Positions 1 to 46,031 of a DNA stretch of 46,031 nucleotides are shown here, piece by piece. Source of the DNA: a virus; IMG/VR virus record IMGVR_UViG_3300036820_000643, positions 1 to 46,031 of that record, one strand, 5' to 3'. Made by a program: the position numbers and the translations under genes. How positions within the stretch are numbered: position 1 is the first letter of the stretch; each line of letters begins with the position of its first letter. The notes beneath the pieces are model-generated. The model saw nothing but the letters and a program-made list of their open reading frames with translations, did not search any database and had not been told where the DNA came from.

Positions 1-297
1 TCAATTTGATTTCCTTGATCCGCACAAAGTCGAGCATTGTGCCCTCCTTTCTATCGTGAAGTTTTGATTGATCGCATCCTCTGTAAGACAGTAGGGAGTC
101 GGCGGGATTGCGTCCGGCCACGCGCTCTGGGCTTCTGCGATCGAGCGATAGCAGTTGTCCACGACGCAAGCCCCACGCTCGGCGATGACTATTACGGCGA
201 ACAGGTGGTCTACCGATTCGCCGTCAGCTTCCAGGTAGATCGTCGTATCGTCGCCGGCAACCTTTCCGATCTCGACGATGTAGGGCTTGGTTGTCAT
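1..297 (-). CDS. Hypothetical protein, 98 aa
   Basis: I do not recognise this protein. It is mixed in character with no membrane segment; four scattered cysteines lie in the second half. The start is supported by a GGAGGA Shine-Dalgarno element about five bases before the ATG. It is the last gene of a short leftward unit with the gene at 339-566 and has its own ribosome site. The stop codon coincides with the first base of the window, so what follows is unseen. Confidence 0.7.
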   Translation of the reverse strand: MTTKPYIVEIGKVAGDDTTIYLEADGESVDHLFAVIVIAERGACVVDNCYRSIAEAQSAWPDAIPPTPYCLTEDAINQNFTIERRAQCSTLCGSRKSN

Positions 298-338
298 GTG
301 TCCTCCAATAGGGAAGGGGATGGCGAACCATCCCCTCG

Positions 339-566
339 TTAGGTTTCCGGTTGGAACTCGGCGTCGTCCTCTTTATTTTCAAAAAGAACGAGCTTTGTGT
401 GCGCGGCTAAGATCAAGGGCAATCCAATGTTGATCTCGATTCCCACACTTTCCGTGCCTGAGTCGCTGCCGTTCTTCCAGGCGGCGCCTACGCGAAAGAA
501 AGTTTTCTTGCCTTTGCCGTTGTCTTCGACAAACACGACTCTGTAATCCGGTTTTCTACCAGCCAT
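339..566 (-). CDS. Hypothetical small basic-N-terminal protein, 75 aa
   Basis: A 75-residue protein opening MAGRKPDYRVV and ending in an acidic tail. The layout resembles small single-domain hypothetical proteins common on phages and plasmids; function unknown. GGAGG lies just before the ATG. It heads the leftward unit, whose promoter should be in the 567-691 gap shared with the rightward genes. Confidence 0.7.
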   Translation of the reverse strand: MAGRKPDYRVVFVEDNGKGKKTFFRVGAAWKNGSDSGTESVGIEINIGLPLILAAHTKLVLFENKEDDAEFQPET

Positions 567-691
567 ATTTCCTCCAGTTGTGAATGAGCTGAGTTACCAC
601 CTAACTCTAGGAAACTGACAGGGAATGTATAGGGGAGGGGTGGGGATAAGTGGCGGCTTGTTTTCGCGTCCAGATGTGCTTTGCTTAGGGA
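567..691. promoter_or_regulatory. Divergent control region with operator-like palindrome
   Basis: This gap separates the leftward genes (1-566) from the rightward early operon. A perfect inverted repeat, GAGTTA-N5-TAACTC, lies at 591-607, a suitable shape for a dimeric repressor. A TAGAGT box on the minus strand overlaps it and could be the leftward -10. A TATAGG box near 626 could serve the rightward direction. These are sequence matches only. Confidence 0.45.
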
Positions 692-838
692 ATGAACACG
701 GAAGTGAAAGAGTATCTTCGATTGAACGGAAAGAAGGGTGGTCTGAAAACGGCCAAGCGTGGTAAGGCTTACTATTCCAGGATTGGAAAGAAGGGCATGA
801 AGAAACGTTGGGGCGAGCATCGGCAATTGCCTAAATAG
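692..838 (+). CDS. Small KGG-motif basic protein, 48 aa
   Basis: A very basic 48-residue protein with two Gly-Lys-Lys-Gly units, GKKGGLKTAKRGK followed by SRIGKKGMKKRW. This recalls the KGG repeat of general-stress-type small proteins and many short phage proteins. A nucleic-acid-binding role is plausible from charge alone. AGGGA directly touches the ATG, so the ribosome site is poorly spaced. It is the first rightward gene. Confidence 0.55.
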   Translation: MNTEVKEYLRLNGKKGGLKTAKRGKAYYSRIGKKGMKKRWGEHRQLPK

Positions 839-907
839 CTTATTTATGGCGTAATCCATTATCCCCAGTTTTGGTAACAGGGTGCTTGCTATTACCTGCC
901 AGCTTGC

Positions 908-913
908 TATGGT
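908..913 (+). promoter_or_regulatory. -10 box TATGGT, leaderless promoter for the HNH gene
   Basis: TATGGT sits exactly six bases before the GTG at 920. TTGCTA, 16 bases upstream, could be the -35. Transcription would begin at or next to the start codon, giving a leaderless mRNA. No Shine-Dalgarno element is present. Confidence 0.5.
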
Positions 914-919
914 TAGGTT

Positions 920-1363
920 GTGGCAACGCCCGAGCAAGTCAGGGAATATAACAGGTTATACGCGCGACGCTATAGATCTATCGCCGAGAATCGACTAAAG
1001 ATCAATGCGAATATGAGGCGGCTCAAGAGGAAATGGAGAGCCACACCCGAGGGGAAGCAAAAGCTTGTTGCTATTTCTAAGAAAGCCACAACGAAGAAGC
1101 GGGACTTGATAATTAGTCACTATGGTGGAGAGTGCGCTTGCTGTGGTGAAGGGGAAAAGAGGTTCTTGGCAATCGACCATAAGAATGGCGGTGGTGCTAA
1201 GGAGCGCGCGAAAGTTGGATGGGGTACTAAGTTCTACATATGGGTAATCAAGAACGGCTACCCACCACATCTTCAGCTTCTCTGCCACAACTGTAATATG
1301 GCTAAAGCGTTTTATAAAGTTTGCCCACATACGGAAATAAAGGTCGAAGCCAACCAGCAATAA
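920..1363 (+). CDS. HNH endonuclease family protein
   Basis: A 147-residue protein. The N-terminal 65 residues are highly basic and helical. A zinc-finger HNH core follows: CACCG (C72, C75), the catalytic-type pair IDH (H87), then LCHNCN (C122, C125). This is the short phage HNH type, found as free-standing homing nucleases or packaging helpers. Being far from the terminase genes, it looks more like a mobile early gene. The GTG start fits a leaderless transcript. A homologous protein with the same architecture lies at 42842-43294. Confidence 0.8.
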   Translation: MATPEQVREYNRLYARRYRSIAENRLKINANMRRLKRKWRATPEGKQKLVAISKKATTKKRDLIISHYGGECACCGEGEKRFLAIDHKNGGGAKERAKVGWGTKFYIWVIKNGYPPHLQLLCHNCNMAKAFYKVCPHTEIKVEANQQ

Positions 1364-1367
1364 ATCC

Positions 1368-1544
1368 ATGAAAAACATTCAGACAGAGCTGATCGGTGGC
1401 GAGATCTCCCACGACTGGAGCTATCTCAAGCCCATCAAGTACGTTCCGCTGTGGCGCAGGACGCTTGAGATGATAGCGTTCGCTGTCATTCTTAGTGCGT
1501 TTATCTACGGTCTCTTGTGGCTCGCGTCAATCGGCGCATTGTAA
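1368..1544 (+). CDS. Small membrane protein, 58 aa
   Basis: A hydrophilic stretch of about 34 residues precedes one clear transmembrane segment (MIAFAVILSAFIYGLLWLA) and a very short tail. The ATG is four bases after the HNH stop, with an A-rich leader and no Shine-Dalgarno site. Function unknown. Confidence 0.6.
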   Translation: MKNIQTELIGGEISHDWSYLKPIKYVPLWRRTLEMIAFAVILSAFIYGLLWLASIGAL

Positions 1545-1553
1545 AAGACTCTC

Positions 1554-1601
1554 ATTTGAGGGGGCGGAAGTTAAGACGAGAGCCTTTCTTCCCCCTCAAA
1601 T
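1554..1601. other. Long stable intergenic hairpin
   Basis: ATTTGAGGGGG (1554-1564) pairs perfectly with CCCCCTCAAAT (1591-1601), an 11-bp stem. A further AAG/CTT pairing lies inside a three-base bulge, around a loop of about 17 bases. No U-run follows on the plus strand, only A-rich sequence leading to the next gene. It may be an attenuator, an RNA-processing site or a weak terminator. Confidence 0.6.
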
Positions 1602-1631
1602 CTCGGAAAAATAAATTAAGCAATCAAACCC

Positions 1632-1802
1632 ATGATTCAAGAACTCATCGCAGGACAGTGTGAGAATTGCGGAACAGACTATCGGTTCGAGACAGTGCTG
1701 GATTATCCGGTCTTTTGCCCTACCTGCAAATTAGAAACGCAGAACTGGGATACAGTCGGGTATTCCCAGATGGCCCCGTTCATGATCGAAATCATCAAAT
1801 AG
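1632..1802 (+). CDS. Small zinc-ribbon protein, 56 aa
   Basis: Two Cys pairs, CENCG and CPTC, 20 residues apart form a classic zinc ribbon; the rest is short and mixed. The leader (caatcaaaccc before ATG) lacks a Shine-Dalgarno site, like most of this operon. It is probably a nucleic-acid- or protein-binding adaptor. Confidence 0.6.
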   Translation: MIQELIAGQCENCGTDYRFETVLDYPVFCPTCKLETQNWDTVGYSQMAPFMIEIIK

Positions 1803-1809
1803 AAAAACC

Positions 1810-2019
1810 ATGGCAAAAGAAATAATCGAGTCAGTTTTAAGCGGCCAGGACGATCTCATTTGGTGCCCGCAAGGAGCGCACGTCGTCATGCAGGATGACT
1901 TCGATCCTCGCGCCGGCATGTGCGGAGCGTGCATCAACGAAGCGATGGCAGAAGCGCCGGAATACTTTTCAAGCCGAGGGCTGGTCGCCTCGGCGGAAGA
2001 AAAACACTCACATGACTAA
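1810..2019 (+). CDS. Hypothetical protein with Cys motif, 69 aa
   Basis: A 69-residue acidic protein with one upstream cysteine and a CGAC pair that might bind metal. Family not recognised. It starts seven bases after the previous stop and its end overlaps the YopX start by eight bases, so the two are probably translationally coupled. Confidence 0.6.
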   Translation: MAKEIIESVLSGQDDLIWCPQGAHVVMQDDFDPRAGMCGACINEAMAEAPEYFSSRGLVASAEEKHSHD

Positions 2020-2374
2020 TCGCGAGATCAAGTTCAGGGCGTGGGTTCCTTCGGAGAAACAGATGCGACGCTTGGGGGAGTGGACGTTTGAGTTCGTCGG
2101 CACGGAGGGCGCATTGCAGATGATGAACGATGACGATTCGAGCGTTCATCCAATTCCGCCCGGAACCGTTCTCATGCAGTTCACCGGCCTCAAGGACAAG
2201 AACGGGAAAGACATTTATGAGGGCGATATTGTGAGAATGAGCGGCGGCACAATCACGGAAGCATCCTTCGATGAGTGGGCGGCCAAGTTCTCATTAGGTG
2301 GTGGTACCGGAATCGTACCCGAAAAAGATGAGGTCATCGGCAACATCTACGAAAACCCTGAACTACTGAAATGA
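2012..2374 (+). CDS. YopX family protein
   Basis: The protein (120 aa) shows YopX-family hallmarks: an opening REIKFRAWVP, then LMQFTGLKDKNGKDIYEGDIV, and a closing GNIYENPELL. YopX proteins are widespread in phages of many hosts and have no established biochemical role. I chose the internal ATG because it opens with the conserved MTNREIKFRAW; the longer upstream reading is a shadow of the previous gene. It is coupled on both sides by short overlaps. Confidence 0.9.
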   Translation: MTNREIKFRAWVPSEKQMRRLGEWTFEFVGTEGALQMMNDDDSSVHPIPPGTVLMQFTGLKDKNGKDIYEGDIVRMSGGTITEASFDEWAAKFSLGGGTGIVPEKDEVIGNIYENPELLK

Positions 2375-2550
2375 ACTACGACCCCGAATACCTCAAGGAC
2401 GACTGGCAGAAAGACCGCGCCGTCCAGGAACTCGGAGCCGAACAGATGCTCCGCCCCGCTCCCAAACATCCCCTCTACTTCAAGGACGACACAAAAGAAG
2501 AGTTCCTCCGCGAGATCGAAGCGGAAAACGTAAAAGCATCACAACAATGA
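2371..2550 (+). CDS. Hypothetical charged protein, 59 aa
   Basis: A 59-residue, strongly charged protein rich in Asp, Glu and Lys, with no recognised domain. It overlaps the YopX stop as ATGA and its own stop overlaps the next start the same way. This chain of overlaps supports it as a real operon member. Confidence 0.6.
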   Translation: MNYDPEYLKDDWQKDRAVQELGAEQMLRPAPKHPLYFKDDTKEEFLREIEAENVKASQQ

Positions 2551-2777
2551 AACTCATCATCACGCGTTCGTTCAGCAAGACAAAGCAGGTAGCATCCTTC
2601 GAGCCGATCAATGCGTTCTGTTCCGTCCAGGCGGAGATAGAAGGCGCGACGCTTAACGACGAAGTCATCCGATCCTATTCAGAGCATCTTGACGTGTTGG
2701 TCCGGCAGGAGGTCGAACGGACCATAGAGAAAGAGATGGCCAAGGTCGAGGCCATCAAGAAAAGAAACGAATTTTAA
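2547..2777 (+). CDS. Hypothetical protein with C-terminal helix, 76 aa
   Basis: A beta-like N-terminus (KLIITRSFSKTKQ) is followed by a long charged helix ending EKEMAKVEAIKKRNEF. Not recognised. It is coupled by ATGA to the preceding gene and lies six bases before the ssDNA-binding-like gene, so an accessory replication or recombination role is possible by position only. Confidence 0.6.
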   Translation: MKLIITRSFSKTKQVASFEPINAFCSVQAEIEGATLNDEVIRSYSEHLDVLVRQEVERTIEKEMAKVEAIKKRNEF

Positions 2778-2783
2778 CCAACT

Positions 2784-3224
2784 ATGAAATATCCAAAACA
2801 GCAATCAGTGGCAGGAGCTTGGGTCAAGGGTGCGGAGATTCAGTCAGGTTCGCGGTGCAAGCTTATGAGCGAAACAACGCACATGGCTTCACAGTTCAAA
2901 GACGAAAAGACGGGCGAGACGAAGTTCCAGGATGTCGCAAAGGTTTTATTTAGCGGCGATACCGAAACAAAAAACATCTCACTCAACCGCGCCACCATCA
3001 ATGGCCTCGTGGATGCGTTCGGCGAGGAGTCAGCGGATTGGCAGGGGAAGGTCCTCTCGTGCGAGACGGAGAAGATGCGCGTGGGCGGCCGTGCGGTGAC
3101 GGCGGTATATCTTGTGCCTGAAGGGTACGAGCGCGTGGACGACGAGAACGGCTACACCGTGATCGTGAAGAAGGGAACAATCGTCGGCGCACCGCCCGAT
3201 GATGCGCCGAGCATCGACTTCTAG
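2784..3224 (+). CDS. Probable phage ssDNA-binding-like protein
   Basis: A 146-residue protein with the pattern I associate with a small phage nucleic-acid-binding family: a basic start, SRCKLMSE, SQFKDEKTG, then NRATINGLVDAFGEESADWQGK, and VTAVYLVPEGYE. The C-terminus is mildly acidic (DDAPSIDF), as in many SSB-like proteins that use an acidic tail to recruit partners. No diagnostic catalytic residues are visible. The assignment rests on remembered similarity and its place beside the winged-helix and ATPase genes. Confidence 0.5.
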   Translation: MKYPKQQSVAGAWVKGAEIQSGSRCKLMSETTHMASQFKDEKTGETKFQDVAKVLFSGDTETKNISLNRATINGLVDAFGEESADWQGKVLSCETEKMRVGGRAVTAVYLVPEGYERVDDENGYTVIVKKGTIVGAPPDDAPSIDF

Positions 3225-3302
3225 TAAGCAAGGGTCTCGCAAGGAATAAAGGGGGAATACTTGCGTGGGTGCAGTACCTATGGACGGCCCTCCCCGGAGC
3301 TA

Positions 3303-3503
3303 TCAGTGTTCATAGCGCTTACGTCTCAGATGGTGTGCCAAAATCGGACTCTCTCCCTCATTGAAGTCATCATCCTCGTCGCTCGGCCCACGACTTCCTT
3401 TTTCAACGGGATCCGACTCGCGCAGGACTTCCCCCAGCGCCTTTCCGAAATCATCTTCATGTAATTCGCCGTCTTGCAGTGGAACACGAGATCGTTGGCT
3501 CAT
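3303..3503 (-). CDS. Hypothetical acidic protein, leftward, 66 aa
   Basis: A 66-residue acidic protein with a DEDDDFNEGE stretch and a basic C-terminus. I chose the second ATG because GGAGG lies at proper spacing before it; an ATG four codons upstream contains that element. It runs against the surrounding operon and has the strong Shine-Dalgarno typical of the leftward genes here. Function unknown. Confidence 0.5.
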   Translation of the reverse strand: MSQRSRVPLQDGELHEDDFGKALGEVLRESDPVEKGSRGPSDEDDDFNEGESPILAHHLRRKRYEH

Positions 3504-3582
3504 GGCATCCTCCATTGCCGATAGATGCCGTGAACGAGAAATCGGTTACTTCGAAAGGGGTGCAAATCAAAAACGAAACAAA

Positions 3583-3912
3583 ATGAACGACATCCAGATC
3601 ACTTCTCTAGAGGCATACGCCAGGAAGGTGCATCCGAACCTGGGCGCGCGCCAGGCGCTCGTGCTTCAGTATCTCCGTACGGCTGGTCCGCACACGAACG
3701 CCGAGATTGGCCGGGAGCTGAATAAGCCGATCAACGAAATTACGCCGCGCGTTCATGAACTGCGAAAGCTGGGTCTCGTGGTGGAAGCGGGAAAACGGAT
3801 ATGCGGAGTGACAGGAAATCGTGCGCATAGCTGGAGCGCCAAGTATCCAGTGTTGCCGCCTGCGAGAGAGCCGAAGCCGGAAGATAAACAAGCTCTCTTC
3901 TCAATTCAATGA
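3583..3912 (+). CDS. Winged-helix DNA-binding protein
   Basis: A 109-residue protein. Residues about 20-70 form a winged helix: VLQYLRTAGPHTNAEIGREL is a helix-turn-helix, followed by INEITPRVHELRKLGLVV, the recognition helix and wing, as in MarR-type and replication-initiation domains. The start is the ATG after an A-rich leader (aaacgaaacaaa). Its stop overlaps the ATPase start as ATGA, so the two are coupled and may act together on phage DNA. It could alternatively be a transcription regulator. Confidence 0.7.
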   Translation: MNDIQITSLEAYARKVHPNLGARQALVLQYLRTAGPHTNAEIGRELNKPINEITPRVHELRKLGLVVEAGKRICGVTGNRAHSWSAKYPVLPPAREPKPEDKQALFSIQ

Positions 3913-5585
3913 ATCACTCAATAAAACTTAATAACCATATTGGGGTCAATCTTCCGAAGCTCATCGAGAGCAGGCTTGTCATCCAGGCAAATTCCGGTGG
4001 TGGAAAATCGTGGGCGACACGCCGGCTCATCGAAGAATCATTCGGACACGTGCAGATCATCGTGATCGATCCCGAAGGCGAGTTCAATAATATGCGCGGT
4101 AAATACGATTTCGTCTATGCCGGCAAAGGCGGTGACGCTCCCGCTGAGTCTCGTTCCGCGCCGCTTCTCGCCACGCGCCTTCTTGAACTAAAGGCATCGG
4201 CGATCATCGATCTTTACGAGCTCCCACCGCAGGAGCGCAAACATTTCGTACGGCTTTTCTTCGATTCGCTAGTAAATGCGCCTAAGGATCTCTGGCCGAT
4301 CAACTACGGCGGGTGTCTCATCTTCCTGGACGAAGCCGACCTATTCGCGCCGGAGAAACGTGAAAGCGAAGCACTCTCCGCAGTGATCGACATGGCTGGC
4401 CGAGGTCGCAAGCGCGGGTACTGTCTTATTCCCGCCACGCGTCGTCCGGCGCAGCTCAACAAGGACGTAGCGGCCGAGTGCAACAACAAACTCATTGGGC
4501 GTGCATCTCTCGACATCGACCGCAAGCGATCAGCTGAGGAGCTTGGCTTTACCACGAAGGATCAGGTTCTTTCCTTGCGAAATCTAGAGCCAGGCGAGTT
4601 CTACACGTTCGGCCCCGCAATTTCTCGCGAGGTCATCAAGACCGTGATTGGCGACGTTCAGGTAAAGCCGCCAAAGCCTGGGATGGGCGCGAAGGCAACG
4701 CCGCCACCGACTGCCAAAGTGCGCGCCATTTTGAGTAAACTTGCCGACCTTCCCGCCGAAGCGATTGCGGAAGCGCGGACTGTTTCGGAATTGAAAGCCG
4801 AAATCGTGACACTCAAACGGATGCAGCGGGTGCCAGTCGCTCCGAGCAAGGAAGTCATCGAAAAAGCGGTCAACGACGCGCTCAAAGTACAGGCGCTTCG
4901 TTTCACGAAACGTGAGGACGACATCCTTCGAAGTCAGGGAAAGCTCGCATCCCTTGTCTCTGAGTTCGTTGGCAGTGCAAAAGACCTCCTTGATGTTCCG
5001 ACAGTCTCGATCCGATCACCGCAGTTTACGATCACGCCCGCAAATGTTGAACGTGTTGTCGCTAGAACGACGACGGCGATTCACGATGCCCAATCCATCG
5101 ACAGTGAACCGCTCTCCGGCCCGGAGCAACGGATCGTGAATGCGATCGCATGGCTGGAGAGTTTGGGCATCGAGAAGCCCGAACAGACGGCAGTCGCGTT
5201 CCTCGCCGGTTATACCTACGGCGGTGGCGGGTTTAACAATCCCCGCGGTGCGCTTCGGACCAAGGGGATGCTCGAATATCACGGAAGCGGTATTGCTCTC
5301 ACCGAATCCGGACGTTCCATTGCTAACATTCCCGATACCCCGCTGACCACCGAGGAACTTCATTCAAAGGTTCTTTCGGTATTGCCGGGACCTGAACAGA
5401 AGTTGCTCAATGTACTTCTTGAGATCTATCCGGGTGAAATCTCTAAGGATGAGCTCGCCGAGCGTTCAGGATATACAGCAGGATCGGGCGGCTTTAACAA
5501 TCCTTGTGGGCGATTGCGCACATTGGGGCTTGTCGAATATCCGGGTCCAGGTAAAGTGAAAGCAAAATCGCTCCTGTTCCTATGA
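3909..5585 (+). CDS. HerA/FtsK-like ATPase with tandem C-terminal winged helices
   Basis: A 558-residue protein. Walker A is QANSGGGKSW (residues 26-35) and Walker B is CLIFLDEAD (136-144). ATRRPAQLNKDV (176-187) resembles the arginine-finger/sensor region of the HerA-FtsK DNA translocase superfamily. A long linker follows. The C-terminus contains two related winged-helix units, about 404-470 and 494-558, each with a GYT..G.GGFNNP.G.LRT.G..EY signature. It is probably a DNA-translocating or DNA-remodelling motor loaded by its own DNA-binding domains. No other replication motor is seen in the window. Confidence 0.75.
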   Translation: MNHSIKLNNHIGVNLPKLIESRLVIQANSGGGKSWATRRLIEESFGHVQIIVIDPEGEFNNMRGKYDFVYAGKGGDAPAESRSAPLLATRLLELKASAIIDLYELPPQERKHFVRLFFDSLVNAPKDLWPINYGGCLIFLDEADLFAPEKRESEALSAVIDMAGRGRKRGYCLIPATRRPAQLNKDVAAECNNKLIGRASLDIDRKRSAEELGFTTKDQVLSLRNLEPGEFYTFGPAISREVIKTVIGDVQVKPPKPGMGAKATPPPTAKVRAILSKLADLPAEAIAEARTVSELKAEIVTLKRMQRVPVAPSKEVIEKAVNDALKVQALRFTKREDDILRSQGKLASLVSEFVGSAKDLLDVPTVSIRSPQFTITPANVERVVARTTTAIHDAQSIDSEPLSGPEQRIVNAIAWLESLGIEKPEQTAVAFLAGYTYGGGGFNNPRGALRTKGMLEYHGSGIALTESGRSIANIPDTPLTTEELHSKVLSVLPGPEQKLLNVLLEIYPGEISKDELAERSGYTAGSGGFNNPCGRLRTLGLVEYPGPGKVKAKSLLFL

Positions 5586-5616
5586 CCACGCGCATCGACT
5601 TCACCTACAGCGGCTG

Positions 5617-6042
5617 TCATTTCTTGGTGAGTTCGAATGTTCCAGGAGTCGTCGATCCACTTATCATTGAGGAGACAGAGACCGATGCCGTACCGCTGAT
5701 TTTCGATCCATCGATCTTGCCGGTCAGATTAAGCGTTACTGAGCCGCCAGCAAGTTTCTGTTCGGCTACGATCGCCACAGAATCGCCTGCCATTATCCCA
5801 CTTGAAATGATAAAGGTCGAGTTTCCAACCCCGCTCCACGCACCGGTCGGTTGTACCCAACTGATATTTCCAGTTATTCCAGATGCGCTTTGCTGAAAAG
5901 CCGCCTCAAGTTGCGTGCTTCCTACGTCCGGGCAATTCATAGAACCGCTCCATAACCCAGTTACATCCTTTGCCCTGCAAGACGTCAGCGCGCCGCAAGC
6001 CAAAACCGCAAAAGCGATTATTGCCCATTTCCTTAAGAGCAT
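5617..6042 (-). CDS. Small lipoprotein, probable prophage cargo (moron)
   Basis: A 141-residue protein beginning MLLRKWAIIAFAVLACGALTSC: a basic N-region, a hydrophobic core and a LTSC lipobox, so it should be lipidated at Cys22 and membrane-anchored. The mature part is Gly/Ser/Thr-rich with VTGLWSGSM and ITGNISW, like small beta-barrel secreted proteins. AAGGAGGT lies eight bases before the ATG, one of the strongest ribosome sites here, and TACAAT upstream may be the -10. It lies antisense to the operon, typical of a lysogenic-conversion gene. Confidence 0.7.
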   Translation of the reverse strand: MLLRKWAIIAFAVLACGALTSCRAKDVTGLWSGSMNCPDVGSTQLEAAFQQSASGITGNISWVQPTGAWSGVGNSTFIISSGIMAGDSVAIVAEQKLAGGSVTLNLTGKIDGSKISGTASVSVSSMISGSTTPGTFELTKK

Positions 6043-6177
6043 CGTAGACCTCCTTACACGCGGGGAAGAAGTCCAATTGTAACCTGCTTTGCATCCTTCG
6101 CGCCCATGCTTGACTCCTCCCCGTGAAATTGTAGGATTCAAGAAATATATTCCTATCACTTCCTCCCTGTAAAACTC

Positions 6178-6360
6178 ATGCGCGGCCCCCACTACATCAG
6201 CCAGGAATGCAAACAGCGTCGCCACTCCGCCTGCGATGGCTATGTCCCGCGCAAAGAGTTCAACGATCACGATCACGAATGCGAGTGCCATCACCATCTC
6301 ACCATGGCCGAGCGCATGAGATTGAAGGCGCGAAAGGCAATTAACCCACGCTATAAATGA
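6178..6360 (+). CDS. Cys/His-rich small protein, 60 aa
   Basis: A 60-residue protein with four Cys and nine His, including HDHECECHHHL, suggesting metal binding. The C-terminus is basic. Its stop overlaps the NinG start as ATGA, so it is probably made with NinG and may share a recombination role. Confidence 0.55.
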   Translation: MRGPHYISQECKQRRHSACDGYVPRKEFNDHDHECECHHHLTMAERMRLKARKAINPRYK

Positions 6361-6794
6361 GGCGTGGCACGTGGAGAAAGCGGCCGCAGACCGAGCATCA
6401 GCGTGAGATCCACAAAACGGATGCGGCGGTATCAAAAATGGTCCGCGCGCGAGATTCTGAGTGCATCACTTGCGACCAACCCCACGAGCAGATGGATTGC
6501 GGCCACTTCCGCCGGCGGGAGCTGATGAGCACGCGGTTCCATCCGATGAATCTGAATGCCCAGGGAGTAAAGGAAAATCGTTTTGAAGGAGGGAGGACGT
6601 TCGAGTATGGTCAGGCGATCGACCGGAAGTATGGCGAAGGATGGGCAGCATTTCTGAACGAGCTATCGAAGGAGATCGAGCCGTGGAGCGTTACGGAACT
6701 TCAGCAATTGAGGGCGGCGGCGAAGATGGGTCAGAGGGTGTACGAGCTAGTGTATTTTGAGCTGCGGCCGCATCACTCTTTACTTTTGAGATAG
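6357..6794 (+). CDS. ninG: NinG-like recombination protein
   Basis: A 145-residue protein matching the lambda NinG (Rap) family: CITCDQPHEQMDCGHF (C36, C39, C48, H50), then STRFHPMNLNAQG and NRFEGGRTFEYGQAIDRKYGEG. NinG proteins are recombination endonucleases that act on branched DNA. Family members usually carry a second CxxC before NRF; here that position reads QGVKENRF, so both cysteines are lost. The last 104 bases overlap a convergent membrane-protein gene. Confidence 0.8.
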   Translation: MRRGTWRKRPQTEHQREIHKTDAAVSKMVRARDSECITCDQPHEQMDCGHFRRRELMSTRFHPMNLNAQGVKENRFEGGRTFEYGQAIDRKYGEGWAAFLNELSKEIEPWSVTELQQLRAAAKMGQRVYELVYFELRPHHSLLLR

Positions 6795-7362
6795 CTTCAT
6801 CCTCTTCTTTCGCTATGATCCTGAGAAGACGTCTGTCCACAACAAGACTCCGACTGCGAGCCCAAAGAATCAATTCCTCGATCTCTTCATCGCGCATGTC
6901 TTTCGGGATGCTTTCAACATAGGTACGAAATGATCTGACTTGCAGATAGCGCTTGATGGACTGCAAAACCACTTGGGTAAGTAAAACAGTGATGCCGATC
7001 GCCCCTATCAGTTCGAGCGAGGCCCCGATTAAAGAACCTATGTGCCGATGACTGTCGATCAGATGTGGCGGCACAAATTTAACAAATACATCCAAAGCTG
7101 GGTCAAGGAAACGTATTACCAAGAAAATAAAACCACAAAGATTCAACACTATTAGCGTTACCATCATCTGCCCCAAAAGCATTTCTGGCCGGAGCGCGAG
7201 GGCAGCTACTTCTCGGTATTCCGCGTAGATCTTAGCCCGCTTCTTTTGATGAGATCGTTTTCCCCACCGTTCAATCCATGCGCTCACATAGGGAGTAATC
7301 AACGTGCAGCCGATAGAAATCGGAATCGATAGCAAGACCGGTATCCAAACCCCTTTGCCCAC
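6691..7362 (-). CDS. Multi-pass membrane protein of unknown function
   Basis: A 223-residue protein with about three transmembrane segments: near the N-terminus (VWIPVLLSIPISIGCTLI), at MMVTLIVLNLCGFIFLVI, and at ASLELIGAIGITVLLTQVVL. The C-terminal half is soluble, with charged helices and a Pro/Ser-rich tail. GTG start with a GGGGAA purine stretch upstream. It runs leftward and overlaps the end of ninG by 104 bases, so its tail is antisense to it. Not recognised; its opposite strand suggests cargo. Confidence 0.6.
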   Translation of the reverse strand: MGKGVWIPVLLSIPISIGCTLITPYVSAWIERWGKRSHQKKRAKIYAEYREVAALALRPEMLLGQMMVTLIVLNLCGFIFLVIRFLDPALDVFVKFVPPHLIDSHRHIGSLIGASLELIGAIGITVLLTQVVLQSIKRYLQVRSFRTYVESIPKDMRDEEIEELILWARSRSLVVDRRLLRIIAKEEDEAISKVKSDAAAAQNTLARTPSDPSSPPPSIAEVP

Positions 7363-7374
7363 GTTTTCCCCAAA

Positions 7375-7402
7375 TTGACAGAAGTCATAGGTATCGTACT
7401 CT
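7375..7402 (+). promoter_or_regulatory. Sigma70-type promoter TTGACA-N16-TACTCT
   Basis: A perfect TTGACA -35 (7375-7380) and TACTCT -10 (7397-7402), 16 bases apart, stand 20 bases before the ATG at 7422. It probably restarts rightward transcription after the convergent gene. Confidence 0.55.
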
Positions 7403-7421
7403 TAAGGTATCCCCTAAATCA

Positions 7422-7526
7422 ATGAGCGCCAAGCACTTCAAGGCATCCCTCCGGCTCCTGTGCACCATTGCGCTCGTTTTCGCCCTCGTGACAGCAATCG
7501 TCGAAATATTAATTCACCTTACATAA
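7422..7526 (+). CDS. Single-pass membrane peptide, 34 aa
   Basis: A 34-residue peptide with a basic N-terminus (SAKHFKASLR) and one hydrophobic helix (LLCTIALVFALVTAIVEILI). Its TAA is directly abutted by the next ATG, implying coupling. Size and layout suit a small membrane modulator; function unknown. Confidence 0.5.
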   Translation: MSAKHFKASLRLLCTIALVFALVTAIVEILIHLT

Positions 7527-8033
7527 ATGCTTAGAATCTTCGCCCGATGGTGGGCCAAGCGGAAATACATATTCAGCCAGGAATCAGAAGCGGCAACGAA
7601 TGACCTTAACGCCGGACTTGCGCTCAAGCTCGCCGGTGAGAAGCGCGCGCTTGTGGATAGGCTAAAAAACGAAGCTGACGAGATCGATGCCAACATCAAG
7701 AGCATGGACGAAAAGCTCGACAAGGGTTTCTACGAATGCGAGAACGGGCATGAGAACAGCGAAGCACAGCACGCGACCGCCGAGGCATTCGATATAACAA
7801 CCTGTCTCCAATGCCAGCGGCCCGCGAAGTTCATCAAACGAGACCTCATGACCGGCCAGGAGAAGTACGAATCAGATAAAGAGCGCAAGGATGCCGAGAA
7901 AATCGCCACTGACAAGCGCACCCAGGCCGCGGCCGAGGAAACGAATCTGGCAGAGAGCGAGCGGACCGCAAAATACTTCAAGGGACTCGCCGCGAACAGC
8001 CGCACGATCGCGGACCGAATACGACAACTATGA
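7527..8033 (+). CDS. Coiled-coil protein with zinc-ribbon hairpin, 168 aa
   Basis: Two long charged helices (about residues 30-68 and 105-165) flank CENGHE and CLQC, spaced 24 residues apart, a zinc-binding pair resembling a Rad50-type hook. There is no ATPase head, so it is not a Rad50. A basic patch with two Trp opens the protein. It starts immediately after the 34-residue membrane peptide. Function unknown. Confidence 0.65.
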   Translation: MLRIFARWWAKRKYIFSQESEAATNDLNAGLALKLAGEKRALVDRLKNEADEIDANIKSMDEKLDKGFYECENGHENSEAQHATAEAFDITTCLQCQRPAKFIKRDLMTGQEKYESDKERKDAEKIATDKRTQAAAEETNLAESERTAKYFKGLAANSRTIADRIRQL

Positions 8034-8079
8034 TCCCATTCCCGACGAAAAGGTCGAGGCAAACCTAAATATCACGACA

Positions 8080-8259
8080 ATGGATTATGAAGCAGCGCCG
8101 GAAGGCGGTATCAAGGAAGCAGGAGCCGAGCAGCCGGCAGCGGCGCCCGCGGCAGAAGAAGTGAAGACAGAACCGACAGCCGAAGAAGCCGTGCCGGAGA
8201 CGGCGGTGGAAAAGGCGCAAGAGGAATCTCCGGCGGCAGAAGAGAAGACCGAAGACTAA
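8080..8259 (+). CDS. Ala/Glu-rich acidic protein, 59 aa
   Basis: A low-complexity protein built of Ala, Glu, Pro and Thr (EEVKTEPTAEEAVPET), probably disordered. I took the ATG at 8080, after the A-rich leader atatcacgaca; a longer reading in the same frame is a shadow of the preceding gene. The structured RNA candidate begins five bases after its stop. Confidence 0.5.
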   Translation: MDYEAAPEGGIKEAGAEQPAAAPAAEEVKTEPTAEEAVPETAVEKAQEESPAAEEKTED

Positions 8260-8264
8260 TCACC

Positions 8265-8396
8265 AGCCGGGAAGGTGAAGCCGCAAGGCCACCGCAGGAA
8301 CAATTGGCGGGAACCGATCTAGACGGCATTTTGCCCGAACAAGGCATTCTTACCTGCGCAACCGCCCCACCCGTCGGGCAAAGGGGTTTCCCGGCT
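8265..8396 (+). ncRNA. Candidate structured RNA with nested stems and GNRA hairpin
   Basis: Outer arms AGCCGGGAA (8265-8273) and TTCCCGGCT (8388-8396) pair perfectly. Inside them TTTGCCCGA (8330-8338) pairs with TCGGGCAAA (8374-8382). A hairpin GGTG-AA-GCC-GCAA-GGC-CACC (8274-8293) carries a GNRA tetraloop. The closing stem is followed by a U-rich stretch (tctttt), so the unit may end in its own terminator. The reading on either strand is not an obvious protein. I recognise no known RNA class. Confidence 0.5.
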
Positions 8397-8400
8397 TCTT

Positions 8401-8661
8401 TTAGATCAATTTACGAAGTGACTCCTTAAACAGAGGAGTGAAAACATCCTTCGAGAACGCATCCCTGAGGAGATGAAGCAAGTCCTTTTCAGACAAGTCC
8501 AACGGGCGCGGAACGATCTTGCCATCCTTCCACCAGGAAAAGCGAACTTCCTCCTCTCCCGATTCCTTGATATGTAGCTTCTCGATCCGTGCCTCGTCTC
8601 CACTTGGGAAACGCCTAATCGCCGGATCGGTTAGCTCTACCGCATATTTAGTTTCTCGCAT
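8401..8661 (-). CDS. Hypothetical protein, 86 aa, leftward
   Basis: An 86-residue charged protein with a predicted beta hairpin (EEVRFSWWKDGKIVPRPL) followed by helices. The start MRETKYAVEL was chosen over a longer reading because GAGGGAGA lies before it and the upstream part is antisense to the rightward gene at 8684. It converges on the structured RNA at 8265-8396. Family not recognised. Confidence 0.55.
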   Translation of the reverse strand: MRETKYAVELTDPAIRRFPSGDEARIEKLHIKESGEEEVRFSWWKDGKIVPRPLDLSEKDLLHLLRDAFSKDVFTPLFKESLRKLI

Positions 8662-8683
8662 GAAATTCTCCCTCACAACTAGC

Positions 8684-9028
8684 ATGACATACGAACTTGC
8701 AAAACAACTGAAAGACGCGGGGTTTGTGGTCGGCGATTTTGGCGGCGTGCGTTGCATACACACGGGTGATAAGTACCCGCGCATGACCGCTTCAATAACT
8801 TGTAGCGACGCTTCAGGCCAGCAAGATGGCACGCATTGCGAGCGGGTTTATTTTCCTACGCTCTATGAGCTTATTGAAGCCTGCAGCGATGACTTTTATT
8901 CCCTTTGGCGCAGTCAAACGGGAGAATGGCGCGCGGCAAAATCAGACGACGAGCCAAATTTTTCAAATGGTTCAACTCCCGAAGAAGCAGTCGCCCGGCT
9001 TTGGCTTTCCCTGCATTCCCCGAAATGA
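8684..9028 (+). CDS. Conserved phage hypothetical protein (ELAKQLKDAGF type)
   Basis: A 114-residue protein with a pattern I have seen in many phage genomes: MTYELAKQLKDAGF at the start, YFPTLYELIEACSDDF in the middle, and STPEEAVARLWLSLH at the end. It is a small alpha/beta protein with no known role. Its TGA overlaps the following ATG. Confidence 0.65.
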   Translation: MTYELAKQLKDAGFVVGDFGGVRCIHTGDKYPRMTASITCSDASGQQDGTHCERVYFPTLYELIEACSDDFYSLWRSQTGEWRAAKSDDEPNFSNGSTPEEAVARLWLSLHSPK

Positions 9029-9216
9029 TCGAACGCTACACAATAAAATTCGGCCCGGCCGTGAGCCAGAAGGAGCTTGAGAAGATCATCAACTCTGGCG
9101 AAGGTCACTTCACGCCGGACGACCTCAAGAAGGTGAAAGCGCGGATTGAGATCGTCGCAGAATTCGAGGACTTGAAGAAGATCAATGAATTTCTGAAGCA
9201 ATTGCAGAGGTCGTGA
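9025..9216 (+). CDS. Hypothetical small protein, 63 aa
   Basis: A 63-residue lysine/glutamate-rich protein, mostly helical (SQKELEKIINSGEG, DDLKKVKARIEI, LKKINEFLKQLQ). It is coupled to the preceding gene by an ATGA overlap. Function unknown. Confidence 0.55.
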   Translation: MIERYTIKFGPAVSQKELEKIINSGEGHFTPDDLKKVKARIEIVAEFEDLKKINEFLKQLQRS

Positions 9217-9247
9217 TACACTCCGAAACCAGAGCCCCAGGTGTCTT

Positions 9248-9709
9248 ATGGATGATACGAATGCAATCGCACGCTCATTTGATCTCCGCAAAATCTACAA
9301 CCTAACTGCGTCTATCTCGAAATGGTTTTTTTATTTTCTTACAACCGCGCAGCTCATCGTGGCCGCGTCGCTTCCTGCGGTAGCATTGATTTCACCCAAA
9401 CAATCCTCGCCGATCAAAGATGGCTTACTCGGGGCTACACTGCTGGTACTGCAGGGCCTTCAGCAGACATTCCGGTTCGAGAAGAAGTGGATTCAGAATC
9501 GAGTAGCCGTGAGGGTTCTCAAGAGTGATGAGCAATTATATTGTGAACGCGCCGGACCCTATCGCAATATGACCGATGAAGAGGCAAGGATTACGCTGGT
9601 CGAGCGCACCGAGAAATTCGCAAATCTTCAAAACGAGCAATGGAAGGACCTTATGGAGGCGACCTTTCAAGGTGATAAGCATCACCCCAATCGTAACGCA
9701 AAACTATAG
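9248..9709 (+). CDS. DUF4231 (SLATT-like) two-helix membrane protein
   Basis: A 153-residue protein. Two hydrophobic helices, WFFYFLTTAQLIVAASLPAVAL and GLLGATLLVLQGLQ, are followed by FRFEKKWIQNRVAVRVLKSDEQLYCERAGPY and a C-terminal charged helix ending EQWKDLM. This is the layout of DUF4231/SLATT proteins, a membrane family predicted to act in nucleotide-signalled bacterial conflict systems. Here it stands alone beside packaging genes, with no visible nucleotide-generating partner. A GGTG motif lies shortly before the ATG. It is likely a moron affecting host membranes or superinfection. Confidence 0.7.
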   Translation: MDDTNAIARSFDLRKIYNLTASISKWFFYFLTTAQLIVAASLPAVALISPKQSSPIKDGLLGATLLVLQGLQQTFRFEKKWIQNRVAVRVLKSDEQLYCERAGPYRNMTDEEARITLVERTEKFANLQNEQWKDLMEATFQGDKHHPNRNAKL

Positions 9710-9778
9710 TTCAGATCGGTCTAGCTCTAGCTTTTTTCTGGCGCGAGGGTACGATTAGAGAAACCTCCCAATCCTTCC

Positions 9779-10303
9779 ATGCCCCTCATAGCCAAGGACA
9801 AAAAGCAGTATCTCATCGCACGGGTGCGGTCTCTTATCGCCCAGGATCATCAGATCCCCCTTGATGATCTCGCCGTGCGCCTCGACCGCGAGTTTGGCAT
9901 CAAGATCGAGCGGCACTATCTTTCAACCCTTGTAAAGAAAATCTATGCCGAGCGCGTAAAGCGCGCGGACCGTCAGACGCTCAACTACGCCCTCGCCTCA
10001 TTCGAGGACACCATGACCCAGGTGGTACGTGTTGCATGGGAGATCGCCAACGATCCCTTTGCACGCAAGCAGGACCGCGTCATGGCCCTCCGCGAGATCC
10101 GCGAGGCCAACAGCGCGGTATTTGAGAAACTATTCGACGCAGGCGTGTTCGAACGCAAGCTCGGCACGCTTGACGCCACGATCCGCAATCTTCCGCTGCC
10201 TGAAGAAAAGAAGGAAGCGATCAGGATTGGATTCGCAAACTGGAAACTCTTAGACCCCCCGAAGGAGGATGCCCAACGAGAACACGCCGGCCAGCCCGGC
10301 TGA
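9779..10303 (+). CDS. terS: Terminase small subunit (by position and fold)
   Basis: A 174-residue, mostly helical protein. The N-terminal part (ALIAQD..IPLDDLAVRLDREFGIKIERHYLSTLVKKIY) looks like a helix-turn-helix, followed by helices suited to oligomer formation. Small terminases diverge too far for firm recognition by eye; the call rests on the DNA-binding-like N-terminus and the 35-base overlap with the large subunit. It would recognise the packaging start site on phage DNA. Confidence 0.65.
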   Translation: MPLIAKDKKQYLIARVRSLIAQDHQIPLDDLAVRLDREFGIKIERHYLSTLVKKIYAERVKRADRQTLNYALASFEDTMTQVVRVAWEIANDPFARKQDRVMALREIREANSAVFEKLFDAGVFERKLGTLDATIRNLPLPEEKKEAIRIGFANWKLLDPPKEDAQREHAGQPG

Positions 10304-11714
10304 TATATTTTTTGAAACATACGAGGCCCGCAAAGAGAGCAGGAAACATCTGCTCGGCTTTTCGCTGATCTACCTCACCGGATACTTTACCGATCCTCCC
10401 GCCACGTTCCATGCTGAACTTGTCCACGCATTAGCGGATGAGCAAGAGCGGCGCGTCCTAATCCTTGGCTTTCGCGGGTCAGGGAAGAGCACGTTCGGCA
10501 GCTTGGCCCTCCCCCTGTGGGCCGCGCTCGAATACCCCGAGAAATATCCCTTCATCATCCTCGTTGCTGATTCCAGCCGCCAGGCGACGCTCAACATCTC
10601 CGCGATCAAGCACGAGCTCGAAACGAACAACCTCATCAAACAGGACTACGGCGAGATCAAGGGAAACGTCATTGAAGATTTCTCGCTCCAGGGCGAAGGC
10701 GAGGAGTGGCAGAAGCAGAACATTGTCCTCTCGAACGGCGTGAGAATCTTGGCTCGTTCCCGCGGGCAGAAGGTCAGAGGTCTCAGGCATCTCCAATACC
10801 GGCCCCGACTGATCGTAGTGGACGACCCGGAGGACGGCGAATGGGTTAGAACGAAGGAGAACCGCGACAAGACCGATCGTTGGCTTCACAGCGAGATCAT
10901 GCCGGGCATGGACGCCCGCAAGGGCAAGCTCGTCGTCATCGGGAACCTTTTGCACATGGACGCGCTGCTCTCCCGTTTACGTGCGCCCGGTACCGGATTC
11001 AAATGCCTCGAATTCCCGCTGATAGATAAGGGCGGCAAATGTACCTGGCCCGCGATGTATCCCACGGAGCAGAGCCTCAAAGACAAAGAGCGCGATATGG
11101 GCGCGATCCCGTGGCAACGGGAAATGCTCCTGAAGATCGTCTCGGACGACGAAGCGATCATCAAGCCGGAAGACATTCATTACTATGACGAGTTCCCGAA
11201 AGGCATCGCGGCGATCAAAGGCCATGGGGTTGACCTTGCGATCTCACAGAAGGAAGGCGCGGACTACACAGCGATCGTGAGCGGCGAAGTGTTCTACGAG
11301 GACAACGCGCCGAAGATCTACGTCAGGCCCAAGCCATATAACGAGCACGTCACGTTCCACAACTTCTTGCAGAAGGTGAGGAACATCCCCGGCGAGCTTG
11401 GCGGCGCGAATCTGTTCTTCGTGGAAGACGTGGCGTATCAGAAAGCAGCGATACAGGAAATGGAGCGCGCGCTCCTGCCTGTAGTCCCGATGAAGCCGCA
11501 GGGCGACAAACGTGCCCGGCTGCAGGTCGTCGCGCCGTACATCAAGAATGGCACCGTGCTATTCCCGCGTGCAGGATGCGAGGAACTGCTCGGGCAGATG
11601 TTCAATCTCGGAGTGGAGTCACACGACGATCTAAACGATGCGCTCGTTTATTTGCTGCAAGGGCTTGTCAGCCAGGGGTTGGAGCTGCCGAAGATTCATT
11701 GGATTGAGGCGTAG
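10269..11714 (+). CDS. terL: Terminase large subunit
   Basis: A 481-residue packaging motor. Walker A is GFRGSGKST (67-75) and Walker B is IVVDDPED (182-189). The C-terminal RNase H-like nuclease has GVDLAISQKEGADYTAIV (D322) and the late acidic cluster SHDDLNDAL. ATP hydrolysis drives DNA into the prohead and the nuclease cuts concatemers. AGGAGG touches the ATG with no spacer, so initiation probably depends on coupling from the overlapping small-subunit gene. Confidence 0.92.
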   Translation: MPNENTPASPADIFFETYEARKESRKHLLGFSLIYLTGYFTDPPATFHAELVHALADEQERRVLILGFRGSGKSTFGSLALPLWAALEYPEKYPFIILVADSSRQATLNISAIKHELETNNLIKQDYGEIKGNVIEDFSLQGEGEEWQKQNIVLSNGVRILARSRGQKVRGLRHLQYRPRLIVVDDPEDGEWVRTKENRDKTDRWLHSEIMPGMDARKGKLVVIGNLLHMDALLSRLRAPGTGFKCLEFPLIDKGGKCTWPAMYPTEQSLKDKERDMGAIPWQREMLLKIVSDDEAIIKPEDIHYYDEFPKGIAAIKGHGVDLAISQKEGADYTAIVSGEVFYEDNAPKIYVRPKPYNEHVTFHNFLQKVRNIPGELGGANLFFVEDVAYQKAAIQEMERALLPVVPMKPQGDKRARLQVVAPYIKNGTVLFPRAGCEELLGQMFNLGVESHDDLNDALVYLLQGLVSQGLELPKIHWIEA

Positions 11715-12309
11715 CATCTACTTCCAGCCCGAGACTTTTCCGGATCGCCAATCTCGCTCGCTCGCGCTTCATAAACAATTCGCGCTGCGATGTTTGGTAG
11801 AACTGGAAGTTATCCGCAGAAAGAGCCGCTGCCAGATTGTTTGCAAACACTCCAAGACTACTGAATGCCTCCGCTAGTTCATTATCACAAGCGATTTCGA
11901 TAAGTAGTCTACTTTCGTCAAAGGCCGCCGAGGCTTTATCCCATCGATTAGCACATTTGTTTTGATTCTCAACCAAAGTGATATTCGTGGGTTGAGCGAA
12001 TACAAGCTTTTTGGCGGTACCGAACTTAAGGAGAGACTCGTCAACTTCCGCCAATCTCTTTGCCCCTTCGAGCAGGATTTCCTTCTTCATTTCCCATTGA
12101 CGTTGCTTATTCCAGACCTGTTCGTCGATCTTCGCTTCGATTTCTTTTGTGGCCTGCCTTAGTTCAGCCGTTTGAGCCTTGAGATCTCTAAAGTCCTCTT
12201 TCGTTGCTAGGTTCGCGCCTTTCTTATCGAAATAGCTCTTGAAGTAGATGCCCGCGCCGAGCATCAATGCATAGAGCACCAGCATAAGGATCGTGGCAAT
12301 TATCCCCAT
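11668..12309 (-). CDS. Membrane-anchored coiled-coil protein, leftward
   Basis: A 213-residue protein. One N-terminal transmembrane helix (IATILMLVLYALMLGAGIYF) is followed by KGANLATKEDFRDL, a phrase frequent in chromosomal bacterial proteins of unknown function, and a long coiled coil. Purine-rich GGGGGA precedes the ATG. It overlaps the end of terL by 47 bases on the opposite strand, the pattern of inserted cargo. Confidence 0.65.
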   Translation of the reverse strand: MGIIATILMLVLYALMLGAGIYFKSYFDKKGANLATKEDFRDLKAQTAELRQATKEIEAKIDEQVWNKQRQWEMKKEILLEGAKRLAEVDESLLKFGTAKKLVFAQPTNITLVENQNKCANRWDKASAAFDESRLLIEIACDNELAEAFSSLGVFANNLAAALSADNFQFYQTSQRELFMKRERARLAIRKSLGLEVDATPQSNESSAAPTPG

Positions 12310-12354
12310 AGCTTTTTTCCCCCGAATTGCTACGCTAAGGATAATCCCTCCCAG

Positions 12355-12756
12355 ATGTCCACCGCGCTAGAAGTCAAGCGTGTTCCCCTCTCAGAAGATC
12401 TCCTCCATCCAGGCGACTTTGTTTTCATTGGCAAGCGCGATCCGCGGCGGACATTTCAAAGCATCCCGCTCGATCCGCCATCAATCTATGCCGACGATCT
12501 TGTGAAAGGATTCATCAAAACGATTTGGTGGAAGTTCTTCGGCAAGAAGTATGAGCTAAAGCAGATCGTCGAGTTTGTGTGGCCCGAGATCGACACCGTC
12601 ATCATCAACTGCCCGGAGTGCAATCAGCCGCTCGCCACGACGGGAAGCCACAAGATCGTCAGTCTTGATCCGCTCACGATCGAGACGCCGCTCACGTGTC
12701 CTTATTCAAAGACCCATACCTTCAAGGTCGTCGAAGGAAAAATCACGCTCGCCTAA
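12355..12756 (+). CDS. Hypothetical protein with Cys cluster, 133 aa
   Basis: A 133-residue protein between terminase and portal. CPECNQP and CPYSKTH in the second half suggest metal binding. Family not recognised. A GATAAT box nine bases before the ATG may restart transcription after the leftward insert. Its TAA is directly abutted by the portal GTG. Confidence 0.6.
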   Translation: MSTALEVKRVPLSEDLLHPGDFVFIGKRDPRRTFQSIPLDPPSIYADDLVKGFIKTIWWKFFGKKYELKQIVEFVWPEIDTVIINCPECNQPLATTGSHKIVSLDPLTIETPLTCPYSKTHTFKVVEGKITLA

Positions 12757-15108
12757 GTGTCGTCTCCTTCCCTCAACTCCAACAGCAAGCCAGGATGGTT
12801 CCCGCGTATGATGCGCGGCATTGCTTCGCGCATCGATCCCGAAATATACGAGCAGAGCCAGGGCGGATTGAGTTTCACCCGGTACGGTCTCACGAAAGCA
12901 TCTGGCGGAAAGTTCGGCGACATCGACACGAGCGGCAATCAGTTCGCGATCGAGCGACCCGGCGGCGGCCATCACATCGATCCCGAGAAAGCGCTTGCGA
13001 ACAATCGCGGCTACGTCTATGCGGCGGTAAATGCAAAAGCGCGAGAAGTGCAGAACATCGACTTCCGGCTGTTCGAAGTAGACGGCAAGGATCATCAGGA
13101 AAAGACCGAAAACGCGATCCTCGATCTCTTGGACGGCGTGAATCCGGACATGATCGGCTCCGAGCTGAAGTACCTTACGTCATCCCATCTCGACCTCGTC
13201 GGGAATTGTTACTGGCTGCTCACGGACAAGAGCGGCAATCCGGTGAAGGATGACCTTACAAAACCGGAGGCGATCTATCTCCTCGACCCTTCTAAGATCC
13301 ATCCCGTCATCGACAAGGACAATTTCCCGTTCCGCATCAAGGGCTACAAGATGAAGCTTGAATCGCGGAACATCGTCTTCAGCCCCGGCTGCATCATCCA
13401 GTTCCGCTCGCCGGACCCGAGCAATTTCTACGAGGGAAGAGGAATCGTACAGGCGGGCGCGGAGTACATCGACAACGACAACTATGCGATGGAGTTCAAC
13501 CGCAAATTCTTTATGAACGGTGCTCGGCCTGCGGGGTTCCTTGAGACCGACATGGTCGCGGAAACACAAGTGGAGTCACTCAAGATCGGTTTCGCCGACA
13601 CGCATGGCGGTATCGAGAACATGAATCGGATTGCCGTCCTACCGAAAGGAGTGAAGTGGACCCCCGCCGGAACCAACCCGAAGGACATGGACTTCAAGAA
13701 CCTGTCTGAGAACATGCGCGACCGCATCCTTGCGCTCTTTGGAGTAAGTAAGACGATTCTCGGTACGGCGGAATCGGACACGAACCGCGCGACGGCAGAA
13801 ACTGCGGACTATGTGTTCGCGAAGCGTGTCATAAAGCCGCACATGCAGCGCATCTGTGATTTCATCAACGAGAAGTTAGTCCCGCGCTACGGCGACAACC
13901 TCTACATCAGCTTTATCGATCCTGTGCCTGAGGATCGTGCGGCGCGCACGACCGAGATGCAAGCGACGATCGGAAGCCAGCCGTTACTCACGATCAACGA
14001 GGCCCGCGACGAGTACATGGGCTTGGGTCCGGTCGAAGGCGGCGACGTGCTCATGAGCCCGACGACCATGCAGCCATCCGGCGAGCCGGTGGGCGACGGC
14101 GACGTAACTCCGCAGCCGGAGGGTGGGAATGAGCCGGAGAAGTTATACCGCAAGGCGATCGAAGCGAAGGTTCAGAAAGCGGCGAACGGCGAGCGAGTTG
14201 CCTTTCGTCCGGTGAGAACGAAGCTTCAAGCCCGTGCGAAGAGCCGCGTATCAATGGCAGAATCGCTCACAAAAAAGATCACCGCAGACCTCAAAGCAAA
14301 ACTCGATCACCCCACGAAGAAATTCGGTTCGACGAAAGAGCAGGACGAAGTGCAGTGGAAGGAGTGGAGCGAATACACCGCGGCGGCTGAGAAGGAGATC
14401 GCGGAGACGATGCGGAAGATCAACGGCGAGCAGAAAAAGGAAGTGCTTGCCAGTCTTCCCTCGGCCATAGAGAAGGGCATCGATCCTACCAAGCTTTTCA
14501 ATATCGACAATTGGATCTCCATCACGACGAATGCCGTGACGCCGATCATGGAGACTCTCTTTGAACACCAGTCACGTACCGCAGCGGCCGAGATCGGCAA
14601 ACCTGAACTCAATCCCTTCAACGACACGACGCGCGCGGCGGTCAAGACCTCCGTTCAGCGAATGTCAGAGAGCTACAACGAGACAACTCTTTCCGCGCTC
14701 GAATCGCACATCAACGACGGTCTCCAGGCGGGTGAGAGTCTTACCGACATCACGAAGCGCGTCGAAGAAATCTACGAATGGAGCGACGAAAAGCGCGCCG
14801 TCACTGTGGCGAAGACCGAATCCTTCAGGACCGCAAACGATGCACTAAAGTCCGCTTGGCAGCAGTCCGGCGTTGTAAAGACAGTCAAGTGGTACACGAG
14901 CCAGACTTCTAATGTGTGCCCGTTTTGTCGGGCAATGGACGGCAAGACTGTCGGCATCGACGATAACTTCTTTGAGAACGGCGCGAGCCTCACTGTCGGC
15001 GAAGGCGACGACGCGAAGACCATGTCCCTCGATTACGGTGACGTGAGCGCGCCGCCATTGCATCCGAACTGCATGTGCTTCCTGCGCCCCGAGGACGTGT
15101 CAATTTGA
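12757..15108 (+). CDS. Portal protein fused to MuF-type head morphogenesis protein
   Basis: A 783-residue protein. Residues about 60-430 carry an HK97-type portal: NNRGYVYAAVNAKAREVQNI, FRSPDPSNFYEGRG, then FGVSKTILGTAES, and INEARDEYMGLGP. After a charged, glutamine/glutamate-rich linker, residues about 640-783 form a Mu gpF/SPP1 gp7 domain, with VAKTESFRTAND, CPFCRAMDGKTVG and PPLHPNCMCFLRP. Portals form the ring for DNA entry; MuF proteins are minor head proteins usually encoded separately just downstream. GTG start abuts the preceding TAA. Confidence 0.88.
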   Translation: MSSPSLNSNSKPGWFPRMMRGIASRIDPEIYEQSQGGLSFTRYGLTKASGGKFGDIDTSGNQFAIERPGGGHHIDPEKALANNRGYVYAAVNAKAREVQNIDFRLFEVDGKDHQEKTENAILDLLDGVNPDMIGSELKYLTSSHLDLVGNCYWLLTDKSGNPVKDDLTKPEAIYLLDPSKIHPVIDKDNFPFRIKGYKMKLESRNIVFSPGCIIQFRSPDPSNFYEGRGIVQAGAEYIDNDNYAMEFNRKFFMNGARPAGFLETDMVAETQVESLKIGFADTHGGIENMNRIAVLPKGVKWTPAGTNPKDMDFKNLSENMRDRILALFGVSKTILGTAESDTNRATAETADYVFAKRVIKPHMQRICDFINEKLVPRYGDNLYISFIDPVPEDRAARTTEMQATIGSQPLLTINEARDEYMGLGPVEGGDVLMSPTTMQPSGEPVGDGDVTPQPEGGNEPEKLYRKAIEAKVQKAANGERVAFRPVRTKLQARAKSRVSMAESLTKKITADLKAKLDHPTKKFGSTKEQDEVQWKEWSEYTAAAEKEIAETMRKINGEQKKEVLASLPSAIEKGIDPTKLFNIDNWISITTNAVTPIMETLFEHQSRTAAAEIGKPELNPFNDTTRAAVKTSVQRMSESYNETTLSALESHINDGLQAGESLTDITKRVEEIYEWSDEKRAVTVAKTESFRTANDALKSAWQQSGVVKTVKWYTSQTSNVCPFCRAMDGKTVGIDDNFFENGASLTVGEGDDAKTMSLDYGDVSAPPLHPNCMCFLRPEDVSI

Positions 15109-15148
15109 CCTATTGCATAACTCCGAATAACCAACATAATTCAAAGCA

Positions 15149-15709
15149 ATGACTCTTGATTCCGTCGCCAATTTCATACAGCTCACCGCGTCGCAGGGGT
15201 ACGGATCGACAGACACGTCCATTGTCGTTACTTCAATTCCTTCAAACTTTCCTTCAGCGCCGTTTAATATGGTCTGGTGGGATTCGACGACCTATGTGAA
15301 TCCGTTGCTTGATCCGAACGTCGAGATCGTCCGCGTGACCGGCATATCTGGCGCTACCCTCACGATCACCCGCGCACAGGAAGAGACGAGCGCATCGACC
15401 AAGAACACGACCGGTCATACCTACAGCTTGATCCTTGCGATCACGGCCAAGATGATTAGCGACATCGGCAGCAATCTCCAGAAGCCGTGGCGCTTAGTCA
15501 ATGTGGACGGCACGATCGACGGGAACAACACAACATTCACACTCGCCGGTGCGATAACGCCGTTCGATCCCGATTCGATGCACTTGCGGCTTGCTCGTCA
15601 AGAGCAGGAGCAGGGCATTGACTATACGATTTCAGGCACTACGATTACTTACATAACTCCTCCCCCGGCCTCGCTCGCAGGCCAACCCCACATTGCCCAA
15701 TATCAATAA
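15149..15709 (+). CDS. Phage structural protein, probable fibre/baseplate accessory
   Basis: A 186-residue beta-rich protein. The N-terminal half resembles a small barrel domain found in phage receptor-binding parts (VEIVRVTGISGATLTITRAQE). The end (NTTFTLAGAI, IDYTISGTTITYITPPP) resembles the beta units in tail-fibre proteins. The leader is A-rich and lacks a Shine-Dalgarno site. It opens the block of fibre-like genes between portal and protease. Confidence 0.6.
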   Translation: MTLDSVANFIQLTASQGYGSTDTSIVVTSIPSNFPSAPFNMVWWDSTTYVNPLLDPNVEIVRVTGISGATLTITRAQEETSASTKNTTGHTYSLILAITAKMISDIGSNLQKPWRLVNVDGTIDGNNTTFTLAGAITPFDPDSMHLRLARQEQEQGIDYTISGTTITYITPPPASLAGQPHIAQYQ

Positions 15710-15726
15710 ATAAATCACCCACATAA

Positions 15727-18700
15727 ATGAAGAAAGCAATACCTCTGTTCTTTGGGATAGCAACACTCGTGATCGGTCTGATGGGATCGGTCGCTCGTTC
15801 CAATGCGGCACCATATCCGACCGGCATCGGCGGTACCGGGACAGCCGCGACACCGTCAGCCGGACAGGTATTGATCGGCACCGGCGGCGGGATCTACACT
15901 CCTGCCTACCTGCTCTGCGCTGGTACATGCTCGATTTCAAGCGCGAGCGGGACTATCACGATCACCGGTACCGGCGTGGCGACGAACACCGGCAACTGGG
16001 CCGGAACGTGGCAGCTCTATAACCCAAGCGACTTTTTGAGTAGCAGCACACCCGTTGTGAATACCGTGAACGGCGGCAGCGGGACGGTGACGATCACGAG
16101 CAGCACGCTTGGCGTCGTCTGGCCCACGATCAACGGCACCAAGAGTGCGGCGTACAACATCACGGCGACGAACGGCGCCACCTCGACGGTGTCGGGCGCG
16201 ACGACGACGATCAGCGTGAGCTTGAACAACGGCAGCGCGGTGACGTGCAGTGCGAACCAGTTCCTCAACACGATCAGCGCGACCGGTACGGCGCAGTGCG
16301 GAACGATCAGCTTCCCGACGAACCCGACCTACACCGTCGCAGGGGGAACCGGCGTATCGACCTCGATTGCGACGAGTTCTACCAACACGACGACGACCGT
16401 CACTTTGAACATCAATAACGGCAGTGTGCAGACCTGTACCACCGGCCAGGACGCGAACTCGATCACCGGGACCGGAATAATCTCGTGCATCGTCGCGGTT
16501 CATACGCTGGACGGCGTAACCACCTCGACGATCAGCTTCATCGCCGCAGGCGGTACGTCCATCTCGACTACGACGAACTCAATTACGTTCACGAGCGTGA
16601 GCACGAGCACGGCGAATACGTGGACGGCGCTCCAGACCTTCACGGGTCTCACTGCCAACGGCCAAGTCACGCTCGCATCGACGACGAACGCATTGCTCAC
16701 GGTGAACGGTTCGGGCCAAGTATCGGGATATGCAGGCTCGACCTGTTCGGCGGGTCAGGCCCCGCAAGGAATATCCGCCACCGGCACGGTGCAGACGTGT
16801 ACGGCCTATCTCACGGGCAATCAGAGCGTGACGCTCACAATTTCCGGCGACGCCACGGGAACCGCTAGCGGGGCGACGAGCATCAACGATTCCATCCAGG
16901 TGACGGGGCTTCTCGGAAAGTCATTGCCTTCGCTCGCGACGGGAACGCTCGAATATACCGGCGGCGCATGGACGCTTGCGCCGATCGCGACTTCGGCAAC
17001 GTACACATTCGCCGCGGGAGCCGGAGAATCGGTATCCCAAACAACGAGCACGACCAACACCACAACGACCTATACGAATACCGGGGTTACTTCACTGAAT
17101 GGTGCGACTGGAACCGCGACGTATGCGGATAGCTGCGTTTCGGGATGCACGGTAACCACATCCACGACGGGGAGCGCGATCACTGTGACGGCCAGCTCAA
17201 ACAATGCGACTGGCACCCCGGATGCGACAGCGGTATATAACGCAACGAATACGCTCATCTCGACACAGCCGTTCATTATCACCCCCACACTTTTGGCTTC
17301 GGGATGCGTCGGATCCTCTACCGCTTCGACACTGAATGGATGCGTGCAGGCGATTATTCTCAATCAGATTTCCGTCGCAAGCGGAACCTCAATCATCTTT
17401 TCGGGATTCTTCGGCACGAGTACCTATCCGGCCGCAATCAACCTCAACACCAACGGGTTCGCCGTGCAGATTTCATGCACCGCAGGCACGGTGCTTGAAT
17501 ATGGCGGAACGCAGGCAAATGCTTCGAGCGGCGCACAGGTATTCAACTTTGGAGATCCCGCCGGTCATCCCATACTCGCAGAATTTGCGGGCTGCGATAC
17601 ATGGGGCCATACCTCCAAACTTATCGCGGGCAACACGAACACGGCCACCACGACCGGCATCTACTTCGGCGGATCGTACGGCGCGGTCGGCATCAACTAT
17701 ATGGGAAACATCAACGGCTTTGGAATTAATTATGTCGTTGGACAGAACGCCTATATGGATGCCTTCACGGGAACGAGTTCGGGCGGCAACGGAGGCGTGA
17801 TTACGCAGACCGGCAATGTAATAAACGGATCGAGCATGATAAGCGGCGTCACCAACGGATCGCTCATCCCACTCGGGGCCTACGTCTCTGGTACCGGCAT
17901 TCCGAACAACTCCGAAGTCATTGGAACGACGAGCTCGACCATCACCATGAATCAGAATGCGAATGCAACCGGAACGAGCGCGACACTCACCGTCCAATTC
18001 GGTTCTCTCGGCCAATATGACCTAGCGAATAACTCGGGAGAGCGCCCGATCGTTTCCGGCGTGTTTACCGACCCCGGCAATTCCTCGGCGACGAATGCGA
18101 TCTATATAGCCGGAGGAGGCGTGGCCGACTGGTTCTGCGTGTCCCTCGCGCTCGACGATGCTCAACTTCACGCAGGATATTCAAATGGCCTTATCGGATG
18201 CGCTCAGGTCCATATCGAGGATTCTGATTACTCCAACTACGGCGCGTACACCCCGATCTGGCTCGATTCTTCTCAGGCGACTTTCGCAGATTTTGAATCG
18301 ATCAGTGTGGCGAACGACCCAAGCGCGGCGAACACCTCGGAAGGATTTCAGACCATCATCAAGCATGGTGTGAATCTAAAGGTAGGGGGACTCTTCATCC
18401 AAAACTATAACGGCGCGACCGTCGTCAACGCGGTAGATCACTCGCTCAACAACGGCTCGGAGTCGGAGCAAATTTGCGACGTACAGACAACGAACGGCAC
18501 CGGCCTCACGAACATTGTGGCAGGCGGCGGAGGCAATACCTATTCGCAGGCGGCTGGCCTTGGATGCTCTCAGGACGTGGCGAACAGCTATACGATTAAC
18601 ATCTTCCCGAACGGCAACAACACAAACGACATCACGAGCGGCAACGCGATAGTGGCGACCTTTGACCACACGGGCGACTGGACGTTCCAAAACAACGGCA

Positions 18701-19308
18701 CAAACGGATCGGTAACGATCACGGGCACGCTCTCGGCTTCGGGCAACACGACGCTCGGCGGCACACTGAACGCGAGCAGTACGATTACGCAGGCCGGAGT
18801 GCCGGTCCTTACGACCGCCGTCACGAATTTCAATGGTTCGGCGAGCTCGACGCAAAACTATGCGAATGTCGGGAGCGGTAATGTGACGACCACAAAAGCG
18901 ACAAGTGGTGGAAACAGCACAACGACGATAAGCCTCACCGGCCAGATTCCCGCTGCGAACATCGATGCGAATATCACCTCATCGACGTGGAGCTTAATCA
19001 TCGACAATGCGACGACGACCGCTAGCACGACGAACTATGCCTCGCTCCGGACTGCAGCATCGACAAAGCTCGCATGGATGGGATGCTATGACACGGTAGG
19101 AACGACGACGCTCAATATCTTCATTCCGACAGCATTCAGTACGACGACGGTATCGAGCACCGTCAATGGATCGTTCGCGTGCGGCGGCGGAAACTCGAGC
19201 ACGCTTTCAACGGTGTTGCCCGCAGGAAGCTATCTCGATGTGGAAGTGTCTTCGACGGCCGGAACGCCTGTCGCGACGTTCCTCTACATTGATTCGACCA
19301 CGCAATAA
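15727..19308 (+). CDS. Large exported Ser/Thr-rich fibre-like protein, 1193 aa
   Basis: The protein opens with a signal peptide: KK, a hydrophobic core, and RSNA before APYP. It continues with GIGGTGTAATPSAGQVLIGTG, a phrase typical of tail-fibre repeats, and long Ser/Thr/Gly-rich beta repeats to about residue 500. Residues about 520-980 look like a beta-helix, with LNTNGFAVQI and GIYFGGSYGAVGINYMGN. Residues about 699-757 hold a small beta module shared with the head-tail connector at 25312. The C-terminus has cysteine-containing beta repeats. Probably a receptor-binding or cell-surface adhesin. Confidence 0.7.
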   Translation: MKKAIPLFFGIATLVIGLMGSVARSNAAPYPTGIGGTGTAATPSAGQVLIGTGGGIYTPAYLLCAGTCSISSASGTITITGTGVATNTGNWAGTWQLYNPSDFLSSSTPVVNTVNGGSGTVTITSSTLGVVWPTINGTKSAAYNITATNGATSTVSGATTTISVSLNNGSAVTCSANQFLNTISATGTAQCGTISFPTNPTYTVAGGTGVSTSIATSSTNTTTTVTLNINNGSVQTCTTGQDANSITGTGIISCIVAVHTLDGVTTSTISFIAAGGTSISTTTNSITFTSVSTSTANTWTALQTFTGLTANGQVTLASTTNALLTVNGSGQVSGYAGSTCSAGQAPQGISATGTVQTCTAYLTGNQSVTLTISGDATGTASGATSINDSIQVTGLLGKSLPSLATGTLEYTGGAWTLAPIATSATYTFAAGAGESVSQTTSTTNTTTTYTNTGVTSLNGATGTATYADSCVSGCTVTTSTTGSAITVTASSNNATGTPDATAVYNATNTLISTQPFIITPTLLASGCVGSSTASTLNGCVQAIILNQISVASGTSIIFSGFFGTSTYPAAINLNTNGFAVQISCTAGTVLEYGGTQANASSGAQVFNFGDPAGHPILAEFAGCDTWGHTSKLIAGNTNTATTTGIYFGGSYGAVGINYMGNINGFGINYVVGQNAYMDAFTGTSSGGNGGVITQTGNVINGSSMISGVTNGSLIPLGAYVSGTGIPNNSEVIGTTSSTITMNQNANATGTSATLTVQFGSLGQYDLANNSGERPIVSGVFTDPGNSSATNAIYIAGGGVADWFCVSLALDDAQLHAGYSNGLIGCAQVHIEDSDYSNYGAYTPIWLDSSQATFADFESISVANDPSAANTSEGFQTIIKHGVNLKVGGLFIQNYNGATVVNAVDHSLNNGSESEQICDVQTTNGTGLTNIVAGGGGNTYSQAAGLGCSQDVANSYTINIFPNGNNTNDITSGNAIVATFDHTGDWTFQNNGTNGSVTITGTLSASGNTTLGGTLNASSTITQAGVPVLTTAVTNFNGSASSTQNYANVGSGNVTTTKATSGGNSTTTISLTGQIPAANIDANITSSTWSLIIDNATTTASTTNYASLRTAASTKLAWMGCYDTVGTTTLNIFIPTAFSTTTVSSTVNGSFACGGGNSSTLSTVLPAGSYLDVEVSSTAGTPVATFLYIDSTTQ

Positions 19309-20285
19309 TGAACAAGAGATATGCTAAATATCTTTCGGTAGTCGCAGCGATATTCCTCGGCTTTTTTCTTGCTGCTCCGGCATCCGCGACGATCACCAGC
19401 ATCACCGGCGGAACGACCACGACATCCGGCGGCAATACGATCGTCACGTTCACCTCGAATGCAACCGCTACCGTCACCGGAACCGGAAATATTAGCGTAC
19501 TCGTCGTAGGCGGCGGCGGTGGAGGCGCACAGTCAACAAATCAAAACGGCGGCGGTGGAGGCGGTGGAGGCGTTATTGCAACGACATCATTCGCGGTGAC
19601 ATCAACCGCATACACCGTCGTCATCGGAGCTGGCGGTCCGGCTGCAACAACGACGGCCTATCAGCCCAATGGTGCGACGTCTTCATTCAGCTCATTAATA
19701 GCTCAAGGCGGCGGCGCTGCGGGTATCGTCGATGCGGAAGGTAACGGACAAAACGGTGGATCTGGCGGTGGTGGAGGCGGTGGTGATTCGTTAGCACCGA
19801 CCGGTGGATCTGGCGTTGCAGGACAGGGAAATGCCGGAGGGAGCGGCCGCATCGGATCTGGTGGCGCAGGATCCGCGAACGGTTATAACTCCGGCGGCGG
19901 CGGAGGGGCAAATGCAGTTGGAGGCAATGCCGCCGCAACAACATCTGGCGCTGGAGGAAACGGAACATCGAGCAGTATCTCTGGATCATCGGTTGTCTAC
20001 GGCGGTGGTGGAGGCGGTGGTGCAGATGATTTTCGCGTGACGTCCGGATCGGTCGCGGCAGGAGGAACGGGCGGAGGCGGCGCGGGTGCGTATGAAAGCG
20101 GTGGTACAACATTCATTGCTTGTACGGCAGGAACGAACGGTCTCGGCGGTGGTGGAGGTGGAGGAGGAAATCGATCGAGCACCGCAGCGTGCGCCGGTGG
20201 AAACGGTGTCGTTATATTGAGCTATCCGACCTATGTCGCCCCGACAGTCGCGGGCATGACGTTTCACTGGGTCAACAATAATTAA
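19308..20285 (+). CDS. Exported glycine-rich protein, phage adhesin-like
   Basis: A 325-residue protein. The signal peptide MNKRYAKYLSVVAAIF..APASA is followed by a beta domain (VLVVGGGGGGAQ) and long polyglycine runs with GGGGGG repeats. These resemble Gly_rich_2 domains and the polyglycine-sandwich adhesins of some phage tips. Its ATG overlaps the previous stop as TAATG. The DNA is a dense GGN repeat region, so recombination or assembly error here is possible. Confidence 0.7.
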   Translation: MNKRYAKYLSVVAAIFLGFFLAAPASATITSITGGTTTTSGGNTIVTFTSNATATVTGTGNISVLVVGGGGGGAQSTNQNGGGGGGGGVIATTSFAVTSTAYTVVIGAGGPAATTTAYQPNGATSSFSSLIAQGGGAAGIVDAEGNGQNGGSGGGGGGGDSLAPTGGSGVAGQGNAGGSGRIGSGGAGSANGYNSGGGGGANAVGGNAAATTSGAGGNGTSSSISGSSVVYGGGGGGGADDFRVTSGSVAAGGTGGGGAGAYESGGTTFIACTAGTNGLGGGGGGGGNRSSTAACAGGNGVVILSYPTYVAPTVAGMTFHWVNNN

Positions 20286-20289
20286 AACC

Positions 20290-20421
20290 ATGTACGGCTT
20301 TTCCGGATACGGCACCAATGCATACGGCTCGGAACGCCAGGGCCTCCTCGCCCCTGTCGTGAGACTCGCTATGCGCATTGTGCAGAACGGCTATAACGTT
20401 GTTATGGCGCTCACGCTCTAA
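20290..20421 (+). CDS. Small Tyr/Gly protein, 43 aa
   Basis: A 43-residue peptide, MYGFSGYGTNAYGSERQGL and a hydrophobic tail. I associate this MYGYxxYG...YGSxRQG pattern with tiny conserved genes in fibre clusters of metagenomic phages. It starts four bases after the glycine-rich gene, with leader ttaaaacc. Probably structural; function unknown. Confidence 0.5.
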   Translation: MYGFSGYGTNAYGSERQGLLAPVVRLAMRIVQNGYNVVMALTL

Positions 20422-20445
20422 GTTAAAAATCATCACTCTCTAACT

Positions 20446-20787
20446 ATGATCCTCCAACCTCAGATCGTCGGCCAGGGCGATTACGGATATGAACTTCCTT
20501 TCACGCTTCAGGACGGAAACGGAAACGCCGTAAACCTGAGCGGCGCGGCGCTCGTCATCAACGTGCAGGACAGCCAGGATGCCTCGGATGAGTTGCTGTT
20601 TAGCGGTTCAATGACCGTAGATAATGCTTCAGCCGGAACGTGCCACTACACCGTCGCACAGAGCAATTTTCCGAGTCCCGGAACGTTCCTTGCACAGATC
20701 ACGGCCACGTGGTCAGAGACGGAGCAGCACACATGGACGGGCATCAAGATCATCGTCGAACCGCAGCTACCGAAGACGAACAACTAG
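20446..20787 (+). CDS. BppU-like baseplate N-domain protein
   Basis: A 113-residue immunoglobulin-like beta protein. The pattern FTLQDGNGNAVNLSGAALVINVQD, a central turn, and FLAQITATWSETEQHTWTGIKIIVEP match the N-terminal domain of BppU-type baseplate proteins. The protein is only this domain, so it may be a linker or decoration unit. Confidence 0.65.
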   Translation: MILQPQIVGQGDYGYELPFTLQDGNGNAVNLSGAALVINVQDSQDASDELLFSGSMTVDNASAGTCHYTVAQSNFPSPGTFLAQITATWSETEQHTWTGIKIIVEPQLPKTNN

Positions 20788-20801
20788 AAACGAACAACTA
20801 G
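20776..20801 (+). repeat. Tandem 12-base repeat
   Basis: acgaacaactag occurs twice (20776-20787 and 20790-20801), the first copy containing the stop codon of the BppU-like gene. It probably arose by a small duplication and is the spacer before the next gene. Confidence 0.7.
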
Positions 20802-20805
20802 CCTT

Positions 20806-20976
20806 ATGTCAGAGCACCTCAAGTCCACCGCTTACGAAACCGTCAGATGCTCCGGTTGTCCCAACCTCATCAGCCGCAGGCCTGGCGTAAGAAATCCGAT
20901 GTGCGTCGATTGCAAACGGAAGCACGCGAACGACCGCTGGAATTCCCGCAAAGACGTCTACCGGAAGCGCAAATGA
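20806..20976 (+). CDS. Small zinc-finger protein, 56 aa
   Basis: A basic 56-residue protein with CSGC and CVDC pairs 16 residues apart, followed by KRKHANDRWNSRKDVYRKRK. The layout resembles HNH-type or ribosome-associated small zinc proteins, without an HNH motif. It is an isolated regulator-like gene in the fibre block. Confidence 0.55.
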   Translation: MSEHLKSTAYETVRCSGCPNLISRRPGVRNPMCVDCKRKHANDRWNSRKDVYRKRK

Positions 20977-21018
20977 CTATACACATCAGCACCGCCTTGT
21001 AAATAAATGACCCCTTGC

Positions 21019-21024
21019 TAACCT
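21019..21024 (+). promoter_or_regulatory. -10 box TAACCT, leaderless promoter
   Basis: TAACCT lies exactly six bases before the ATG at 21031. TTGTAA, 16 bases upstream, could be its -35. There is no Shine-Dalgarno element. Confidence 0.4.
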
Positions 21025-21030
21025 ACAAGC

Positions 21031-21585
21031 ATGAACAACAAATCACTTTTTGCGGGAGTGATCGCTCTCTTGATCGTGGGCGGTTTGGTCGGTGGGTATG
21101 TGGCATATAAATTAGCACCCGAACTCGGCGGAGATTTCGCCGGCGGAATCGTACCGTCAACTCTCGAAACAGGCAGCGCGAGCGGAGGTCTCACGGGCAA
21201 TGGCTCTATCCAGCCGGTCGGATCGTTCGCCTATGACGCGGCAAATGGCCTCTCCATCGGCGGTTCTGACCAATACCACGGCCTCTCGGCATATGTGACC
21301 GCATCCGGCACTCCGGCAGCGGCAGTGACGCTCGGCCCTCTCGGCGCGACGACTTCGACGGCGACGACTTCGGTTACGGTGCCCGAAGCAGCGGGCCTCA
21401 CGATTGGCGCGATCTGCAGCGGCAGTTCCGCGACGACCACAGTCAATGTGTCCGGTTGCTTGCTCGCGACAACGAATGGCGCGACGGGGACAGCGACGAT
21501 CTACTACAACAACGGGACGGGAGCTGCGCTCTCGGTGCCGACCTCGACGGTGTTCCGAATTTCGTTCGACGAGCTTCCGTACTAA
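21031..21585 (+). CDS. Membrane-anchored Thr/Ser-rich surface protein, 184 aa
   Basis: An N-terminal hydrophobic segment (SLFAGVIALLIVGGLVGGYVAYKL) looks like a signal anchor. It is followed by a Gly/Ser/Thr-rich exterior of short beta repeats, ATTSTATTSVTVPEA and TATIYYNNGTGA. I have seen this protein type in candidate-phyla genomes and their phages. It is the third exported product in the fibre block and the last before head maturation. Its putative promoter is leaderless, so it may be expressed separately, perhaps in the lysogen. Confidence 0.6.
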   Translation: MNNKSLFAGVIALLIVGGLVGGYVAYKLAPELGGDFAGGIVPSTLETGSASGGLTGNGSIQPVGSFAYDAANGLSIGGSDQYHGLSAYVTASGTPAAAVTLGPLGATTSTATTSVTVPEAAGLTIGAICSGSSATTTVNVSGCLLATTNGATGTATIYYNNGTGAALSVPTSTVFRISFDELPY

Positions 21586-21604
21586 ACCTTACCTACCTTT
21601 CTCG

Positions 21605-23395
21605 GTGGATGAACAACTAAAGACATTTTCAAAAGAGATCGCGCTTCAAGTGAAAACTGCGCTCGGCGCGCAATCAGTTGAGGACCTTGTAAAAGCGATC
21701 AAAGCGTCCGGCGATGACCGGACGTTTGAAGTTGTGATGAGCACGTCCGACGAAGACCGCCAGGGCGACGAGCTCGACCAGTCAAAGTGGGATCTCAAGT
21801 ATTTCGACCTGAATCCGGTTGTCCTCTGGGCGCACAACTACGGCGGATTCCCAATTGGTATCGTCACCGACATCCAGATCGAGGGCAACAAAGCCGTCGC
21901 CACCGGCAAGTTCGCGCCGGAAGGGGTCAATCCCGAGGCGGACATGGCGTGCGCGCTGTATCAACAGAAGATTCTCCGCGCAGTCTCTCCGGGCTATATC
22001 CAGAACGACGACGGTACGCGGGAATTGCTTGAGATAAGCTTCTGTCCCGTTCCCGCCGGTAAATTTGCGCTGTCATTGCGCCAGGTACGCGCGCTCGGGG
22101 TATCCACCCGCGAGCTTGTCACCAAGGGCTTTTTCTATGAAACGAAGGGCGCGGTCCCGTACAAGGATCACGGCATGGCTGATCCTGATACCGCATGGGA
22201 TGGCCCGGCAGAGGAAAAAGATTGCGGCGATGATCTTGGAAAGCTGAAAAGCATCTGCGCATGGTTCGATTCCGAGAACTCGGATGTGAAGTCAGCCTAC
22301 AAGCTCCCCCATCACCGCGCCTCCGATCTTAAAGCAGTTTGGAAAGGAGTGGCAGCAGCGGCAGCCGCCTTACAAGGTGGCCGAGGGGGAGTTGACATTC
22401 CCTCCGGCGACGTTGCCGCCGTGAAAGCCCATCTCGCCAAACATTACGCTGAATTCGGAAAAACTCCGCCATGGGAGGAAAAATCCGAAAAGTCGCCACA
22501 CATCGGCGACACCTGCGAATTGGAAGACGGCACACCGGGGATACTCGCAGACAACGACAAGAATCCCGGAACCCTCATCTGTGTCCCCTCCAAATCAACT
22601 AAATCAGAAAACATGAACGACGAACTCAACAAGAAATTCAAAACAGAAAACGAACGGCATGGCAAAGCATTTGCTAAGGCCATTGATGAGTTCAAGGGCA
22701 TCGATGAATTCGAGAAGTCCATCGACGGCGAACAGGAGGACCATCTTGAGAAGTGCATGAAGGCCATCGACGAGGGCTACGAGCTTCAGGACCAGAAGAA
22801 ATCCATCGACGAGTTCAAATCAGCCATCCAGGCCGAGCACCTCACGCACGTGAAAGCGTGCGACAAAGCGATCGACGAGTTCAAGTCGGATCACGCAGAA
22901 GCCGACGGTGATGACGAGCGCCAGCAGGCCATCGACAAGTTCACGAAAGCGATCGGCACAGAACTTGATCGCCACGAGAAAGCGCACGAGGAGCTGCTCA
23001 AAGAGGAAACGGGCGAAGGCGACGATGAAGAGAAGTCCGTGCAGGAACTCGTCACGAAGATCGGCAGGCAGATTTCCGCGAAGAACAAGGAGAAATTGAA
23101 AGCCATCTTGGAAAAGATGGATTCCCACCACAACGATGTCACCGCGGCCCTCAAGGAGCTTATCGGCTCCGAAGACGGCGGCGGAGGGGAGGAACCTTCC
23201 CCGAAGCCGAAGGACGATGAGTCCGAAGGCGACGAGAAGGCCCTGAACTCAAGGTCGAGCACCTCAGGAGCAAGCGCGGACTTGGAGGCCTACCTCCTCG
23301 GCCAGCGGCTCGTGAGGCAGGTCAAAACTGCTTCGGAGGATGCTCTTCGCCAATTCAAAGAAAAGATTCGGCTGGCGCGCACTTCGGGCAGATAG
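21605..23395 (+). CDS. Prohead protease fused to XkdF-like and scaffold regions
   Basis: A 596-residue protein from a GTG start 20 bases after the previous stop. Residues about 38-160 resemble HK97-type prohead protease: LWAHNYGGFPIG (H77) and RAVSPGY (S128). Residues about 185-290 form a module seen after phage proteases (YKLPHHRA, GVAAAAAALQGGRGGVDIP, AHLAKHYAEFGKTPP). The rest is an acidic helical scaffold with repeated AIDEFK units, ending SGASADLEAYLLGQRL. Such fusions let the protease cut capsid and scaffold during maturation. Confidence 0.82.
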   Translation: MDEQLKTFSKEIALQVKTALGAQSVEDLVKAIKASGDDRTFEVVMSTSDEDRQGDELDQSKWDLKYFDLNPVVLWAHNYGGFPIGIVTDIQIEGNKAVATGKFAPEGVNPEADMACALYQQKILRAVSPGYIQNDDGTRELLEISFCPVPAGKFALSLRQVRALGVSTRELVTKGFFYETKGAVPYKDHGMADPDTAWDGPAEEKDCGDDLGKLKSICAWFDSENSDVKSAYKLPHHRASDLKAVWKGVAAAAAALQGGRGGVDIPSGDVAAVKAHLAKHYAEFGKTPPWEEKSEKSPHIGDTCELEDGTPGILADNDKNPGTLICVPSKSTKSENMNDELNKKFKTENERHGKAFAKAIDEFKGIDEFEKSIDGEQEDHLEKCMKAIDEGYELQDQKKSIDEFKSAIQAEHLTHVKACDKAIDEFKSDHAEADGDDERQQAIDKFTKAIGTELDRHEKAHEELLKEETGEGDDEEKSVQELVTKIGRQISAKNKEKLKAILEKMDSHHNDVTAALKELIGSEDGGGGEEPSPKPKDDESEGDEKALNSRSSTSGASADLEAYLLGQRLVRQVKTASEDALRQFKEKIRLARTSGR

Positions 23396-23415
23396 ACCTT
23401 TCCCACAACAAATCA

Positions 23416-24642
23416 GTGGAACAAAAAGAAATCTTGGAAGCAGTCTCAAAGACCGTTTCCGAAGGGTTTAACGACTTCATGGAGAAGTCCCTCGTCCCGA
23501 CGATGGAGGACATCTCCGTAAAGAATGCCCGCAAGGTTGTCGAGATGGCGCTTATCGAGCGATCGGTAAAGGGCCGCGACATCACCGGGCTCGACACGGA
23601 ACAGAAGATCAAGTTCGCCAAACAGGTCCAGTCCGTCTTCCGGGGCAACCGGGATGGCGCATTGGTCATGAAAGCGAACGAGGCGCTCATCGAAGAGCAG
23701 GACAATCGTGGAGGCTACTTGGTTGAACCGGAAGTTGCGGCAGCGATCCTTCGTATCGCCGCTTCAGTCGGAACGATCATGAAGCAGTGCCAGCAATGGC
23801 CGATGAAGACCGATGAATTGGGCATCCCCAATTACACCGGCTCATTCCTGACCGGCTCTTATGTCGGCGTCGATCTTCCCGGCACGGTCACCGGACTCAC
23901 GTTCGGCCAGGCCGTCCTTATTGCCCGCAAGTGGCAGCTCGCGTTCACCGTTGGCAACGACCTTTTGGCCGATGCTTCGGTGCAGCTCGCGGACTGGCTT
24001 ATGGCGATGGCAGGCGAGGCGCTCGCGAACATGGTTGACCAGCAGGGATTCGTCGGCGGTACCGTTACCACCGCTCCGGGTCCTTTCGTCGGCATCCTGA
24101 ACACCGCGAACGTGAACACGTACACGATGAAGGCTAGCAACAGCCAGACCACGTATGCGTCGTTCAATCCGGTCACCGATGCCGCCAACGTCATCGCGAC
24201 GTTGGAGGAATCGATCTTGGATGGCGCCGCATGGTTCATGCACCGCACCGTCTGGGCCGGCATCCGCTCCGCGCTTGCTTCGTCCTCGGGCCTTCCGTTC
24301 CTGTTCCTCTCCGGAGCAGGCAAGGAACTCGATGACCAGCCGGGAGGCGGACCGATCCGTCCTGCAGGTTCGATGGCCGGTTATCCGGTCTACACGAACC
24401 GCTGGCTCCCCGCAACCACCGTTGTCTCGCAGACGGGCACCGCATTCATGATCTTCGGAAATATGAAGGCGTGCGCGTTTGGCGACAAGGGTGATATGCG
24501 CGTGGCCCAGTTCGATTCCGGTTCGTTCGGCGGCAAAGAGGTGGCTCTTTCCGACCAGCGCGGCATCGTCTACAAGCACCGCCACGCTTTCGTGGTCGTG
24601 CTCCCCAAAGCGTTCACCGTCATCTATACGGCGGCGTCCTAA
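23416..24642 (+). CDS. Major capsid protein, HK97 fold
   Basis: A 408-residue protein. A helical delta domain (about 1-90) is followed by ALIEEQDNRGGYLVEPEVAAAILR, the typical join to the mature capsid and likely cleavage zone. P-domain and A-domain features follow: SVGTIMKQCQQWPM, ADWLMAMAGEALANMVDQQGF, then AGYPVYTNRWLP, and the ending FAVVLPKAFTVIYT-like strand. GTG start after an A/C-rich leader. It directly follows the protease-scaffold gene as expected. Confidence 0.9.
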   Translation: MEQKEILEAVSKTVSEGFNDFMEKSLVPTMEDISVKNARKVVEMALIERSVKGRDITGLDTEQKIKFAKQVQSVFRGNRDGALVMKANEALIEEQDNRGGYLVEPEVAAAILRIAASVGTIMKQCQQWPMKTDELGIPNYTGSFLTGSYVGVDLPGTVTGLTFGQAVLIARKWQLAFTVGNDLLADASVQLADWLMAMAGEALANMVDQQGFVGGTVTTAPGPFVGILNTANVNTYTMKASNSQTTYASFNPVTDAANVIATLEESILDGAAWFMHRTVWAGIRSALASSSGLPFLFLSGAGKELDDQPGGGPIRPAGSMAGYPVYTNRWLPATTVVSQTGTAFMIFGNMKACAFGDKGDMRVAQFDSGSFGGKEVALSDQRGIVYKHRHAFVVVLPKAFTVIYTAAS

Positions 24643-24785
24643 CGTTCTTATCCGCTTCCGGCTTGCGCTCATTCCAAACCGCGAGCCGGAACGGATGGGG
24701 TAAATAAACCGCCCGTCGAAGCGCGCAAGCGTTTCGTCCCTTCCGAATAAAGTCGAGGGAAGGCAGGGGCCAACAATCAATAACC
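24643..24785 (+). promoter_or_regulatory. Triple-hairpin intercistronic region after capsid gene
   Basis: Three hairpins follow one another. TTCCGGCTTGCG (24656-24667) pairs with CGCGAGCCGGAA (24680-24691), 12 bp with one G-U. CGAAGCG (24717-24723) pairs with CGTTTCG (24730-24736). CCTTCC (24739-24744) pairs with GGAAGG (24758-24763). None has a U-run, so mRNA processing or stabilisation of the capsid transcript is more likely than termination. Confidence 0.6.
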
Positions 24786-25241
24786 ATGCGTTTCAGTGCA
24801 TACGACGACATCCATCAGGTGTCAAGCATCGTCCCGCAGAGCGTCTCGGGTGGGAGCGCCGTGGACGGCGTTTCCGTCGATACCGAAGGGTATGACAACG
24901 CCAAGCTCCACGTGTACTCGGCCGAGGCTTCGGGTTCTCCGTCCGCCGCGTCGCTCGCAGTCACGCTCCAGGAGAGCTTGGACGGCTCGACGAATTGGGC
25001 GAACGCGCTCGACAACACCGGGACCGTCATCGGCTTCACTCTTACCGGTCTCCAGGCCGCAGCAGGAGTGAATGCCGCCCGCATCGAAGGCCTCAACCTT
25101 AATCGGAAGCGGTATCTTCGCATCGTGGTGACGCCGACCTTCACCGGCGGCACGTCGCCCGCGGTGCTCGCTTATGGCGAGATCGTCTTCGGCGGCGGGG
25201 CACAGCAGCTCCCCGTCACGACGACAAATTCGAACACCTAG
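24786..25241 (+). CDS. Head decoration or minor structural protein, 151 aa
   Basis: A 151-residue beta-rich protein. TVTLQESLDGSTNW-type phrasing (LAVTLQESLDGSTNWANAL) and RYLRIVVTPTFTGGTSPAVLAYGEIVFGG are typical of a phage structural family encoded directly after the capsid gene and probably coating the head. Both sides carry strong RNA hairpins, so its dosage may be tuned separately. Confidence 0.65.
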   Translation: MRFSAYDDIHQVSSIVPQSVSGGSAVDGVSVDTEGYDNAKLHVYSAEASGSPSAASLAVTLQESLDGSTNWANALDNTGTVIGFTLTGLQAAAGVNAARIEGLNLNRKRYLRIVVTPTFTGGTSPAVLAYGEIVFGGGAQQLPVTTTNSNT

Positions 25242-25256
25242 TTCGAACCTTCGTCC

Positions 25257-25286
25257 CGTGGCTCTTCCGGTGAGGTAAGAGCCACG
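25257..25286 (+). other. Perfect 10-bp hairpin after decoration gene
   Basis: CGTGGCTCTT (25257-25266) and AAGAGCCACG (25277-25286) flank the loop ccggtgaggt. No U-run follows. It stands 25 bases before the connector ATG. Probably an RNA processing or partial attenuation signal. Confidence 0.7.
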
Positions 25287-25311
25287 AAGCGAGGGTTTCC
25301 CCTCCACAACA

Positions 25312-26184
25312 ATGCCCACCACCGAAAAAGTCTACCCATATTCCCTTACCACTTTGCAACGGTGTAAAGACAGGTTGGACATAATCATCGACGACAAGGA
25401 TGCCGTCCTCACGCGCATGATTAACGCCGCCACGGACTATATCGAGCGCGAGTGTGGCAAAACCGGCCTTGAGATGTATCCGAACGACGGCCATTTCGTG
25501 CAGAAGACCTATACGAACGAGGTGTACACCGCGCAGGGAAGGAAGCAGGAACGCCTTGTTCTGCGAAACGCGCCGGTCATCTATCTCATCGTCACCGGCA
25601 ATCTCACGCAGGGATCGGCGGTAGTCACCAACGTCGCGCCGTCCACCGGAATCGTTGCCAATATGCCGCTCTATGCGATCCAGGGACTCTTTCCGCAGGG
25701 AACGATTGTCTCCTCGGTGTCTGGCACCTCCGTCACCATGAGCCAGCCAGCGAGTGTCACGCAGAACGGTGCAGTGTTCGAGATCTCTGGCCTCATTTCC
25801 TTCCAGTGGCGCTCAGGAACGCCGAGCAATCCCAACTGGATAAGTTTCATCCAGGATCAATTCGAGCTCGATCAGCAAGGGCACTCAGGCATCATCCGTG
25901 TCTACGGCTCGATTCCGGGGCTCTACAACAACATGATCCGCGCGACCTATGTCGCGGGGTATCCGGTAGATTGGCAGAACGCCGGCAACGGTTCCACCCA
26001 CCAGCTTCCTTCAGATCTAACGGGTGCCTGCGAAAACCTCGTGACGCGACTCTATAAACGTCGCCCCCTCGACGGAAAGGCAAGCGAAGCGATCCAGGGC
26101 GCAACGACATCATGGAGAGATGCGCTCGACGGGTTCGACCGGAACATCATCACCAACTATCGCCGTGTCGGCAACATTTTCTAA
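25312..26184 (+). CDS. Head-tail connector (gp6-like) with inserted beta module
   Basis: A 290-residue protein. Residues 1-92 and about 162-290 match head-tail connectors: LDIIIDDKDAVLTRMINAATDYIERECG, LVLRNAPVIYL, then GIIRVYGSIPGLYNNMIRATYVAGYP, and LPSDLTGACENLVTRLYKRR. Residues about 93-161 are an insert (NMPLYAIQGLFPQGTIVSSVSGTSVTMSQPAS) found in related form in the large fibre protein. The connector forms the ring below the portal. Confidence 0.85.
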   Translation: MPTTEKVYPYSLTTLQRCKDRLDIIIDDKDAVLTRMINAATDYIERECGKTGLEMYPNDGHFVQKTYTNEVYTAQGRKQERLVLRNAPVIYLIVTGNLTQGSAVVTNVAPSTGIVANMPLYAIQGLFPQGTIVSSVSGTSVTMSQPASVTQNGAVFEISGLISFQWRSGTPSNPNWISFIQDQFELDQQGHSGIIRVYGSIPGLYNNMIRATYVAGYPVDWQNAGNGSTHQLPSDLTGACENLVTRLYKRRPLDGKASEAIQGATTSWRDALDGFDRNIITNYRRVGNIF

Positions 26185-26187
26185 TCC

Positions 26188-26658
26188 ATGAACGGCGCAA
26201 CATTCTCAGTTTCAATCCCCAACCTTCCGGCCTTGCAAGATGCGCTTGCAGACTACCCCGCGATCTCGCAGCCGATCATTCAGAATGCCGTCGTCGCGGC
26301 ACAGGCCATACTCGCCAAGTACACAACCGGGGCGACCGTTCCGATCAAAACCGGATACCTCGTGCAGAATTGGGCGTTCGAAATAGGGAATCTTGTCGCG
26401 CGCTGGTATCCCCGCGCAAGCTACGCGCCCTTTGTCGAGTTCGGGACCGGACCGCATGAGATCAAGGCGGTGAATAAGAAAGTGCTTGCAAACACGCAAA
26501 CCGGCCAGGTATTCGGTCCTGTCGTCCATCATCCGGGCACGAAAGCAAATCCCTTCATGGAAAGAATCGTGGCCGCCGCCCAGCCCGACATCGCGGTCCT
26601 TTTCAGTCAAGCGCTCGACAAAGTAAACGAAGCGATCGCTTCACAAGCCAATGGCTAA
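26188..26658 (+). CDS. HK97 gp10-like neck / tail-completion protein
   Basis: A 156-residue protein with family hallmarks: TTGATVPIKTGYLVQNWAFEI, YAPFVEFGTGPHEI, and VHHPGTKANPFMERIV. This group forms the head-tail joining ring or head-completion part in siphoviruses. It overlaps the next gene by eight bases. Confidence 0.85.
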   Translation: MNGATFSVSIPNLPALQDALADYPAISQPIIQNAVVAAQAILAKYTTGATVPIKTGYLVQNWAFEIGNLVARWYPRASYAPFVEFGTGPHEIKAVNKKVLANTQTGQVFGPVVHHPGTKANPFMERIVAAAQPDIAVLFSQALDKVNEAIASQANG

Positions 26659-27115
26659 CACTCCCTCCCAAAATATTAAGCAGGCAATCATCACCGATCT
26701 CCAGTCACTCGTTTCAAGCGGCGCGCTCGGATCGGTCGCTGCCGACGATTTTACGAAACTCAATCCACTCGACCGGACATGGGGAGCATTCCCGGCCGCG
26801 CTCGTCATTCCGCCTACCGTGAGCCAGTCGGAATACTACGACGTGGCCACCAACTTGCGGGAATATACCTGGTACGTTATGGTCGTCACGACCCCCGACA
26901 ACCTGCCCTCCGCCGATCCCACCTATCTTGAAGGGTTGATGGACTCAGTTCTCCAGGTCTTCGACAATGACGTCACGTTGCAGGGTATGGCCGTGGGCGG
27001 GGTGAATCCAGCCATTCTTGACCCGCCGGGACCTGTGAGTAGCAACAACGTGACATATGTGACCATGTACATTACGCTTAAGGCAAAGGCCCTCGTGCCT
27101 GCCGCAGTCCAATAA
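26651..27115 (+). CDS. Tail terminator-like protein
   Basis: A 154-residue alpha/beta protein: helical start QNIKQAIITDLQSLV, then paired strands (REYTWYVMVVTTPD) and a closing strand (TYVTMYITLKAKAL). Size and strand pattern suit the tail terminator (gpU-like) that caps the tube. It sits between the gp10-like and tube genes, as expected. Confidence 0.7.
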   Translation: MANTPSQNIKQAIITDLQSLVSSGALGSVAADDFTKLNPLDRTWGAFPAALVIPPTVSQSEYYDVATNLREYTWYVMVVTTPDNLPSADPTYLEGLMDSVLQVFDNDVTLQGMAVGGVNPAILDPPGPVSSNNVTYVTMYITLKAKALVPAAVQ

Positions 27116-27159
27116 ATTAACTCATCTCATTCGTGGACATTCCAGAAAAAACAAACAAA

Positions 27160-27375
27160 ATGATCGACGGCGCAGACGCCCTGAACAAGGATGTCCAGCC
27201 GACGACGGTCAAGGCTGCTTCGCAACTTGAGAACGAGTACTTCTACCCCGAATCGGGCGGCTACCAGGCGATCAGCGTCCGCGCGGCCACACGCGAAGAT
27301 GCGCACGCGATCTATCTCGCAAGACGAACGCCGGTGAGTCCGGAAAAGGTCGCAGAAGAAACCCATAACGAATAA
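27160..27375 (+). CDS. Small tail-region protein, 71 aa
   Basis: A 71-residue acidic protein, not recognised, in the slot before the tail tube. SGGYQAISVRAATREDAHAIYLARRTPV suggests a small alpha/beta fold. I prefer the ATG because it follows an A-rich leader (aaaaaacaaacaaa) like its neighbours; a GTG at 27133 would add nine residues through that stretch. Confidence 0.5.
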   Translation: MIDGADALNKDVQPTTVKAASQLENEYFYPESGGYQAISVRAATREDAHAIYLARRTPVSPEKVAEETHNE

Positions 27376-27377
27376 CC

Positions 27378-28382
27378 ATGTCACAAAAAGGCATAGGGCG
27401 GCGGTTCAGTATCGGCATCGCCAAAGAAGTCACCCGCGGCACGGCCATTTCATCGGCCAACCATTGGCTTCCGTTCAGCGACGCATCGCTCGACGAAAAG
27501 TACACGAATGTCGCGCAGGACGAGGCATACGGCATCATCGAGGATTCGGTCGGCCAGTTCCGCGTAAAGAACTGGGCGGAAGGGACACTCAAGGTTCCGC
27601 TCACGGATCTCAGCCTGCCGCTCATCCTGTACTCGATGTTCGGCGCGAGCGCAGACACCACGCACTCGGGCGAAACCGTCGTCTACGACCATAAAGCGAC
27701 CGTGGGCGAAACCGCCCAGCACCAGTCGCTCACCCTCTTCATTCACGATCCGCTTTCGGGGGTCGATTACTCGCACGCGCTGGGTGTCATTCACAAAATG
27801 GACCTCGACGTGGAGCTTAAGAAGTTCGCCGAGCTGTCCCTTTCAGTGAAGGCACTCAAGGGCGTTTCGCAAAGCTCGTTCACGCCGTCCATCGCGGCGG
27901 AGAACCGCTTCCTCCCGCAGTACATGACGTTCAAGTACGCGACGAGCGTCTCCGGTATCAGCGGCGCAACAGCGATCCCGCTCAAATCCTTCAAGCTCTC
28001 CATCGACTCGAACATTGAGGACGATGAAGTGCTCGGCAGCATCGCGCCGATCGATTATTTGAACAAGGAGTTCAAGGTAACGGGATCTCTTGAGGCGATC
28101 TGGCAGAACGAGTCGGACTTCAAAACCGTTTCTCTTGCTTCTCCGAACGTCCCGCAGGCGCTCTCGATCGTACTTCAGAACACGGACGTCAGCATCGGCA
28201 CCGTCCCGTCGCATCCGACAGTCAACATCACGCTCGACCAGGTGTATTTCACCGAATTGAGCAGGCCGATCAAGATCAAGGACCTCGTGTACCAGACCGT
28301 GAAATTCGTGGCGACGTATTCGACGGCGAATTCGGAGATGCTGAACATCATCACGACGAACACGGCAGCAACCAGCGCATAG
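27378..28382 (+). CDS. Tail tube protein (Phage_tube_2 type)
   Basis: A 334-residue protein. It opens GIGRRFSIGIAKEVTRGTAISSANHWLPFSD, a strong signature of this tail tube family. ALGVIHKMDLDVELKKFAELSLSVKALKG and TFKYATSVSGISGA..PLKSFKLSIDSNIE are the tube-fold strands, and a domain ends VNITLDQVYFTEL. It polymerises around the tape measure to form the tail tube. Confidence 0.88.
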   Translation: MSQKGIGRRFSIGIAKEVTRGTAISSANHWLPFSDASLDEKYTNVAQDEAYGIIEDSVGQFRVKNWAEGTLKVPLTDLSLPLILYSMFGASADTTHSGETVVYDHKATVGETAQHQSLTLFIHDPLSGVDYSHALGVIHKMDLDVELKKFAELSLSVKALKGVSQSSFTPSIAAENRFLPQYMTFKYATSVSGISGATAIPLKSFKLSIDSNIEDDEVLGSIAPIDYLNKEFKVTGSLEAIWQNESDFKTVSLASPNVPQALSIVLQNTDVSIGTVPSHPTVNITLDQVYFTELSRPIKIKDLVYQTVKFVATYSTANSEMLNIITTNTAATSA

Positions 28383-28407
28383 TCAACAAACTTAAATCCT
28401 CACCACA

Positions 28408-28710
28408 ATGTCAGAACGCAAGAACAAGACGGTCACCACACCGTCGAACCACACCGTCGAGCTTAAGGAGTATATTTCCGCCGGAGAATTCCTCGACATC
28501 AACGACGCGAAGGAGGGCACCGACCTTTCAAAAACCGAGCTTGCGAAGCGGCTCGTGAACATCGCCATCGTCTCCATCGACGGCGTCACGGAGAACATCT
28601 CCGCGTCGCTCCGTGATCTTCCCCTCGGCGATTATCTCTTCCTCAGTAAGGAAGTGACGAAGATCGTCAACGGGGATTTTACGGAGGCGAAGATTCCAGT
28701 CCAGAGCTGA
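28408..28710 (+). CDS. Tail assembly chaperone, upstream (G) part
   Basis: A 100-residue protein between tube and tape measure, the conserved place of the G/GT chaperones. It reads SNHTVELKEYISAGEFLDINDAKEG, AKRLVNIAIVSIDGV, LRDLPLGDYLFLSKEVTKIVNG. The reading frame continues into the downstream ORF only through a -1 shift within 28650-28708. In siphoviruses a minor frameshifted GT product helps load tube protein on the tape measure. Confidence 0.75.
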   Translation: MSERKNKTVTTPSNHTVELKEYISAGEFLDINDAKEGTDLSKTELAKRLVNIAIVSIDGVTENISASLRDLPLGDYLFLSKEVTKIVNGDFTEAKIPVQS

Positions 28711-28892
28711 TCTGGCACGAGTTCTTCGCCCTCGGCCGCGCGTACCTCCCGCAGGAGATGAAAGCCATCCTTCTTTGCCGCGAGATGAAGTGGGATTGGT
28801 TCACGTACCGCGCGCAGCCGCATTGGTTCGTCAGCAATCTTCTTATCATGCTCCAGGCCGAAGCAGAAGAGGCCAAAAGCAAATCCAAGTAG
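28650..28892 (+). CDS. Tail assembly chaperone, frameshifted (T) part
   Basis: This frame is -1 relative to the G gene and opens only after a stop at 28647. It encodes ELIWHEFFALGRAYLPQEMKAI, REMKWDWFTYRAQPHWFVSNLL and a Glu/Lys-rich tail. There is no plausible independent start before MKAILL, so expression by frameshift is expected. The best slip candidate is GGGGATTTTA at 28672-28681, which is not a perfect X-XXY-YYZ heptamer. Confidence 0.65.
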   Translation, partial: GSDEDRQRGFYGGEDSSPELIWHEFFALGRAYLPQEMKAILLCREMKWDWFTYRAQPHWFVSNLLIMLQAEAEEAKSKSK

Positions 28893-28968
28893 TAGCGTTG
28901 CAAACCGTCCCGGAATATGGCTTAGTTAAGGGGTCGAACGGTCGAATCGACGCATAACTATATACACC

Positions 28969-29106
28969 ATGGAAACATTCGCAATTCTCCTTGTCTTCGG
29001 CGGCGGACCTCTTGCCATCTTCGCCTTCATTATCTTCGCCGCCGTTCATCGCGCGCGCCAACGTAAAACGATCTACGACGCCGCGCAAAAATATCTCAAC
29101 TCCTAA
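28969..29106 (+). CDS. Small membrane protein, 45 aa
   Basis: One hydrophobic helix (FAILLVFGGGPLAIFAFIIFAAV) and a basic-polar tail. It sits between the chaperones and the tape measure, starting after tatacacc and ending six bases before the next ATG. Such small membrane proteins are unusual at this position. A membrane or holin-like role is possible. Confidence 0.55.
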   Translation: METFAILLVFGGGPLAIFAFIIFAAVHRARQRKTIYDAAQKYLNS

Positions 29107-29112
29107 CACACG

Positions 29113-30822
29113 ATGGACTCCGAGCTTCAGATCCTCATATCGGCCGTTGATGATGCCTCGGAGACCTTAGATGCGGTTGGTGAATCGGCCGCTGGCATGG
29201 CCGACGAGATCACGACAGCCACGGATGCCGCGAGCGACAGCTTCGCGGAATTTGGTTTGCAGGTAAATGCAACAACCGGCGAAATTGAAAATGCGCTGCT
29301 CACGCAAGAGCAGTCGTTTGCCGTTGCTGCTGATCTCGTGAACGCTTCGAGCGACGAGATGATCGACCTCATGACCGAGGAAGGGATCTCGGCACAGGAA
29401 GCCGCTGCTGTCATCGAGGAGGCGAATGCGACCATCGCCGAATCGGGCGCTGCCGCAAGCACCGCTTCCGCCGGCGCCTACGCAGGGCTTGCCGCGATCG
29501 CCGGCATCGCATTTCTGGCGATCAAAGGCGGGATCAGCGATGCGGTCGAAGCCGCGCAGGAGTGGGATGAGACATCGGCCGGACTGAATCAGGTGCTCAA
29601 GGACACCGGTTCAAGCATCCCGCTTTCAGCCATCCAGGCGTACGCAGTCCAGCTTCAACAGACGACGCTCTTCGGCCAGAACGACATCCTTACTTCGGAG
29701 TCGATGATCCTCAGCCATCAGAACCTCCAAGCGTCGTATGAGCAGACGACCGACATGGCGGCCGACTTGGCCACCAAGATGGGCTCCGATCTTCCTTCCG
29801 CGACGAAGATTCTGACGAACGCGCTTGCCGATCCGGTTGCGGGGCTGAATCAGCTCATCCGCCAGGGCAACATCGATTTCCCCGCAGCAGCGGTCACGAT
29901 GATTCAGAATCTCGCGAAAGCGGGAGATACCGCCGGTGCGGATGCGGTCATCATGCAGACGTTGCAAAACTCGATAGGCGGAATGTCGCAAGCAGCGGCC
30001 AGCGCACCGGGTGCGGCGCTCACGCAGTTGCAGAACAGCATGACCTCGCTCGGCATCGCAATCGGGAACGATCTTTTGCCGCTCCTGGATGCAATTGCAA
30101 AGGACATGGAGCCGGTCATCACCGACGTCGTCGCGTGGACGACGGCTCATCCCAAACTCACGGATGCCATCGTCCTCGGATCGGCCGCCCTCGCCGCTTT
30201 ACTGCTTCTCGTCGGGCTCGTCGGCGTTGCAATCATTACCGTGACGCCGGTCGTGGCGGCCATCGGCGTCGTCATTGCAGCACTGTCCGCCCCTATCGTG
30301 GGCGTCGCAGCGTTACTTGTGGTTCTCGCGGCGGCTGTCTATTTCAATTGGAATCTCATTAAGACGGACACCGAAACAATTTGGTCGTACATCAGCGACT
30401 TTATAAAAGACATTTGGAGTACGATTCAGAACACCGTGAAGACCGGTGTCGATTATGTCATCAGCGCGATCAACGCATTTATCAACGCGCTCGATGCGAT
30501 CAAAATAAGCATCCCCTCGATCTCCATTCCCGGCACGAAGCTCGCCACTCCGTCAATCAATCTCGGTTTCAACATTCCCGACATCCCGATGCTTGCCGCC
30601 GGAGGATTCGTAACGCAGCCGACACTTGCGCTCATCGGCGAAGCGGGTCCGGAAGCCGTTGTCCCGCTCTCACAGATGGGCGGCGCGGGAGCGGGTGGCC
30701 AGACAATACAAGTTTTCATTCAAGGGGGAAATTATCTCGACGCGACGGGCGCGACGATGATCGGCAATGCGCTTGCGAAACAGATCATTCAGCAGATAAG
30801 AGTACGAAACTATCAGCCGTAG
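29113..30822 (+). CDS. Tape measure protein
   Basis: A 569-residue protein. The N-terminus is a helical Ala/Ser/Glu region, ILISAVDDASETLDAVGESAAGM. The centre has alpha-helical tape-measure features: ADLATKMGSDLPSATKIL, NSIGGMSQAAASAPGAALTQLQNS. Two hydrophobic helices follow (about 350-415), then a NWNLIKTDTETIWSYISDFIKDIW segment and the family ending GGFVTQPTLALIGEAGPEAVVPLS. Length sets tail length; at roughly 0.15 nm per residue the tail would be near 85 nm, short for the group. Confidence 0.9.
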   Translation: MDSELQILISAVDDASETLDAVGESAAGMADEITTATDAASDSFAEFGLQVNATTGEIENALLTQEQSFAVAADLVNASSDEMIDLMTEEGISAQEAAAVIEEANATIAESGAAASTASAGAYAGLAAIAGIAFLAIKGGISDAVEAAQEWDETSAGLNQVLKDTGSSIPLSAIQAYAVQLQQTTLFGQNDILTSESMILSHQNLQASYEQTTDMAADLATKMGSDLPSATKILTNALADPVAGLNQLIRQGNIDFPAAAVTMIQNLAKAGDTAGADAVIMQTLQNSIGGMSQAAASAPGAALTQLQNSMTSLGIAIGNDLLPLLDAIAKDMEPVITDVVAWTTAHPKLTDAIVLGSAALAALLLLVGLVGVAIITVTPVVAAIGVVIAALSAPIVGVAALLVVLAAAVYFNWNLIKTDTETIWSYISDFIKDIWSTIQNTVKTGVDYVISAINAFINALDAIKISIPSISIPGTKLATPSINLGFNIPDIPMLAAGGFVTQPTLALIGEAGPEAVVPLSQMGGAGAGGQTIQVFIQGGNYLDATGATMIGNALAKQIIQQIRVRNYQP

Positions 30823-30823
30823 C

Positions 30824-32323
30824 ATGGCGAATCCCGTAAAGATTCTCGACAACGGAACTGATATTTCGAAGTCTGTCGATTGGAAATCGATCGATTTTAT
30901 CGATGTGCTGACCAAAGAAACTGGGACCGGAAAGTTCAACGTCCGCCAAGGCGTCGGACAGACCTATCCTGCGAAAGTCATTCCCGTCATCGGTGACACG
31001 ATTGAGCTCTACGACTCCACGGGTCTCATATGGGGCGGCAGCGTCACTGAAGTCGAACCGATCATCTCCGGCCTCATGATTACGTGGCAGGTCACGGCGA
31101 CTGACTGGGGTTTCTTGCTCGACGGCACTCTCGTAAAGAAGAACTACGCCGGCATGGACCCGGCCGACATTGTTGCAGACCTTATCAACACGTTCTGCGC
31201 GGGAAAGGGCTTCAATCTCGGCGGAGTCCAGCGCGGCAACTTTCTTGTCGAGACGATCAAATTCAACTATCAGCAGCCCAGCAAGGCGCTCCAATCACTT
31301 GCAAAGCTGATCGGCTGGGATTGGTTCATCGGTCCGGACAAGACAGTCTACTTTTTCTTGGGTGATGTGGACGACGGAGAAGGCGGCGGCGCAATCGGGG
31401 ACGGAGGAGTAGCTCCGATTACCGTGGATGCGACGAGCGGAGAAGTCGAGTGGAATTCCCTCGACATCGACCTCCAGATCACGAACATGCAGAACTCCGT
31501 CTACGTGATCGGCGGCACGCTCCCCGTCATGTTCACGGCCTCGAACACGAATGATGTATACCCCACAAACGGCACGGCCAATACCTTTCCGGTCGCATAC
31601 GCCTACAGCTCAAGCACGATCGTCGTCGAGCTGAATGGCGTCCCGCAGAGCGTCGGCATCCTGAACCAGGTGACCGACCCCTCGACCGTGGATGTTTTGT
31701 ACAGCGACTCCAGCCGATTCATCCAGTTCACCGCCGGTGCGCCCACGAACGGGCAGGTGGTCAAGATATTCGGCACTGCCCAGGTGCCGATCGTCGCGCA
31801 CGCGCAGAATTCGGCGAGCATCGCCCTCTACGGCGAGCGCCAGGGTGTCGTCACCGACTCCACGATCACGTCCGTCCCTGAAGCTCAATTGCGTGCGCAG
31901 GCGCAGATCCTCCAGTTCGGGCATCCGGTCTACGACATAAAATTCAACACGCTCATTCCCGGCTGCCAGATCGGACAAACGATCAAGGTCAACATTCCCG
32001 CGATGGGCATTACGAACTACAACCTCGTCATCAAGCGCATCGAGGCGGTGGGATATGCTCCCGGCGACGACACCCTCAACATCGATGGGATGCTTGAATA
32101 TCAGATCGAATGCATCGGGTCGGACACTGTGACGTTCACCGACCTCATGACGACTATCCTTCAAAATGAGCAAGCGCAGACCGACGTGTCTGATGACACG
32201 ATCACAGAAGACCTGCAAGTGGCTTCCGAAACGCTCGTGCTCGCGGACACCGTAACCGTCACCAGCGCAACCCGGCCATATAAATGGGGATCGTTCCGCT
32301 GGGGATTCTTCCGATGGCAGTGA
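30824..32323 (+). CDS. Tail hub / distal tail protein
   Basis: A 499-residue protein. It opens NPVKILDNGTDISKSVDWKSIDFIDVL, and has WGGSVTEVEP, DIVADLINTFCAGKGF and INYQQPSKALQSLAKLIGWDWFIGPDKTVYF-like elements typical of siphovirus tail hub proteins (gp27-like). The C-terminal part (NIPAMGITNYNLVIKRIEAVGY) matches the later domain. It follows the tape measure by one base past the stop and should form the tail tip. Confidence 0.8.
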   Translation: MANPVKILDNGTDISKSVDWKSIDFIDVLTKETGTGKFNVRQGVGQTYPAKVIPVIGDTIELYDSTGLIWGGSVTEVEPIISGLMITWQVTATDWGFLLDGTLVKKNYAGMDPADIVADLINTFCAGKGFNLGGVQRGNFLVETIKFNYQQPSKALQSLAKLIGWDWFIGPDKTVYFFLGDVDDGEGGGAIGDGGVAPITVDATSGEVEWNSLDIDLQITNMQNSVYVIGGTLPVMFTASNTNDVYPTNGTANTFPVAYAYSSSTIVVELNGVPQSVGILNQVTDPSTVDVLYSDSSRFIQFTAGAPTNGQVVKIFGTAQVPIVAHAQNSASIALYGERQGVVTDSTITSVPEAQLRAQAQILQFGHPVYDIKFNTLIPGCQIGQTIKVNIPAMGITNYNLVIKRIEAVGYAPGDDTLNIDGMLEYQIECIGSDTVTFTDLMTTILQNEQAQTDVSDDTITEDLQVASETLVLADTVTVTSATRPYKWGSFRWGFFRWQ

Positions 32324-32365
32324 CTTCTCCACAGCCGCACTATGGATTCGCACCCTGTGTGTAGC

Positions 32366-32371
32366 TATTAT
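32366..32371 (+). promoter_or_regulatory. -10 box TATTAT before fibre genes
   Basis: GCTATTAT (32364-32371) is followed by a short leader and AAGGAA, nine bases before the ATG at 32389. The same GCTATTAT string recurs at 39125 and 39527. It may give the fibre genes their own promoter. Confidence 0.4.
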
Positions 32372-32388
32372 TGAAGGAATCCCCAAAT

Positions 32389-32946
32389 ATGCTTAATGCT
32401 GAACAGCTCAAAGTTTCGGGCAGGATCATCGTGCGCTCATACCCCGCGGGAACGCTCCATCTTTATGAAACCCTCAAGGAACTTGGACGCCTCGACGAAG
32501 CGCGAGAGATCCTTGCGGACGGAAAGATCGAAGTTGAGCAGCACAACCTCATCGTGGACTCCTCGAACTATGGCATTGACATCCTCGTTCAGTACCTCAT
32601 CAGCGCATTCACCGGCATGCTCAATTTTCCGCTCGGGATTGCATGGGGCGAAATCGGCACCGGTGCCACTACTCCCAGCGCCGGCAATACAGCCCTTACA
32701 ACGCCGACAAACCGTGCGGCCGTGTCGTACGCTGCGGACTTCGGCCTCAATACCGCCCAGCTTCAGTTTTTCTTTCCTGATAGCGTCCTTGCAAATACAA
32801 CTTATTACGAGTGCGGGTCATTTATCGGCGGGAGTTCGACGATCGGTTCCGGCAATATGTTCAATCACGCGCTTTTCACCTCGGGCTATTCGAAATCTGC
32901 CGGGACAGACACGACTTTAGAAATAGACATCGCTTTTTCTAACTAG
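32389..32946 (+). CDS. Tail fibre-associated structural protein, 185 aa
   Basis: A 185-residue beta-rich protein. IAWGEIGTGATTPSAGNTALTTPTNRA is a phrase typical of tail-tip or fibre proteins, and NTTYYECGSFIGGSSTIGSGNMFNHALF forms the closing strands. I chose the ATG with AAGGAA upstream over a TTG six codons earlier. It is followed after one base by the larger fibre gene. Confidence 0.65.
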   Translation: MLNAEQLKVSGRIIVRSYPAGTLHLYETLKELGRLDEAREILADGKIEVEQHNLIVDSSNYGIDILVQYLISAFTGMLNFPLGIAWGEIGTGATTPSAGNTALTTPTNRAAVSYAADFGLNTAQLQFFFPDSVLANTTYYECGSFIGGSSTIGSGNMFNHALFTSGYSKSAGTDTTLEIDIAFSN

Positions 32947-32947
32947 C

Positions 32948-34456
32948 ATGAAATCTCGACCAGTAGCTTCAGGGCAAACAGGGTATCCGCAACAGCTTGA
33001 TTCCTCACGTGACGATTCGCGCGGCGGCGGCTTTCTCTTGGCGCATCAGCAGCTCGGGGCTTTGGCGCTAGGCACCAACCCCACGAACGGCCAGGCCGTC
33101 ACGTTAGACGTGAACGGCACAAATATTGTCGCGACCTTCGTGACTGCGATCGGTTCGGCCGCGAACAATATCTTGATCGGAGTGTCCGCAGCAGCGAGCG
33201 TCCAAAATCTCTTGAACTGGCTGCGCAGACCAGACGTCACGAACTCGAATCAGGTTGCCGCATCCGGCGCGAACCAATTACTTCTCTCCTATGTCGGCTG
33301 GGCCTGGCCCGGATCATCGACGACAATCGTCCCCTTCTCGCTGAACAAGAACGTGAACGACATTGTAGGGTCGCTCACGAGCTACAGCATCACGACAACC
33401 GTGACGAGTGGCACGTGGACCGCGCAGACGATGCAGCTCTACATCGAAGACGGCACGTATTACATCGGCACCACCCGCGTGCTTTTCACCGGCGGAAGCA
33501 CCCCAACGATCACCGCTCCGGTCTCTCATCCCCGAATAGACATCGTGACCGCTGATTCCACCGGGACGATTGCCGTCACTACTGGAACAGAGAGCGTGTC
33601 GCCAACCGCCCCCGCGTACCCTGCAAACAAGGTCGTCATATGCGAGATATATAACGTCGTCGGCGAAACCGCGATGTACGACAACGAGAATCAGCAGAGC
33701 GGAGAGGGATACATCTTTAACGACGTGCGCCCGATCGTCGCACCGGTATATGTGGGCTCCATGTCGCAGCTCGGCCCAGCGCTCATCGAACAAAGCGCCG
33801 CCGAGATCTCGGCCGCTGACTCCGGCAGCGCGAACGCCTATGCGATCACGCTTTCCCCTGCGCCCGCGTCCCTCACGACCGGCATGATCGTTCAAGTATT
33901 GAATATCGCCCACGCCTGTACCGGAACTTCTACGCTCAACGTAAACGGTCTTGGAGCAAAGACGATCCACAAAGCCGGCTCGACCGCACTCGCATCCGGC
34001 GATCTCGTTGCTGGCATGAACGCGATCCTTTCCTACGATGGAACGTATTGGCAACTGCTTTCCCCGACCGCGAACATCACGTTCTTGGGGCTTTTCGCAA
34101 ATGGGGCCACAACCGCTCCCTCATCTGCCGGAACACAAACCATCGCCCACGGGTTGGGCGCAGCACCGAAGATGGTGCGGATCCACGCAGTTGACACCAG
34201 TTCGATTTACTCCCACGGTAGTTATAACGGTTCGTCGATGGCCAGCGCCTACTCAGCCAATGCGAACACGGGCCCATTCGTTGGAAATTCGACGGCCTAC
34301 GTCGTGTTTATCCAGCCGAACAGTGTCGGAGGCGTTGGAACGAATGCGGGGCTGGCTACGATCGCAGTTGATGCGACAAATATAACGCTCACATGGATCG
34401 CTGGAAGCAATTCCTACGTCGGCAGTTTTCCCTTCGAATGGGAAGCGGAAGCTTAA
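32948..34456 (+). CDS. Tail fibre / receptor-binding protein
   Basis: A 502-residue beta-rich protein. A short N-terminal anchor (GQTGYPQQLDSSRDDSRGGG) leads to strands, a collar domain with HPRIDIVTADSTGTIAVTTG, then ALIEQSAAEISAADSGSANAYAITLSP and INVNGLGAKTIHKAG-type repeats found in fibres. The C-terminal domain (HGLGAAPKMVRIHAV, TLTWIAGSNSYVGSFPFEWEAEA) looks like a receptor-binding tip. It is the last morphogenesis gene and the best host-range candidate. Confidence 0.75.
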   Translation: MKSRPVASGQTGYPQQLDSSRDDSRGGGFLLAHQQLGALALGTNPTNGQAVTLDVNGTNIVATFVTAIGSAANNILIGVSAAASVQNLLNWLRRPDVTNSNQVAASGANQLLLSYVGWAWPGSSTTIVPFSLNKNVNDIVGSLTSYSITTTVTSGTWTAQTMQLYIEDGTYYIGTTRVLFTGGSTPTITAPVSHPRIDIVTADSTGTIAVTTGTESVSPTAPAYPANKVVICEIYNVVGETAMYDNENQQSGEGYIFNDVRPIVAPVYVGSMSQLGPALIEQSAAEISAADSGSANAYAITLSPAPASLTTGMIVQVLNIAHACTGTSTLNVNGLGAKTIHKAGSTALASGDLVAGMNAILSYDGTYWQLLSPTANITFLGLFANGATTAPSSAGTQTIAHGLGAAPKMVRIHAVDTSSIYSHGSYNGSSMASAYSANANTGPFVGNSTAYVVFIQPNSVGGVGTNAGLATIAVDATNITLTWIAGSNSYVGSFPFEWEAEA

Positions 34457-34471
34457 TCGCAACACTTTGAC

Positions 34472-34510
34472 ATGGACGAAGAAGTAAAACTCCCTAACCA
34501 GCCACTATGA
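34472..34510 (+). CDS. Twelve-codon leader ORF coupled to next gene
   Basis: MDEEVKLPNQPL, with its TGA overlapping the next ATG as ATGA. Its small size suggests a coupling leader that delivers ribosomes to the gene at 34507, which has no Shine-Dalgarno site of its own. Confidence 0.35.
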   Translation: MDEEVKLPNQPL

Positions 34511-34971
34511 TCGAACGCGATATTAAAGTCATTAAGGAGCGTCAGAAAGTATCTCGCAATAAAACCGCGCAGGAGCTTAAAGCACTCGCCCGCCGCCAAG
34601 CCCGCCACGAAAAAGAAAACATAAAACAATTCCAGGGCATTACATCGGCGATTAGCGATCTTCCGACCCAAGATGTCATCACGAAAACTATTCAGGACAC
34701 TATCAAGGTTGTCGTGAACGGAAAGATCGACCACCTCACCGAACTCGTGAACACGACAACGGGCAAGGTTGACATGGTGGGCGAGCACTTGAAAGAACAA
34801 GATGCGGTCGCCGAACAACAAGGTACCGCCATAAAAGACCTCAGCGCCAAGATCAAACCTTTTGACGGATTAAAGAATTGGGCTGCGGAAACAGTGAGAG
34901 GCCTTCTTTACTTCGGAGCAGCAGCCGCGGCGATATGGGCGATCATCAAACTATTTCATTTGAAACTGTAA
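34507..34971 (+). CDS. Coiled-coil protein with C-terminal membrane anchor (lysis candidate)
   Basis: A 154-residue protein. A basic N-terminal helix is followed by a long charged coiled coil and one C-terminal transmembrane helix, GLLYFGAAAAAIWAIIKLFHL. This is the XhlA/haemolysin-like layout of accessory lysis proteins, which sit at the membrane with a soluble coil. Its place before a peptidase and a holin-like gene supports a lysis role. Confidence 0.6.
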   Translation: MIERDIKVIKERQKVSRNKTAQELKALARRQARHEKENIKQFQGITSAISDLPTQDVITKTIQDTIKVVVNGKIDHLTELVNTTTGKVDMVGEHLKEQDAVAEQQGTAIKDLSAKIKPFDGLKNWAAETVRGLLYFGAAAAAIWAIIKLFHLKL

Positions 34972-35028
34972 CCCCGGCCTTGGTTATCCCCACCTGGACA
35001 AATTACGCCTATCACTCACACTAAGACC

Positions 35029-35910
35029 ATGCCCAAGAACCTCGGCGCGAGAGAAAGAGTAAGACGACCGGATGAGCGAAAACTTGAATTGGGAGGCGCA
35101 GTTTCTACTGAGGCCCATACGCCAGTCGATCTTTCATGGCTTCAGGTTAATCAACAGAGCATTACGCCTTTCTGCGGAGAACACGCAGGAACACATCTTC
35201 AGGCGATCTTGGAATACCCAATCATTAACCGCTTCTCGCCCCGCTACGGAGTCATCAAACTGAAAACTCCTTCATCGCCCGTATATGACGGTTTTTCGAT
35301 TGAAGAGGGGACAGACATGGCTGCGATTTTCAAATGGCTCAAGACATTCGGTGCAGATCTTTATGAGCCACTGGAAAATAACGTGTCGCTGCCCTTGAAC
35401 GCGAACCAGGGGGATTATCTCGATCCCACTCAGATCACTCCCGAAATGGACACCGCCGCCAGCAATCATAAGGACATTGATTTCGCCTACAGCGACACCG
35501 TGACCTATGAAACGATCGTTCAGGCGATTCAGCACTACAAAGCAGTCATTCTTCTCATCAAATGCGATGAGGGATTCTGGGGAACCTCGAATCCCACTTT
35601 CACACAGCCGCTCTACGGCCATTTTGTCGTCGCCTATGACTACGATGCCACCGGAATCTTCGTTGTGGATTCTGCCGAGCCCAATCTTCAGTACTCCCTG
35701 AAACACATCGCAACGGAATATATTATGTCCCAGTTTTTCTTTGAACTCGGAACAGCGGTTGATGCGTTGCCAGTGGAAGTGCAGATCGTCACCGACACTA
35801 CGGATGTAGTTCAGGACGTAGCTCAAGATACGCAGGCATCACCCGCCGAGAAAGAAACACTCCTCCAGGAAGTTGAGGAAGTAGTTAAGGAAATCGAGAC
35901 CGCTCTCTAA
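35029..35910 (+). CDS. Papain-like cysteine peptidase (candidate lysis enzyme)
   Basis: A 293-residue protein. NQQSITPFCGEHAGTHL gives the glutamine and the catalytic Cys49 of a C1/C39-type peptidase. PLYGHFVVAYDYD supplies His198, and IFVVDSAEPN supplies the Asp/Asn partner. The C-terminus is an acidic helical tail. There is no signal peptide; next to membrane proteins it could cleave the cell-wall peptide and be released by a holin. A virion or host-protein protease is an alternative. Confidence 0.65.
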   Translation: MPKNLGARERVRRPDERKLELGGAVSTEAHTPVDLSWLQVNQQSITPFCGEHAGTHLQAILEYPIINRFSPRYGVIKLKTPSSPVYDGFSIEEGTDMAAIFKWLKTFGADLYEPLENNVSLPLNANQGDYLDPTQITPEMDTAASNHKDIDFAYSDTVTYETIVQAIQHYKAVILLIKCDEGFWGTSNPTFTQPLYGHFVVAYDYDATGIFVVDSAEPNLQYSLKHIATEYIMSQFFFELGTAVDALPVEVQIVTDTTDVVQDVAQDTQASPAEKETLLQEVEEVVKEIETAL

Positions 35911-35941
35911 TCCGAAAAGGTCGAAATTAATCACCACCAGA

Positions 35942-36148
35942 ATGCTTACAAAAACCCAATGGACACTCGTTGCGACTGTCATCATCGCAGTCGGAAACGC
36001 CGTCCTTCCGTTCATGTCAGCGCAGGTTTCCGGGATCGTCGTTACGATCCTTTCGGTGATCGCGTTCGCGTTCCACATCTCCGACGTGAATAACGCAGTC
36101 GCAACCGCAAAAGCGCCAGGCGCTTCCAGTACAAGCATCACCGGCTAG
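35942..36148 (+). CDS. Two-helix holin-like protein, 68 aa
   Basis: A 68-residue protein with two hydrophobic segments, TLVATVIIAVGNAVLPFMSA and GIVVTILSVIAFAFHIS, and a short polar tail. Length and topology suit a small class II holin. The adjacent peptidase supports this. A perfect AGCGCC-A-GGCGCT palindrome lies within the tail codons. Confidence 0.6.
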   Translation: MLTKTQWTLVATVIIAVGNAVLPFMSAQVSGIVVTILSVIAFAFHISDVNNAVATAKAPGASSTSITG

Positions 36149-36161
36149 TCGAACCTCCACA

Positions 36162-36328
36162 CCAGTAGCTCTCACGGACGGGGAATCCCAGATAAGCCGC
36201 GCGGCTTGCTCCTACAGGATTGCTACTGGCGTGGGCGTCCAGTTTTAACGCCGAACGTCCCGGCCTGCTTCTGTGCTTCGACCCACAGAAGTAGAGCGGG
36301 GCGCTCATGTAGTAGGGCTAACCGGCCC
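36162..36328 (+). ncRNA. Candidate multi-hairpin RNA upstream of DUF932 gene
   Basis: An outer stem CCAGTAGC (36162-36169)/GCTACTGG (36222-36229) encloses GGG-GAAT-CCC (36180-36189) and AAGCC-GCGC-GGCTT (36194-36207). Four hairpins follow: GGCGT/ACGCC (36234-36252), CTTCTGTG/CACAGAAG (36268-36291), GAGCG/CGCTC (36294-36306) and GGGC/GCCC (36315-36328). Six perfect stems plus the enclosing one in 167 bases is far more than ordinary leader DNA shows. It ends 43 bases before the DUF932 start. No known class recognised. Confidence 0.6.
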
Positions 36329-36370
36329 GGCGCTCCACCAGCACATTCCCAAATCAAAAGGAGGTTTCCT

Positions 36371-37087
36371 ATGGAAGCCCTACTCGCACATTGCGGCGCT
36401 GAAAAGCTGTCGCGCGATCAACTCGCTACCATCTTGCCACCCGAAGCGACCGACACTCACAAGCCGATCGCACACATCCAACTCGTAACTTCGCTTCTCG
36501 AATCGCTCTCTTTCAGGCATATCAATGTCGTGAAAGAGGAGCATGCGGTCTCTCAGGATGGCATGAAGCTCTTCGGAGTCATGGATCTCGAAACGACGGG
36601 AGACGGTTTTCGCTTTTCGCTCGGGCTTCGAAATTCAAACGACAAATCCATGCGGCTTGGACTCGTTGTCGGAGTCCGCGTTTTCTGCTGCGACAACATG
36701 GCATTCTCCGGCGATTTCGAGCCGGTACTCGCCAAACACTCCAAGCATTTCGATCTCAACTCCGCTCTCGCAGTCGGGCTTGAGCAGATGCAGCGGAACT
36801 TCAAACCGATGGCCGATCAGATTGAAAACTGGCGCGCTGCGCAGATCACCGATGGACAAGCGAAAGAGATCATCTATCGCGCGTTCATCGAGGACGAGCT
36901 CGACGCACCAAAACACCTGGCCCGGGTCATCCACCACGAGTACTTTGAGCCAGCGTTCCCGGACTTCGCGCCCAGGACGAAATGGAGCCTGCAGAACGCT
37001 TTCACAAGCGGATTCAAGCTCCTCGAACCTGTCCCGCAATTCAAGGCGACTGCCAGCTTCGGCGAGTTCTTCAATTCCCTGAATTAG
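36371..37087 (+). CDS. DUF932 family protein
   Basis: A 238-residue protein with the DUF932 (phage/plasmid-like) pattern: VMDLETTGDGFRFSLGLRNSNDKSMRLGLVVGVRVFCCDNMAFSGD, then QRNFKPMADQIENWRAAQI, and WSLQNAFTSGFKLLE..P. Members occur on phages and plasmids and near CRISPR and other mobile systems; role unknown. AAGGAGGT lies six bases before the ATG, a perfect site absent from the structural genes. A structured RNA precedes it. Confidence 0.8.
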   Translation: MEALLAHCGAEKLSRDQLATILPPEATDTHKPIAHIQLVTSLLESLSFRHINVVKEEHAVSQDGMKLFGVMDLETTGDGFRFSLGLRNSNDKSMRLGLVVGVRVFCCDNMAFSGDFEPVLAKHSKHFDLNSALAVGLEQMQRNFKPMADQIENWRAAQITDGQAKEIIYRAFIEDELDAPKHLARVIHHEYFEPAFPDFAPRTKWSLQNAFTSGFKLLEPVPQFKATASFGEFFNSLN

Positions 37088-37096
37088 GAGGCCGCC

Positions 37097-37297
37097 ATGG
37101 GATCACGTTCAATCCGTCTCGTTACTAGGCGGGATTGGCACCATGTCCCGCCGCGCCATCCGTCACCCGTCACCCCAATCAAGATACGTGTGCGCCGAAA
37201 AGACCACCAGGCGTATCACCAACTTTTCTCAAACGCCGGTTCGTTAGAACAGTGCATCGAGATCCTCAAACGAGATTGGTGGCCCAACCGATTATGA
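37097..37297 (+). CDS. Small basic protein of the DUF932 cassette, 66 aa
   Basis: A 66-residue basic protein (IRVRRKDHQAYHQLF, GSLEQCIEILKRDWWPN). AGGAGG stands six bases before the ATG, nine bases after the DUF932 stop. Function unknown; its tight spacing and strong ribosome site mark it as a member of the cassette. Confidence 0.6.
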   Translation: MGSRSIRLVTRRDWHHVPPRHPSPVTPIKIRVRRKDHQAYHQLFSNAGSLEQCIEILKRDWWPNRL

Positions 37298-37312
37298 AAA
37301 AAGGGAGGAGTC

Positions 37313-37531
37313 ATGTTTTGGAACGGCAAGGAATATTGCGATCACTGCCACTTGCCGTTGCTCGACGACGACAAGACGACGGTGAAAATCCCGAAAGACG
37401 GCGCTACGCACGTCTTTCACTTCCATAACCGTCAGGCAACCCCGCCTGATTGTTTAGCCCTCAAACTCTTAGAACTCAAACAGAAGTTTGAGACCCAATC
37501 CTCCCAGCACACTCCGGCTCCCAGCCGCTAA
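37313..37531 (+). CDS. Small zinc-binding-like protein of the DUF932 cassette, 72 aa
   Basis: A 72-residue protein with CDHCHLP and a later HFHNR..PPDC, a Cys/His set that could hold zinc. GGGAGGAG precedes the ATG. The stop codon is inside the terminator stem, so it ends this unit. Confidence 0.6.
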   Translation: MFWNGKEYCDHCHLPLLDDDKTTVKIPKDGATHVFHFHNRQATPPDCLALKLLELKQKFETQSSQHTPAPSR

Positions 37532-37562
37532 GCCGCACTCCCATCTTGTGCGGCTTCTTTTT
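37530..37562 (+). terminator. Rho-independent terminator
   Basis: AAGCCGCAC (37530-37538) pairs perfectly with GTGCGGCTT (37548-37556) around a nine-base loop, followed by C and five T. It is the clearest intrinsic terminator in the window and closes the DUF932 cassette. Confidence 0.9.
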
Positions 37563-37581
37563 GCCCACATCCAAAAAGGCG

Positions 37582-37587
37582 TAAGAT
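37582..37587 (+). promoter_or_regulatory. -10 box TAAGAT, leaderless promoter for receiver gene
   Basis: TAAGAT stands exactly six bases before the ATG at 37594, just after the terminator. No Shine-Dalgarno site is present, so the mRNA should be leaderless. TTGCCC, 15 bases upstream, is a weak -35. Confidence 0.5.
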
Positions 37588-37593
37588 TTCCCC

Positions 37594-37965
37594 ATGGCAG
37601 ACGCTAAAAGGCCCATCGTCTTCGTGGTCGATGACGAGAGCATCATTTCAGAGACGCTCGCGATGATACTCAATATGTCTGGGTTTGATGCCACCGGCTT
37701 CGTGAGCGCGTATAAGGCGCTGCAGCAAGCCTTGATCAGGCCCCCCGACTTGCTCATCACCGACGTCGTGATGCCCGAAATGAATGGCGTCGAACTGGCA
37801 ATCGAGTTCAAATCTGCCTACCCCGAATGCAAGATATTGCTATTTTCCGGCCAGTACGCCACCACCGATCTATTAAGGGATGCCGCTGACGAAGGCCACG
37901 ATTTCCATATACTCGCGAAGCCCGTCCACCCGAAGGAACTCATCGCCGCGATCAAAAAGCTCTAA
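37594..37965 (+). CDS. Stand-alone response-regulator receiver (CheY-like)
   Basis: A 123-residue receiver domain with all key residues: VVDDE (D13, D14), LLITDVVMP (phospho-acceptor D57), LLFSGQ (S85) and AKPVHP (K109). There is no output domain, so it would act by protein contact. The ILLFSGQ..TTDLL and GHDFHILAKPVHPKEL phrases are, from memory, typical of Acidobacteriota. It has its own promoter next to a terminator, as expected of a gene expressed in the lysogen. It may modulate host signalling. Confidence 0.8.
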   Translation: MADAKRPIVFVVDDESIISETLAMILNMSGFDATGFVSAYKALQQALIRPPDLLITDVVMPEMNGVELAIEFKSAYPECKILLFSGQYATTDLLRDAADEGHDFHILAKPVHPKELIAAIKKL

Positions 37966-38058
37966 CGATGCCTGTGGACAAGACAGCTTGCATTTCCCTG
38001 CCAGCATGAAAGCATTATGAAGTCGCTAAATTAACCGTCGGCCATTGAATTGGTCGTT

Positions 38059-38084
38059 GCCACTAGTGGCGCGGGGCTGCCCCC
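38059..38084. promoter_or_regulatory. Palindrome and hairpin before transglycosylase-like gene
   Basis: GCCACTAGTGGC (38059-38070) is a perfect 12-base palindrome, followed by GGGG-CTGC-CCCC (38073-38084), five bases before the ATG at 38090. The first could bind a dimeric regulator. Together they would bury the start region in RNA structure, possibly lowering translation of a lysis gene. Confidence 0.4.
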
Positions 38085-38089
38085 GATGC

Positions 38090-38563
38090 ATGAAACACAT
38101 ATGCCTCCTATTTGCCCTATTTTTAGCCCTTATAGCCCCTCCAGCACGATATAGCATCATTCCCCAAGCAAACGCCTCTATGGTTCAAATCTCGCCCGCG
38201 CTAGCTGTCCTGGAGGCGGGACAGGAACTTTCCGCCGTCTATAGCTCTCGCCCTCCGTATAGCGGCCCCACTTTCGCCAAAAATGAGCCCCTAAGCCCCG
38301 AAGAAGCGCAGATGGTCATTCCATATCTGGGAGCGTGTGAAAGCCGCTGGAGGATCATAAAAGAGGTTGATTCCAATGGCTTCTACAGCTATGGGCCGCT
38401 TCAGATCCAGTCCTCAACCGCCACCCTCTTTAATTCCATCGAGGGAACTTCCTACGACCCCATGATTCCCACCCAGGCAATCGAACTCGCGGAGATTGCA
38501 ATCGAGCATGGGTATCTTTACCGATGGTCGTGCGCAAAAATCCTCGCCATCGTCCGACAATGA
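38090..38563 (+). CDS. Exported lysozyme/transglycosylase-like protein
   Basis: A 157-residue protein with a signal peptide: MKHICLLFALFLALIAPPAR..PQANA. The domain GACESRW (E84, likely catalytic), IKEVDSNGFYSYGPLQIQSST and AIELAEIAIEHGYLYRWSCAKIL matches a small lysozyme-like/transglycosylase family that I recall from candidate-phyla genomes and phages. The phrase SYGPLQIQ corresponds to the GLMQI motif of lytic transglycosylases. It would cut peptidoglycan glycan strands outside the membrane. I chose the ATG that opens the signal peptide. Confidence 0.65.
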   Translation: MKHICLLFALFLALIAPPARYSIIPQANASMVQISPALAVLEAGQELSAVYSSRPPYSGPTFAKNEPLSPEEAQMVIPYLGACESRWRIIKEVDSNGFYSYGPLQIQSSTATLFNSIEGTSYDPMIPTQAIELAEIAIEHGYLYRWSCAKILAIVRQ

Positions 38564-38732
38564 GCTTCATCATGCTCCGAATGAAATGCAGCCATTGTGA
38601 TTACGAGTTCAACGCCCACTCGGCACGTTCGGATACGGGATGCCAGAGAAATGCCCACAATGCGGATATTTAAAAGACCAGTTCGAGAAAATTGCCGACG
38701 ATTGGGATCGGGGAGAACCTATCGAAAAGTAA
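38560..38732 (+). pseudogene. Zinc-ribbon gene split by a one-base frameshift
   Basis: The start overlaps the preceding stop as ATGA. The first frame gives MSFIMLRMKCSHCDYEFNAHS; the second frame gives FGYGMPEKCPQCGYLKDQFEKIADDWDRGEPIEK, ending at 38732. Together they make a four-Cys zinc ribbon. The break is near tcggcacg (about 38630), where a missing G would restore HSGTFGYG. It is a decayed gene, a programmed -1 shift or a sequencing error. Confidence 0.65.
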
Positions 38733-38743
38733 TCCTCCTGAGC

Positions 38744-38749
38744 TATACT
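38744..38749 (+). promoter_or_regulatory. -10 box TATACT, possible promoter
   Basis: TATACT in GCTATACT is the best -10 match in the 38733-38834 gap. It would give the 38835 gene a leader of about 80 bases, with AAGGCGG near the ATG as ribosome site. Otherwise the gap shows nothing. Confidence 0.35.
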
Positions 38750-38834
38750 TCTCCGTCGCCAGTTCTTCTTTGCGGTTGGGAAGCCAGATCTGAAGTTCTC
38801 TCTTTCTCTCATCTATGAGCTTCAAAGGCGGTTT

Positions 38835-39071
38835 ATGGATTCTCTTACCAGATCCGATCTCATGCGGCTCCGGGCACTCATCACCGAAGTACGATTGGAT
38901 AAATCCCGTCTCGCAGCAGCGATTGCCTCTCCGTCAATATCTCCAGAACGAAGACAGCAGTTAATCTACCGTTACTCCGCTTTGGTGCAGGAGTTGCGGA
39001 TGTACGCCGACGAACTGGAAAAGCTTATCGCAGTGGCTCGGCGAAGTGAATACGAGAGAGACCGCCGCTAG
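38835..39071 (+). CDS. Helical hypothetical protein, 78 aa
   Basis: A 78-residue, charged, helical protein (TRSDLMRLRALITEVRLDKSRL and ALVQELRMYADELEKLI), probably a two-helix coiled coil. Not recognised. AAGGCGG precedes the ATG. It lies alone in the accessory region. Confidence 0.55.
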   Translation: MDSLTRSDLMRLRALITEVRLDKSRLAAAIASPSISPERRQQLIYRYSALVQELRMYADELEKLIAVARRSEYERDRR

Positions 39072-39124
39072 ATTCCAACGCTTCACAGGAAATTCATCCT
39101 GCCCGCGCTACGCTGAATATGCTC

Positions 39125-39241
39125 GCTATTATGGGGCGAGAAGGTCGAAGGTCGAAACCACCTAACGATCAATTTCACTAAAACAAAAGCGCTGGGCCTC
39201 TTTTGTACCGCGTACTGACCTATCCAGGGGCGCGGTTTTTT
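39125..39241 (+). ncRNA. Candidate short RNA: promoter to terminator without an ORF
   Basis: GCTATTAT (39125-39132) gives a -10 TATTAT. About 75 bases later ACCGCG (39207-39212) pairs with CGCGGT (39231-39236), followed by a run of six T. The unit of roughly 100 bases encodes no evident protein. The hairpin may also end the leftward gene at 39244. Confidence 0.4.
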
Positions 39242-39243
39242 AG

Positions 39244-39492
39244 TTATTTGCGCCGGAACACCCGAACCGCACTCTCAATTAATCGGAACAGGAAGAACGT
39301 CGGCGTCTCCGGAAATTCGCTTCGAGGTTCCCGTTCAATTACAGGACGTGATTTCTGTATCTCCTGCAACTCCCTTTCTTCCGCACGTTGCCGTCGCCGG
39401 TTCAGCTCCCACTCGACTGTCCCTGGCTGCAAACCTTCCCCGAACTTCGTCGGCTTGTATACCTTCCCCCGAAATAACGCTTTGCGTCCCAT
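39244..39492 (-). CDS. Small basic protein, leftward, 82 aa
   Basis: An 82-residue basic protein with KVYKPTKFGEGLQPGTVEWELNRRRQRAEERELQEIQ, a charged helix, and an Arg-rich end. Function unknown; nucleic-acid binding is plausible. On its strand, TAGAAT stands six bases before the ATG with no Shine-Dalgarno element, suggesting a leaderless mRNA. Confidence 0.6.
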   Translation of the reverse strand: MGRKALFRGKVYKPTKFGEGLQPGTVEWELNRRRQRAEERELQEIQKSRPVIEREPRSEFPETPTFFLFRLIESAVRVFRRK

Positions 39493-39498
39493 GCCCGA

Positions 39499-39504
39499 AT
39501 TCTA
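39499..39504 (-). promoter_or_regulatory. -10 box TAGAAT, leaderless promoter (minus strand)
   Basis: The complement of attcta at 39499-39504 reads TAGAAT, exactly six bases before the ATG at 39492. It is back-to-back with the rightward GCTATTAT at 39527. Confidence 0.5.
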
Positions 39505-39526
39505 CTAGCACCGAAAATTCTGAAAT

Positions 39527-39664
39527 GCTATTATGGGTTCAACGAGCAGAACCCATACTCGGGAAGGCCAACAGGGCCAGATTCCAGGGTCGGGAAGCTC
39601 GCGAGAGTACCAATTAGCGCATTTGCGCAGAATCACAGTAGGACCGTAAGTCACCCTCGTCGAT
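39527..39664 (+). other. Structured non-coding stretch with second GCTATTAT box
   Basis: After GCTATTAT (39527-39534), TGGGTT (39534-39539) pairs with AACCCA (39550-39555). GGCC-aacag-G-GGCC and the palindrome CTCGCGAG (39598-39605) follow. No ORF over 30 codons with a ribosome site is convincing until 39765. It may be an RNA or a leader; no terminator is evident. Confidence 0.3.
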
Positions 39665-39764
39665 CAGGGAATTGACGAGATTGCTAGTCATAGCCCGCCT
39701 GGCAGGGCATCGTTTTACCGGACGAAAATATCATCTTCTCTCGGCCAGGAGAGTAGGAGATGCC

Positions 39765-39920
39765 GTGCCGTCATCAGTACGCGAATTTTCTCAATCGCCT
39801 AAGCGCCGTCGAAAGCGCATCGATCCCCACAAAATTGTCGGACAACTTGTGATCTACGGTCTTGCCGCAGAGACTGCTATTCGTTTCTGCGAGTGGTTGT
39901 GGCATGATCTTTTGCGTTGA
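39765..39920 (+). CDS. Small basic protein, 51 aa
   Basis: A 51-residue protein, PSSVREFSQSPKRRRKRIDPH and then a helix ending CEWLWHDLLR. The GTG start is chosen because TAGGAGA stands five bases upstream. Function unknown; an RRRKR patch suggests nucleic-acid or membrane contact. Confidence 0.45.
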   Translation: MPSSVREFSQSPKRRRKRIDPHKIVGQLVIYGLAAETAIRFCEWLWHDLLR

Positions 39921-39944
39921 GGAAATCTTCGCCTTATATTCGCC

Positions 39945-39950
39945 TATACT
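39945..39950 (+). promoter_or_regulatory. -10 box TATACT, leaderless promoter
   Basis: TATACT lies exactly six bases before the ATG at 39957, with no Shine-Dalgarno element. Confidence 0.5.
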
Positions 39951-39956
39951 CTCTGC

Positions 39957-40166
39957 ATGGGCGAGATGAAGCGGGCGAACGCCTACGAGGAAGAACGCCG
40001 GATGAAGGACCGGTTCGCGTCCACGCTCGTAATTTCAGCTTCGATCATCGCGGCCGTCAGGCTGGCGCGGGATGAGAACATTTCAAGATCATCACCGAGG
40101 CTCTCGACCCTCATAGCGGACTGTGTAGGGCTTGCGAGAATGATTTTGGAGAAAGTGATGCGGTAG
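39957..40166 (+). CDS. Conserved helical protein (IIAAVRLAR type), 69 aa
   Basis: A 69-residue helical protein. STLVISASIIAAVRLARDENISRSSPRLSTLIADCVGLARMIL matches a short protein type I remember from soil bacteria, including Acidobacteriota, and their phages. No catalytic motif; function unknown. It supports the host assignment. Confidence 0.6.
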   Translation: MGEMKRANAYEEERRMKDRFASTLVISASIIAAVRLARDENISRSSPRLSTLIADCVGLARMILEKVMR

Positions 40167-40169
40167 TAT
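40164..40169 (+). promoter_or_regulatory. -10 box TAGTAT, leaderless promoter
   Basis: TAGTAT stands exactly six bases before the ATG at 40176 and overlaps the preceding stop region. No Shine-Dalgarno site is present. Confidence 0.5.
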
Positions 40170-40175
40170 CTTTCC

Positions 40176-40562
40176 ATGATGAAAACCATTAGACCCCTCG
40201 TACTTTTGGCTTTTCTTCTTGCGTCGAATCTCATAGATCGGTCGCAGGAACTCTCCACTTCGCAGAACACCGTTTTCCAAACATTTGCGATGTGGGGTTC
40301 GGCACCAACGGAAGCTGAAAGGATTTTTCTCTACGTCGGATTTACTAATGGATTCTTCTCAGCTCCATCTACTGATAAAGGCAAAACAGCTTTCGGGGAC
40401 TGTATTATGAAGAATATCCCCACCAAACAAGCTATCGCGATGATCGACAAATATTACAAAGATAATCCGCAGCGTTGGAGCACCCTCCTTACCCTCGCTA
40501 TTATCGAGGCTCTCACGGTCAAGGATGGCCCGTGCCCCGACATTAATCCTTGGGTTAGATAG
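40176..40562 (+). CDS. Exported Rap1a/Tai-like protein, 128 aa
   Basis: A 128-residue protein with a signal peptide (MMKTIRPLVLLAFLLASNLIDRSQE). The mature part reads FLYVGFTNGFF..., FGDCIMKNIPTKQAIAMIDKYYKDNPQRWSTLLTLAIIEALTVKDGPC. The layout of a GFTNGF helix, two Cys and a closing helix recalls small periplasmic proteins of the Rap1a/Tai type and unnamed chromosomal relatives. It probably acts outside the cytoplasm, as a lysogenic-conversion product. Confidence 0.6.
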   Translation: MMKTIRPLVLLAFLLASNLIDRSQELSTSQNTVFQTFAMWGSAPTEAERIFLYVGFTNGFFSAPSTDKGKTAFGDCIMKNIPTKQAIAMIDKYYKDNPQRWSTLLTLAIIEALTVKDGPCPDINPWVR

Positions 40563-40610
40563 CCGCATCGTCCCATGCACGCCAAGCTCAACGGGGAATG
40601 GACTGGCCGA

Positions 40611-42611
40611 TTAGAGCGTATGTGAATGTGCCTTCGTGGCGGCTTCTCCGATCGCCTTCACAATTGCTTCGACAGTCTGCGATTTCTTTCCCACTGACGC
40701 TGCTGACTTCAATACTGCTTCGAAGAAGACTGGATTCTTCAGCGCATACATCTTTTTCTGAATTCCCATGCTCTTGCAACATTCCTCTATCGTCTTGTCA
40801 TAAAGTTCCGGACCGATTTCATCGCGCAATGTCGCTTCGAGATTCACGTGGAAACATGTGTGCACGGCTGAGACACCACTCGGCCAATCTTCGGCCATCT
40901 GCTTACAAATGTTCAGCAAACGTCTATTCGCCTTCTTGCAATTCTCTTCAGTGCCTTTTTCCTTCGCATCATACGTTCGATGGTCGCCGTCCCAAATCAG
41001 GTATGTAGGAATGCCCAACGTTTCGAAAATGAGCGCCGGCCGGTCCATGTTAGGCTTTCCCAGGCATGGAATAACGGTGCATCCAAGGGATTCCAGATCA
41101 ATGCCATTGAGCTCTGCCACGCCGAGGATCGCCGCCCTATCATCTTCTCCTTCGACCAAAACGACCATGTCGGCAAAGAACCCTTCGTTCATCCATGGCG
41201 TCATCACAGTGGCGGCTCGATCTTTCAAAACTGCGCCAGTGTATTTTGGATTCGGGCTACCATCGGCAATCCACAAAACCGCGGCCAGTGCGTCCCAATC
41301 TGTTTCAGCGACCTTCGAAATCTTTGGCAGGTCCTTTTCACCCGGCCTGCGCGTGACCCGGCGCACTTGATTGAATCGATCAATATCTACAAGCAAAGCG
41401 GAATGTGTGGCGTAAAGAATCTGAGTACGATCCGCCACACCTGCGATCTCACCATACGCTAGATGAAGCAAAAGGCGAGCGAAGTGCCTCTGGCGGCTCG
41501 GATGTTGGTAAAGCTCGGGCTCCTCGATCCCAATGATCAAGTTCAACTTCGATCGTGTTTCTTTTTTCGTGCTTTCCTCGCCTGATCGTTCCGACTCCTC
41601 TTGCGATTCTTTCTTTGGGTTCGAAGCAACTGCAAGATGTTGGAGCAGGGTTAGAATGAACGCTCTTTGAAGGCCATGTCCCATCCTAGTCACCGGCAAC
41701 TCGAAATTGCCTTCGACGATTCGTACATCTGCCTTCGGCATTGGGAGATCTATATCCGCTGCCTTCAACCAATCGATCTTCACCGACGTGTCTGGATAGT
41801 ACTGGCCGAGTGTGCCAGATAGATTGCCGGACAATTGACCCAACTCAGGAAGATTGGCCGGATCAGTTAGCACGGTATATCTCGTGCGAATATCAGACTT
41901 GAGTTCCGCAAATTCTCTTCGATTCGTCAATGTTGCTCTCACTACAAGATCCATCAAAGCAGTGATCGCAGATGCGCGCCCTTCATTAACATCCTCCGCG
42001 GCATCGCGGACCGCCGGAATAAATAAAAACCGCGTGAGATCGCCGAGATAACCTCGCCCAACATTTGTGAACCCAAAAAATTGACCTTCATCTCGACCTA
42101 GTTGCAGCTTTTCTGAATTGTTCGCCTCCCACTCATCCATCGCCGCTTTAGCATCATCTTGAGAGCCGGCGTTTGGCATTCCATAGCCCTTTTCCTCATT
42201 TACGGACTTGTACAGCTTCGTCAATTCCCTGCCAGTCAGCGCCCGAATTTTTTCGAATTCTGGATTCTGCAATTTGAATCCGTACAGCTTCCCCGACGTC
42301 TTGCCGCTGGAAATTGAGAGAACGCGCAGGACTTGAAGCTCATCTCCCGACATTCGCTCTTTGAATCGCTCAATTTCTTCAGTCGTCAAATTGTTAAACG
42401 TAACCGCAATTTCGATTTCTCTGGTAGTGTCGTGGTTGTAAAAGTCGTCGAGCACCACGATCGGCGTCGCCGCGTAGAACAATTCGAGCGCCCGAAGGAA
42501 CGAAGACTTTCCCGCACCATTCGGTCCAACCAGCACAGTCAGCGATTCGCAATTAAGGGTTTCATTGAGCAAAGAGCGAAAATTCGACACCCGGACTGAT
42601 TTTATGATCAT
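40611..42611 (-). CDS. OLD family ATP-dependent nuclease (AAA + TOPRIM)
   Basis: A 666-residue protein. Walker A is GPNGAGKS (29-36), a signature-like GHGLQRA follows at 311-317 and Walker B is IIGIEEPE (359-366), an ABC/SMC-type ATPase. The C-terminal TOPRIM nuclease has VVLVEGEDDRAAI (E487) and LIWDGD (D541, D543). OLD proteins of prophages such as P2 exclude other phages. GGAGGT stands seven bases before the chosen ATG (a longer reading is a shadow). There is no adjacent UvrD helicase, so it is a single-gene type rather than Gabija. Confidence 0.88.
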   Translation of the reverse strand: MIIKSVRVSNFRSLLNETLNCESLTVLVGPNGAGKSSFLRALELFYAATPIVVLDDFYNHDTTREIEIAVTFNNLTTEEIERFKERMSGDELQVLRVLSISSGKTSGKLYGFKLQNPEFEKIRALTGRELTKLYKSVNEEKGYGMPNAGSQDDAKAAMDEWEANNSEKLQLGRDEGQFFGFTNVGRGYLGDLTRFLFIPAVRDAAEDVNEGRASAITALMDLVVRATLTNRREFAELKSDIRTRYTVLTDPANLPELGQLSGNLSGTLGQYYPDTSVKIDWLKAADIDLPMPKADVRIVEGNFELPVTRMGHGLQRAFILTLLQHLAVASNPKKESQEESERSGEESTKKETRSKLNLIIGIEEPELYQHPSRQRHFARLLLHLAYGEIAGVADRTQILYATHSALLVDIDRFNQVRRVTRRPGEKDLPKISKVAETDWDALAAVLWIADGSPNPKYTGAVLKDRAATVMTPWMNEGFFADMVVLVEGEDDRAAILGVAELNGIDLESLGCTVIPCLGKPNMDRPALIFETLGIPTYLIWDGDHRTYDAKEKGTEENCKKANRRLLNICKQMAEDWPSGVSAVHTCFHVNLEATLRDEIGPELYDKTIEECCKSMGIQKKMYALKNPVFFEAVLKSAASVGKKSQTVEAIVKAIGEAATKAHSHTL

Positions 42612-42694
42612 TGATGCAACCTCCGGAGAACTCGGCACAAAGTCTACCAGATAAAACATTCGCCGTAACGAGATTAAGTTATCCCCAGGTCCCC

Positions 42695-42838
42695 TTGCGC
42701 TTTTCCTTGAATGCTTCATAATTCATGGGTCCTTCACTGGACGGCCGAGTCGCCCGATAACCTTTTGGCGGGCAGCTCTAGATAGTGCGGGGAAACCCAA
42801 ACTTGAAAGAGCTCTCGGCCAAAGGGTTTTTCTTTTCT
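42695..42838 (+). ncRNA. Candidate RNA leader/attenuator upstream of HNH gene
   Basis: TTGCGC (42695-42700) and CATAAT (42717-42722), 16 bases apart, resemble a promoter. Downstream, AACCTTTTGGC (42759-42769) pairs with GCCAAAGGGTT (42818-42828) with one G-U. AGCTC (42774-42778) pairs with GAGCT (42809-42813), and GGG-GAAA-CCC (42789-42798) forms a GNRA hairpin. A U-rich run (ttttcttttctt) follows. It resembles an attenuator placed three bases before the HNH ATG. Confidence 0.45.
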
Positions 42839-42841
42839 TGA

Positions 42842-43294
42842 ATGACAAACTCCCGGCAATATACAAGGGAATATTACGCCAAAAATAAAGATCGTCTTAA
42901 CGAAGGTCGCAAGCAATATTTGCGTTCTCATCCGGAAAAAGCGGAAGCATATCGGCTCAGATGGCTCGGTTTCGCCAGATTAAGAATGTTGCAAGCTCGT
43001 CTCCTTGCACTGAATATTCTTTCCAATCGACACGGAAGAACTGAGCCACAATGCAATTGTTGTGGAGAGCGACAGGCCGAATTTCTCACTATTGACCACA
43101 TAATTCCGATCGCTCACAGCAAAGAAAAGAGAATTGGCAACCGCACTTTGTTCTACCAAATTGCTACAGGAAAACTGCCGGAGAAGATCCTCTCGAACCT
43201 GCAGGTCCTCTGCTGGAATTGCAACGCTGGAAAACGGACAAGTTTGAATTGCCCCCACATCGCACCCAGACCGATTCCGGTAATGGGTGGATAG
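42842..43294 (+). CDS. HNH endonuclease family protein (second copy)
   Basis: A 150-residue protein. A basic, Tyr/Arg-rich N-terminus (YTREYYAKNKDRLNEGRKQYLR) precedes CNCCGERQAEFLTIDHIIPIAH and LQVLCWNCNAGK. The spacing of CxxCG, IDH and LCxNCN is the same as at 920-1363. It stands divergent from the OLD gene, behind a structured leader. It could be a homing nuclease or part of the defence set. Confidence 0.75.
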   Translation: MTNSRQYTREYYAKNKDRLNEGRKQYLRSHPEKAEAYRLRWLGFARLRMLQARLLALNILSNRHGRTEPQCNCCGERQAEFLTIDHIIPIAHSKEKRIGNRTLFYQIATGKLPEKILSNLQVLCWNCNAGKRTSLNCPHIAPRPIPVMGG

Positions 43295-43371
43295 TGGGTA
43301 TCTTCCGCATCCTACGCGGCATCGCTGGAAGGGAAACTGAAACGGGCGATGTAAAAGAGTGGCGCGGCTTC

Positions 43372-43524
43372 TTACGACTTCCCCGCGCGCCGGAGTAGTT
43401 CTCTGAATGCTGAGGTGGAAAGGTGTTGCCTCTGCGAAAGCTTGGCAAGCGATTCCCTTTCGAGGGATGGAATAATTTCCCCGACGACCTCAGCGTCCAG
43501 CGAATTACTTTTACGCCGTTTCAT
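43372..43524 (-). CDS. Small basic regulator-like protein, leftward, 50 aa
   Basis: A 50-residue protein: MKRRKSNSLDAEVVGEIIPSLERESLAKLSQRQHLSTSAFRELLRRAGKS. KLSQRQHLSTSAFRELLRR resembles a helix-turn-helix or ribbon-helix-type DNA-binding segment. On its strand TATAGG is eight bases before the ATG, so its mRNA may start near the ATG. The opposite-strand reading of 88 residues has a poor composition and was rejected. It may repress the divergent nuclease gene. Confidence 0.4.
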   Translation of the reverse strand: MKRRKSNSLDAEVVGEIIPSLERESLAKLSQRQHLSTSAFRELLRRAGKS

Positions 43525-43616
43525 CGCACACGCCTATACCGAACAAATAGGAACGAGCGACTTCACCGACCGATCAAAAAATGAAGTCCTGGGGGTGGCG
43601 ACAGAAACTCACGCTC

Positions 43617-43724
43617 AAATCGTAGAAGCAAGAGTTTCGAGATTGCCCTTTCTTACCTACCCTTTTTACGGAGGGGGGTAGGGGGGGTGGCTCTTGAAAC
43701 TTCGCTAAATCGTTCGAAGCAAGA
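43617..43724 (+). repeat. Paired direct repeats and G-tract before nuclease gene
   Basis: AAATCGTAGAAGCAAGA (43617-43633) recurs with a TC-for-A difference as AAATCGTTCGAAGCAAGA (43707-43724), ending three bases before the ATG at 43727. Between them CCTACCC can pair with GGGTAGG, and runs of six and seven G lie near 43672-43687. The repeats are operator candidates. Confidence 0.45.
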
Positions 43725-43726
43725 AA

Positions 43727-44044
43727 ATGAAACATCTCAATAAAGTCAGTAAGAATGTTGTCGAGAAATCGATTCAAGATTGGTATTTCGCAAATGGGTT
43801 TCAATCGCTAAAGAGCGGATGGCCAGATTTCGTGTTCTGGAAAAAATCGCCCGACGGGAAAACGATCTATCAATTCGTCGAAGTGAAACAACACACGAAC
43901 GACAATATCCGCAATAATCAACGAAAGGTCAAAAACATCTTCCGATCACTCAACCTCGATTATCGTGTCGCGTATGGAATCACCCCTGATGGATCGCCAA
44001 ACTTCGAGAGCCGCACAGGAGTAAATAGCCATATCAAAAAATGA
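43727..44044 (+). CDS. VRR-NUC-like nuclease
   Basis: A 105-residue protein: SVEKSIQDWYF-type helix (VVEKSIQDWYFANGF), then SGWPDFVFWKK (PD motif), FVEVKQHTNDNIRNNQRKVKNIF (EVK motif) and YRVAYGITPDG. This is a compact PD-(D/E)XK fold of the VRR-NUC type, found alone in many phages. Such enzymes resolve or nick branched DNA. It sits after operator-like repeats beside the likely conflict gene. Confidence 0.75.
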   Translation: MKHLNKVSKNVVEKSIQDWYFANGFQSLKSGWPDFVFWKKSPDGKTIYQFVEVKQHTNDNIRNNQRKVKNIFRSLNLDYRVAYGITPDGSPNFESRTGVNSHIKK

Positions 44045-44116
44045 CCGGCGGGGAAGTCGCTTACCAACCCGAACAAAAAGGAATTAAGAGAAGAGAATTG
44101 AGCGCCCAGTGGGGAC

Positions 44117-44122
44117 TAGAAT
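44117..44122 (+). promoter_or_regulatory. -10 box TAGAAT, leaderless promoter
   Basis: TAGAAT stands exactly six bases before the ATG at 44129, with no Shine-Dalgarno site. Transcription would begin at the start codon. Confidence 0.5.
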
Positions 44123-44128
44123 TGTGCA

Positions 44129-44965
44129 ATGGTCGATCCCAAGAAATGGAAAATCGCTCGCTCGCGTCTACACGCGCTTCGAGATCACCTGCCCCTCCGT
44201 CCAGGACACCCCGAGGTTGCGGACTATCACAGCCTCATTGATGCCCTTGAAGCGGCGTCAGGAGAAGAACTCAACGAATTTCGAATCAATCTTGGCTCTA
44301 TGAAGCCGCGCAGGACCAGTATAAGAATTGGCGGTCAGTATTCTCCGGGCAGGGATGAGTGGAGTAGTGAAGTGTATGCCGATTCTGTGGTATTTAAACG
44401 CCAGGTGGAGGGACTTTCTTCATATGTCGCGTCGATTGAAATGGAATCTCATTCTGCGACGCCGTCAGTGCCAAACGATTATTGGGCAATGACCACCCCA
44501 CAACTTGAAGCACTGGCGGACAAGTACCAGATCGGCGGCTATGGAGATCAGCGCGGCTATACTGATCGTGAGATCATTATTCGGGCTCTTCTAAATAGAG
44601 ACAGAGCGATCAACCCTCACAAACCAGTGTCGCAGCACACGATCAATGTCGGAACGATGACCGGCTCTGCGATTCAAGCTGGGACACAGGAGTCGCACAT
44701 CACGATCAATTTCGCCGGCAATGAAGTTCAAAGCTTGGTTCGGAAGATTCGTGCCTCAATGGATGAGATCGAATTGGGCGACGGGGCAAAGGCTGAAATG
44801 AACGCGGATCTCGCCACAATTGAAACACAACTCCAATCGCCACACCCGAAGTCGATCATAATTTCGGAATGCCTCAGTACGATCAAGACGATCCTGTTAG
44901 GAGTAGTTGGAAGCCTGATCGCGACGGGTTTGGCAGCGGAGATCGCGAATCTCCTCAAGAAATAG
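44129..44965 (+). CDS. Two-part predicted conflict/abortive-infection protein
   Basis: A 278-residue protein. The N-terminal 60 residues (KWKIARSRLHALRDHLPL..VADYHSLIDALEAASGEELNEFRI) are helical and followed by SMKPRR. The C-terminal 110 residues (HTINVGTMTGSAIQAGTQESHITINF, LVRKIRASMDEIELGD, IETQLQSPHPKSIIISECLSTIKTIL, VVGSLIATGLAAEIANLL) match, from memory, a module common in proteins of the AbiTii group. A membrane-inserting hydrophobic tail is visible. It is probably a defence or exclusion effector; that is inferred. Confidence 0.55.
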   Translation: MVDPKKWKIARSRLHALRDHLPLRPGHPEVADYHSLIDALEAASGEELNEFRINLGSMKPRRTSIRIGGQYSPGRDEWSSEVYADSVVFKRQVEGLSSYVASIEMESHSATPSVPNDYWAMTTPQLEALADKYQIGGYGDQRGYTDREIIIRALLNRDRAINPHKPVSQHTINVGTMTGSAIQAGTQESHITINFAGNEVQSLVRKIRASMDEIELGDGAKAEMNADLATIETQLQSPHPKSIIISECLSTIKTILLGVVGSLIATGLAAEIANLLKK

Positions 44966-46031
44966 CTGATCTCCACGTTCCCTTCACCGCCGCTTCGAGC
45001 GCGGTCTGGCGTGCCTGAACCCAGGGCGCATAGTGTTTTTCTGTCGTCTTGATCGAAGTATGCCCCAGGAGCTTTGAAACGACATCGAGTGGCACACCTT
45101 TCGAAAGTAGATCGACACTGAAGGTATCGCGCAGCCGGTGTGAATGGCCGTCAGGAATTCCGGCAAATTCATAGACCAATTTCAAACGCTGCTGCCATTC
45201 CGTGATGCAGCTTTTAGGCTTCCCGATCTGATCGTAGAAAAGGAATTCCTTTCCCTCATCCACCATTTCGATTGCCTTTACGACTTTCCCAGGCACCGGA
45301 ACCCATACCGGCTGTTTCGTCTTTTCCTGTCGGAGAAACACCTTAGCGTCATTTAATTGCGCCGGACGGAACATGCACGCGTCGGAAATCCGAAGTCCCG
45401 CGTAGCGCATAAGGAGAATGAGGGCTAGCAGTTTCGCCGGCGTTTTCTCCGGGATTTTCGGATGCGCCTCACGGATAAATTCCACAGCCCATAGGATTTT
45501 CTCCATTTCCTCATCCGTAAATGGGAGTGTCGGCATGTACTTAGCCGGAGGCAGCTTCACCAGTTTCGCCGGATTGCGGTCGAGCCACTCCGAATCGACG
45601 CAGAAGGCGAAGAACTTTCTCACGCGCTCCAGGCGCTTTTGCGTGGTGAGGGGTGCCAGCTTCCACCCTTCCTTGATCCGCCGGATTTGATCTACCGTGA
45701 CATTCCGTACCGGCACGGTTCCCACGGCCTCTTTCAGCTCGTCCACGACCTTCTGATATTTTCCGAGCTGCGCGGCCCCCAAGTTCGCCGATTTACGATC
45801 CGCCATGAAGCGATCGGCGGCGTCGCTTACCAGCACCGGTTTCTTTCCCTGAATCTCCCAATCGCGCACGAGTTTCTGCGCGGCCTCCCAGCTTCGGAGA
45901 TCCAACGATTGCCGCACCAAGGCACCCTGCAATTTCCCCTCAACCGTAAGCGGGCAATTGCAATGCCGGTGCTTGCGCCCCTTCCCAGCGAACTTGCAAC
46001 TCTTGAAATGCCGCCTGAAAATCGTGAGCAT
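44955..46031 (-). CDS. int: Tyrosine recombinase (phage integrase)
   Basis: A 358-residue site-specific recombinase. Residues 8-26 form a Cys/His cluster (RRHFKSC, HRHCNC), unusual for generic phage integrases but typical of acidobacterial ones I remember. Residues about 65-165 are the core-binding domain. The catalytic set is R214 (AGLRISDAC), a Lys near 237-239, H298 and R301 (HSHRLRDTF), H324 (LGHTSIKTT) and the nucleophile Y334 (KHYAPW). It starts exactly at the window edge, so its upstream region and the att site are unseen. It overlaps the preceding gene end by 11 bases. Confidence 0.92.
   Translation of the reverse strand: MLTIFRRHFKSCKFAGKGRKHRHCNCPLTVEGKLQGALVRQSLDLRSWEAAQKLVRDWEIQGKKPVLVSDAADRFMADRKSANLGAAQLGKYQKVVDELKEAVGTVPVRNVTVDQIRRIKEGWKLAPLTTQKRLERVRKFFAFCVDSEWLDRNPAKLVKLPPAKYMPTLPFTDEEMEKILWAVEFIREAHPKIPEKTPAKLLALILLMRYAGLRISDACMFRPAQLNDAKVFLRQEKTKQPVWVPVPGKVVKAIEMVDEGKEFLFYDQIGKPKSCITEWQQRLKLVYEFAGIPDGHSHRLRDTFSVDLLSKGVPLDVVSKLLGHTSIKTTEKHYAPWVQARQTALEAAVKGTWRSAIS

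Follow-up and report, generated by a model that had tools for sequence, protein, structure and literature searches.

Between two lysis-type genes and a gene of the DUF932 family, the analysed window (the whole IMG/VR record, 46,031 bases) carries a block of short hairpins (36149-36370), which raises the question whether this block represents a functional RNA and, if so, on what it acts. A sequence-only reading had drawn six perfect hairpins and an outer stem here, and every one of them was found in place (Table 1). Folding energy, proposed with that reading as a check, spoke in its favour, since the block has a minimum free energy (MFE) of -91.8 kcal/mol, whereas dinucleotide shuffles lie at -74.1 ± 4.7 kcal/mol (z = -3.78), 0 of 200 reaching the value of the block.

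Table 1 Coordinates of the hairpin block, its neighbouring genes and leader motifs in the window
Feature	Position	Strand	Remarks
AAAGGTCGAA leader	1339..1348	+	58-aa membrane-like ORF, start 1368
AAAGGTCG leader (AAAGGTCGAGG)	8049..8056	+	ORF MDYEAAPEGG..., start 8080
AAAGGTCG leader (AAAGGTCGCAG)	27345..27352	+	tail-protein ORF, start 27378
Peptidase-like ORF	35029-35910		lysis-type; by eye
Leader motif AAAGGTCGAA of holin-like ORF	35916..35925	+	26 nt before ATG
GGTCGAA in holin leader	35919-35925	+	exact complement of hairpin loop
Holin-like small membrane ORF, 68 aa	35942..36148	+	lysis-type; two hydrophobic stretches by eye
Module A (optional)	36148..36236	+	starts at stop codon of holin-like ORF
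Outer stem of module A	36162-36169 / 36222-36229	+	CCAGTAGC / GCTACTGG
Hairpins in module A	36180-36189 and 36194-36207	+	palindromic
Linker hairpin GGCGT...ACGCC	36234-36252	+	module A to core; fold and z-score analysis
Core hairpin P3	36253-36306	+	covariation; z-scores
P3 base	36253-36260 / 36299-36306	+	GAACGTCC pairs with GGGCGCTC
P3 upper stem	36268-36275 / 36284-36291	+	hairpin 36268-36291
Apical loop of P3	36276-36283	+	CTTCGACC; unpaired probability 1.0
GAGCG-GGG-CGCTC	36294-36306	+	hairpin of the sequence-only reading
Competing helix P4	36298-36336	+	GGGGCGCT 36298-36305 with GGCGCTCC 36329-36336
Hairpin inside P4	36315-36328	+	
Leader of next gene, conserved	36337-36370	+	Shine-Dalgarno (SD) AAGGAGGT 36358-36365
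DUF932 gene, 238 aa	36371..37087	+	ATG 36371; next gene downstream

The stems are thus present, but they do not form a single unit: the aligned upstream DNA of DUF932 relatives, collected from viral contigs at 97 % down to about 30 % identity, splits into two units, i.e., the optional module A and a core hairpin (P3) forming the conserved 3' half of the block. About 20 related viral contigs have the core ahead of their DUF932 gene, with the layout GAACGTCC - variable stem - (C/A/T)(T)TTCGACC - variable stem - GGGCGCTC. TTCGACC is identical in all 19 aligned rows and predicted to be fully unpaired and accessible, with the stem sequence free to change; a longer loop occurs in three contigs (L055, L059, L067), and L063 is devoid of the loop. 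The drawn hairpin GAGCG-GGG-CGCTC shares bases with the closing helix GAACGTCC/GGGCGCTC, for which the support is better, and is not likely to be real.

Covariation of the stems in relatives, the other check proposed beforehand, is evident from double-sided changes in 13 of the 14 P3 pairs (19 sequences). The corresponding score is 0.581, compared to 0.207 ± 0.026 upon shuffling and at most 0.197 with slid partners, and refers to the closing 8-mers plus the six loop-adjacent pairs (variable mid-stem excluded), of which the inner six were set by their position beside the loop, while manual choice of the outer 8-mers biases this latter half of the test toward structure. The inner six pairs comprise 101 Watson-Crick, 9 G.U and 3 A.C cells, two of the A.C cells stemming from one short-stemmed sequence; the presence of G.U and the scarcity of A.C indicate that P3 acts as plus-strand RNA. 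Folding energies of the core regions (window and 12 relatives, n = 13) correspond to z-scores of -3.3 to -8.1.

Searches against Rfam 15 yielded no family at gathering score and nothing credible at E ≤ 5 for the block, and no match for the loci of 11 relatives; ARAGORN predicted no tRNA or tmRNA genes. A coding explanation was rejected, as the frame that stays open across the block in the window (36206-37087) contains stop codons in relatives, L053 and L054 among them. In the literature, neither a description of the hairpin RNA nor a function for DUF932 was found. The earlier impression that the block belongs to no recognised RNA class thus holds for a strongly covarying structured RNA, which is real, evolutionarily conserved and in no catalogue.

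A possible target emerges from the loop. TTCGACC is the reverse complement of GGTCGAA, part of a phage-wide motif, AAAGGTCGAA, a match noticed after the fact. Since this complement stands before the neighbouring holin-like ORF, whole contigs were then examined. Across 30 related contigs, AAAGGTCGAA occurs 69 times (vs. 3 for a mirrored control) and mostly on one strand per contig, and in an unsupervised count the top four upstream 7-mers among 16,384 (AAGGTCG, AAAGGTC, AGGTCGA, GGTCGAA) tile this motif. AAAGGTCG precedes 43 of 1018 starts in 28 contigs, compared to 5.2 expected, at about -28 to -52, and typically 26-44 nt upstream of the ATG. None of these 43 leaders contains an SD sequence in its last 20 nt, whereas elsewhere AGGAG peaks at -8 to -12; the leaders are rich in A (49 %) and poor in G (10 %). 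Among the genes equipped with the leader are holin-like ORFs as well as genes for a tail protein (phrog_290), for scaffold-like proteins and for small membrane proteins. In the window, an HNH-type ORF (920-1363, by eye) lies directly upstream of, and overlaps, the AAAGGTCGAA leader at 1339.

The leader also exists on its own. In an unrelated AT-rich phage (IMGVR_UViG_3300033149_007449, L346-L348; 33 % GC; G781), AAAGGTCG leaders precede at least eight ORFs, a holin-like one included, at 30-46 nt from the ATG, and no such hairpin was found in this phage. Thus, the leaders do not need the RNA and have a function of their own; the hairpin, if it reads leaders, may have arrived after them. Judged from sequence, the leader is apparently a wider, undescribed initiation signal lacking an SD sequence. 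Other leader-only contigs found by pattern were discarded as fragments (three) or unrelated. Among bacterial genomes, AAAGGTCGAA was not enriched in most class relatives tested, and sites sampled from two genomes with higher counts were not leader-like; hence, the motif looks phage-specific.

Several observations bear on whether the loop would pair with these leaders. In the count of upstream 7-mers, TTCGACC ranks third out of the 420 orderings of its letters, the two ahead of it being registers of this motif shifted along, and the atypical loops of L055, L059 and L067 hold GACCTTT, the complement of AAAGGTC. Loop-leader duplexes are predicted at -11 to -14 kcal/mol. No joint change of loop and leader was found among the related contigs compared: L063 lost the loop and kept the leaders, and L072 (genome G021) has the loop and leaders sharing only GGTCG, none of which reads GGTCGAA. 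An apparent loop/leader covariation in L063 (GGTCGTA with TACGAC) was rejected, since L061 has the same leader and a standard loop. Genome-wide, hairpins with leader-complementary loops are not in excess (72 vs. 43-77 in controls). The position of the motif, 26-44 nt from the ATG and not at an SD sequence, makes a translational block by pairing less straightforward.

The best explanation, to which we give a chance just short of even, is a loop-antisense regulatory RNA reading SD-less leaders of the phage's own genes. A plus-strand RNA, transcribed along with the lysis/late genes or immediately afterwards, would offer UUCGACC in the loop of the core hairpin, which is read as U-turn-like because UUCG fits YUNR. 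The loop would then pair, in cis or in trans, with the 5' leader motif AAAGGUCGAA of several phage genes lacking an SD sequence, including the upstream holin-like gene, and would most likely lower or time late-gene translation. Since the exposed loop complements a tag before many phage genes, it may switch these genes by base pairing; structure, covariation, exposure of the loop, the leader motif and its complementarity to the loop are shown by the analysis, whereas pairing, sign of the effect and switch are what we infer. The RNA probably has two folded states of similar energy, as the closing strand can re-pair downstream, and this could gate presentation of the loop or release of the RNA. 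More tentatively, the locus may exemplify a new phage RNA class, i.e., a two-state hairpin beside the lysis genes that exerts post-transcriptional control of late genes (lysis, tail, scaffold) through a U-turn loop antisense to a phage-wide, SD-less leader motif. If true, one RNA would time lysis and assembly, many late genes would be marked by an SD-less leader, and an uncatalogued RNA family would be defined; these phages of soil bacteria would also possess a second kind of translation leader.

Alternatively, the hairpin could be a cis-acting 5' leader of the downstream gene, functioning as bistable switch or protein-binding operator (perhaps bound by DUF932 itself), with the loop-leader match being coincidental. 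It does lie in the leader of a gene with conserved SD and start, and it has the classic layout of a switch, namely two mutually exclusive helices of nearly equal energy. The closing strand GGGCGCTC of P3 can instead pair downstream with GAGCGCCC and variants, and the resulting helix P4 excludes the P3 base, encloses the hairpin listed inside it in Table 1 and covaries with a score of 0.277 vs. 0.167, i.e., more weakly than P3. In 8 of the 13 sequences, the best structure with a freed 5' strand costs 1.5-4 kcal/mol relative to the MFE; in three (L063, L061, L053) it coincides with the MFE, while L070 and L066 clearly prefer the P3 base. Across these 13 sequences, two alternative folds are therefore common, not universal. 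However, the SD sequence is covered by neither helix, and the loop, the most conserved part, stands outside the switch. In the window, module A offers the SD sequence GGAGGTT a possible pairing partner, AACCTCC, at its 5' edge, but this partner varies to AACTTCC or AACATCC without matched change of the SD sequence.

The nature of the downstream gene also bears on this alternative. The DUF932 gene is genuine (PF06067, 29.7 bits, cut-off 23), and the predicted model of its product matches other DUF932 phage proteins in BFVD, with no solved relative retrieved by structure search; no confident family could be assigned to the 68-aa holin-like ORF upstream. In the DUF932 tree, the hairpin is confined to one clade plus L075, in accordance with a cis-acting leader, but the gene downstream of the hairpin varies (DUF932, HTH ORF, methyltransferase, HNH). 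The suggestion that the RNA is partner, sensor or regulator of DUF932 found positional support only, because an HTH-like ORF (L063, L061, L059) or a methyltransferase (L065) intervenes between core and DUF932 and many distant DUF932 homologues lack the hairpin; as targets, the sequence evidence favours the AAAGGTCGAA leaders instead. The 80 DUF932 loci, some of them from duplicate contigs, comprise 18 with hairpin and leader, 2 with hairpin only, 8 with leader only and 52 with neither, a co-occurrence that speaks for the loop-antisense reading but is confounded by shared ancestry. Taken together, we regard a cis-acting leader as rather unlikely. Beside the DUF932 operon, a stand-alone response-regulator receiver domain (PF00072, E = 9e-19) is encoded at 37594-37965.

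Still less probable is a hairpin whose loop is kept for a phage or host RNA-binding protein or for a T-loop-like fold (UUCGA) making tertiary contacts, for example to give the lysis transcript a stable 3' end. Protein-bound hairpins, too, would show an unchanging loop above a covarying stem, TTCGACC fits the T-loop consensus, and the hairpin is located directly 3' of lysis-type genes. Left unexplained would be why the loop exactly complements the leader motif with the strongest enrichment, and why the long loops contain GACCTTT. Direct reading of the bases in the window also shows that the core hairpin is not followed by the T run of an intrinsic terminator.

An element working at the DNA level through its palindromes, as a linker for recombination or a hotspot for homing where phage modules meet, is very improbable for the locus as a whole, but may apply to module A alone. 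This module is 92 % identical across 13 contigs, missing from many others in which the remainder is retained and, like the long loops, patchy on the DUF932 tree; no copy was found in phage and plasmid records. Its two hairpins are perfect palindromes, loops included (GGGANTCCC or GGACNGTCC; AAGCCGCGCGGCTT), and could serve RNA dimerisation or act as DNA. HNH endonucleases, the methyltransferase and other genes are inserted at the locus, the HNH ORFs of L041, L062 and L052 exactly between module A and core, as if homing there. The core, however, changes its sequence completely with pairing kept and shows the G.U bias of a plus-strand RNA. Pseudoknot pairing between the loop and GTCGAA at 36148 was rejected, since the latter sequence turns into GTAGAA or GTTGAG in module A with the loop unchanged, and module A is optional. 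Finally, a chance fold of GC-rich intergenic DNA can practically be dismissed: short GC-rich stems are easy to spot by eye and module A alone is barely below its shuffles (z = -1.96), but energies and covariation of the core are beyond all controls, the covariation refuting chance for this part.

The hosts are possibly Acidobacteriota, DUF932 relatives being present in 6 of 396 genomes of this phylum. When 399 genomes of one class were scanned under strict filters with the model R1, which scores some known members weakly, no credible hairpin emerged; the single match (L240) was judged spurious, lacking DUF932 and TTCGACC. An integrase-like tyrosine recombinase (44955-46031, minus strand; by eye from the translation) indicates that the phage is probably temperate. 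The window further encodes an OLD-family protein (AAA_15 plus OLD-like TOPRIM; 40611-42719, minus strand), likely a defence or exclusion gene, and nearby a VRR-NUC protein (43727-44044).

Among known systems, the c4 antisense RNA of phages P1 and P7 is closest to the proposed loop-antisense RNA: its hairpin loops are complementary to a phage mRNA at the ribosome-binding region, the translation of which they block (PMC12197685). The present RNA is similarly phage-encoded and structured, with a loop (TTCGACC) that is complementary to phage leaders (GGTCGAA) and may pair with them. In contrast to c4, it has no match in Rfam, neither for the block nor for the relatives' loci, and while c4 targets one mRNA, the loop here matches a motif that recurs before several genes of each phage, at a distance of 26-44 nt from the start. 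The leader in turn recalls the SAS/ESAS of cluster K mycobacteriophages, a short, asymmetric, host-rare repeat found in one orientation before many starts, where SAS (GGGATAGGAGCCC) includes AGGAG 3-7 bp from the start (PMC3203893). AAAGGTCGAA is likewise a short repeat before start codons of one phage group, but AAAGGTCG does not correspond to GGGATAGGAGCCC with its AGGAG 3-7 bp from the start: it lacks an SD sequence, is about 26-44 nt away behind an A-rich spacer, and a complementary hairpin exists. GOLLD and ROOL are also ornate noncoding phage-associated RNAs, but far larger and, unlike the present hairpin, contained in Rfam. In plasmid-type kissing antisense hairpins, YUNR U-turn loops expose bases for pairing, and the UUCG turn would be of this kind; those RNAs are, however, transcribed opposite their target, whereas the hairpin RNA lies on the same strand as its supposed targets. 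By our judgement, the hairpin, failing the sequence tests for c4 and SAS alike, represents a new RNA family that would work most like c4 and whose leader recalls SAS.
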